Shown here: piece after piece, positions 1 through 64,000 of the stretch | Position numbering within the stretch: position 1 is the first letter of the stretch | How the letters are laid out: each line of letters begins with the position of its first letter | Source of the DNA: Phoenix dactylifera | Lineage: Eukaryota > Streptophyta > Magnoliopsida > Arecales > Arecaceae | NCBI RefSeq assembly: GCF_009389715.1 | Contig: NW_024067938.1 | Location: 124,001 to 188,000 of the forward strand | Length of the DNA stretch: 64,000 nt | Direction of reading: 5' to 3' | Made by a program: the position numbers and the translations under genes | The notes under the pieces: model-generated | Database searches by the model: none | What the model was told of the DNA's origin: nothing | The model's input: the letters and a program-made list of their open reading frames with translations, nothing else

Positions 1-1197
1 CATCAGCTTCTCTGGCCACACACTAGATCTTACAGCATGAGTTTCCGGATTTATTGCATGTAAATTGTAGCATTGGCAATCTTGGGAATTTGCAGTGCAC
101 ATGTTCTTTGCTTGGAAGCCCAGCTCTTCGTCAACACGGCGAGCATTTTTTGAGGCTGAGATCTGAACCGAAGACCCCAACAACACAAGAAAGGCTATGT
201 GGAGACGCTTCCTTCACCTTGCCATTTTTTTCTACGGTTTGTCCTCCGTCGTCTTTGAAAGAGCCCCTGGGTCCTTGAATCAGTCTCCCATGCCTCGCTT
301 TCACATGGCATCCTTTTCCTAAAGCAAATGTGGTGGAATAGAGGCCGCAAGCGAATGAAGTACAAGTCTTTGCCATTAAAAACGCAGGAAAGATTATTCC
401 CATAGTCAAAAGTGAAGCACTATGGCTCTCTAATAATTATTTTTTTCTTTCCCTTCAAAATCAGCACGGTTTCCAATTTCTAGCCTAGATTAGTTCCAAG
501 ATTCGCTAAAACTGTTCGTCTGATTTGATCTTGGTCTATCACTTGGCCTGAGACACTGGGAGGAAAAGAGTGAAATTGTCCCCAAATAAATAAACTCTGT
601 ATTAGTTTGCTATCTACCCAAATAAAAAGTAGGAATTAATGCGGACATATATGTTTCAATACAGACACATGCAAGAAAGCTTGATCTAGTCCTCCATTTT
701 CTTTCTTGTATTGATCAGTGGCAAGGGAAAAAACATGCAAGAATATTATTAATGTTGTTAGGATTATTATTAAATAAACTTATGGCCCCTTCTCTTGTTG
801 GAGTGGGGTGGTGGTGCTTCCACAAATATTAATGTTGTTAGGAAGATCTCTTAGCCACGTTCAAATGGTCCTTCGCATGTAAGGCAAAACAGATAAAAAG
901 ATTAACATGTCAACACGCGATTGGAGCTTGCTGTTGAATCCTTCCCTTATACCATACGTTTGAAGATCCTGCGAATCTAAATCTAACAACCAGGAGCACG
1001 GAAGAAAAAAAAAAGAAGCAACCGAAGTCTAGTCGCATGAACCATCCTTTTTAATTCACCCTTCTGCCCTCACCCGCCCCCACCAACATCCCAACTGTTC
1101 TCTCCACAAACACCTACAAAAGCCCAAAGTCACTCTCCCACCCCCAAGTCAATCTCCATTTGTAATTCACTTTAGAGAGGAAAGCTAGCCACGCCAA
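1..1197. other. Upstream region of the dirigent gene, no gene seen
   Basis: No protein family, RNA gene or clear transposon is recognisable. A short phrase, aatattaatgttgttagga, occurs twice in near-identical form (about 745-765 and 824-842). The last 150 bases are C-rich and probably hold the promoter and leader of the dirigent gene, but no convincing TATA box could be fixed. Confidence 0.5.
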
Positions 1198-1764
1198 ATG
1201 GCCAAACTCCTCCTCCTCCTCCTCCTCCTGACCACCACCACCACCACCACCTTGTTGGCCGAACAACCGTATAGCTTCATCCAAAGCCAAAAAACAGCCC
1301 CAAAACCCCGCCACGAGAAGCTCACCCACCTGCACTTCTTCTGGCATGACGTATTAAACGGTCCCAATCCGACCGCCGTGCCGGTGGCGCAGGCTGCAAC
1401 AACGAGCACATCAAGCAGCTCCTTCGGCCTGGTGAACGTGATCGACGACCCGCTGACGGAAGGCCCAGAGATGGCATCCAAGCTCGTCGGCCGGGCGCAG
1501 GGACTCTACGCGTCGGCCGCGCAGGAGGGTTTAGGCCTGCTGATGGCCATGAACTTCGCTTTCATGGATGGCAAGTACAACGGCAGCACGATCACCATTC
1601 TCGGCCGCAACGAGGTGTTCACGGCGGTGAGGGAGATGCCGGTGATCGGCGGCAGCGGGCTCTTCCGCCTGGCCCGCGGCTACGTCCAGGCCAAGACCCA
1701 CAATTTGGACATGAAGTCCGGGAATGCGGTGGTTGAGTACAATTGCTTTGTCTTCCATTATTGA
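1198..1764 (+). CDS. Dirigent protein, intact, single exon (188 aa)
   Basis: Dirigent proteins are secreted beta-barrel proteins that guide stereoselective coupling of phenoxy radicals in lignan and lignin synthesis. They act in the cell wall. The start at 1198 gives a run of eight Leu, a run of Thr and then LLA, a typical signal peptide of about 21 residues. The mature part has the family blocks in order: [20 protein letters not shown] (about residues 42-61), the [15 protein letters not shown] block, [40 protein letters not shown] with an N-glycosylation site [21 protein letters not shown], and a C-terminal [11 protein letters not shown]. The length of 188 aa is usual and no intron is expected. 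The Leu and Thr runs are encoded by adjacent CTC and ACC triplet repeats. The subfamily (DIR-a versus DIR-b/d) was not settled. Family assignment is firm; the substrate is unknown. Confidence 0.93.
1204..1252 (+). repeat. Adjacent coding triplet microsatellites (CTC)n and (ACC)n
   Basis: About seven CTC units (1207-1229) are followed at once by about seven ACC units (1231-1251). Both lie inside the dirigent signal peptide, where they encode poly-Leu and then poly-Thr. Confidence 0.9.
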
Positions 1765-3575
1765 GCTTATCTGATGTGCATCCACTTTTCCTCCTTTCTT
1801 CCAGTATTCTGGGTCCGCTTGTGTCGGGCGGTAGCCCCACACCTTTTTATTAGCACGCTATTGTCACTTAGGCGGCTAGCCTAAGATTATTCCCCTTTCG
1901 AATAAGAAAAGTACGTAGAACTGTGGTTGTGAATTGTCGGTTGGTTGATAAATCTTAAAATTAACCTGGTGCTGATCTAAATTATTAGGTGGTTGAGGCA
2001 GAAATCGCCTATTTAATCTAGAACGTTCTAGTGTTCTCATCCGCACGTGCCATCGCATCTTATTCCGGGTCTCTCATTTGTGCGAGCCTAAAATACGACA
2101 CCAACCACCAACCTTGTTCGTCCTCCGCTCCACTTTCAGAACCAGTGATGATTAAATTATAGAAAGGTAGCCAGGATCCAGGAAAAGAGAGCTTACCTAA
2201 TAGTCATCTTGGTACACCATCTGCAACTGCATCGAGCGTCGAGATTGTAACTTGTAAGCCAACCTCCTCACCCAAATCATTTGATTTTTCACGGGAACGT
2301 TGACTAAGAAGCTGGTCTGTTCGCTCTGAAAAAGTGATATATCTGAATTGATAATTATTTGGTTGGAGTTTGATGCCTGAAATTGTCGGGATCATTTCAT
2401 CGTACCTCCAACTTGCCTGGGAGAGATATCAGACTAATAAGACATCCAGCCAGGGCCGGAAGAACATTGCTACCGTTGAAACACGCCGGAATATTAATGG
2501 CCCAGATGATCTCGTTCAGACCTGTCGTTGACCTTTCTATTTTGTTCCCACCGACAACCACGACGGCTGGAAGCCTGGCAGAGCATCAGAGTGGGGAAAT
2601 CTCTTGTACAAAATAACAATGAAGCTATCGCTAACGTCCACAAGCACCTTGAGGGAATTCAAAATCACATAGCATTCACAGAACAGATGCAATTCAAAAT
2701 CACATAGCATTCACAGACCAGATGGAATTCAAAATCACATAGCATTCATAGAACAGATGCAATTCAAAATCACATAACATTCACAGACCAAATGGAATTC
2801 AAAATCACATAGCATTTCACAGAACAGAAGCGAACTGAAAATGGTGCCGCAAAACTACTGGCGATAAGGCTTTCAAAACCAGCAATCAGTTTACTGTTTA
2901 CTGGTGCGGAGTTGGAGTTGAAAACTGGGATCACTCAAATAAAGAATGCCGTTTAATTACATAAGCATGCTGCCAGAAGAGAGACCATACAGGCAATACT
3001 TCATCACCGGTCCAAATTGCGAATATCTCGTAGGATTCCCAATCCCAAAAAGCATCTTTCCATCTGAATTGGAGGACTGTGGAGTAATGTCTGGAGGAAC
3101 AAATATATCTGCTTGCAAATATACAAAGCCAACAAATGCTCCTATAGATAAGGCGGATTATAAGACAGCAGAAAACAAGAATGAAGGGCCCAAGACAGAA
3201 CCTGTCCATCAACGAGGCCCACAACCTTGAATCACGGCAACAAATCCTTCAGACTATGGTAAAACAACAAAACATGCACTGCAACATAAAAGATTGACTG
3301 CACCAGCAAAGCTCTACAACCAAGGTCCTATTCAAAATCTTCAGTGTCCGCTCATCATTGAAGATAAAAGACATGATCATCAAAAATGTAGGTAGGTGGA
3401 ATAGTACAACCATGTAACTAACAAAAATCAGTTCACACTCAATTATTCAAAAGCAAACATGATGCAGTTTGGAGCATAATAAGAACTTTAAGAGGTTTCA
3501 CATTAGAGGACACTGCAACATAACTCTGAACAACTCTTTTATGACCCGGATGACTTCAACATGGGCATTTCAACC
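1765..3575. other. Intergenic region between dirigent and QCR8
   Basis: The dirigent (+) and QCR8 (-) genes converge here. Short ORFs on both strands (for example 2946-3230 +) match no family I know. The part next to 3575 is probably the 3'-UTR of QCR8. The only clear structure is the 35-bp tandem array listed separately. Confidence 0.5.
2656..2829. repeat. 35-bp tandem repeat, five copies, alternating variants
   Basis: The phrase aattcaaaatcacatagcat recurs at 2656, 2691, 2726, 2761 and 2796, exactly 35 bases apart. The ends of the units alternate between ...agaacagatgc and ...agaccagatgg, so a 70-bp pair was itself duplicated. The array lies about 750 bases downstream of the QCR8 stop codon. 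Confidence 0.95.
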
Positions 3576-6500
3576 TCAGTACCTGTGGGCTAGCTTCTCC
3601 TTCTCCAGATAATACTGAACATAACTGCATGTGCAGATAACTTTTTAGATAAGGATTTTAGTGCACCAATAAAAAAGCTGTCATTAATCAGCTCAAGACT
3701 TCATTACAGTGGAAAAAACACCTTTCTGGAACAGAATGAATAAATTCTTATTTCAAGAAAGGAAAAATGAAGACTGAAATTGAATACAGGCAACCTGACA
3801 CTAATATCGAGCTAGTATATGTTAATAATAACATTTTAAAATAAACAAGAATTATCAAGTTCAGCTTTCTTTCTTCATATGATCTGCAAAAACCATATAA
3901 ATAAGCTGCTGAAAGAAAGAAATATTGCAGCAAATATGGGAAGACAAAGCATGACATCTGCAGAACACCCATGTTTCCAGTCTTAGCTCTTGCATCAGGT
4001 TACAGTGCCCTTGGGGCGGTTGTGATTAAAAGCGACTTTACATGGAGCATTAATAGTTTCTATAACTATCTCACTTCCTCCAATATCCATATCGCATAGA
4101 CACAGTCGTTTTTATCTGCTGGACACGATTTTTTGTGGAAGAAACTTGCCCTTGGTGTAGTCTACTCCAGCTTGATTCTCTCCTTACTGTTTCTCAGAAA
4201 GGGGTGGAACTCAAAGCCAGGGCATTATTCAGAATTTAACACAAAAAGGAGGAGGTTGAAATAAATATATATCGATGGGACCACAGCCAAAACTTTCAAC
4301 CCTCAACCTAATATCCATGAAGTTACAGTTACCTCCAAAAAACCACCCTAGTATAAAAAGATGGTGCTAGATATGATTTCAACAGGCACATGATGAAACT
4401 CTCCAGGCTAATGCATGCACTCCCAATAGAAGTCACATCACCCTACTCAAAAGGCAATTCTCCACATAAAGCACCCATTCAATGTTTACACAATCAAAAA
4501 GAAATCACGAATAAAATGCTCAGTTGAACATTTTTTTTGCAGGCAGTTACAACTGATCATCCACAGCCCTCTGATCACCATCTTCTCACATCCTACCAAA
4601 AACCAAGCAAAGAAGTTCTTTCACATGCAATCTTAAAACATATCAGTAATTCCATTTTACAACTTCTAAAGACCATCACCACTTAACATCAGCATCGCCG
4701 TCGTCGTCGTCGTCGTCGTCATCATCAACAACAACAACAAATCCTCCACAATACTGTCCATCAGTTTGATTGTTGTTCAAATCATATGATTCACAATCCA
4801 AATCTTGCAATCCAGATTAAAATGGCCCTAAAACAATCTGGATCTTCTCCTTGATTGGAATCAGCTAGGATGACAGGTCCAGAACCATAGCATGGATAAT
4901 AGGGCCCTTTCAATCATAAGATCCAACTTGATCTGGCTATTTACATGTTAAATCATGCAGACTTTCATTTTTATAATTTATTTGACTATATGGATTTCAA
5001 AATTACGTATCATCCGTAAGTCTTAGCTCTTGAGTAGTAAAATCAAAAGGCATATTGTTCAAGATCATAGAGTTGAAAAAAATGCAAATTTTCATATTTT
5101 TGCAACCATATTTTAAATTTTTTGTCCTTTTTCCTAAAACACTTGAGCTAATAGGATAATTAAATTAATAGGTAATGTACAACTACCAAACACAATATTT
5201 ATTTCATTAGAAAAGCTAAGAATGAATTTATGATGGTGGAAACTACACTTCTTATATGTATGGCTTTTCATTCCCCATTCATCTACTCTGTATTTGACTC
5301 ATATTGTCACATCTCTTTTATATTTAGTCTTAAAATATAAAAAACAAACTCATCATATGCAATCCAACCCATGAGTCGATCCAATCTAACCCACTTTATG
5401 ATTTATGACTCGTTATGACCTCACAGTTGTCAAGAGGCCAAGGCACCATTAGGACAATGGAACACCCATGTCACCCAAGGCACTAGACACCAAATACATC
5501 TCACCTTGAGAAAGTTCAAAAAAATGCATTAGAAATAAAAATTATTTGTATAAAAAAAACGTTATCAAAAGCAATACAAACATCATCAGATTAACTATTC
5601 AAGTCCCAACATCCTCTTCACGATCACTTTAAACATCAAATGTCATGTTCGACATCTTTCAAGATATGGTATCAAAGTACCACTTCTGATAATATGTTTT
5701 TAAACAAAAGTGAGCAAAAATAAACTACTCGACATCCTGAAGTAGCTTCAGGATTCAAACATGACAGCAAAATACCACTTCCAAAAACATGGTTGATGTT
5801 TCTAGACCACACATAACACAAAAAAGTAAATCAGTGAACATCTGCAAATAGCCCTTTATTAATAAGGACTCTAATAGACCAAAATAACCCAGAAAATAAA
5901 GCTAACAAAACTCTAAAAAATAAGCAAAGGAGGGATAGAAAGAATAATGATCGACATTGGAGAGGAGTAGCCTCAAAGCCTCTCATTTTGTCTTGAACAT
6001 TGGCTTATATGTAGCCTCAGCAAACTTGCCATGCTTCTGACCATGAAGGCACTCTAGGGTTTCCTCACATCACTTAAGTGCTTAGGTGAGTGCCTGAAGC
6101 ATTTTCCATCACCACCTTCTGAAACGTCTTACTAAACACGTTAGGTACAAAAATAGCAAGAAAGAAATAACTTGGGTCGTCTTGCTCCCAACCTTACTTG
6201 CTACCAAAGCATCTACTAAAGAATATATAAATGAAAAAAAATAATATAAATGAAAAGAAAACAATACAAATATGCACCATGTATCCAGCAAAATTTGTAC
6301 TTTCAATACCTATCATCACCATTAATTTATTTTTTTTCCATATAAAACTTATAAAAAGAATCCACGTGTATGACAAACAAAGGTGCCCACAACCTACTAA
6401 AAATATTCATAGTATCATATAACAGCTGCAGTATGCAAGTGATCAAAGGACTACATAGTGCATATATGATATGCTAGTAACATATGCAGGTACATCTACA

Positions 6501-8784
6501 GTTACCATTTGTTAAATATTTAAAAATAAATATAATATATTAAGTACAATAAAAAATAATAATGAAAGTATTTTTTTATGGATGGATAATAGCAATACTA
6601 GTAACAACTAACAACTTAGTGCTTATCACTTAGTATCGAACATCAATAGCAATAACTATAACTTAATCAACATTTTAGCACGATCAATACCCGTACCAGG
6701 CTTACCATAAACTGATATCAAAGCTATCATCAGCAAGTATCCGCTTCACCTACATGGGCCCATATAAGAGTGGACTATATATGTAGCTCCAGAATGCTAG
6801 GTGAGCTCACATATGTCTAATACGATATTAAACAGCCAACATATGCTAAATTGTCTATCTTTTTGGTTCATATGCCATATAACTGCATAGTGTACCATAT
6901 AAAGGCAATGCGGTGCAGTCAAGGGACCGGATAAGCATATGGGCCATTTTAAAACACTGAAATTTATATCCTATAAAACATGGTCTTTATGATGAGGCTA
7001 CAAAAGATATTGTTAAACAATAAATCCACATTAGGAATCATAGATATTTTAAATCACATATCATATCTGCATCAAAAATGTATCAAATAACAATGCACAT
7101 CGGATACTTCTCAAATACATGTTGGATACTCATGTTAAGTATCCAATTTTTCAAATATAGAAAAAGACTATGAATACTTGTCAGATTCGCTCAATATATT
7201 TCTCTTCCTCTTACAAGATAGCATATCTTCCTTAATGGAAATGGTGGCCAACTATTAATTTTGTCTAATGTGAACTGTAAGTTTTAGATGTCTATTCGTT
7301 GGTCTCTAACTCATTAAAAAATTTAAGTGATATTTGAATTCGAAACACAAATATCCCAACTCCAACCCCCGACAAGAAGATAAAAAAGCATGAATACATC
7401 TTGACACAAACTCTTGACCACTGAGTCACAAAGCACACACTACAACTAATACTCAAGGATTATTATTAGCATCTCGACAATCAAGGTGATTCAAAATTAG
7501 CCTTTCAACCTATCTGCATAAAATGCTTTTATATCAACGCACCTTATCCACTCAAGTATTCTACTAGAACAAGAATTTTAGAAAAATAAAAATAATGTCA
7601 AACATATCAATGATGCAAAAGGAAGCACCATATTTTAGATATCTTTTTTCATTTTCCATTTATATTCCTATTATCAATCATATTTTAACTATTCCTTTCC
7701 AACTGCTGCCTCGACATAATGCCAAAAGCTTTTGCAATCAGATAGACAAAAGTTGAACAAAGAACTCATCAATCATGGTTTCTTGGCTTTGTGACGGTAT
7801 CTAAACATTTAGTTTTATCCAAAAAAACAGTTTATGATATAATTCGTGCAACCTTGCCATGTCTGAGATTTCTGCAGCTTCATTAGGTAGAAATGTTTTT
7901 TCCCCCAAAATCTCAACAAGAATGTCAACCTAAATATTCAGCAATGAAACAGGACCAACAACCATATCTCATATCTGAACGCGAGAGGATAATGTACACA
8001 TTGTTCGACCCAGCTTCATTATCAGAAATGATCTTTCCATCCTTCAGGAGAGTTCCAAACATCGGCAACTTTCAAGAATAGAAAGCAAATTCTCTAATCC
8101 TTAATCAACCCAATTTTAAGCCCCGGCAACCATTTATTTCTCATTCTCTAAGTATTCCAGAGCACTAACACACAAATATAACATCACGCGCCTTTCAAAA
8201 CATATCGAAAGCCCCCATGGCAGGAGATTCTGTTTTTTTTTTTCGCGGATCAACGGATCAACATTGAGGTGATCTGGAAAGAAAATTCTTATACAGCTCA
8301 AAACCAAGAAACAACACGATCGAGAACAACGTCAAAACATCCCAAATATCGATCAATCCGTTCTTTAAAAACAAAAAATTCCCAAAACAGGCACAGATAC
8401 ACAGAAATCTGAAGCGCTCGAATCTATAAAATACGTAGATGAAAACAAAACAGAAAAGCAAATACGAAACCGATCGATTTTGTGGTTAAACAAAAAGAGA
8501 TCTCTGTCGACGCCACCAAAAACTAGTCTCGAGAAATCAGTCATCGGATAAAGAAACAAATCAGCGATTAATGACAAAAAAAAAAAGAAGAAGAGGGAGA
8601 AAGAGAGGGCATACGTGTAGGTGCCGACGACGGGAGAGAGTAAGAGGGTGGCGCTGAGCCAGTTCTCGGAAACCTTTTGGTGGATCTTTCCGGGGAGATC
8701 CTTCCACAGCCCCGACATCACCTTCTGCTGGAACGGCGACAGCGCGTACACCACCGCCTTCATCCGCACAGGCGTCTTCCCCAT
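3576..8784 (-). CDS. QCR8: Cytochrome b-c1 complex subunit 8 (ubiquinol-cytochrome c reductase), two exons
   Basis: This is the small membrane subunit of respiratory complex III in the inner mitochondrial membrane (UCRQ family). Exon 1 is 8784-8615 and exon 2 is 3624-3576. They join in phase (170 + 49 = 219 nt) to give 72 aa, the length of plant QCR8. Exon 1 starts MGKTPVRMKAVVYALSPFQQ, then KVMSGLWKDLPGKIHQKVSE and NWLSATLLLSPVVGTYTY, the single membrane segment. Exon 2 supplies VQYYLEKEKLAHRY, the conserved C-terminus. The donor is AC|GTATGC and the acceptor is GCAG|TTATG. The 4,990-bp intron is very long for such a small gene. It carries a triplet microsatellite and one copy of a dispersed repeat, but no ORF that I can name. 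Assignment is firm because both exons match family blocks. Confidence 0.92.
4695..4740. repeat. Triplet microsatellite in the QCR8 intron
   Basis: About nine CGT/GTC units run into ATC units and then (AAC)n. It is purely a simple repeat. Confidence 0.9.
4757..4945 (-). repeat. Dispersed repeat, copy 1 (QCR8 intron)
   Basis: The reverse complement of this stretch aligns along its length with 53707-53872. Both copies contain tttagggccatt, a preceding (g)gatccagattgt/ggatccaaattgt, a following pair of ATCxGGAT/ATCCAGAT blocks and the tail catatgatttgaacaacaa / cataagatttaacaacaaa. No coding capacity and no clear inverted ends are visible, so the class is open. Confidence 0.7.
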
Positions 8785-10216
8785 CCCTTTCTCTCTCTTT
8801 CTCTCCCTCTCTTTCCTCGATCCAAAGACCTCTCTTGCTTGCCGAGAGTCCGAGCCCTATCGCCGCCCCTCTATACTTCCGGGAGGACTTCTCTGGAACC
8901 AGCGTTTGGCACGTGCTATGCACGTGACCATTAGATGATCGTCAATTGCTGACTTGTAAATCTCAAGTTTCATCAAAGAAAAAAAAAAAATCTTTTGGAA
9001 GTTCTTAGGGGATGGCTGTAATCAAATGGTTTCAATGGATTACTGTAATTAGATGATTTGTTATACACATGATACTTGGATTCTATCTAAATTTTAAGGT
9101 AATAGCAAAATTAAATGCAACTAGATTGGGTCAGACTTTAGTGAGGTCAAATTCGGACAGCTATATGAAAACTCTCAACCTATATCTAACCCAATCAATA
9201 CCGCTCAACTCATTGAAACCACATATCAATAGTTATGACTAGATGTGATTTATTTGATCTCTAGCCTAATCTATATTGCAGGGTCGATTGTTTATTTATC
9301 AAATCTAATTTGTCTAGTTTTGATTTAAATTTTTGCAATTACTGGCTGTCCATTAACAAAATAAATTAAATAGTATTGCAAGAAGTTTAATTACTGAAAA
9401 ATAAGAAAATCTTGACCAGGACTCCGACTAATCTAAAATATTATAATTCAAAAAAGTAATCTTTTCACACGAGTTGAGCGATATCGAAACTTTTTTAATC
9501 CATATTAGACAATTAAAATTTAAGTTAAGAAAAAATTTATCCGCACCTCGGACGACTAAAGAATCTTGAACTCGAACACAATCCTAGTTCTTGAATCTGA
9601 CCAATTTTTGTTGCCCCAAATTTCTAGCATTTATTGTGTTGAGGCAAGAAAACATCGCAAGGCATTCTCAAAAAAAAAAAAACAAGTTGTAATTTTGGCG
9701 GGAAAGAAAATTTCGTGCAAATCCACCGTTGGATCATTCATAGGTTGCTTTGAGATCCATACAGGCAGATGAATGATAGATTTGGATAGCTCTATGTGTC
9801 ATCCAATGGGGGGATTTGCATGAAGGATGAGAAACCTTCTTTCACACTATAGATAAATTCATTATTTTTTTTTCCAATAAGGTGGACAGGACATACAATT
9901 TTGGTGCAAATATGTCTAACAAAATTAGAGAATAAAATATCTTAAAGTGCAGTCAGAATAACTGACATTGTACTCTATAAGGTGCTCCGCTACAAAAGAG
10001 GTGATCCAGCACAAATATCTACACTTCCTCAAAACTCCTTGGAACGTTAAAACCTCACCCGCAACAAGTTGAAGTACACGATGTCCAAAGCCCCATGTTC
10101 GGCCTTCCACCTAAGCTGGCTCTCGCTTCAAAAGGAATAGCTCCCAAGACCATGAGAAACCCCCAGGATGTAAGTAGTCAAGTCATATACTCGGCGAGGT
10201 TGGTGGAACTATGGAA
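8785..10216. other. Intergenic, upstream of QCR8
   Basis: This contains the QCR8 leader and promoter (8785 to about 8930, C/T-rich) and then AT-rich sequence. An open stretch on the minus strand near 10110-9925 reads like an old exon but matches no family I can name. Nothing else is supported. Confidence 0.4.
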
Positions 10217-10930
10217 CACTACAACAATTATGAGTTTTGCCGATTTTGTTTTTCCGACACTAAGGGAAAGCAACGAAAAAGTTTGGCCCAGCGCCAATCT
10301 TTGCCGATGCTTTTACCTGGCATCAGTAAATCTCCAAAAACGACGACGCTCTAAAGCATCGTTAAAACATTAAGAAACGACAACGCTTAACAGCATCGTT
10401 AGAAAACATTAAACCCCCCAACCGCTCGCCCGGCCCCCTCTCCTCATTTTCTATCGGTCGATGCCCTAGCTTCCCCGCTGCCGGCTTCTCAGTTCTCACC
10501 TTCATCACGAGCCCTAGCTTCCCCGCTGCCATCGACCTCGCTCCGTCTGAGGTAAGCCTCCTCCTCCTCCTCCTCCTTTTTGTTTTGTTCTTGTTTTTAA
10601 CGCTCGCTTGGCCCCCTCTCCTCATACTCTCTCAGTCGATACCCTAGCTGCGCGCCGACATCAAACTGATCTCACCTCCATCCCTAGCCCCGTTCGGCGA
10701 TCGAAGATCTCGCTTCTCTGCCGCCGTCGACCTCGTCGTCGTCTGAGGTAAGCCTCCTCCTCCTCCTCCTCCTTGTTTTCTTCTTATTTTTAACGCTCGC
10801 CCGGCCCCCTCTTTGTTTTTGGCAACGAAACCCTAGCTGCGCGCCGACATCTCACCTCCATCCCGAGCCCTAGCTACTCCGCCGCCGTCGACCTCGCCGT
10901 CAAGTGAGGTAAGTATTTTATGCTTACTTT
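10217..10930. mobile_element. CACTA-type terminus with a tripled 5'-UTR/splice-donor-like block
   Basis: The sequence opens with CACTACAACAATTATGAG. It is followed by short subterminal motifs of the kind seen in CACTA (En/Spm) elements: cgacgctctaaagcatcgtt at about 10341 and cgacaacgcttaacagcatcgtt at about 10378. Next come three copies of one block, starting at about 10420, 10599 and 10792. Each begins acgctcgcccggccccctct or close to it and contains ccctagct and a Pro/Leu-type CCTCC run. Each has a perfect splice-donor-like GAGGTAAG just after gtcgacctcg. This looks like the first, noncoding exon of a host gene, copied in tandem. The other end of the element could not be fixed: a TTGTAGTG at 11068-11075 lacks a matching 3-bp target duplication. 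Confidence 0.5.
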
Positions 10931-11344
10931 TCTTGTTTACATGCAAATATTTGATTTGTCAATATAGTATTCATTAGGAACTTTGTAGCCATGATGTTCT
11001 GCATTGGTGCTGTGTTCAAGTTGTATTAATCCTTCGAAGGTTGGATTGTTTCTAAGAAAACGCGTACTTGTAGTGGGTGCCATCGTTACCGTCCATCAAG
11101 GTTGATCCTGTCTATTGATGATGTCTGATCGAACAACGGTAGATAAATAATCATCCCACCTAGTTATGTCTAAAACTGATCACGAAGATCCGAACTCTTT
11201 CCAGCAACCTTGAAGAGACCCTTTCTATCTCTTTCTACAGCAGCACTCTATTTACACAAAAACGTCAAGTCACTTATTATTCTTACTTTCAGTTCCATAT
11301 CATTTTAGAAGGTTTCATTATTGAGCACGAAGTCATTCTCTTTT

Positions 11345-11383
<39 letters not shown>

Positions 11384-13036
11384 CTACGTGTGCATGTACT
11401 TAGGAAGATTAGTTCTTAAAAAATGACATTGCAAGTCTTAATAATTAGAATTAAACAAAAGGACCTGAGTTTTGATGGCATTTAGTTGTGGTCTCTCATC
11501 AAGTCATCCGGTCTAGATGTAGAAAATGACTCGATAATGGGAAGTAGTCGTGCATGCAACTTAGTACAAAATTTTAAAGAGACCATACTGGCAGTACTAT
11601 TTGTATGTACTTAACGGTTATATTTATTTTGTGAACAACTAGCTTGTGAAGAGCGCCATGGGGTGTGAAATATGAAGATAGGATTAATTTGGATCCTTTC
11701 CAATTAAGTAAATTATTTCTGCAGCAGATGCATGCCCTTTGTAATTCTCTTACTCTACACTATACTTAGAAAGAGCTAAAACAAAGAGTATATATTACAA
11801 CAAATTAAAGTGCAATCTTTACTATGAACTGCCAATTCAAATGGAGAGTATCCATTGACAACTAGCGGATAGCCTACAAATTGATATTATGATAGGGGAA
11901 GTAGCTTTAGCGCCCATTAAGTAGCTTTAGTAGAACTCAGCAATGAGGTTGGAGGAAAAAAAGGGAGAGCAAGCGAGGAAGAAGAAGATCTGGAGAAGGA
12001 AGAGAGACTGAGAAAGATGCAAAGCAATTACGGAACCTAGTCCCCACAGGATGTTGAAGGAAAAAAAAAACTCGAGGTCTTTTGTTCATCGTGCAGGAAT
12101 TAGGTCTTGCCTTCACATCTCACATTCTCCTCTTCCCTTCCATCTCTCTAGCTTATCTTGTCACCCTAAAAGGGAAGACCATATTTGGTACCTTTGGTTC
12201 CTTCACATTAATATAGCTTTGTAGATATTCAGCACCTACACATGACTGCACAATTCCAATCATGGTTCAAATTGGATAAAAATTAATTTTGAATTACATA
12301 GTGGTCTTTGTCTACTTTTGCTCCATTGTGAAGAGCACTCGCAAAATTGATCAAGATCTTCTATTAGATATATAAAAAGTGGTAAATCTGTTGGATTTTA
12401 CTAAAAAAATATTAATAGTAGCTAAAAAAACTCTAGTGGAAGAAAACAAGTAAAATAAAAAAGGCAAGGTCCGCCGAGGGACAGATATAATAAATCTTAC
12501 CCTTTCTACAATAAAATTATTTTCGTATTTCAAACTCATGATATTCCAAGTCAAATATAGCAATCTTACTATTGCACCAAGAATCCCCCTCAAAATACAA
12601 AAAAATAAGAAATATAAATAAGAATAGAGAAAAAAATAAATAATTAAAAAATAGAGAAAGTAGAGAAGAAAAGAGAAAGAAAGCCATCTGTTAATACTAT
12701 TATTATTTGGGTGTTTTATATTTTTTTTAAAAAAATAGTCAAAACCTATGTTTACTCCTTCCATCCCTAGTAGAACTTTCAGAAAAAATCTTCATAAAAA
12801 AAGAAAAGAAAACTACATATATAAACTTGTAAATATAGTTTATTGCATATTTATTCCTAAGGAATCACTATATATATCTATATACACCTCTCCAACCATC
12901 TTACTTTTTGTAATAATACTCTCCCATCAGATTTTTAGCTAACGATTTTTGCATTACTACCTTTAAAAAATTTAACACACAATTTGTATCACAAAGAATT
13001 ATATTTTTGCATAAATTTTTCAAAGACATACATAAG
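10931..13036. other. Intergenic, no gene recognised
   Basis: AT-rich sequence with a (TG)14 tract at 11349-11377 and several poly(A)/poly(T) runs. ORFs here are short and low in complexity. I see no gene. Confidence 0.5.
11349..11377. repeat. (TG)n microsatellite
   Basis: About 14 uninterrupted TG dinucleotides follow a T run. Confidence 0.95.
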
Positions 13037-13514
13037 TACCAAAAATTTAAAGAGTTTTTTGCATGAATACCCTCCTAAATATCGAATTTTGCATGAATAC
13101 TCTTCCAAAATTTATATTTGCATGTATACCCTCGTAAAACACTTGTTTTGCCATTCTATTCTTTTTTATTTTTATTTTTGCATATGTATCTATGTTATCT
13201 AACGATGTTAAGAAATTAACGGTTTCAAATTAAAATGACTAAAATACCCTTAATGGGTAGACAAGTAAATAGATCACAATCCCGCTAGCAGGAGAAGAAA
13301 ACAGGGACAATAGTAATTTTAAAATTTTATTTATTTTTAATTAATATAAATATGATTTTTCTTAATACCATTAGAACAACCGTTATATTACGGAAATTTG
13401 TACAATAATAGAGTTTTACGAAGGTATACATACAAATATCAATTTTGGAAGGGTATTTATGCAAAATTCGATATTTAGAAGGATGTACATGCAAAAAATC
13501 CAAATTTAAAAGCA
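13037..13514. mobile_element. Foldback MITE with about 100-bp inverted arms
   Basis: The left arm (13037-13142) contains ttttttgcatgaatacc, ctaaatatcgaattttgcat, ttccaaaatttatatttgcatg and accctcgtaaaac. The right arm (13411-13514) carries the same blocks in inverse order as gttttacgaaggtat, tacaaatatcaattttggaa, gcaaaattcgatatttagaa and atgcaaaaaatcc. Weaker pairing continues inward. The element has no coding capacity. A partial second copy of its right half is at 59215-59385. The superfamily cannot be named because no clean target duplication was found. Confidence 0.8.
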
Positions 13515-13580
13515 CCGACACTAACTTCTTTTATTTATTGATTGACTGCTCCCCCTATTAGACTAACATAGCTAACTCTA

Positions 13581-13670
13581 AAAACCAAAGACAAAGTAGG
13601 TTGTTTGGTCAATTAATTGTACACTAAAACCAAAGACAAAGTAGGTTGTTTGGTCAATTAATTGTACCCT
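13581..13670. repeat. 45-bp tandem duplication
   Basis: Two nearly perfect 45-bp copies follow each other. Both contain accaaagacaaagtaggttg and tttggtcaattaattgtac. Confidence 0.95.
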
Positions 13671-14770
13671 AAAACTAGTATAATTAGAACTTCAAAATAG
13701 GAACTGGTTGAGCATTGTTGGATGTACAATTACAGACCAAATTGACTTGTAAAGTCTTTATGATTGCATTTTCTTTGACCAAAAAGATTGGCCATTAAGA
13801 TCCTTTGCTGCTCTATTTTGCATGAAAATTCTCACATGTGAGCCAAGACCATCATGCTTAAATTAGAGGCATGGAAAACCCCATTTGACGGAGAACAAAC
13901 CAGATTTAACCAAAAAAAAAGAAAAATAAATAGTATATAATCCTAGCACATTACTAACTTAATATAGATATCTGATATCTCATAAAGTAATGGTTAGACA
14001 AGCGACATGCAATTTAAATTTTCTGAAAGAAATTCACTTTATTTTTTAGTTATTATTTTTGTGCAAAAAAATGATTAAGTCTCATATTAAAATATTATAA
14101 ATTTAGATTTGTCCCAGTAGTCATACCTCTCTGCTTACTAATCAGAAGTTCTAAATTCCAACTTGGATGGTACGCATCCCTGGTATTGCAACCTAGATAA
14201 AATTTTGGCGGATCTCTTTTCTTATCTCTAAAAACGATGAGGTAGAAACTGAATTACTGGAACTGTTAGCTACTCTAACAAAAAATGGGCCATATCAATC
14301 AAACAGTCTTCACTATCAAAAGCACAACGATGTTCCATTAGAATATATATGTGCATGCAAGGACTAATCATCAATTTTTATGAATAATTAAAAACATAAA
14401 TATATCAGAGAAGCCTCATGGTACTCTTAAACGGGCCCATATAATAATGGATAGTTATAACTTTAGTTCGGTGACTCAGTGATACGTATGCAAAAGCCAC
14501 CTCAGTGATACTTCATGCCGCATCACAAATAGCCAGCAACAGCAGCAGCAGCTCTGTTACCGCTTAGAATCAGTCTGATTGCGGCGCCAAGCGCTGAGTC
14601 AGAACGACACTGGGAGGACAGTGAAAGTTTGAACAGCAACAACACGATGGTCTGTCAGAACTTCAGAGAATTTATTCGAAATGTCTCTCTAGCATAAACG
14701 AAGGTCCACGTCACGTGGGTACTCAGTCACTTTTTTTTTAGGCCATCATACGTTCCGAGGATCACATATA

Positions 14771-16057
14771 GGCCCTGTTTGGGGAGCCATTGGCAGTAGA
14801 GCTGTTGGAAGTAGAGCTGTCTGAAGTAGAGCTGTTATAAAAAGCTGTTTGCTGTTTGGTAACTACATTCGTAAAGTGCTGTGGTACTTTGTTTTGTGTT
14901 TGGTAAACAAACTGAGAAAGTACTTTCGTATGACAAAATTACCATAAAGGACATTGCATAGTATTATACAACAGAACATAATAAAACATAACATAAATTA
15001 ATACATAAATATACGATATAGTATAATATTATTGTAATATAAAATAATATTATGTTAATATAGCATAATAGTAATATAATTATTAGAGTAAATTAATATT
15101 TGGTAATATAACATAATATTAAATTATTTAACATAACATATTAATATATTATGATATAATATAATATATATTATATTTATAGTATAATACAATAATAAAA
15201 GTATAAAATATTATAATTATTAGTATAAATTAATTTCTCATAATATAACATAATATTAAATTATTTAAAATAACATATTAATGTATTATAATGTAATGTA
15301 ATATAATATAATATTTATAGTATAATACAATAATAAATGTATAAAATATTATAATTACTAGTATAAATTAATTTTCCATAATATAACATAATATTAAATT
15401 ATTTAAAATAACATATTAATGTATTATAATGTAATGTAATATAATATAATATTTATAGTATAATACAATAATAAAGGTATAAAATATTATAATTATTAGT
15501 ATAAATTAATTTTCCATAATATAACATAATATTAAATTATTTAACATAATATATTATTATATTATGATATAATATAATATGATATTATATTTATAGTATA
15601 ATACAAAAATAAAGGTATAAAATATTAATGTAAATTAATTTTTCATCCTTCGAATGATCATTTATCTCTCTAACATTTTTTCTAGCTAGGTGATAAAATG
15701 TGGTTCAAGATATGCATATAAAAATTGAAAAGAAAAATACATTTTCTTACGGAAAGGAGTCTGACGGCTAGGGTTCTTGGCTCAAGCACATTTTTAGGTT
15801 TATAAAGGGACAAGCTATGTAATTATTATATTTTAATATGGGCATTTTTGTCAAAAATACAGCTTTCCGAAAAAGCTGAAACAGCTTCCTCCCAAAAGCT
15901 TCAAATTGGAGCTTCCTCCCAAAAGCTGTTTTCAGCTTCCCGCAAAAGCTGAAACAGCTTTTTGAAAAATTTATCAAACACAGTTTTTCATCTAAAAGTA
16001 CTTTTGGAAGGCCAGAAAGTGCTTTCTGGCCCTCCAAAAGCTCCCCCAAACAGGGCC
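14771..16057. mobile_element. Non-autonomous inverted-repeat DNA transposon, 1.29 kb
   Basis: The left end GGCCCTGTTTGGGGAGC and the right end GCTCCCCCAAACAGGGCC are inverted repeats. Subterminal motifs such as aaaagctgaaacagctt and agtagagctgtt crowd both flanks. The flanking bases are ATA on each side, a possible 3-bp target duplication that would fit a PIF/Harbinger (Tourist-like) origin, though hAT-like elements can have similar ends. The core is an AT-rich tandem array (listed separately) and there is no transposase. Confidence 0.8.
15060..15640. repeat. 138-bp AT-rich tandem array inside the transposon
   Basis: The phrase agtataatac occurs at 15181, 15319, 15457 and 15595, exactly 138 bases apart. 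The surrounding unit (tataacataatattaaattattt, stated here only in part) repeats about four times, and the two central copies are almost identical. Confidence 0.93.
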
Positions 16058-16170
16058 ATAGTCGTTTTGCATGCATATATCTTGTAGGTGTGGTTTGGAA
16101 AACCACTTATGATTGTGGCCGAGATGCCGTAAGCTATGAGAAGATTTTGAAATTCAAAGAGCTATCTGTT

Positions 16171-16230
16171 GCTTCTTAGGCTTGCCATATGGCAGGTCTT
16201 GCTTCTTAGGCTTGCCATATGGCAGGTCTT
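16171..16230. repeat. 30-bp perfect tandem duplication
   Basis: Two identical 30-base copies of a unit starting gcttcttaggcttgccatat lie back to back. Confidence 0.97.
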
Positions 16231-17475
16231 GATTGATGGCTTGATCAGTCGTCCATATCGACTATAGCCGATTCTAAGGCATATCACACTTCATGATGTA
16301 TCGCACTAGGACTGCAACAATATATATCTTCCAAGCTGCAACTTGTCTGGATGAAGTCGGAATCACCCATATGGCTATAAATTCGTTCTCAGATCTTGTA
16401 CCTATAGCCTGTCGCACTATGGGAGCAGGCCATATCCGAAGTCGTTACCTTAACCGCAAGGAGGGGGATGCTGAAGGTGGAGCTAGTGACTGACTGAAGT
16501 AAAATCGTAATATGATAGCCGTATTGTGGCAAATGAACTTGAGATAAATACCTTTGTAGTGTTGATGTGTTTGAAGTCGGCATTGACACGTTCTCCATAT
16601 GTCATTGGACGTAAACCTTACCTTTGACTCTCACTTCATCTATTGTATATTTTTCTCTCTCCACGTTGTAATTTATTCCTTGTGATTTCCATGATTTTAA
16701 CTGTTTCATTGCACGAGTCCAAACAAAAGTACATTGGACCCACCCCCACCAAACCTCACCGACCATGCATGCGGCCGGAAAATGCCACCTCACAGACCAT
16801 GCTACTGCATGCAAACTGATCTTAAAGCTGTCATGTTCTATCCATGATCAAGCTCCACGGGGATAGCCTCCTGTACTAGAAGTATGCATACCTGTCATCT
16901 TACAAACAAGCTGGATGGATTATGACTTCTGTTTCAGCCATTCACTTGAAAAAGATTTCAGAGGAGAATCAGAATATCCCAATCATTCAAAATTCGATCC
17001 CTACGTGCAATATTCAAATTCGATTACTATTATAATTTCAATTACGAACCAAATACATCAAAAATTACAATCGTTCTGATTTCTATTTAATTCATTCCAA
17101 TTTTGATTTTAATCATGAACCAAAGGCACACTAAATTGATCTCACTCTCCCTCGCTCTCAAGTGTTGCTAGCTTATGGATCGGCTTGGGAGTGGACGTAA
17201 GGGGTGATAACTTTACCAACAAAATGAAGAAAATAAAGCCAACTTAATTATAATAGCCATCTAATGATTCCAATCCCACTTCATAATTCCCCATTGCCAA
17301 TTGTAGAGGGCCAACTCAGTCCTCGTGTCCAACTTAATTTATTTTAATTATACGGAAGTTAAAAAAAAAAGCAAATAACCATCATTATTCTCACAGACGT
17401 AAACAGATTTATCCATTACCTAGATTTATTGTATAGTATTCAGTATGGAACCTTTCCTTGGACCGGGCAGCGAGG
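16231..17475. other. Intergenic, downstream of DUF688 gene
   Basis: Short ORFs on both strands (16293-16493, 16389-16598, 16602-16814) have no recognisable domains. The part nearest 17475 is presumably the 3'-UTR of the DUF688 gene. Confidence 0.4.
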
Positions 17476-18077
17476 TCAGGCGGCCCGGCGGTTCAAGCGC
17501 CCGTAGGCGTTGCAGTTCCGGAGGCTGGACCGGGGGACGCAAACCGTGGAGTCGGCGACGGAGCACCTCCCACTCTTGCACCACCCGACCAAGCCGAAGA
17601 TCCTGAACCGGTCGGATATCGACCAGACCGCCGCCGCAGCTCCCCGCCGCAGGTCCGTGACCTTTCCGCCCCGCCGCCAGAGCTTCTCCATCCCCATCTC
17701 GGCCGCTCCATCGGACGGCGGCGAGGGCTCCTTGGCGCACTCCGCGAGGGCCGCGACGAATGGGTCGGCAGCGGGCCGGGCGTCGGATCGCTTCTTCTGG
17801 AAGCTCTCGGAGGAGGAGGAGGAGGAGGATCGGAGGGGGGAGGGAGTGGGAGGATGGGATCGGTAGGACGGGACTTGGGGTTGCCGGGGATTTTGGGGAT
17901 CCCAGGGCGCTGCTCCCAGGAGAAGGGCACGGCGGAGGAAGAGAGGCGGGAGGTGGAGCGTGGGCAGTCGGCGGTGGAGCGGAAGGATCGGCTCCGCCGG
18001 GGAAGCCGAAGGTCCCCGGCCGGAGATCCATCGCCGAGATCCGGCGAGGCGGAGAGCGGAGATTCCAACTCCTTCAT
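17476..18077 (-). CDS. DUF688-family protein, needs one frame change
   Basis: The N-terminal frame starts at 18077 with MKELESPLSASPDLGDGSPA and contains LRLPRRSRSFRSTAD and the family hallmark VPFSWEQRPGIPK (about residues 50-62), followed by a Pro-rich stretch. The C-terminal hallmark lies in a different frame. It reads ESFQKKRSDARPAADPFVAA, LAECAKEP, MEKLWRRGGKV, then SISDRFRIFGLVGWCKSGRC and SVADSTVCVPRS, ending LNRRAA at 17476. The switch must fall near the GGA-repeat and G-run at about 17810-17840 on the plus strand. The 602-nt span is one base short of a multiple of three. Either the gene has a true frameshift, the sequence has an error in the simple repeat, or a tiny unusual intron is present. 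The function of DUF688 proteins is not known to me. The region is GC-rich against AT-rich flanks. Confidence 0.7.
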
Positions 18078-19977
18078 CTCTTTGAGCCTGGGGAGAGAGA
18101 GAACGAAAGAGAGTAGAGCTTGGGAGTAGAAGACGAGAAATGGATCACTTTGCGGACGAAACGGCTTTGGAAAGTGGCTTTTGTTCCAGTGCGCCTGAGG
18201 AAGTCTTTGCTTAACATGCTTGTCCTATTTTGGCCGTTTGATGTACGAGGACAAGGAGGATCTGTTGGTAGGCACGAATCATGAAGCGTGTGGCTTGGGT
18301 GTATACATGGCGAAAAAGGACAGTTGGGTTGCCCGGCGTGGGGTGCGCGAGGAGGGAAGGAGAGTGACGTGGACGAGTTGGACGGACTTTTAAGCCGCTG
18401 TTAAACTGGTTCGGACCATTTACTAATTTGTCCATCTTGGTCGTGTCAGGTCCATAAATCAAAGCTAATGAAACAAAGTAGATAGGATCTTGTGACTTAT
18501 GAGTTAGCAAGAGAAAAAGAAATTTATGGTTGATATAGTTTGAACAAGGAGTGAGGCATATTTAAATGGCTACACAAGCATGCAAGTTTGCAAATATTTC
18601 GATAAATCCCCCATCATTCTAATGAAAATTTGCTCACACTTGGAGAGAGTTTAGTGTGCATGGTAACGTCATCAGCCTTCACGCATGGCTTCTTTTTCAT
18701 GCTACTCTGCTTTTGTCGAGTGAAGGTCACTACCATGGCATTACAATTTTGGGTGGGTGACAGAGGGATAAGGGAGTGGAGTGCGAGAGATTTCCTTCTT
18801 TCCACCTAGTATGAAACATTTGGAAGCTCTCATTTAATGAGGTCAGAAACATAAGTAGCTCCATTGACGTATCCTCATCAATGGAGATTCGAGCGTGGAT
18901 AAGTTGATATCATTTGCCAAGCATTAATGCCGAGGGGCATTGAAGATCACTCCACATGGTGGATATTGGTATTATAAAGAACATGAAACTGAAATCTGGA
19001 AAGGGGAATCATAAAGAACTTGCTCCATTTATCATGCAATCATTTATGGGCTCAAACAAATCCATTGGTGCATAGTAAAGACAAACTTTGTCATCAACAT
19101 TTGAAAGTAATTTGATTCCTTAAAGATTTTTCCCTACTAAACTCTATTTAGTATTTATTTGATCTTCTTCTAGCAGCATCAAGATCTGATGTCACTACCA
19201 TCCATTTAGACTATTAATTTGAAGAAATGCCCTTGCTTTTTTATCTGTATAGCCAGTCCACTGGCAATCCAACAATTCATACAGAAGGCGCGACGCTTAA
19301 TTCATTTTGCTAATTAGTTAATGATATTGTTCCATTTCCTTGATTTTCTAGTGAGTCCATATCAAACATACATCAATAATATTTCACATGACATGACATT
19401 CTCTCCGATTTCTTGATGCATTTTTTGTTTATGATTACTAACAAATAACAAATGAAATTATAATAAACATTGTAAAAATGAATGTACAAGCATTAGTTGG
19501 TCTTTTAAAAGAAACAAACAGTTGTGGATTGTGATGCCGTAAGCTTTCTGATTGAAAAACCAAAAAGGGACACAAAAGAAAAAAAAAGTTTTTTTTTTTA
19601 AAAAAAGGGGGCAAGATTGCATACTTATTATTCGATCTTTGGTAAAGTTAGGTTCAATCTTTTGGCCTTCAAGATGCTTTGAGTTTGATGCCTTTATAAG
19701 CTTTTAAATTTGTTCAGGTTTAATGCCCCATCACTCTCCGGATACCTTGCTGACACCAAGTATGATCCCTATGAATGGTCAAGAAGTTGTCCTAGTCCAT
19801 GACACAAAAGAAATTACTAGGAAGTTGTCCTGGTCCATGACACAAAAGAAATTTTATTATCTTCATTTGAAAAGTATACATACATTAAGGACATGGAACC
19901 AATCAATAGCTGATTTATTAACTTGGTCTTCAGGACACAATTCAAGAATAAACTAGCAGCCCCCATCCAACATCATG
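18078..19977. other. Intergenic, upstream of DUF688 gene
   Basis: This contains the DUF688 leader and promoter, then AT-rich sequence. A short imperfect duplication around agttgtcctagtccatgaca (19785-19855) is visible. No gene is supported. Confidence 0.4.
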
Positions 19978-20019
19978 AACTTTTTGATGGAGCAGAAGAG
20001 TAACAGCAGCAGCAGAGAC

Positions 20020-20184
20020 AGACAGGGCGGCTGACTGGATAGCATCCTTTATTGCCCATCACTCCGGAGAGGTCTCATGGACATGGGTTAATGTTATATC
20101 CCTTCTTTCGGCCGCGTTTTGTATTTTGACTCAATTGTACTCACGTCAGATTACCGTGAGTGACCGTTTTATTTGAAAAAAAAA
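20020..20184 (+). mobile_element. 5'-truncated LINE tail (RNase H C-terminus)
   Basis: The frame reads AADWIASFIAHHSGEVSW, the end of the RNase H-like domain of plant LINE ORF2 proteins. It then runs through noncoding sequence to A(10). The insertion is bracketed by two imperfect direct repeats of about 35 bases (19978-20018 and 20183-20222). Both contain tgatggagcagaa and agtaac plus (cag/caa) repeats, as expected for a target duplication made by target-primed reverse transcription. Only about 165 bases of the element remain. Confidence 0.75.
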
Positions 20185-20222
20185 ACTTTGTGATGGAGCA
20201 GAACAGTAACAACAACAGCAGA

Positions 20223-23200
20223 AAGAAAAGCATTATCTTAAAGAACAGAGCACCAGCTTCCCAACACATCATCCATGATCACAATTAATCCAAAAGACAG
20301 ATGCCATATCCAATCGCCTTTCTCTGATGAACCCTTAAGGACAACTGCTTATCTTGACATTCTTTTTGGTAGCAGCAACGTCAACTCCATTGCTTAGTCA
20401 TGCACTATTTTGCTTGTGCAGTTGTGCTTGCCATTATCATCATTTGAGGCGTTCTTCACATATGGAGCATCTACAGGCAAGTTTTCTCTTTCCCCACTTA
20501 ATCAGATAATCTTCCTCTGTCCCAGTGGTAACATTCAGCATTGAATCTGAAATATTTCAAGGTTAAGATCAATTTTCTACACTATTTTCAGGTGAGATGA
20601 AGTTCCAAACGCATCGACATGGCCTGAAAAAAAGGACCATATAGCCCACCAGCACCTGGTCCTTCTCAAATTTCCTTTGGAGACATGACCTAGGCGTCAA
20701 GTATTCTCATCTCCAAAAGAGATTGATATGGAAATCTTTGGAAGAACTGATAAAGAACATACTTACTCCAGATGTATATGCATATATTTATGCATTTATG
20801 TACTTAATGAACAAGAACAACCAAGTTGCTGTTCATACAATTTTTGATAAATGTAATGCTGGACTTGAAGTGCCAAAAGTAAATCATCCCACAAGGCCAT
20901 ATATATATATACATACATGGATGGATGGATATACATATATACATGTGTAAAACTGTCATCTGCTCATAAACTTCACTTTTCATTTGATCAGCAGGTTTTC
21001 AAACCATATCTCATAGTCGAGTAATAATGCCAAGTTGATAAATTTCAATTATGTAAGTAGCAAAAAATTTTGCAATCTGATGCTATATTAAATAGAAGTT
21101 CTAGATCTAAACTATGTTACCTTCAAAAACTTTTCGTAATTTTTCCTTAATCTTCTATTTCCTGAACTTTACTCCATAAATTTTTCATCTACAGGTCTAA
21201 TATGACAGCATCAACGATTCTTGACATAAACCTCATGTCAGCCTTCTCCACCATCCACCCCTTACTCTTCCTCATTGGATAAAATGCTTATCCTTGATCT
21301 TCTATTTCCTGAACTCTACTCCATAAATTTTTCATCTACAGGTCTAATATGACAGCATCAATGATTCTTGACATAAACCTCATGTCAGCCTTTTCCACCA
21401 TCCACCCCTTCATTAGATAAAATGCTTAGAGGTGATAAAATTCATAAATTTGTACAAGTTTTAAATCTAGATGAGTTTAAACATAAGCAAACTTTGCGCC
21501 AAAATGTGAGGCCAAATTAATGATGCACCTTGCCTGGATGAAACTGAATACAAGGAACTGAGGAAGTGGTAACCCCAACAAAATGACCTCCGAATAGACT
21601 GACCGTGTTACATGATGGGAAAGTCCAAAGAGGCGAGAAATCAAAGTACTAATAATCCCTACGCTTCCCGAAGAGCAACTTATATTCACAGCCCTTGCTT
21701 CCTCTACTGCTGATTCAACCTTCGTATTCGCATGGTTTTTGCCAGCCTCCTCCAGCCTAAGGTTCTCAGCATAAGTGCATGCTCGAGAATGATTCATGAT
21801 CTTCATATATAACCCACAAACAATTTACATCATGAAAATATTTTAGCTTAGAAACTGCACATAACAAAAATGAAGTACTTTGATTTTCTAGTGCGAACAT
21901 GTATTTAGTTCAACATCGGTTATTCGTCGGGCAAATCTTAGATACTTATACAGGATCAAGGAGCCTAAATATACCAGGCAAGTTATTTTATACTCAGATA
22001 GTTCTGATTCACAAATTTAATTTAGTATTCAGCCTCAAGGTTTCTACATTTATGACCAGCAAAGTTCAGTGTTATACTGCTGCTTGCAGGCGAGGCACAG
22101 ATTCAAATGTATTGACGTCTGAAAGATTAGCACCTTAAAGCCCACCATCACCTGGTAAATCCTAGGCTACATGAACTTTGTAAGGCTCTTCCCCTGGCCA
22201 GGTCTATGATAATCCTCTAACTTCTGCCCTTCAACTGTATTAGGAAGTCATTCTACCATGATTTCTGAAAGATAAAAAGGAAGAGAACATAACTGGCTAA
22301 CTCAAATCTTCTGCGGATCCTCCAAAAACTTGACTGATCCAAATGAGAGATTAAACAACCAGGAAATATCCTATCTGATTTCGGAAGATTTTTTGAGTTG
22401 GATCATCAAGTTTTAACACCATGGATCTTAGAAAACTAATTTGCACTAATTCACGACTTTAACTAATGTTTTTCCACAAATCATTCGCTAATCTTCTTCA
22501 TAATTTTTTCTTCTTTATTCTATTCTTTGATACATTTTTGCACATTAAGGTGTAATGCAAGAAATCATACTAACCTTCACATCTTTCTCCACCAATCTTC
22601 TCCTCAATTCTTTATCTTCTACACTTCAGCGATATATTGAATACCTGTCCAGGTTACTGAACATAGGATTACAGTGGGACATGCTTCATTTGAAACTTAC
22701 ATGAAAGGACCAAATTATCTGATCCTATCTTACCAGACCAACTAGCTAGAAAAGTGCAACAGCAAATTAACTAAACCAGCTAACGAACATAATTTGAAAG
22801 ATATGTTACTATAACAATCAAATCAAATCAAGGGGATATCTAAATAGCATGGCCTATCATTCAAATAAGCAGCTTATATTCACACCACACTTCCCTCCTC
22901 CCCCTCCTAATGCAACATCCATACCCCCTAGTCCTACCTACACCCTTTCCCAACCTAGTGTTTTCAACGTTGTTTGCTCAAAGATATGTTTTGACTACCA
23001 AACATCATATACCATCACTACAAAATGGTTCAAGATGTTTCCATGTGCCTCAAAAACAAATGATATAAACTGGAAATCTAAAGAACTCCAGACTTGCATA
23101 TGCGCACAACCAAATATATTGTTGTGGTGCTCCATGTTACTTTCGTAGGTGAGCTTAAAACAGATGTTAGGCCGTGTTTTGAAAATTTAAATATTTATTG

Positions 23201-24649
23201 TTATTGTTTAATTTTCCATGTGCCTCTGTTTCAGTCTGTTAGAAAAATGCCAGTCATAGTTATCAAATATCTCATCTCAAAAATCACAGTATTGTAGTTT
23301 CAAGAATTCATATTAAAAAAGCAAAAATCAAGATAGCGAAAAATGCCAACAAATGAATGCAGTGCTCAACTAAGTGAAACAAGATAGTAAGAGAGTAGAT
23401 GAAAAGCCAACCTCACAGAGATAGGAAATTTTTACACAATAATAGAGATGATACGATTTTAAAATATCTATTCTCGCATCGAAGTTCAAGTCCTTTGCAG
23501 CCTAAGTCATTCTTATTGGTAGATGTGGGAAATGAAAAACATCCCCACTAGGCATTCAGAAAGTAGGAGCACAGACCAAATCCAAGATGACTTAGCAACA
23601 ACTTCCCAGCATATTGCCCATAAGTCTATTCAGATGACTAATAACAAATATTAAGGCTTCTGGAACAAGAGCCATCAAAAGCAGTTGCATATTATTTGTT
23701 TGAGAACTAAATTAGATGCCTCCCAGTGATAGCAAGTCGATACTACTCTTCTGCATCTCCATGCCTTGCAATCTTGACCAATGTGCTTCATGGCAATTTA
23801 CAGGCAAGTTACTTTTCTTCCAGCTAAAATTCTTCTTTTTCATTATATATATAAATTCTTGCAAAAAACAGTAATGTGACAATCATGGGTTTCCCATTCC
23901 CATCAATTCATTTCATAAGAAACTGAAATGAATAAATCAACTGGATCTAAAAAACAAAACAATTCAAAAGTACAAATATCTTGCTCCAATTTAAGGAAGA
24001 CAAATGGAGCCCAACTTAACCAGAAGGATTCAACCTGTGTGATAATGTCAGAAATGGTGGCATCTGCACTCTGAAATATCCCCTTGTTTCTCGCCTTTCC
24101 GTTATTAGGAGGTTCTTACTAGCTCTGAGAATCTTTCTGATCTTCCTTTTCCTCCAACCATGCCAACAAGATAAAAGACATCCTGACCTACCCTTTACAG
24201 TCAGAATCCATTGAAGGAATTTCATGTTTACAGCCTCATCCTTTACCACAGTTCCATCTAATCTTTCGCTTTTACCATTGTCTGTCTGGAGAAGGAAAAC
24301 TTGAGCAACAACAATAATTGTGGGGAAATGTTCTTTCTGATCTCCATGGACATCAAGGTGGTCAAAAAATATTCTATGTGATAATCTGATCTTATAATTT
24401 CATATAATGGTTTAACAAATTTAGTGAAATTTTGCAAATAGATTCCCCTATAAATATGTGTACACACAAATTAATGCATGAACGCTTCTCCCCACCGCAA
24501 CACCCACCAACCCACCACAAGCAAAAAAGAACTGGATTTCCAAATATTAAAGTTGCAGCTAAACAGACAAATGTTTATTAAGGTAAATAGATATATCAGC
24601 ACGTTACGCAATCAGCGATGGCACAATTGATCCCCAAACTGCACATGGT
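20223..24649. other. Intergenic, downstream of cystathionine beta-lyase
   Basis: ORFs such as 21806-21477 (-) and 24249-24016 (-) match no family I can name. The clear structure is the tandem duplication at 21144-21428. The bases next to 24649 should be the lyase 3'-UTR. Confidence 0.4.
21144..21428. repeat. 147-bp tandem duplication
   Basis: Copy 1 (21144-21290) and copy 2 (21291-21428) share tcttctatttcctgaact, ctccataaatttttcatct, gacagcatcaa and aacctcatgtcagcctt. They differ at a few bases and by one short gap of about 9 bases. Confidence 0.95.
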
Positions 24650-32507
<7,858 letters not shown>

Positions 32508-35185
32508 GGAAGGGGGAGATTTGACTAGAGCTTACGGGGTCCTCCGCCTCTCCTCGCTCCTACTGGATCCAGCAGGCGGAGGAGGGAAGGCTGATAGTCT
32601 CGTTTCGTGCAAGGGTTTTTGGTTCGGTGGAGAAGGTTTTACCGAGCAGCGATAAATTAAATTAATCGCATATTAATATGATGATTTATTTTTATTCCCG
32701 TATAAAATTAAATAAAATTATAAATAAAATTAGATATTTAGATGCGGCTCGCGTAGTTACCTATCTATATCTATATCTATTTTTTAACAAATATAAATAT
32801 AAATATAAATATAGATATTAGTTGAATACTCAAATTACTATCTATATTCAAATAGATTTGAATATAAAAATAAATCCAAAGAATATTATCGAATCTACTT
32901 TCACTCATGATTGTATATGATTTCATAGGTTAGTTTTATATCTGTATTTAAAACAGAGGATATATCCTTCACGTGAATTTACCAGTAGATTGCGTAATAG
33001 CCTTTTTCGAGTTCAAAATTTATTAGAAAAAAAAGATTAACTATTTTCGCACCAAAGATACAACCCAAACCAGTGTATTTATTAGTAAAGTGCAATTCAT
33101 GGATTGCACTCTTTTAAAATTAATTATATCAAAATTGTCAGTTGTGTGATCTCCCAAAATTATGCACGCTTATATCAGATATTCCTTTTTTTTCATATGT
33201 ATATGTTAGAACAAGCCAATATTTAGGACTACATTGAGTGGACTTAGCCTAGGTTGTTGGATTAGAAAAATCCTGATCAAATAATGAACAAAATAATAAT
33301 GACAATGTAGTAAAGGTCTTTGGAACTGTTTAATTATTGTTAGTTATCTTAGGGGGAAAGATTGTTGTTACTAGCTCAACAAACTAACCTACTAGTTCTT
33401 TTGCCTCATCCAAGATGATATTGTGTACATATCAACTCGAGTTCAAAATATATTTGCAAGGTCTAAATAAATTCTTCTAGGTAGAAGAACAAGCCTAAAT
33501 GTGAGATGTTAGTAGAAAGAAGTTAGAAGTTCAAAACTTCTATATATTTAATCTAACTTTTTCTTGCACGAGAATACAAAACACCATGTGCTGTCCACAT
33601 GCTTAGGGTCCAATAATGGTCATTGGTTGCTCTTAGCTATTGATAGACTTGGCAATTTGATTTCAGAATAAAGAAGGTATAGGACTTAGAAAGAACTTTA
33701 TACTTGCTGAATAACTTTGAAGAATGATAAGCAAAGAACTTTATACTTGTTGATTCCGCTATAGTTTCTCTTGTAAGGAAAGCTTAAACTTATCCAACTA
33801 TTACAAAAAAAAGAAAAAAATGTTTTGATAAAATATATTTGTACTTTATATAAAAAAGAGGCATTCCATGCTCTCATTATATTGCGGGATTTGGGAGGAT
33901 TAGAAGTATGTAGTCTTGCTCCTACATATGAAGAGATTGTTTTTATGTTTCAAATTTATGATATTTAGATCACAACAGAGCAATGTTGCCCTTGTGCTAA
34001 AGCTTGTCCACTAAACCTATTTATACCCTAAATAACTATTCTAAGGAAAGATTGTCATAAACTGTTCATAGCATATAATCCTTCTTCATCTAACCTTTTT
34101 TTATAACTAGAAAACATTCTAAGCTTAAAATTATTTAAGAATCACAACAAATCAAAGTTAAGAATAACACATTGATTATTGAAGAGGAATAACAAAATTA
34201 GATCCTCTTGCTTGGCGAGTGGAGGTCCAGTTCTCTCTAATTGCAGTCGTCCATGTAGAACATGATAACTCTTCATTTTTTAGCCCTGCATAATAAATAG
34301 GATAATGCACTACATGTTGTCATGGACCTTGCAAAAAGCATCATCACATATGAGATCAAAGGCCGTCAATCAAAGCACAGGTAACCATGATTGCATAACC
34401 CAATCCCTCAAGTTGAATCGGAGAAGATCCTAACTATTTCCATTGCTTTAGGGTGCCCACAGCATAGATAAAAAAAAAAATAAAAAAAAAGGATCATCAG
34501 ACTTGATAACTTTATATTGATGATTTCATGAAAAATTAGTTCCAACATTGTATACACCATGCGGCCGTAAATACAACCAATCTCTGCTTATTTTTGCAGA
34601 CTTCATTCATCAAATGCTTGTCTCATTGTATCATTATAAAAACAAGTCGCTATGATTATCAGCATGCACGGTCATTTTAATGCATGCAGCACAATATCTC
34701 TTTTTTCATACATATTTGGTAATAATTTATAGAGTTACACCAATTTTCTATACCACGTGGCATAAAAGAGACTTTACACTTCTATTTCCCTCCTCCTTGT
34801 AGCAAATTAATTTGCGTTAATAAAAGGATTCAAACCAGTACCACATTGCAAGAGCTAAATACAAATTTGCCCAAACAATGCTACCTGCACGCACGTGTGA
34901 AAGGCATCTCGTGCGTCACGAGGAGAACGTTCTGGGTCCGACGCGACGCCCCTAGGTGCGGCAGCAGCTCTGGTTATAGCCGTAGTTCCACGTTTCATCA
35001 ACCGGAAAAACGTAGGGAGGAAAGAAAACCCACCATAACACTTACCGAAGCAGCGATCCCCATCAAAGCTCCGAGCTCCCAGCCTCCGACCGGCGCTAGT
35101 GTCCGTGTCAATACTTCGACACCAAATTATAAACCTAGTTCCCGGCCTTCCGCCATTAGGGACGAGAGGAGGAGCAGCCGACGCC
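32508..35185. other. Divergent intergenic region between CBL and EDRF1 homologue
   Basis: The 2.7 kb between the two start codons must hold both promoters. A GC-rich island follows the CBL start (32508-32650) and another precedes the EDRF1 start (about 34890-35185). The middle is AT-rich with short (tatctata)-type repeats near 32761-32815. No gene, tRNA or clear transposon was recognised. Confidence 0.5.
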
Positions 35186-38100
35186 ATGGAGGGCTCGGGG
35201 GAACTCCAGTGCGTGGGGAAGATGGAGATCGCGAAGCCCAAGCCCGTCGGCTTCCTCTGCGGCACCCTCCCCGTCCCCACCGACTCCACCTTCCCCCTCT
35301 TCCAGTCCTCCTCCGCCCTCGTGCCCTCTCCACACACGTAATCTCTCTCTCTCTCTCTCTTTCTAACTCTCAGTTTTGGGGTCTAATTGCTCTTTGTAAT
35401 TGATTTGCAATTGATTTAGGATTGGAGCTCCGAGGTACCAGATGTTGCCAGCGGAGACGGATCTCAATACGCTGCCCCTGCTCTCAAACATTCCGGAGAA
35501 GGTGTTTCCATCCGGGGCCAAGAGCAGTGGAGGTGCCCGTTTCTCGCCTTGTTTTAGGTGTTTCTTTTAATTTGTATTTTGAGAGAATTTATGAATTTAA
35601 ATTGGATCTGTTGTTTGGTTGCATGGTGGTGCAAGAAGAGTTTTGATTTTTAGAATCTCATTGGCGTTAAAGTGATAGCTATATGCTTAGTACTTGGGAC
35701 CTAAATCAGTTAATGTCGGTGTGTTTTTTATTGTCATGTCGAATGATTCCCCCATCTCAATTAGATCTTTGAAGTTGAATTCCCAAAAAAATTGAAGAAG
35801 AAGGGAAAGAGATATGAGATGTTTGTGATATGGATGCGTTGTCAGAGTTAATAGGAATTTGTTAATACCGGTATTGGCAACAAGAGGATTGCTCATTTTT
35901 TTCTTGTCTTGATAAAAGTTTTCACCTCTTCGGTCTTCATAATTTGCGAGTGAAAACCTTGCTATATGTGAAGCCTGTCTTACAATTTGTTTGGACAATT
36001 GTAAGTAAGTCACATATTTTTAATACTTTGAACTGTTTTTCTTTGGTCCAAAAACTCAAATCTTCTTATAAGTATTGATGAGACTTTCAGCTGATACGCA
36101 AAATACGGTGTCATGCTGTATCTAAGTTACCGTGTACTTTATTTGTAACAGTAGTGTTGATCCATGAGAACTGGTTTGAATGCTAGATCATGGAAGCAAT
36201 CTACCATGTACTTTATTTGTAACAGTATTGTTGATCCATGAGAACTGGTTTGAATGCTAGATCATGGAAGCAATCTTTGAGGATAAGGGTGCAGATGGAT
36301 TAAGAAGTGGATCTACAGTTCCACTCAAATTTGATCCCCAAGAGATAACTCAACATGAATGATCTTCTTTGCTATTCTGGATTTTTTATACAAAACAGTA
36401 GGGGTCAACTATGAGAATCTAGTACCAATGGAGGTTGTTGGTTGAAAAATAGCTAGATTCTTTTGAAAGGTTATGCAACTTACATGCCTTTGTGAGCTTT
36501 GTTTGGTTTCTGGAAAAAAAAGGGAAAAAGAGAGAAGAAAGCTCAACTACATTTGCTTTTTTGGTTTATTTGGAAAAAATATAGAACAATGGTTGTAGAG
36601 AAATTAGTTAGGATGTGCAAGACATCCATATCCACTTGTCTTCTTTATTTCTCGCAAAATTTCCAACTAAAAGTAACAGAAAATGGTGATTCTTTATTTT
36701 TTTCTCTCTATCTCAAATTTTCTTTATTGCCAAACACCGAAAAGAAGATTCCACTAGCAATCAAATAGAGCTTAAGGGAAGAATTTATAATACAACAATA
36801 AGACTTGTAATGTTAGGTGATAAAGTAAGTCAAGCAAGCAAAAGTAATAGAGAGAGTCGAGTGCGGCAAAGATGAGAACGATAAGGTGGATATGTATGAA
36901 ATTATGAAAATTACACAGTCATGTGAGCTTAACAAGGGCTACACCAATTGTGAGCAAGTGGGGGAACAGTTATGGGATTCTTTGGGCATAAGTAGCAAAG
37001 ATTTATGGGATTCCTTGTAAAGAATATGTCTGGAATGAAAACCTAGACCACGTGGATAAAAGTTATGAGAAGGATTTGGAGGTGGTGGTGGTCATTCTGT
37101 ATGGAGCTCTTCATTCGAACAGATAGTGGCATTGGTGAAAGATTATGTAAGCTAATGCTGGGTGGTTGGCATGGCTTGCTGCTTAATGCCATGGATATAA
37201 AAGGTATATTGATTATATAAAACTCCAGGCATGAATGCAACCCCTATCAGGAGGGGAGTTTTAGAATTGGGTTGCTGTCCTTATTGTATAATAATCTTGT
37301 CTATCAAATTGTTTTTTTTTTATTTCTGCTATTGCTAGTACATCTGAAACTTGTATTAGATATGGTAACTGCCCCTGTTGTAGCATTGAGCAGTTGTCTT
37401 TAGTGTTGCATAATTTTTTCTTACATATTGATATTATCTAGTGATGTTCTTAGTTACCTCATGGTGCCAGTGCAACCATCGAATAAGAAATATTCTTAAA
37501 ATTGTATAAATCTCGTAGTTGTGAATCTCTGAAACTCTTTGTATATCCGCTCTCCTGAGCCAACAGCTTATTGATACTTGTATATTATTATCTATGTAGA
37601 GCTTCTAAAATCTCCCTTGACATGCTGTAACTTTTCTGATTTTTAATAGAAGAGACAAGTTCAGAATATCAAACATTTTTTTCCTTTTTTCAAGTGTATA
37701 TATATATAGCTGCATCAAATAGAAATGAGGCATTGTTGTTTGAGTCTTCATTCTCAAGATGCACATCTTATTCCTGGCGTCCCATTTGTTGATAGCTGGA
37801 TATTTAGATGTTTGAGCTGTCATACGCATGCTGTGCATGTTTCATATGCTCTTGTGTGTTTGTGAGAACCTAAACATAAAAGTACAAGCCCATGGTTACT
37901 ATTCTTTTATACACACACACATGCACACTTCTATATCTGGTGTAGCCTTGTCACTTATGGTTAGATTTTCTGCTGTGTCCTCAGAATTTCATTGTGAAAG
38001 CAGTCCTATTACTCAAAATTTGTCTCAAAAATGTGAAGCACTTGCCGTATCTGGCCTGACTGAATATGGGGATGAAATAGATGTGGTTGCTCCGACTGAC

Positions 38101-41100
38101 ATTTTGAAGCAGATTTTTAAAATACCTTACTCCAAGGCCCAATTGTCCATTGCTGTTCATCGCATTGGGGATACCCTCATTCTTAATACAGGGTATGCTG
38201 TTAAATAATTGAAATTTTGCTTTAATGCTTTGCATGATTCTTAATGTCTTGAATTTTTGCCAAGGATAGCCCTGATGTTGAAGAAGGAGAAAAGATGTAC
38301 AGAAGACAGAATAACCAATCCAAAGGTTCGGATCCTTCAATCTTCTTGAACTTCGCCATGCACTCAGTGAGAGCAGAGGCTTGTGATTGCCCTCCTAGTC
38401 ACCAACCATCATCCGAGAAGCAGTCAAGTTCCACTATCTTACCAGGACATTTTGGACATATGGAGGGTACTTTTGTATCTGCTACAAACTCCCATGCTAA
38501 GTCTCAATTTTTTGATCAAAATGCCAGTGGCAGGCGGAAGTCTTCACAAGGGAATCATGACAAATTCTTTTGGGGCACCAAGCAGAACAAGCAAAAAGGT
38601 AGAAGGCCAGATCCTATCAAGAAGACCTCAGAAGTTGGTGAAAAGCCTAGATGCCCGATGCAAGAGTCAGATAAGTTCAGGAGAGAGGGAAATAATGGTT
38701 TTCTGAGGGTTTTGTTTTGGCAATTTCACAACTTCCGGATGCTTTTAGGCAGCGACTTGCTTTTATTCAGCAATGAGAAATATGTTGCAGTGAGCCTGCA
38801 CCTCTGGGATGTCTCAAGACAGGTAAGGCACAACATACTGAATGTTTTAGCTTGATTTCACGGGGTTTTGTCATTCAGTAGTTTGTTTTGACAGGTCACT
38901 CCATTGACATGGCTTGAGGCCTGGCTTGACAATGTCATGGCCAGCGTGCCTGAGTTAGCTATCTGTTACCATGAAAATGGTGTTGTTCAAGGTTATGAAC
39001 TTTTGAAAACGGATGATATATTCCTTCTTAAGGGCATATCTGAAGATGGTACAGCTGCATTTCATCCTCAAGTTGTCCAACAGAATGGGCTTTCAGTTTT
39101 GAGGTTTCTTCAGGATAACTGCAAACAGGATCCTGGTGCATACTGGGTATGGACACCTAAACTTTTTGGATATCCCTGATTTGAAGATCTAATCTACTAT
39201 CTCTTTATTTCCTCCCTCCCAGCCCCATTCTTCCCACCTCTATAGTATAATTAAAAATTTGCCTCATTTGTTTGGTTATATTATGGTAATAGCCCCATGA
39301 TTCTGTGTCCAAATTTACTTTTGCAGTTGTATAAAGGTGCAGGAGAGGATGTAATACAGCTGTTTGATCTGTCTGTCATACCTAAAAACCATTCAACTGA
39401 TGATCAAGAAAAAAGCTGTAGTTCTTTTCCATCCTTAATGAATAAAGGGAGAAGGGATTCTTTATTTTCTCTGGGGGTTCTTCTCTACCGTATAGCTCAC
39501 AGGTTGTCACTTTCAAAGGTACCAAAACCGGAACTTTTATGTTGTTCTTGATGCAACACTGATTAGCTGATCTCTAGCTTGGAACTTTATGTTTTGATGT
39601 TTTTGCTGCAGGCACCTGATAGTAGAGTGAAGTGTGCAAAGTTTTTCAAAAAATGTTTGGACTTCCTTAGTGAGCAGGATCATCTAGTACGTTGGTTTCC
39701 TAGCATTATTTTGCAACTTCTTTCTCAGTTTCTTCATTATTGAGTCTCTGCATTCAATTTATATACTTATAAAGTAGCTATTGCTAATAATGTAATTTGT
39801 CATTTGTTAGGTTGTTCGTGCGTATGCTCATGAACAGTTTGCCAGACTCATTCTGAAATGTTATGAGGAACTGGAGTTACCATCAGAATCTTTTCTTCTA
39901 GAATCTGAAGTTACAGTTACTGACCTGGAAGATGAATCCTCAGAATTCTCTCTGGAAATGTTTGGATCAGGGATCCAAGAAAAGGAAAAGGGTTCATCTC
40001 ATGCTGCAGAAGATGCCACCTCAATCAAAGCTGGGACTAGTCTAGATAGTTTGGAGTCAGAGGAATCAGGGACATCAAAGTTGGAAACAGAAGCATGTCT
40101 AAGTCAAAACATTTCTCTATCTGCAACAAACGGAGCTGAAGATCTTACAAAAAACATGGCTAGTTCTAGAACAAATGATGAGTTAGATATGTGTCAGATT
40201 GCAACTTCCCCTCATTTAGTTTGCACAGTTTCTGATCCAATCTCCTCTAAGTTAGCTGCAATACACCATGTGTCGCAAGCTATCAAGTCACTCAGATGGA
40301 AGCGCCAGCTGCAGAATGCTCAGGAGGGTTTAATTGATCATGGAAACAAAATTCATGAAAGATTTTCCTCTGTCAACTTCTCTTTATGCACATGTGGTGA
40401 TTCTGACTGTGTTGAAGTTTGCGATATCCGGGAATGGCTTCCAAAATCAAAGATGGATAATAAGATGTGGAAACTTGTTCTTTTGCTGGGAGAGTCATAT
40501 TTGGCACTCGGCGAAGCTTATAAGGAGGATGGACAATTGCATCGAGCTCTCAAGGTCGTAGAATTAGCATGTTTAGTTTATGGGTCAATGCCTCAACATC
40601 TTGAAGATGCTTATTTTATCTCATCTATGACCAGTATCTCATTATGTCAGGTGAACTTTAGAGATGATAAAGAGAAGACAAATTTGGTTATGGATGGTGC
40701 AAAAGATTTGGACTCAGAGTTCTTAGAAGATGGATATGCTGCTGATCAGTTCTCTCCTATTTACCTGTTCTGGTCGAATGCATGGACACTTGTTGCCGAT
40801 GTATTTGTGGAGTATCATAGAACAAGGGGTAAAGAAATCCCAGTACAAGCAGAAAGAAAAACATCAGGAAATGGACTGCGAATGTCAGATGAAATTGTAA
40901 AGGAGGTAAAACGCCTTAAGAAAAAGTTGGGACGGTACAAGCAAAACTGTAGCAGTTGTTCTTTGATTAACTGTAGTTGTCAGAGTGATAGAGCAAACAG
41001 TGGTAATAGTGCAAGCAGTAGCAGTGGAGATTCTCCCTCGTCTTATGGCAGAAAACAGATCAGAAAATCGATGATAAGAAATTCCTCAACCTCACCCTTT

Positions 41101-44100
41101 GCTCGAATTCAAGATGATAATAATTCATACCAAATAGAAAGTGCAAATTTTTCTGAAGGTGAGCAGTTGCAGAATAATAATGATAGTGATATGCTTGTTA
41201 ACCCAGAAAATACATGTAAGCTCAAAGAAAGCTATAAATCTGCTGATGTTCCAGTTAGTGATCATGTCAGGGAAGTTCACACCACAGGTTCTGGAGCAGT
41301 TGGTTCTGAACCAAGTTCAAAAGATGCATCTGAAGTGAGAAATGGAGGTATTTTTAAGTTTCTTGAAGGTCCTAAATATGGAGATGTCGAGTACAATCTG
41401 ACTGCTGCTATAGGTTGTTATGATGCAGCTAGGAATGCAATGGATGGATTTCCTATTGGTTTAGGAGAACTTCATTCTGTTTTGAAGAAAAAGGGATGGG
41501 TTTGCAATGAACTAGGCCGATATAGACTTGAGAACAGAAACTTGATCAGTGCAGAAAGTGCATTTTCAGATGCTTTAAAAGCATTTAAGGAAGTTTCAGA
41601 CCATACCAATGTAATATTGATTAACTGTAACTTAGGTCATGGGAGAAGAGCATTGGCTGAAGAACTGGTTTCAAAGATCGATGAGTTTAAGAAGTATGAT
41701 CTCCTTCAAAATGCATATAAGCAAGCTATGAAGTCTGCTAAGTCTGAATACTTTGATTCACTGAAGTACTATGGGGCTGCAAAAGCAGAATTGACTTCTC
41801 TTGGTAATGAGGCTGATAGCATGTTGTGTAACGAAGTATGTACACAATATGCTCACACATATCTAAGGCTTGGAATGCTTTTGGCAAGAGAAAGCATTTC
41901 AGCTGAGGGCTACAATGATGAGTTTCCTAATGATGGGAGAACCAAGGAACATAGGAAGTATGAGTTGTCTGCAAGTGATGCTTTTAGGGAGGCTTTGTCT
42001 ACGTATGAATCCCTTGGCGAGTCACGCAAACAGGAGGCTGCTTTTGCTCATTTCCAACTTGCTTGCTACCACAGAGACTTGTGTTTGAAATTCTTGGATT
42101 TGGACCTCAAACATGTCAAGCATTCTAAATACGACAACAGATACCGTCAAAAGGCCAAATGGTATGCTTCTTTAACAGAAAAGAACTGGCAAAAGTCCAT
42201 AGATTTCTATGGTCCAAAGACACATCCTGTTATGTATATGAATATCCTTCTGGAGCAATCAGCCCTTTCTTTCAGCCTTTCAAATTCATTTCACTCAAAC
42301 ATGGTATGTTTCTCTAGACTTTTTTATTTTTACCTTTATCGTCAGTGTAGCAAAGTATATAACTGTAATTTGCTTGGTTCATACAGCCTTGGTTCTAAAA
42401 TACTTGTCTTGTACATGTTTGGTAATATATGTCCTCGGTTTCTATGGGCATGTCGCTTATCATCTTGCATTTTGTTGTCACAAATGTGCTTGCATTTTTT
42501 TCCTGTTGAAGTTGTCAGACAGATTTTGGCAGATTAAACTTGGTTCCTCCTTATCTGTATGCTTGTTTAGGATTTATAATTGACCATACTCAGGTGTATA
42601 TAGTCTGCTATTTGTGTTCCTTTCAATGTGAAAACATTCGTGTGCTTGTGTGCATGCTAACCTGTATGAGTGCTGTAGCGTCACAATACATTTATACATC
42701 TGTACCTCCATTTTAGGTCTTAGAAAATAGGATACAGCTAAGGGAAATTAGTAAACTGAAGATGAAGATCGAAGGAGACTTAGTAGTGATGCTTTGGAAC
42801 TTGCGCATTCTGTTCATTGCTACAAGTGCTTGGTTGCTACTTGCAAGTAGCTAACTCATCAGATCGTTCCTATGGTGATTACATGCAACTAATGCTAAAA
42901 TTTAGCAGCATGGGCCCTTGATACTGCAAATCTGGGAATGCCTTCAGCTTCCTTCCATGAGACAAAATATGTGGAATAACAATGAGCCATAATATTTGAA
43001 GAGCAAGTGGTTGCTACTGGACTGTGTCCACCATTTCAAAAAGTGAATTGAAAATTTGGCTTGTACTGGCTTGGGTTGTTGTTTTGTCAAAACTTGTGCT
43101 GTGATTTTGAAGTGCTACACCAACCCACTTGATCCAACATTCTCTAATCAGTAATGTGCCTTAGCGCGGGTGCGGCTCCAAATATCTCGAGTCTGAGCCA
43201 TGGTGCCTAATTGAATGAGCAGACCATAGGCACAAGGACAAGAGCAAAGGTTAATGTTGTTTCATGGACTAGTTACATTTATGTGATTGCAACATGAAGT
43301 TGGAACTTAAAATGAGCAAATTTGATGATGTCATGCTTGATAAAGTATATGTATTTATTTTGAAGGGAATCTAAAGATGTAGGAAAAATTTCACAGGAGA
43401 TAGCAGAGACATGTTTGCTCCATAAAGCTGATGATCAGGGTCAAAAACCTGAATGACTGTGTATTCTGGTTTTGTTACGTGGAAAATTTGAGTTGCTTAT
43501 GGACGAAATTGATGGCTCAAACATGACAGCTTTGCATGACTATTTAGATTTTATGGGGATTGAGTTCCAGGATATAGGAATTGAGTGTGCTTATTAACAA
43601 AAGGTGTCTTATTAGTGAAATATGCGTACCATGAGATGTACTGCTTAGCTAAGCTATCTAGGACCTTTTCAAACTTGAGGATGTGGAATGATGCTTTTTC
43701 GTTCAATGATCAGGTCTTATCTGGAATCTGGATGCTGGGAAATAGGCACTTGATGTGGTGGAACTGAGTCTGAAAAGAAAAGAAGGAAAATTTACATTTG
43801 ATGTTAAATACTCCAAATCCACTAATTTTTAAGATGACCCTATAGATAGATTATCACAATGCTGTTTGTCAATGTGAATCCTATAAATTAAGTTCGGTTA
43901 TCCAGATTTAGATTTATATGTTAGCATTCTATCTATTCATGTTGTAACATATATTTTTTTAAAATAGATTTTTGTAGTGTATGCAAATCCATGTTCCAGA
44001 GTCCATTTGCATGCAACTCTGAGTTTAATTTGTATTGCCTGGGTCTATACCAGTATGACTTGGTTTTTTGGCAAATTTACAGTAAGCAGATCCTATTCCA

Positions 44101-44508
44101 TGACAACATGCCTTGGCAGTAAATTGTAATTAGTGTTTAACTAATTATCACAGCTTTTTTTATTTTTTTAAAAAAATGTCTTATAAAGTTAAAAGCCCAC
44201 TTCTGCTGCAGATGTTGGAAGCTGCGCTACTCCACCTGCTCGAAGGTCGGCATGTTGTGGAAGCAAATGAAGATTTTTCACACGATAAGGATCTGGAGAT
44301 CAAAGCTAAATTGTTGAATCAGTTACAGGAACTGCTGAAGAGTATGCTGACAACATCACTGTCAGGTAGCAAACCTGGAACTATTGGTCAGGCAGTACCG
44401 TGCAATAGAGTTACAGATTCTGGGAAGCTGAAGGAGATGTACCGAATGTCGTTGAAATCAAACAGTTTAAGTCAATTGCATGCCTTGCACAAGTTATGGT
44501 TCTCTTAG
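35186..44508 (+). CDS. EDRF1: Erythroid differentiation-related factor 1-like protein, 9 exons (1444 aa)
   Basis: This is the plant homologue of EDRF1. In human cells EDRF1 influences globin gene expression; its plant role is not known to me. Exons: 35186-35337, 35420-35532, 37985-38192, 38270-38822, 38895-39146, 39327-39518, 39612-39686, 39811-42303, 44212-44508. They total 4,335 nt with all phases consistent and GT-AG ends. Conserved blocks are VSGLTEYGDEIDVVAPTDIL, IPYSKAQLSIAVHRIGDTLI, NTGPDVEEGEK, FLRVLFWQFHNFRMLLGSDL, VTPLTWLEAWLDNVMASVPE and LGVLLYRIAHRLS. Exon 8 (831 codons) includes WKLVLLLGESYLALGEAYKE, a Ser-rich linker, and helical TPR-like segments (KKKGWVCNELGRYRL). The last exon gives MLEAALLHLLEGRHVVEANE and SNSLSQLHALHKLWFS. 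Exon 8 ends with ATG and exon 9 starts with ATG. The exon 8 frame stays open into the intron to 42537, so intron retention would swap the conserved C-terminus for an unrelated tail. Confidence 0.92.
36128..36275. repeat. 74-bp tandem duplication in EDRF1 intron 2
   Basis: Copies 36128-36201 and 36202-36275 share gtactttatttgtaacagta and gaatgctagatcatggaagc. They differ at only two or three positions, so the event is recent. Confidence 0.96.
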
Positions 44509-45984
44509 ATAATATTGGGGAACTGGGTGGGCAATGATATTGAAGGTAGGGTTTCTTGCCTGTCTCATATATTGATGGAGTTGCTCTTGATTTCCTCATG
44601 ATTCTGCCTTTTATGTTGTCCTGATGCTTACACTATTTGTCAATAACCCTTTGATTGTGGGAAAAAAAATTCATGAATGTTCATGTTTGCAACTTCTGCT
44701 GCAGATCTACGGTGGAAGCCACACAATGATGGGAATCATGCAAGCAAAAGTTTTTTCATAGTAAACAGGTTGTAATTGGTCACACAGGTGCAACATGGTA
44801 TCTTAACAATATCTCTGTAGTTCAAGCAAATGTAGCTGAACTGTCCGAGCTACGAAGCAAAAGAAGACACCTGTAATTGGCCTTCTCTTTTTGGCTTTCT
44901 ACATAACAGCAAACTTTTGTGATCTTTGAGATTTTGCTGATTTTCATCTAGATGAATTGTTGTTAGTTCTCATTATCATTGTAAATATTTCTTGTGGGAA
45001 TTTTTACTTTATGCAACTTGTATCCTTCAGTAATGGGGCAAATGTTGTAAGATTAAACAAGTCTGAGGCTCATATAGCTTTTCTAAGATGTTCTAATATG
45101 GGCTTGCCAGAGTACTCGTCATTGCTACTGATTGATTAACTGAGGCACAAAAGTGAAAATGCTGAGAGAGCAGCAGTATTTTATTAATTTAAGAGTTTTA
45201 TTTACCCTTTCTTTATAAGCAGCGTGTGTTTGGCATCATTTTTATTTTTTATGATTTTCAAAAATAAAAAATAAAAATTTCTATCTATTTTTTATGTTTG
45301 GTATGGTTAATATTTAAAAACAACAAATATGATGGTGATGGTAGTTGCAATGGAGCTTTTAGAGGTGGCGGTGGTACTGATGGTAGGTTTGGCTGTAGTA
45401 TGGTAAAAGTGACGACAACAACATGGATGATGCTGGTAAGCATATATCCTTTTCTTTGTATCACCTTTTCATTTGTCCATGATCAACAATTACCAGTTAT
45501 TCAATTCCAAAAACTCCAAAGGCTATAAAATGGTGACTGTACGATAGCTTGTACATCAAATCACAGAAAGAAAATTACAATCAAGATCATTCTTCTCCCT
45601 AGTTAATTCCATGGTTAGACCAACACACGCAGCCCAGGCACTACCAATCAGACGACAGACCAAAAAGGGAATTCGGCCCTAGTAATAATACATCGCAAGG
45701 ACTTCGGCAAACGACTAACAGAAACAAAAGGCAGAACCATAAGACGTCGCAGTGACGCAGACAAAGATGGCTATAACAAAGGAAGAATCCAAGTAGCTTC
45801 TTCAATCACTAAGCATTTGTTCAACCTACAAAACTTTCAATACCACTTTGATCCAATGAAGGGTGAGGCAGATTTCAGTGACTGATAAGAAGGGCCCTCA
45901 AAAAATCCAAGGGAAACCAGGTCTCTGTGGCACAGGCACCGCAGCAATGAGTTCAGCATAGAGCAAGCCACCATCCTGGGCCTT
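44509..45984. other. Convergent intergenic region between EDRF1 and NIPA
   Basis: This is the shared 3' side of two convergent genes. It probably holds both 3'-UTRs. An AT-rich palindromic piece lies at about 45225-45310 (tgtttggcatcatttttatt near its left side, then caaaaataaaaaataaaaat). It may be a scrap of a small transposon. No gene is seen. Confidence 0.45.
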
Positions 45985-48900
45985 CTAGGTGAAGTAGTCT
46001 TGCCGCACCACAGTGAAGAACTCACCAGATAACAAATCATCATCCTTGTGCTTTCCCCGTTCATTGCCTTGGATGTGCCAGAAGATTTTAGGCGAAAGTG
46101 GTGTATACAAATCTGCATATTTGCAGGCACCAGTCACAGGAGCTTGATTATGGTCAATAAAACACCTTTTAAAGTATGGAAAATTACACATATTTTTGCA
46201 AAAGAACTAACATATAAGCCATTTGAGCATGTATCAGGTATAGACCTCATGATCCATCCGCAAACTTGGTATGTTCCGGTATATAATTGCTCATAAGCAT
46301 GACCAAACTGCACTTGCTTACATGTGTTTGTAGTAGACTACGCGTAAAATCCAACCGAATAAGAGACCAATTTGATTAGGTCAAATCTATAGATTGTGTT
46401 TGCCAATAAAGATCCAAATGGTTGAATGTCGGCTATGACTTATAAACCATTTACAAACCAAAAGTAATTTATTTTGGAAACCCCTTGCCTATGCATCAAT
46501 CCATCTCAAATGGGCAGTTCAAATAACAGAAACATGAAATTATGTTCTGGTTTGATATACATTGGTTAGAAACATCCAAAATAACTAAATTTGGCTTGCG
46601 TGTGTTTTAAGATGCCTAGATGAAGATTGACAATTTGCATTCTCAACTTATATACTTTATTATGCATTTTAGGACATTAGCTGTATTTGTTATGTCCACG
46701 TTGGGACAATTTGATGCTTTGGCAACTAGTCTCCAAAAAAAAAATTATAGGTTTATAGGCATTGGAGGCATAGTAGCTCACATTTCAATGTTCCATTTTG
46801 GAACACCCATCTTCAAATTTGAACTGATCAAATTTGGTCTTGAATCCAATCAACATTACCACACAGATAAAGAATTCAAACATGCACGGTATCAACAAGA
46901 TAAAGACAAAAGGATGTTGATCTAAGATATTGCAAAACCAGTTCTACTGTGATAAATCTCAAAATGTTCAAATATCAAACAAGATCAGAAAAGAGTGCAT
47001 GGAAATTCCACATATTTGGATAGAAGCCAATTTTTTTAATTTCAACTTAATGTACTTCTAATTTCATATATTCTCATAATAATGGTAGGGAATCACAAAT
47101 AAGTATTTGATTGTGCAACGTCTTTAGAAAGAAGACTCAATTTGGCTTAGCATGCTGAGACAACATATAGAAGATTAATCCATGTTAGTCCGTAAAAATT
47201 AAGAACATCATTCTGTGTCATCTCATGCTAATTGCTAAAAATAAAACTAGACCTTAATGGAATCATATGCACAATACAGTGAATGGAAATTGAAGTCCTT
47301 ACATATGAGTTGGAGTGATAGATGTATTCCACGTAAATATACTTTATAGTTTGGTTTGTATTGGAAATCCTTATTATATAAGAAATTGGGCTTTTCAAAC
47401 TGGCTTTTTAAGAAAATGGCTTTTTAGATCTACCAAAAAAACACAAAGTGCTGATTTATTTTTACAAGTCATGGTTTCTACATAGTGAGCATGAAGGCTT
47501 CAGGTGGTGCTTTACAGGTAGCTGTGCATTCCCTACACCTGCAAATTAGTAGCTTACTCAAACAAGAATCCCATGGTCCGGAAATAGGTAAGGAGCTAAA
47601 ATCTCAGTAAACAACAGCGAATGACATAAGGTTCCAACTTCCAAGACATACTATCTTGCAGCCTACTATAGTGTGCCAATCAACAACAGCATGCATATAC
47701 CTGTAGAGGAAGGTGGATCTGGTTCTCTTGTAGAATGTAATACAGTTGTTCCTGAAAGTACTGTAATAATCCCGCAAATTTCTGATGCTATATTGCTTGC
47801 ACTCTGTCCAGACCAATCCTACATAGTTGCAAAGCAGATTAATGCTTGTTAACCAGAAAAATAAGCCATAGTGCATAAAATTTACAGTTTTTATACCTTG
47901 AACATAATGGCACTTGCAAATATAGTAAGAGTGGTGAACATGGCATAGTAGATGGGTGAAACAACTGCAGTGTTGAAAGTATCCAATGCCTGAAAGAATG
48001 ACAATAAATATGGAGCAATTATAAATCTGCATTTTGAATCTTTTGATCTCACAAGAGTCAAATAAAAACTAAAAAACGACAAAAGCATTGTCTTAATTAA
48101 GTCTCTTCAACATCATAATCTTGTTCATTATGCAATAAGATAATCATATCAGAGGAGAAAAAAAATAATGTCCAATAAGCAATGACATAAATTTTCAGCA
48201 AGACACAAAGGTGAACAAAAAGTAAGTATACAGGGTATCTTTACTATTTAAACAACAAATAAAGCTTTCCAACATTGAGGAAGCTTTGAAAAGGTAACCA
48301 CGAACCATGATACTTGAACTACATAAAATGTTCTGAAGATAAAAAACCAGCAACTTGATAGGCCATTCCTCTGACATTAAATACGCAGTAGGAGAACTAG
48401 ATGGCCAAACAACAGACAAAGCTTTCCAAGATATAGAAAGCTTCTTACAAAATTATCATGATAATTGGACTTAATCAAATGCTCTGAAGATATGAAAGCA
48501 ACTACCCGATAGACCATTCCATGGAGACCAAATATGTAGTAAGAAAGCAAAACAGGAACATTCCAACAAAAGTTTGCCGCATCAAGACTGTTCTTTTTTT
48601 AAGAGAACACATTAAGATAATCAATTTAAATAACTAAATGATAACTTCTACCTAATAAATATTGGACAATACAATAGCATAACAAACAATATTGTTTGAT
48701 CCAAAGACCAAACAAAATGCCAAACTAAAACGGCAATAAAGTTGATCTAAACCAAGGTTTGTCGAACCGGTACCGAGACCCATACCAGCCGACCGGTACG
48801 GTTCGGACCGAACCGAACCGGATGGAACCGTCCGATTCCGTCAAATTCTGGCAGTTTATGGCCGATTCCAACCAAATCCAATCAGTTCTGGCCCCTACCG

Positions 48901-51900
48901 AACCAACCCGGTCAGAGACCGGATCGGCTCGGTTCAGGCTGAACCGGCCGGTACGGCTCGGTTCAGGCTGAACCGGCCGGTACGGCTCAGTTCAGTATTC
49001 CTTGATCTAAACACAAGATATGTGCCTTAGAAATGAATGCGGACCCCCTGTATCAAAATCTAATTCTCTTTATTTTATATCCATGCCAAGCCTAGAAGCT
49101 ATCAAGGATAGATCCCTGATTAATGAGGTTGGACAGTGGATGAGAATCAAGTTACAAACCAACAGTACACAATTCTCAAACTTCAATAAATTTACCATGA
49201 TCAACAAAGTCAGCCCACATAGATGGGATTAAGCTTGCAAGGTAAAGTTGACGTATGGGTCATATTATGTATAACTCTAGATATCTAGTTGTAGTTATAC
49301 CCGGCCACGCTTTTGATTTAGGTTCATATTTTAGCATGTATATTCATCATATCTTCTCAACTTAATAAAGTTGCTGCCAGTTTGGTTAGCCAACTCCTAA
49401 CCCAGCCAATTCACTTATAGCTGGCTTATTAAGATAACATGTATTGATTTTGAGGGCAAAACCACTCAAGTCATGCAATATTCATTTCTTGTGCATCCCA
49501 CACATGGACCAGGCCGATAACTAATCCAGTCTAGAAAAAAAAAATTCAACCATACCGACCTATGCTGCCTGATTGGATTGCTAGATATTGAACTGTATTT
49601 GCTAAAAGGAAAAAGTGAACTATAAGAATAAGTGGTGCAACATTTTATTGAATCCTTCACACAAAATATTGGGTTGGAAGAATCCACATTAATTGTAGTT
49701 TTTGATAATAAGCAACAGTATCCATTGAAAGGATTACATATGCAGCATACCTTCCTTGCCTATTATTATTATGAGGGCACCACATTACGGGAAGATGTAG
49801 AATGATCTCACCATGCATGACCTTCTGCATTTCATTTCCGAATCTAGAAGTCCTTATTACTTGTCACAGTGCAAACTCTAGTGAAAGAGCATGGTGATCA
49901 TGTCTCTCATCCTTGAAAGGTCACACCCACATGCAATGTTGTTAACATCGGGATTGAGTAGGGGTGGCAAAATATGACCCGACCCGTCAACCCGACCCGC
50001 GTTCGACCCGCCATAAACAGGTTCGGGTTTGGCCTAAACAGGTTCGGGTCGTAAACAGGTTGACCCGTTTAACCTGTTTATTAATTGGGTCGGATACGGA
50101 TTTTAAATGTCTTGACCCGTTTAACCTGTTTAACCCGTTTAGATTGTAATTGGGCTGCTGCCGTTCATCTAAGATCAGGTGGTTTATAATCACTAGGAGT
50201 TCTCACAAACCCTAGGTCCCTAAGCCTTTTCTATTCCCCGTGCGCTGTGCAACCATGCGGCCGTGTCGTGCGAGGGCTTGGAGTTGGAAGCACCGAGCAC
50301 GCGAGTCCGAGAGGAGGGGAAGATCGCCGCGGTTAGGAGGAGGGGAAGAAGATCGCCCCGAGTCTGAGAGGAGGGGAAGACGAAGATCACCGCGGTTAGG
50401 AGGAGGGGAAGATCGCCGTGGTTAGTATTTTAATGTTCTCATAATTTCGCTACTGCCCCAATTTTTTATTTTCCTTTTCTTTTGTTTTGGTTTCAATCGA
50501 TCTAGGTTAAGCAAGTTTTGCAAGGATTTCTCACTTGATTTAGATTTTTATTCACAAGGTTCTGAAGATTTTCTTTTGGATCAGCAGTTCTTCCGATGAA
50601 GTGAGAGCTTCGTTACTTTTTTTCCTTCTTTGTGAAGTTGTTGCTCTTCTGGTCCTCGGTGTTCTCCGATTCCGGCTTCTTTCTTCGGTCGAGTGAGAGC
50701 TTGGAACCCTAGGATCGTCAGATCGGACGGCGGATCGGCCCAGAAAATAGAGTTGAGAACCGTTTCTTGGATAGGAGAGGTGATTTCATCCATCCTTTTT
50801 CCGGAGTTAAATCTTCGATTTTCTTTCTCTCTTTTTATATGCAATATTGCAATGTTACTTATTTTCTTACCCGGGTTTAAAATCCATACATTCGATTTCA
50901 ACCTCCAACGTAGTAGCATTCAGGAAGGATTTAAGAAGATCGACTATTTGCTTTTTTTTTTTTGACAACTTGATAAAATGACCAAGATACTGTTTTTTTA
51001 AAAAAATGCCGATCCTATTCATCGACTTCTTTTTATTAAATTAATAAATATATTTGCTGGCTTTCAGGTGGAAGCTCCTGGAATTAGCTGGATCTCTCTC
51101 ATTGCCGAAAGCAATTCCATTTACTTGGATCTTAAATAAGATTATCATCTACCTCATGTTTGTGAATGTCTGCACTGTAATACTAATTTGGTAAAAGGTG
51201 TGCTTTTTGCCTGGCGCTGTTTGGAATTTTCTGAGATTTGGTAGCATGAGCACAAGACGGGGTTTTAATTTCTATTTGATATTATTTAAGTGTCATACGG
51301 TATTTTCTTGAGCATACTGCTACCCCAAGGATAGCACTAAATCCTTTAGCTGACCTATCAACTATGTGAGAACATTATCTGTTGTTTGATTTGAAGTACT
51401 GCTTTGTTTATTCCTTGAGAGCTGAGATCAATGAAATTCCATACCGCTTTGTGGTTGCTGGTCGATTTTTCTTCAACATGCGTGGTCTTTGAAACTTGTA
51501 TTTGTGGAGGTTGGTTTTGTTGGTTGTTGTTAAATTTGGCTCCTTTTTCCCCTGAGAAAGTTCTTAAGTTTGGCCTCTGGTTTATTCTTTGTGTCTTGCA
51601 GATAATATTATAGTAGTAATTCCCTCTGTGAAATCTTTCCTTTTTCTCTGTCTTTTGGACCTCTTCCATGCATAGATGTTGTTAAAGGATTGCTCCTTAT
51701 TGCATTAACAGAGACCATCTCAATTTTATGGATAAGTATCGCCTTAGTTATTGTTGTGTCTTGTTGTTTTTATTTTTATCTGTGTTGTTTTCTTGATTCA
51801 TCGTGGTTATACTGTTGTAATTTAGGCTTGTTATGCTGTTTGTTTGTTATGCCATTTGTGTCCCTCGGTCAAATCAGTTTAACTTGTTATGTTTGGTCAC

Positions 51901-54900
51901 TTTGTTTCTAAGATTCTGGTGTGGATTACATGCTATGTGCTAGTGTCACTGGGGTAGGTTCTGTATATTACTGGTCCACTACATTTCTTTCTTCTATCAT
52001 ATTATGTGAGTTGCTTCTGCTCATAAAACAAACTAAACTGTGTTCCATGGGTCTCTACTGCATATTGTTGTTTCAGCACTTTCTGTGCCTCTAAATCTTA
52101 GGATTTACATTTGTTGCTTCACTAACCTCTCATGTATCTCAGATGCCTTTCATGATTTTCAAAAGCTTTGGATTATATTGACAAAATTGTCCTTGTCTTT
52201 TCTCTAGGATGCTTACGGGTACCATTTATGGATTACTGATGTTAGTCTTTGCTTGTTAAATTAGATAGAGATTGTACCAATAAGCTGCAACCTTACTTCA
52301 GTGAAGCGTGTCCTTTGCAGGCAAAAATTCTCAAGGTGAAATTGTTGTTAACATTGAAAGACTACTCAAGTGCTATTTCAGAGACTGGATACATACTTAA
52401 ACAAGATGAAGATAATTTGGAGGCACTACTGCTTCGTGGCCATTCTTATTATTATCTCTCAGACCATGATGTTGCTACATGGTTTGACTTATGAAAATTC
52501 CTATACAGAATTACAGACATATGTAAAAGGTTTCAAACCTTGTGTCATATGTGTACTCTTTTGCACTTTGCTGCAATGATGTTCTCCTTTTATTTAAGCT
52601 GCAGTTATTAGCTCAACTCTGCAGATTATCACTTCCAAACATTTGCAATGTCTAATGTCTGCACATGTTTAACATTCTGTTGCATGCTAGAGCTAATTTA
52701 TTCTAGTGTTTTTGGTATGCCAAGAAAAAGTGAACAAAAAGAACATGAAAGTTCAGAAGAAAGTTTAAGATGCAGGCAGTCCTATATCTATGTTGGTAAC
52801 CATGCATATTATTCAGATGTGATATACTTTGCTAAAGGAAACAGATTTAATCCTAAAGGAAACAAAAATTAAAGCCTAAAGGAAACAAAAAGGGGCAAGC
52901 AATCTTTTTTTCAACTAATTTTCTTAATTACTGCAAACAGGTTAAACAGGTCAGGTCGGGTTAGGCAAACAGGTTAAACAGGTCGGGTTAGGATGGGTTG
53001 GGCTAAACAGGTTAAACAGGTCGGGTTGGGTTGGGCAAACAGGTTACCTGTTTATTAAACAGGTTAAACGGGTCGGGTCGGGTTACCTGTTTAATAAACA
53101 GGTCAGGTTCAGGTTGTAATTTCTGACCTGTTTAATAAACAGGTCAGGTTCAGGTTTATGATTTTATGACCTGATCTGTATCTGACCCGACCTGTTTATG
53201 TCTGACCCGACCCGATTGCCACCCCTAGGATTGAGTCGTAACCATATAGGGAACTAGACCGGATCAGATCGTAGATCATCAGATTTTTCTGATTTCTTTT
53301 AGAACTTTTAAAATATAAAAAAATATGAAAATTGGAGTATGTGGCAACTATAAAGCAAATGAATGGAGAATAAAAAGCTGTAGCACAAAAACTCTAGTTT
53401 TGACCAATATAGGCCCATCTATAGCATGTCTAATGAAACAAATGTTTTGTTTGGTTATTCAAGAAATTTATATATTTTTAATCAGTTTAGTTATCCCTTT
53501 AGGTAGAATGTTTTAGAAAACATGGACAGGTATTTAACATATGGTTGTAAAATTACACATACCTGCATCTTATTTTTAACTTATGAACTTCGATAACAGA
53601 CTTAATAATTTTATTGCCAATACTTATTGGTGATAAGCAATTTAAAAACCACAGTCACATAAATTATAGAGAATAGACCTACCAATGATGTAATATATAG
53701 TTAGCATAATCAAGCTGGATCTATGCTCGAAAGGAATGTATAGTCCAACATGGACCTAAATCTTGTGATCCTACAACGATCCTAACCCAAGGATGGGATC
53801 CAAATTGTTTAGGGCCATTCTGATCCAGATCATAAGATCCGAATCATGAGTCATAAGATTTAACAACAAAGCCTATATAATATCCATTGATTGTCATATT
53901 GTCACCAACTTTAACCTGATAGCAAAAGGCAGGCTAAGCTTGGAGAAGTAATTGGTGACAGACATCAATTTATAACAAGTCCAAAATTCGATTCTTTAGC
54001 TAGTCTCAAAAATGATTCAAGAAAACTACCCAGTCAACTCTAGACTTTTCGAAAGTCTCATAGATATGACTTACTAGAGAATTAACTAAAATGTGGCACA
54101 TGCATGCACATGTTTGAGAGGAGGGAAGTGCTCCATCTCCCATGTTTCTTTCCAATTTGAGATTTCGTATCCATTACATTTATGCAGAGAAGACAATCTC
54201 CAAGATCTCTCTAAGGCTATGTCTCTAAGATCCCTTTCCTTTTTGAGTTCATGTATGTGTCTGAAGAGAGGAGGGAGACACATCATCTCCCAATCTGTTT
54301 TCCTGATTGAGATGATGTCTGTAGCCACATCCATACACACAACAAAAGGCACAGATTTTCATGTTATAATATGGCAGATGGTGCCATCCATCAGTCAGTT
54401 AAAAACCCATACCGCCACTAAGTTAACATAGCTTATTCCATTGTCAAATTGCCAAAGCCACTTGTCAGGAAGATCCATAATAATTATGTCCATGTTTCTA
54501 ACACCAACACCCTCTTTCTCTTTTACACACACATGATCCCTTTTATGAAGGCTTGCATAACTATATAAGGAATGTATACCATTAAGTTTACAAACATGCA
54601 TAACTTTACTGAATTTTAGTGAGCATCGAATGGCAACACATATACAAAAGTGCACTTGGAAAACCTTAAATTTTTTTTACCTCTAACCTTGTTATCTTTG
54701 TGCCACTAGAATCATCAATTGATATCCATTACACATCTTTGACTCATCTTAAAAATCATATATCCATATCACAGGACAAAAAAGTTATTTGAGCATGAAA
54801 CTTCATGCATGTAAAATCTTATGTCAAACCGAGCATCAACAACACAATCTGATATTGACTATGACATGTTAAAAAACTCTAAAAACCTGGAGTTACATAC

Positions 54901-57900
54901 TAGGATACATGAGAAATGTTTAACCTAAAAAGAAGATCAGTAAAATAACATAGCCATGCAAACAAAAATCTGTTTCATGGATAAACATCAACAAGCAACA
55001 CAATGCACAAGTACACTGAATTTTCCATCACGAAGACTCAGATTGATGCAAGTCACAATAAATTTAATAACATTTGAGATGTAAAGTCTAAAATTCTTTT
55101 ATGTTGATGTTTACAAACCAAAGCTTATGTGCAAGCCCTCTAAACATGTTAGACCTGAGATACATTGCTCGCCTATTCACTAACAATTTAAGCTTTTGGG
55201 TTCAGAGGTTGGTTAACATGGTATCAATGTTAAGGTTGCTGGATGTCGAGAGTTCAAATCCCTTCCAAGTCAATATTTATTTAATTGACCAGGTCATCAT
55301 CTCAATCCAATTATTCACCATATCCGTAGTCTAGGCTAATATTGTCGACCTATTCCTTAACAACTTAAGCTTCAGTATCACACAGTTAGTAAGCATAACA
55401 GAAAGATTTTCTAAATCATTTCTCGCTGCTTGCATTACATCTTTGGCCTCCCCTCTTATTTTCAAATGATTGAACCTTTGTACCAAAAAGGATAAACATA
55501 CTTGACATATAATTAAGACAAAGCTCTCTTCCATCGAGGGTTACTAAGCTGCAAATGCCTAAAGCATTCAAATGGTTAGCCTCACTTTAGAATCCATCAG
55601 TGCCAAACATAGCCTTCCACTAATGTAATCCTTCCTAGTTCCACTCTATCAAGTTATTAATGGTCCACATCAACATTCCAACCTTTGCTATTCCTAAATT
55701 TCTTAAATTTTCAGCATTCTACAGCCTGCTTTTTATAATGAAGTTGGTAACATAATTAATGTATGAAGTTCATTTTGTTCCAGTAATAGGCAAGATCCCT
55801 GGAAATAAAAGTGATCTATTTGGCATATATCTCATCCATCCCCTACAACCTTTTTTCCAAGAAGATTTAAACCACAAATATTCACACGACAAATTATGAT
55901 CCACGGTTCATGCTATAGCAAAAGGTCAAAATAAATAATGGTCTTCGATGACTTGATTTATGCTAAGAAAGGTCAACATCTACATTATGATCAATCAACT
56001 TGATGAACAACTCTAACAAAGATATTGAATATATTGTTACCAATGTAAAAAAGTTTATGTCCAAGTCCCACAGGCTTAATTCTGAGGGCACATAGAGATA
56101 CTCTTAAGGATGTATTAACAGGATTGAGGATATATGCAGCATGACAATAAGAAGGTTGAGATACAATTGCAACAACAAGCTTTTGGATGTGGTAGTGGAC
56201 AACTTCAAGTCCATCCTCCTTACAAATGTTGTAAAGCCAATAATGACTTGCAAATTTGGTTGAATATCAAACAGAGCTTATGGTGGAACCTTTGATTCTC
56301 TATTTACCAAAACTAATATACAATCCGCAGATAAAATTTATTAAGAACAAAGCCCAAAGCAGAACTGTAACTAAGAGGTGAACCTGAATAAGTATTATAG
56401 TCAACTTCAATTGTAAATGAGAATGGTGGGAAGTTTTATAACAAACTGTAGATGCTTTTGCAGTGTTTATCAGATATGTCCTATTATTACTTATCCCTTT
56501 CTTTTTTCTTTTTTTTTTAAAAAAAAGCTACTACGACAACCTATAGCAGCATTGTGTGGGTGAGAATATCAAGTACGAAAGATGATACAAACACATAAGA
56601 CAAACATATGCAAGCTTATGATGTTGAAGATGCATGATGGAATTGAAATAGTTGAATCATAATTAAGTATACTATACGAAATTTACGAGTTGAGGTGAAA
56701 TTGACTCGAATGAGATGACCATTGACAGCAAAATTTATACAAGGTCTGAGAAAGAGTGGCTTAGGATCTTAAGGAAGGTCCTCTAAAGATGATAGGAAGA
56801 ACCAAGATCACCTGAAAATTTGTTGGGGGAGATTTTGTATGTTCGCTTGTACTAAGAAATTAGCTTTGCGAAGATTGTGCAGAAAATACGAGCTTTTTAG
56901 TTATAGTATTTCGAATTGCAGCTTAAGCAAATGGCACAATTAACACACTTTCCATGGTTTCCAAGGTTCCGACAATGTTCAAGCAAATTACAAGGTACAA
57001 TAGGGAATTGCAGTGCTACTATTTGATGTTTTGTATGCATAATCCATAGTCAGTCCACACCGAACAGCATTGTTAATGTCCAAAAAATCTTGACTCACCA
57101 TCGTGAGTAATGTTAAAATCAACTCGTTGTTTGCAAATTAACTTAATGAAGAAAGAGTATGATATCCCAGTTATTTTCTGATAAGATAACAAAAGCATAA
57201 ACACCGATTTGAGCTGGTTAGAAACTGCAATTACTGATTCAGGCCTCACCTTGTTCAAGTAAATTAACTGAATAATGATGCAGGTGATTGCAACCATAGT
57301 AAACACCCATGTCTGAAAATAACCAGCCTGGTTGATGCCTTCAATGGTAAGCTTAATGGCAATTCCTATGGCTTTTATACTCATCACCTAACCAACAAGA
57401 GACATGCATGAAGATCACACACTTCAGCAATCACACGAGCAGGACATGAGAAATATTCCAACATTACCCAAAGCCGACAACAATTACCGTCAAAGATCCA
57501 ATCGTGGAACATATGCTCAAGTACACCATTATATTTGTCTGCCCATACCGCGGAGAGCAATGCAACATAAGAACCAGCGACACTGCTGCTACCGAAGCTG
57601 TATACAAAAGAAAGGCTGGAGGAAGAATAGAAATGATTCCAAACCATGCGTCAGAGACAACAGACAGCAAGGAGACAAGGAAAACCCTAATGACAAGGAT
57701 CAAAAAAATTATACCTGGCTGAGTTGCCAGATCCCAAATCTGCTCCACGGAGCTTGGGGTCTTCTCCTCCGGGGCATGAAGCACGATCACCGTGGACCCC
57801 GCGATACAAAGCACACAGCCTAACACACCCATCCTCTGGAGCTTCTCCTTGAGAATGAAATGAGCCAAAACAGCACTGCCCAACCGATATTCCCAATCAA

Positions 57901-58492
57901 AGCTCGTCTCAAGAGAACAAATAAAAATCCACAATTGAACCACAGGTCAAATAGCCCTAAATTTTTTCATTCCCTACCTGACTATGATGCTCAAAGCCCC
58001 TAGCGGCGTCACCAGAAGCGCGGGGGCAAACATATAGGCCACAAAATTGGAAATTTCTCCAACAATCACTGCCAAGATTCAAACTTCTCTGAGTTTTATG
58101 ATAGGAATTCGTCAAAAGAGTGTTTTCATTAGATGGAATCGAAGAGAATAGAACTCACTGGTGATCATTCCGACCCACCAGAGTGGCTCCAGGAGATACC
58201 CGTACCCACCTAAGCCTTAAGAATCGAACAAAAAAGAAACTCTTTTCCTCAGCACGGTGATTGAGATGATATCAAGGTTAGGGTAAGGATTCAGGGGAGG
58301 AAGAAACGTACCGGCACGGGCACCTTCGGCACCGGCGCGCCTGAGTCCCTTCTTCTTGAAGATGAAGCTGGCGCCGATGAAGGCGCTGGAGACGACGGCG
58401 AGGAGGAGGCCCTTGAGGTTGTCGGAGAAGAGGGAGGAGGAGGAGGAGGACCCGGCCGGCGGCAGGCCGCCGTTGGTCGGAGAGCGGTCCAT
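45985..58492 (-). CDS. NIPA: NIPA-type magnesium transporter (DUF803), 9 exons (362 aa)
   Basis: Members of this family carry Mg2+ across plasma or endosomal membranes. Exons: 58492-58312, 58209-58159, 58068-57978, 57875-57715, 57615-57488, 57387-57250, 47989-47897, 47818-47701, 46112-45985. They total 1,089 nt, with all phases and GT-AG ends consistent. The start at 58492 gives [14 protein letters not shown] and a Ser run. Then follow [20 protein letters not shown] (TM1), [184 protein letters not shown] and [20 protein letters not shown]. That is about nine membrane segments. The tail ends DYFT after [12 protein letters not shown]. Intron 6 is 9,260 bp and full of insertions. Assignment to the family is firm; the isoform is not. 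Confidence 0.94.
48255..48565. repeat. Diverged direct duplication in NIPA intron 6
   Basis: Two copies of about 140 bases (48255-48400 and 48428-48565) share atgttctgaagata / atgctctgaagata, gataggccattcct / gatagaccattcca and a following ...gtag(g/t)a(g/a)aa block. Divergence is substantial, so the duplication is old. Confidence 0.65.
48753..49001. mobile_element. Short GC-rich MITE between 11-bp direct repeats
   Basis: A 249-bp insert rich in accggtacggttcgg and ggctcggttcaggctgaacc motifs is flanked by TTGATCTAAAC on both sides (48742-48752 and 49002-49012). An 11-bp duplication would fit a Mutator-like element. If the ends are instead taken as CAAGG...CCTTG, the duplication shrinks to 8 bp, which fits hAT. 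A 37-bp stretch near its right end is itself repeated. No coding capacity. Confidence 0.8.
50303..50421. repeat. 57-bp GC-rich tandem duplication inside the hAT element
   Basis: Two copies begin gagtccgagaggagggga (50303) and gagtctgagaggagggga (50360). Both contain the phrase cgcggttaggaggaggggaa. The GC content contrasts with the rest of the intron, which supports an outside origin for this piece. Confidence 0.85.
52288..52481 (+). pseudogene. Captured P58IPK/DNAJC3-like TPR exon fragment
   Basis: The frame reads [20 protein letters not shown], then [40 protein letters not shown] and AT. This matches the second TPR block of plant P58IPK (DnaJ/TPR co-chaperone of the ER), where I recall FSPACSxAKLLKVKLLL...[39 protein letters not shown]. 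The similarity ends at ACATG|GTTTG, where the parent gene would have a splice donor, so the piece seems copied from genomic DNA rather than from mRNA. The J domain and the rest of the protein are absent. It lies wholly inside the hAT element. An open frame begins at 52249, but no start or product is claimed. Confidence 0.78.
53707..53872 (+). repeat. Dispersed repeat, copy 2 (NIPA intron 6)
   Basis: This aligns with the reverse complement of 4757-4945. Shared phrases run in order: atcaagctggatcta, ggatccaaattgtttagggc, ccattctgatccagat and cataagatttaacaacaaa. Divergence of roughly a fifth to a quarter by eye suggests age. Confidence 0.7.
55163..55372 (+). mobile_element. TRIM-like or tRNA-derived SINE-like fossil
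   Basis: Two direct repeats of about 33 bases (55163-55197 and 55341-55372) share the pattern attg-tcg-cctattc-ttaacaa-ttaagctt. Between them lies ggttaacatggtatca, which resembles a primer-binding site, and gagttcaaatccct, which resembles a tRNA B box. It could be a miniature LTR element or a SINE. It is old and noncoding. Confidence 0.35.
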
Positions 58493-59214
58493 CGGTGGGG
58501 CGGCGGACGGCAGTTCATCTAGAAGCCCAGCCAGGTGGATCTCATCGAGCGCGGAAGGCAGGCGGGAGCGCCCAACAGAATATTTATTAGTAATCGAAAA
58601 TACAAAAAAAGAACCGAGAAAGGTATTGACTGGAGATCCTAAGAGAGACAGATCCCACAGTAACAGGTTGGAAAATGGTAGTTGGTGTTCTTATTGCTAT
58701 AGAGAACATGATATATAACCTTAGGGAGAAAGCTAATAATATATATGGAAGACTTTTTTTGCTTATTTTATCATTATATGTTGCGTTAATTTATGGTTTA
58801 AGATCAGAAATATTCTTACTATAAATATTTAAATTTTTATTTTGTGACTTGTATTATTACATAAGCAAATAAAATTAAAAATATAGATCAATTTACAAGG
58901 CTTTGGTGCCTTAGATGTAAATAGATTCGTGCGGTAGTATTTTTTATCCATATAAATTATGGCTGAGTCCGTTTTGATATCATTTGTAACAATTCAGAAT
59001 CTCAACCAAAATGGTTAGCTGAAAAATATTATTTGAATTTCTTAATCAAGTACTCAAAATATATACAGTAAATAATTAATGTTGAGCTAAATATATGTCC
59101 GAGCGTTCCTCAAAGCAAAAATTTATTTTTCATCAAATTTAATGAATATAAACGAAGCATTTTTATTGTGGTGTCCAAGCAGTTTTTAATTTTATGCCGG
59201 CATTTTTGGATCTT
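58493..59214. other. Upstream region of the NIPA gene
   Basis: The first 100 bases after the NIPA start are GC-rich and fit a leader and promoter. The rest is AT-rich without recognisable genes. Confidence 0.45.
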
Positions 59215-59385
59215 GTTTTATTTTTAATTAATATAAATATAATTTTTTGAACACCGTTAGAATAATCGTTATATTATATTAGGGATATATGTAAAATAAC
59301 AAATTTTTACGTAGTTAAACATGTAATTATTAATTTTGAAAGATTATTCATGCAAAATTCGATATTTAGAAGGATATCCAGATTT
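59215..59385. mobile_element. Partial second copy of the foldback MITE
   Basis: This is similar to 13326-13500 in the same orientation. Shared phrases are tttttaattaatataaatat, gttagaataatcgttatatta (gttagaacaaccgttatatta at the first site), atgcaaaattcgatatttag and gaaggat. Only the right half of the element is represented. Confidence 0.8.
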
Positions 59386-59929
59386 TTTACTTATTTTATC
59401 AAAAATAAAACTACTTTTTGTAATAGTTTAATAGGAGTTCTGTTTTGGCAGCCTAACTGCCAGTCCATCACGTGGACGCGGACAGCGCGTCCCACGGCGT
59501 TGGGATTGCCGCGGGTGGCCCCGCCGGGGTTTGTAGCCTACCAAAGTTACCGTCTCACCGGTAACGGATCTTGGAGTCCCTCTCCGGGTTTAAAACGCTT
59601 GTTGGGAGCCGGAGACCGCGATCGAAGGGCGGTAATGTGGCTGATGTGGACTAGGAAGTGGGCAGCGTCATGGAGAGATAAGAGGCACCAGAAAGCACCC
59701 AAAAAAAATAATGGAGAAATCGGTGGGGATCTAAAAGCTCAAGCTGCTAGTCTGGATGTCCCTCTGTTGCCTCCGATCCCCGAATGATGATGCGCGCTGT
59801 TTCCATAGACATATTTTTCGGAGAGCTTACTAGAATGGTTCCAACAGAGTTCGAATTTTTTTATAAAAAATGAAAAAATAAAAAAATAGAGTGAATAATT
59901 ATAGTAATACTGGTATTTGAGGATGCTTC
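59386..59929. other. GC-rich spacer, no gene recognised
   Basis: A GC-rich stretch (about 59440-59790) is open in one frame from 59350 to 59787, but the translation matches no family I know and looks compositional. It could be part of an old repeat. Confidence 0.35.
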
Positions 59930-60320
59930 ATCAATTGATTGATTGCCTTTTATGGAGGATCTCTAGGTTTATTCAGAATCTTCTAGGATTGAACCTTAAT
60001 AAACTTGGGATTGTGTTATAACAACTTGCCAACGTGGAATAACAACCAACATACATACCATAACTATCGGGTATGTGATGGAATTGCTAGAACCATATGC
60101 TCATTTGGACGGAGAGGGATTGATTGATTGATTGCCTTTTATAGAGGGTCTCTAGGTTTATATATAGCCAAGATTCCGAATCTTCTAGGATTGAATCCTA
60201 ACAAACTCATGATTGTGTCGTAACAACTTACCAAAATGGAGTAACAACCAAGAGACATGCAGTAACGGTCTCGCACGTGATGGAATTATCGGAATCTCGT
60301 GCTCACTTGCGCGGAGGGGT
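59930..60320. repeat. Diverged tandem duplication, about 190-bp unit
   Basis: Copies start at about 59930 and 60119. Shared phrases are gattgattgccttttat, ctctaggttta, gaatcttctaggattgaa and gtaacaac, with a final ggaatt...gctca-ttg-cgga block. The second copy has a TATA-like tttatatata. The unit could derive from the promoter part of an LTR, but that is not proven. Confidence 0.75.
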
Positions 60321-60539
60321 TAAATTGCCTTTGCCATGAGAAGATTTTGCCCAACATAGGTTGTTTGCCAAGCTAACAGATCGCTGGACGAGGATGATAG
60401 ATTTTAATACTGGAGGTCAATTGCTTATTGTAAAACCCAGCAAACTGGGCTCGGTCCACTTGACTGGCCAGTCTCTTGGCCTAAAACGAAAAAAAAAAAA
60501 TTTGAAACATGCTATGCACGTGCGAGTTGGGAAGAGACT

Positions 60540-61490
60540 CTCGATTGGGATTTTCTTCCTCCCTAAAATCATCGAACGGAACCCGACTCTAGGTCGGTTT
60601 CCAGTCGCACCCAGGCCTATTTAGAGGTCTTTCTCGACTCCTCTCTCATCCTCACTGGAGAACCGACCTCGATCAGAGCTCATTGCCGGTGTTTTCCTTG
60701 ATTTTTCTTTTCGAGCATCGATCACTTTTACACCATTGCCGCGATCAATCCTCGCCGGAAACCAAGTAAGGACCTGCCCCCCTTGAGCTACTCCTCTCCT
60801 CTTTCTTCCGAATCCTTGGGAACCCCAATGTCGATTGGGGCTCGCTAGATTTTGGCTGAGAAGGGGCAAATCCCTGTTTCCCCTATTTTGAGTAGCGACC
60901 CATTTTTCTTTCGGTTTCGGCTATTTCCGCTGCCGGTGCTCGTCACCGAGGTTTTCTCTTAATTGCCTGCGGTGGCTCATGGCCATGGTCAAAGTTTTCG
61001 GCGGTCGGATACCTCTATTTCATGGTTTAAGGGGTTGAAATCCCTATTTTTGATGGGTTTGGGCACTGCCGACCGCCGATCACTGTCGGCTGCCTGTTGG
61101 TTGGTCGTTGCTCTCCTGACCTAGGCACCACCACAACCACTCCTTTATCTTTCCTTTCCTATTCCTTGGCTAAAGAGAGAGGCCCGGTTCTCTCTCTTTC
61201 TCTGTCTTCCCCATCCTTTCTCTCTTATATTTCTCTCCATCAGACTTTCTTTCTCTACTCTCTATAAAGATGTTAGATCTAATATGGTACCTCTCTCTGT
61301 GATTTTGGATTGATCCTAGTGAAAGGCCCTGACCTATGGTCAGCGGGCAGCACGCCAGCCCCCAGCTTGTCCCTTTCAGATATTGTTAGAAATAATCACC
61401 CCTGATCTCTTTCGAAACCCCTATATCCTAGTGTGAACATGATCAGATGAATTTTGGTTTGACCAGACCAATCGAGTTTTCAGGTACTTT
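60540..61490 (+). mobile_element. LTR-retrotransposon-like fossil sequence
   Basis: The stretch has the look of a long monocot Gypsy-type LTR plus leader. A TATA-like cctatttagaggtctt is followed by C/T-rich, Ser/Pro-type noncoding sequence with several gccggaaaccaagtaagg-like phrases. No internal protein domain was seen in the window, so it may be a solo or partial copy. The ends are not defined. The call rests on resemblance only. Confidence 0.3.
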
Positions 61491-62446
61491 CGTTAGGTCA
61501 ACCCAATGATGATGTTAGAATTAGGGTTTCTATTTTCGGAACAACCATGATGAATTATGATAAAAAAATATAATTTTTAAATACTAAAATTTTAGAAGAA
61601 ATTTTGAAATTGATGGGACCGATACTTTTGATTTACTCGCAAGATAAATAATTTTGCTTAGATTCAACATATTGGTGTAGTTTTTGGGGAGAATGTAATG
61701 AGGATGTTCTGTTTTGAATCTAGAAATCTTCCAGTAATAATTTAGAAGGGAGGTAAAGAAAGGATAGATTTGGAAGCCCTGAATTCAAGTTAATTGTCAC
61801 TCCACTTAGATATAGTATTAGGTCCTGAAATGTTGTACTTTGGAAGTGGGATGAGAAGTTTGCATGCAAAGAGGAAGTATCCAACATGCTCTCTTCTTCT
61901 AGCAGGCATTGATACCTTGTATATGCAATTATGCTACATGAAACATGAGCTATTATGATGAAAATGTCTTCATGATTTTTATAGAGGGACTTATGTTGAA
62001 TCAAATTAAATTTTCATACTTGTATATTTTAATGGAGTTATTTATTCTATCTATATAACATTTATTACTTGGTTATGATTATGTTCAAAGTATTGATGGC
62101 ACGTGCAAGTATTTGATAACTAGCCTTATGAGATTGATACCCAACATCGGATGTAAGTGTGACATAAAATTCAGGCTTAGCCATGGTGCATAAGATGATC
62201 AGAGGTTAATGCCCACTGCAACATGGTGAAGCTTAAAAGAAAAATTATTAAAAGATCTCCTCAATTCTGCCCTCGTTATATTTATATACCGTCATCTTTA
62301 AAAAAAATTATTGTACCATTCTCAATCATAAAGATATGGATATTTTAATTTTTTAATATCTTGTTGACGGAAGCATCACATAACATGAGCACCGTGGCGC
62401 AGGAAGGTGCCACCCCCTGCTTCGAGACATCCGGACTATGATCGGT

Positions 62447-62673
62447 GGTCGTGTGGTCTTTCAAGCCCCATGCGTATTCAGAGAGACTAACGGAGCCGCA
62501 GACTGGATGGCCTCGTATATAGCTAGTCACTCTGGGGGTGCCCTGTAAGTTAGAAGGAGAAAGTTGTCTTGGGCGCTCCTGGACTAGTTGTTTTCTGATT
62601 TTATTAGATATTTTCGTCTTGGAACCGGATGAATCATCCACTTTAGCCAAAAAAAAAAAAAAAAAAAAAAAAA
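62447..62673 (+). mobile_element. 5'-truncated LINE tail with poly(A)
   Basis: The frame ends with FRETNGAADWMASYIASHSG and GAL, then a stop near 62549. This is the RNase H-like C-terminus of a plant LINE ORF2. It continues into a 3'-UTR of about 100 bases and ends in A(25) at 62649-62673. The long A tract implies a young insertion. A clear target duplication was not found. The same end motif (AADW...HSG) is present in the older tail at 20.0 kb. Confidence 0.8.
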
Positions 62674-62797
62674 TCTAATTCAAAATTTTTACTATTAGTG
62701 CACCGTTGAGGCTTTGATTAAATTTTTACATAGGGAAAAAGCAAATTTCGTTATGACCGCCCTCGGCCAGCGCGCTTCTCCTGTTCTCTGTCTCGCC

Positions 62798-62804
62798 TAT
62801 AAAA
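62798..62804 (+). promoter_or_regulatory. TATA box of a possible gene leaving the window
   Basis: TATAAAA in the context cgcctataaaatggcc is followed by a GA- and CT-rich leader with a (TTC)n run at about 62910-62930, typical of plant 5'-UTRs. Confidence 0.55.
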
Positions 62805-62978
62805 TGGCCTTCGCTAGAACCGGAGGGGTCTTGAGCGCGAGAGAGCCAGAGCGAGGCTGGAGAGTCCCCTTCCCTTCTCCTGAGTCCTGATCTCCTTTTC
62901 TTCTCTCATTTCTTCTTCTTCTTCTTCTTCTCTTCTATCACAGATGGCGGAGAGAGGAACTTGAAGGATCTCGGAAAG

Positions 62979-63098
62979 ATGGCTTTGTTCTGGATGGCGA
63001 TCATCGCAGGGATGGGGGTACCTTTCTGGGATCCATTGCAGGCCTTCAGCAAGAAGCGAAGAAGGGGAAAGCCACTGCTGAGAAGAAAGAAGCATTAG
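62979..63098 (+). CDS. Possible small protein or leader ORF (39 aa), unknown
   Basis: The ORF lies 175 bases after a good TATA box and has a strong start context (aaagATGgc). It reads MALFWMAIIAGMGVPFWDPL, then QAFSKKRRRGKPLLRRKKH and a stop. That gives a hydrophobic first 20 residues and a strongly basic tail, like a small single-span membrane peptide. An even shorter ORF (62944, MAERGT) precedes it. A donor-like GAG|GTGCGG at 63113 follows the stop, and T-rich intron-like sequence comes next. It may therefore be only the first exon, or an upstream ORF of a larger gene. I do not recognise it. Confidence 0.35.
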   Translation: MALFWMAIIAGMGVPFWDPLQAFSKKRRRGKPLLRRKKH

Positions 63099-63526
63099 CG
63101 AGGAGAGCTTGAGGTGCGGTCTTCCGATCTGTTGATCTCTTACCGTCATCGTTTATTCTTCTTGCTTGATAGTTGTTTTGGTTCTTTCTTGTCATTGTTT
63201 CTTGGTTTGGATCATTGTTTCTTGATTCGTATCATCGTTCCTAATCCGTTTTTCTTTTTTCTTTTCTTCGGATCATCGTTCCTACTCCGTTTGTTTGTTC
63301 TTTCTTGATTGTTTCTTGATTCGGATCTTTCGGGTCGTCGTTCTTTCTTCATCGTTGAAGTACGTTGCTTCTTGATTTAATACTGACTCTAGATCTCGAG
63401 ATCATCCTTTCTTGATTCCGAATCTAGATGTTGAGACTTGATTCCTGATTGATCGGTTAATTGATGCACTTCGTTTCTTTTCCTTTTGGGGGTTTTGGAG
63501 ATTAGATCCTGAGATCAGATATTTTA

Positions 63527-63620
63527 TTTATTATTATTATTATTATTTAACGGTAAGGAGGCAGAAGCCACCCGAAGTTTTATTAAGAACAAGATAAGAA
63601 TATAGAATTTACAAGATTAG
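63527..63620 (-). mobile_element. Possible LINE 3' end with (TAA)n tail
   Basis: Read on the minus strand, taataaaacttcgggtggct and tctgcctccttaccgtta lead into (AAT/TAA)n at 63549-63527, a pattern common at plant LINE 3' ends. No coding part remains, so the call is tentative. Confidence 0.3.
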
Positions 63621-64000
63621 AAGGCAGCATGAAAAAGAGATGATGAGCAGGAACATTGTGCTTCATTTCTCGCTTCATCAAATCCTCTCCCTCTTGTATG
63701 TCAGGCTCTTCCTCAATACCATTCTACCAGACGTCATCAAGCCCAAGAAATCGAAAATAGGTTGGAGAAGGTCTGCTCTCCTTTTTGACTGTTCTGTTTC
63801 AGGAAGTTTTTTTTTTGTCTTACTTGCTGTTTAACTTTACGAGATCAGATAATCTTCTTGAATTAAAATATTCTTTTTTTATTCTTCTTGAAATAGTCAA
63901 ATCTTGGCCATCTGCTGATCGGATGGCTTTCTTCTCTTTTTTTATCCCATTTTGGTTCTCTATTGAGGCACAAGCAGAATAATCTGATTTTTTTTTGGGA

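Follow-up and report, generated by a model that had tools for sequence, protein, structure and literature searches.

A Pack-hAT candidate with P58IPK-like exons and their intron inside a NIPA intron of Phoenix dactylifera

Has a hAT-type transposon that encodes no transposase taken up part of one host gene and come to lie in an intron of another? The question is raised by a segment within a NIPA intron of Phoenix dactylifera, in a 64-kb stretch of contig NW_024067938.1 (the window). A reading made from the sequence alone had proposed a non-autonomous hAT element with a piece of a host gene inside the intron. The analysis supports this proposal, the P58IPK match being confined to the element, and we consider it very probable that the segment is a Pack-TYPE non-autonomous hAT with P58IPK-like exons and an intron. 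The features are collected in Table 1.

Table 1. Features of the putative Pack-hAT element and its surroundings (window coordinates).
Feature	Position	Strand	Length or detail	Basis
NIPA intron	47990..57249	-	9,260 bp; phase 0	tblastn with Arabidopsis NIPA; exons either side
Target site duplication, left copy	49951..49958	+	GGATTGAG	
Element, hAT-type, non-autonomous	49959..53227	+	3,269 bp	ends and duplication
Left terminal inverted repeat	49959..49970	+	TAGGGGTGGCAA	sequence match
Left subterminal arm	49959..50145	+	AAACAGGT x 5 (counting both strands); RACCCG x 10	
CpG-rich 5' interior	50146..51040	+	like a gene 5' end or a transposon leader	change point
CpG-poor, T-rich, intron-like stretch upstream of exon A	51041..52143	+	source not proven	composition
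P58IPK-like exon A, 3' part	52156..52218	+		tblastn and two-exon alignment
Retained intron	52219..52320	+	102 nt; GTACCA...TTTGCAG	GT-AG
P58IPK-like exon B, TPR region	52321..52481	+	161 nt; donor GT at 52482	
Downstream interior, presumed start of next P58IPK intron	52482..52934	+	A-rich after ~52700	composition
Right subterminal arm	52935..53227	+	14 AAACAGGT copies (both strands)	
Right terminal inverted repeat	53216..53227	-	exact reverse complement of TAGGGGTGGCAA	
Target site duplication, right copy	53228..53235	+	GGATTGAG	

NIPA is a plant magnesium-transporter gene. The proposed location within one of its introns was borne out on the minus strand, where exons were found on both sides and the splice sites are canonical (donor AAG/GTGAGG, acceptor TTTCAG/GCATTGG), joining ...LNK to ALDTF.... 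The open reading frames (ORFs) of two upstream NIPA exons match Pfam PF05653.

The perfect 12-bp inverted ends and the perfect 8-bp target duplication reported from the sequence alone were both recovered. The ends pair at 12 of 12 positions, with mismatch beginning at position 13, and the flanking copies of GGATTGAG are identical at 8 of 8, the duplication being no longer than 8 bp. The window was scanned for perfect 12-bp inverted pairs that enclose an element of 72 to 15,012 bp and have a perfect 8-bp direct repeat immediately outside them. The segment was the sole match in the window, and 200 dinucleotide-preserving shuffles gave one match in total (about 0.005 per window). With the ends relaxed to 8 bp and the 8-bp duplication kept, 9 matches were obtained in the real window against 129 across the 200 shuffles; the real window thus exceeds the shuffles, and because its matches fall mostly in simple or repeated sequence, the shuffles understate the background at looser ends. 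One extra match was left when the ends were set to 11 bp, within the right arm's own repeats, and none at 12 bp. No second copy of the element was found in the window, the two other end matches having 2 mismatches each and being at chance level.

The putative assignment to hAT is based on the ends, the duplication length and the repeats in the arms rather than on a transposase or any relative already classified. The duplication of 8 bp is accompanied by short inverted ends and by subterminal repeats clustered in both arms: of the 20 copies of AAACAGGT in the window, 19 fall within the arms, which total 480 bp, and none within the 2,789-bp interior. This clustering is as expected for putative hAT binding sites. 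High-copy hAT families of grapevine have terminal inverted repeats of 8-23 bp (PMC2528002). A place in the Ac/Ds family would call for the 11-bp Ac ends together with three or more AAACGG copies in the arms; the TAGGGGTGGCAA ends are unlike those of Ac, and AAACGG occurs three times in the left arm, once in the right arm and once in the interior, yet 19 times window-wide.

The lack of a transposase-like ORF, also put forward earlier, holds among the ORFs scanned. ORFs were taken from stop to stop at a length of at least 48 aa, and no family came near a curated cut-off in a Pfam scan of 27 of the 29 that overlap the element, the two left out straddling its left end. The segment thus has two properties of a Pack-TYPE element, absence of a transposase gene and presence of host-gene DNA, the gene being named through similarity to an Arabidopsis protein. 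Two other classes of gene-carrying element were considered and rejected. Pack-MULEs duplicate 9 bp of the target, and their inverted ends are usually long; here the duplication is 8 bp without extension and the ends are just 12 bp. Helitrons have neither inverted ends nor a target duplication, and both are present here. Rfam gave no match in the whole window at gathering thresholds, and the patterns of the element ends gave none in viral contigs. The element had no blastn match to plasmids, which carries little weight for a plant sequence. A literature search with the TAGGGGTGGCAA string returned no transposon paper by title, and one for palm and hAT returned nothing relevant among the matches listed.

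The cargo was identified by tblastn with an Arabidopsis P58IPK sequence, which matched two consecutive exon pieces (E ~1e-18). Only exon B had been inspected before the probe was written, and the match to exon A was unsought. GT-AG splicing of the two restores the reading frame exactly. The spliced peptide is identical to the Arabidopsis protein at 52 of 72 residues, with an alignment score of 281 against a maximum of 59 in 500 shuffled peptides. We take the gene to be P58IPK, a DNAJC3-type co-chaperone, the name resting on the match to the Arabidopsis protein. Exon A may start at 52144, in which case the frame shifts near 52155. The P58IPK segment that the sequence-only reading had placed at 52288-52481 is therefore real, but its extent was wrong and two exon parts with an intron take its place; the stretch 52288-52320, open in frame with exon B, was tried as coding and rejected, since the two-exon alignment puts it at the end of the intron.

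Searches of family and structure libraries tell against this name. Pfam gave no match to the exon B ORF and only sub-threshold matches to the spliced peptide (TPR_1, E 0.13; PhyR_sigma-like, 0.25). Compared with solved structures, the spliced peptide matched TTC21B best (E 1.3e-5), and DNAJC3 gave only 0.077 and 0.2; when exon B was used by itself, the top matches were designed TPR proteins (E 0.00028), and DNAJC3 gave 0.25 and 0.47. Pattern matches of the P58IPK peptide in viral contigs (62) and prokaryote genomes (278) yielded none that was confirmed, which is of little weight for a plant sequence. No other P58IPK match was found in the 64 kb by tblastn at E up to 1. In particular, a match reaching past the inverted repeats, which the sequence-only reading had named as evidence against itself, was not found beyond the ends within the window.

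The captured pieces keep the exon-intron-exon order and orientation. The retained intron points to genomic DNA rather than mRNA as the source, and a retrogene was rejected on this ground.

The source of the interior upstream of these exons is less clear. The sequence-only reading had tentatively assigned the GC-rich 5' part to a second source gene; a sharp CpG change makes this no more than suggestive. The change point lies between 51023 and 51056, with CpG/GpC counts of 44/35 to the left and 13/75 to the right, and none of 2000 shuffles showed a change this strong, CpG against GpC being the only contrast tested. A second source for the CpG-rich interior is plausible on these compositional grounds. 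It is quite possible, if tentative, that the cargo comes from two genes in the same orientation, one contributing its CpG-rich 5' end (exon 1 and the beginning of the first intron, about 50146-51040) and the other being P58IPK. Besides the change point, this agrees with a GC-rich stretch at about 50250-50425 that gives way to T-rich sequence, and with the result of a very permissive search, in which no convincing N-terminal exon of P58IPK was found upstream and other matches were taken as noise. However, the 5' part has no protein family match (Pfam, ORF scan), and a CpG gradient in a single source, or the element's own leader, could also account for the shift. A tandem repeat with a 26-31 bp unit occupies 50302-50425.

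The last of these options is possible as well, though we regard it with somewhat more doubt: the CpG-rich interior would be an untranslated leader inherited from an autonomous hAT ancestor, leaving P58IPK as the sole cargo. Ac has a CpG-rich leader. The interior adjoins the left arm, which is also high in CpG (observed/expected 1.39, compared with 0.98 in 50146-51200), but the right arm is lower (0.61) and no transposase remnant lies alongside.

Host exons in hAT elements had been regarded as much less documented than those in other transposons, a view overtaken by reports from grapevine (PMC2528002), maize (PMC3260210; PMC8903248) and animals (PMC8277862). The maize element Ds2-22 (Du et al., 2011; PMC3260210) is a non-autonomous hAT that holds the fifth and sixth exons of an ILR1-like gene and an intron, from which the authors argue for capture at the DNA level. 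It resembles the palm element in having two exons with the intervening intron, and duplications of 8 bp and repeats in the subterminal regions are features of its family; the 11-bp ends and AAACGG repeats of Ac/Ds differ, however, from the TAGGGGTGGCAA ends and mainly AAACAGGT repeats found here, and the donor gene of Ds2-22 has been located whereas no donor of the palm cargo was found in the window. The Pack-hATs of maize and rice (Gisby and Catoni, 2022; PMC8903248) were found through Bg and Ac core ends and grouped in clusters. They share with the palm element the hAT ends, 8-nt duplications, absence of transposase, captured coding DNA and, in some cases, a position within genes, but they form clusters with Bg/Ac ends, in contrast to a single palm copy with other ends. 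One maize Pack-hAT lengthens an exon and supplies a new splice donor, with merged transcripts reported. The Hatvine-6 elements described from grapevine (Benjak et al., 2008; PMC2528002) have their ends in common but vary inside, where matches to genes are frequent and take in introns as well as exons; they differ in their common transposase coding sequence, 13-bp ends and 9-bp duplication, against 8 bp and no transposase seen in the palm element. Of 370 animal Pack-TIRs, 208 belong to hAT (PMC8277862). They likewise hold host DNA between DNA-transposon ends, and most are held to have formed where they lie, through the filling of gaps, often with DNA from close by, whereas the palm element has no parental copy in the window, which extends 49,958 bp on its left and 10,773 bp on its right.

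As to how the composite arose, a hAT transposase encoded elsewhere would recognise the ends and arms, and the P58IPK stretch would have been copied into the element at the DNA level, probably during repair of an excision break or a stalled fork with the P58IPK locus as template. Since there is no parental copy nearby, capture most likely preceded the jump into NIPA. It is unlikely, by comparison, that P58IPK DNA entered a hAT element already resident in the NIPA intron through gap filling at a break, so that the composite never moved. The perfect duplication dates the ends and not the cargo, which leaves room for such an event, but captures of this kind tend to be local and neither of the flanks just given holds a P58IPK match, although a source farther away could have served.

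A further step, which we consider improbable, is that the hAT brought together, in one orientation, the CpG-rich, promoter-proximal 5' end of one gene and exons of P58IPK, creating a chimeric transcription unit within the NIPA intron. Such a unit, if real, could give antisense or small RNA against NIPA or P58IPK. Expression or co-option of the captured exons, for instance as part of a chimeric or antisense transcript with an effect on NIPA or P58IPK, seems very improbable. Exon B does have a splice acceptor and a donor around it, and the merged transcripts of the maize Pack-hAT offer a precedent (PMC8903248), but near 52155 exon A seems to go out of frame, neither the beginning nor the end of P58IPK was found, and the exons are antisense to NIPA. 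Because of this orientation and the absence of the rest of P58IPK, the fragment most likely does nothing and is decaying as a passenger. Finally, a P58IPK fragment might already have lain in the NIPA intron and had transposons inserted around it, but this can hardly be correct, as nothing in the window beyond the ends matches P58IPK and both outer ends share one perfect duplication, which indicates one insertion.

The element is thus a good Pack-hAT candidate, and the type of event is real but already described; one locus alone leaves the overall picture unchanged. What it adds is a clean single-locus case of a cut-and-paste hAT with DNA of an intron-bearing gene, with ends that differ from those of Ac and Bg, on which the survey of maize and rice relied. 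Given a base-by-base comparison with the donor locus, on which its value depends, the combination of a retained intron, a perfect duplication and a sharp composition break would make it a good test case for the acquisition of host DNA by excisive transposons.

The element at 49959-53227 opens with the 12-bp repeat TAGGGGTGGCAA and closes with the exact reverse complement of it; copies of the 8-bp direct repeat GGATTGAG border the element on either side. A scan of the whole window returned this as the single place combining a perfect 12-bp inverted pair with a perfect 8-bp direct pair, and it remained the lone 12-bp match when the search was relaxed to 8-bp ends. The 12-bp/8-bp combination was matched once in total among 200 dinucleotide-preserving shuffles, which are a mild control since 8-bp ends with an 8-bp duplication were in excess in the real window (9, versus 129 in the 200 shuffles), mostly in simple or repeated sequence. 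The inverted match breaks off abruptly at position 13 and the ends are therefore short and hAT-like. They are those of a single insertion, marked by an 8-bp target duplication, and a piece resembling P58IPK, a DNAJC3-type co-chaperone, lies between them. The element overlaps 29 stop-to-stop ORFs with a length of 48 aa or more; no transposase was found in the 27 scanned against Pfam (the two omitted straddle the left end), the few matches having E values of at least 0.077, far under the curated cut-offs.

The arms of the element, 187 bp on the left and 293 bp on the right, are crowded with AAACAGGT and ACCCG words in either orientation. Of the 20 AAACAGGT copies in the 64 kb, 5 fall in the left arm and 14 in the right; one lies elsewhere and the 2,789-bp interior has none. 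In maize Ac/Ds the transposase binds AAACGG repeats of this sort (PMC3260210), and AAACAGGT is a putative binding site. AAACGG itself (left arm 3, right arm 1, interior 1, whole window 19) is, by these counts, not arm-specific in the way that AAACAGGT is. Immediately inside the right arm, at 52832-52891, lies a 23-bp tandem repeat (CTAAAGGAAACAAAAATTAAAGC), at the switch of the AT skew from T-rich to A-rich; it is possibly near a capture breakpoint.

The cargo was searched for with an Arabidopsis P58IPK protein query not taken from a database record, considering translated matches with E up to 1. Within the window the matches were confined to the element (52156-52476, plus strand, E about 1e-18) and fell into two parts, termed exons A and B. 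Dropping the intron between them joins the two in frame, exactly where the query protein continues, and 52 of the 72 aligned residues of the joined peptide are identical to it (score 281, whereas none of 500 shuffled peptides exceeded 59). As the intron is retained, the captured template was most likely genomic DNA and not mRNA. Upstream of 52156 an apparent frame shift, with AFHDF in a different frame ahead of SKAL, suggests decay, although the start of exon A is uncertain.

Among solved structures the joined peptide scored better against TTC21B (E 1.3e-5) than against DNAJC3 (0.077 and 0.2), which may occur when a TPR piece is short; exon B alone was closest to designed TPR proteins. In Pfam, the exon B ORF gave no match and the joined peptide sub-threshold matches only (TPR_1, E 0.13; PhyR_sigma-like, E 0.25). 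In view of these results the P58IPK assignment draws its support from the exon structure and from this plant query rather than from a database record. No relative was found in viral contigs, prokaryote contigs or plasmids, as expected for plant DNA.

Coordinates of the host intron, captured exons and neighbouring genes
Feature	Position	Strand	Details
NIPA intron	57249 down to 47990	-	donor AAG/GTGAGG, acceptor TTTCAG/GCATTG
Exon A	about 52156-52218	+	21-residue peptide, P58IPK match
Intron between exons A and B		+	102 nt, starts GTACCA, ends TTTGCAG
Exon B	52321-52481	+	53-residue peptide, P58IPK match
Dirigent protein	1189-1764	+	Pfam
Cytochrome b-c1 subunit 8	8365-8856	-	Pfam
Cys/Met-metabolism PLP enzyme exon	28777-29169	-	Pfam

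Exons of NIPA, a magnesium-transporter gene, lie on both sides of the element on the minus strand, with PF05653 matched by two upstream exon ORFs; the element accounts for 3,269 bp of the 9,260-bp intron. The captured exons run opposite to NIPA and hence cannot enter its mRNA in sense. In the same intron, 48753-49004 (252 bp) has an 8-bp duplication ATCTAAAC, 5-bp inverted ends CAAGG and an interior rich in CGGTTCAGGCTGAACCGG-like repeats. This is possibly a second, small hAT-like element, its ends alone being compatible with chance, since the window contains 87 such combinations of 5-bp ends and an 8-bp duplication. An EDRF1-like gene with plus-strand exons at 38253-38855 and 39811-42537 lies to the left, in convergent orientation to NIPA (Pfam EDRF1_N, E 2.6e-6; TPR_EDRF1, E 0.0041, under its cut-off). 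The three remaining Pfam matches in the table indicate an ordinary gene-bearing plant region.

The interior is of two compositions. CpG relative to GpC shows an abrupt fall between 51023 and 51056, from 44 to 35 left of the break to 13 to 75 right of it, a split whose strength was reached in none of 2000 shuffles. CpG observed/expected is 0.22 on the P58IPK side (51201-52934), similar to the flanking NIPA intron (0.28 and 0.32), and 0.98 on the 5' side (50146-51200), unlike that intron. The sharp change agrees with a second captured source, e.g. the 5' end of a gene, or with the element's own leader. The CpG-rich part also contains a tandem repeat of 26-31 bp units (GAGGAGGGGAAGATCGCCGCGGTTAG-like) at 50302-50425.

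Genomic DNA of a P58IPK locus would have been copied into the hAT element through repair of an excision break or template switching, and the element would move, or have moved, by transposase supplied in trans. Published models invoke repair errors (PMC3260210), in-place gap filling or fork stalling with template switching (PMC8277862) and, for CACTA elements, joint aberrant excision of neighbouring elements (PMC13317346), without deciding the mechanism. The target duplication is uninformative on whether capture preceded this insertion. In animal gap-filling cases the parents are commonly nearby (PMC8277862); as the P58IPK query found no match in either flank of the element (49,958 bp on the left, 10,773 bp on the right), we lean towards capture before the jump into the NIPA intron.

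The element is well formed and very likely represents capture of a gene fragment. The closest precedent for it is Ds2-22 of maize, a hAT that holds two exons of an ILR1-like gene together with the intron between them (PMC3260210). Genic introns and exons also occur in Hatvine-6 elements of grapevine (PMC2528002), Pack-hAT elements (transposase-less hATs with host-gene DNA) are annotated in maize and rice, with merged transcripts for one (PMC8903248), and hAT elements make up 208 of 370 animal Pack-TIRs (PMC8277862). The word hAT is absent from the text of a 2026 review of plant gene capture (PMC13317346). In the light of the published captures, the view of the sequence-only reading that hAT elements with host exons are much less documented is out of date. 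Gene-fragment capture by hAT elements is a known phenomenon, of which this element is a further example of modest interest.
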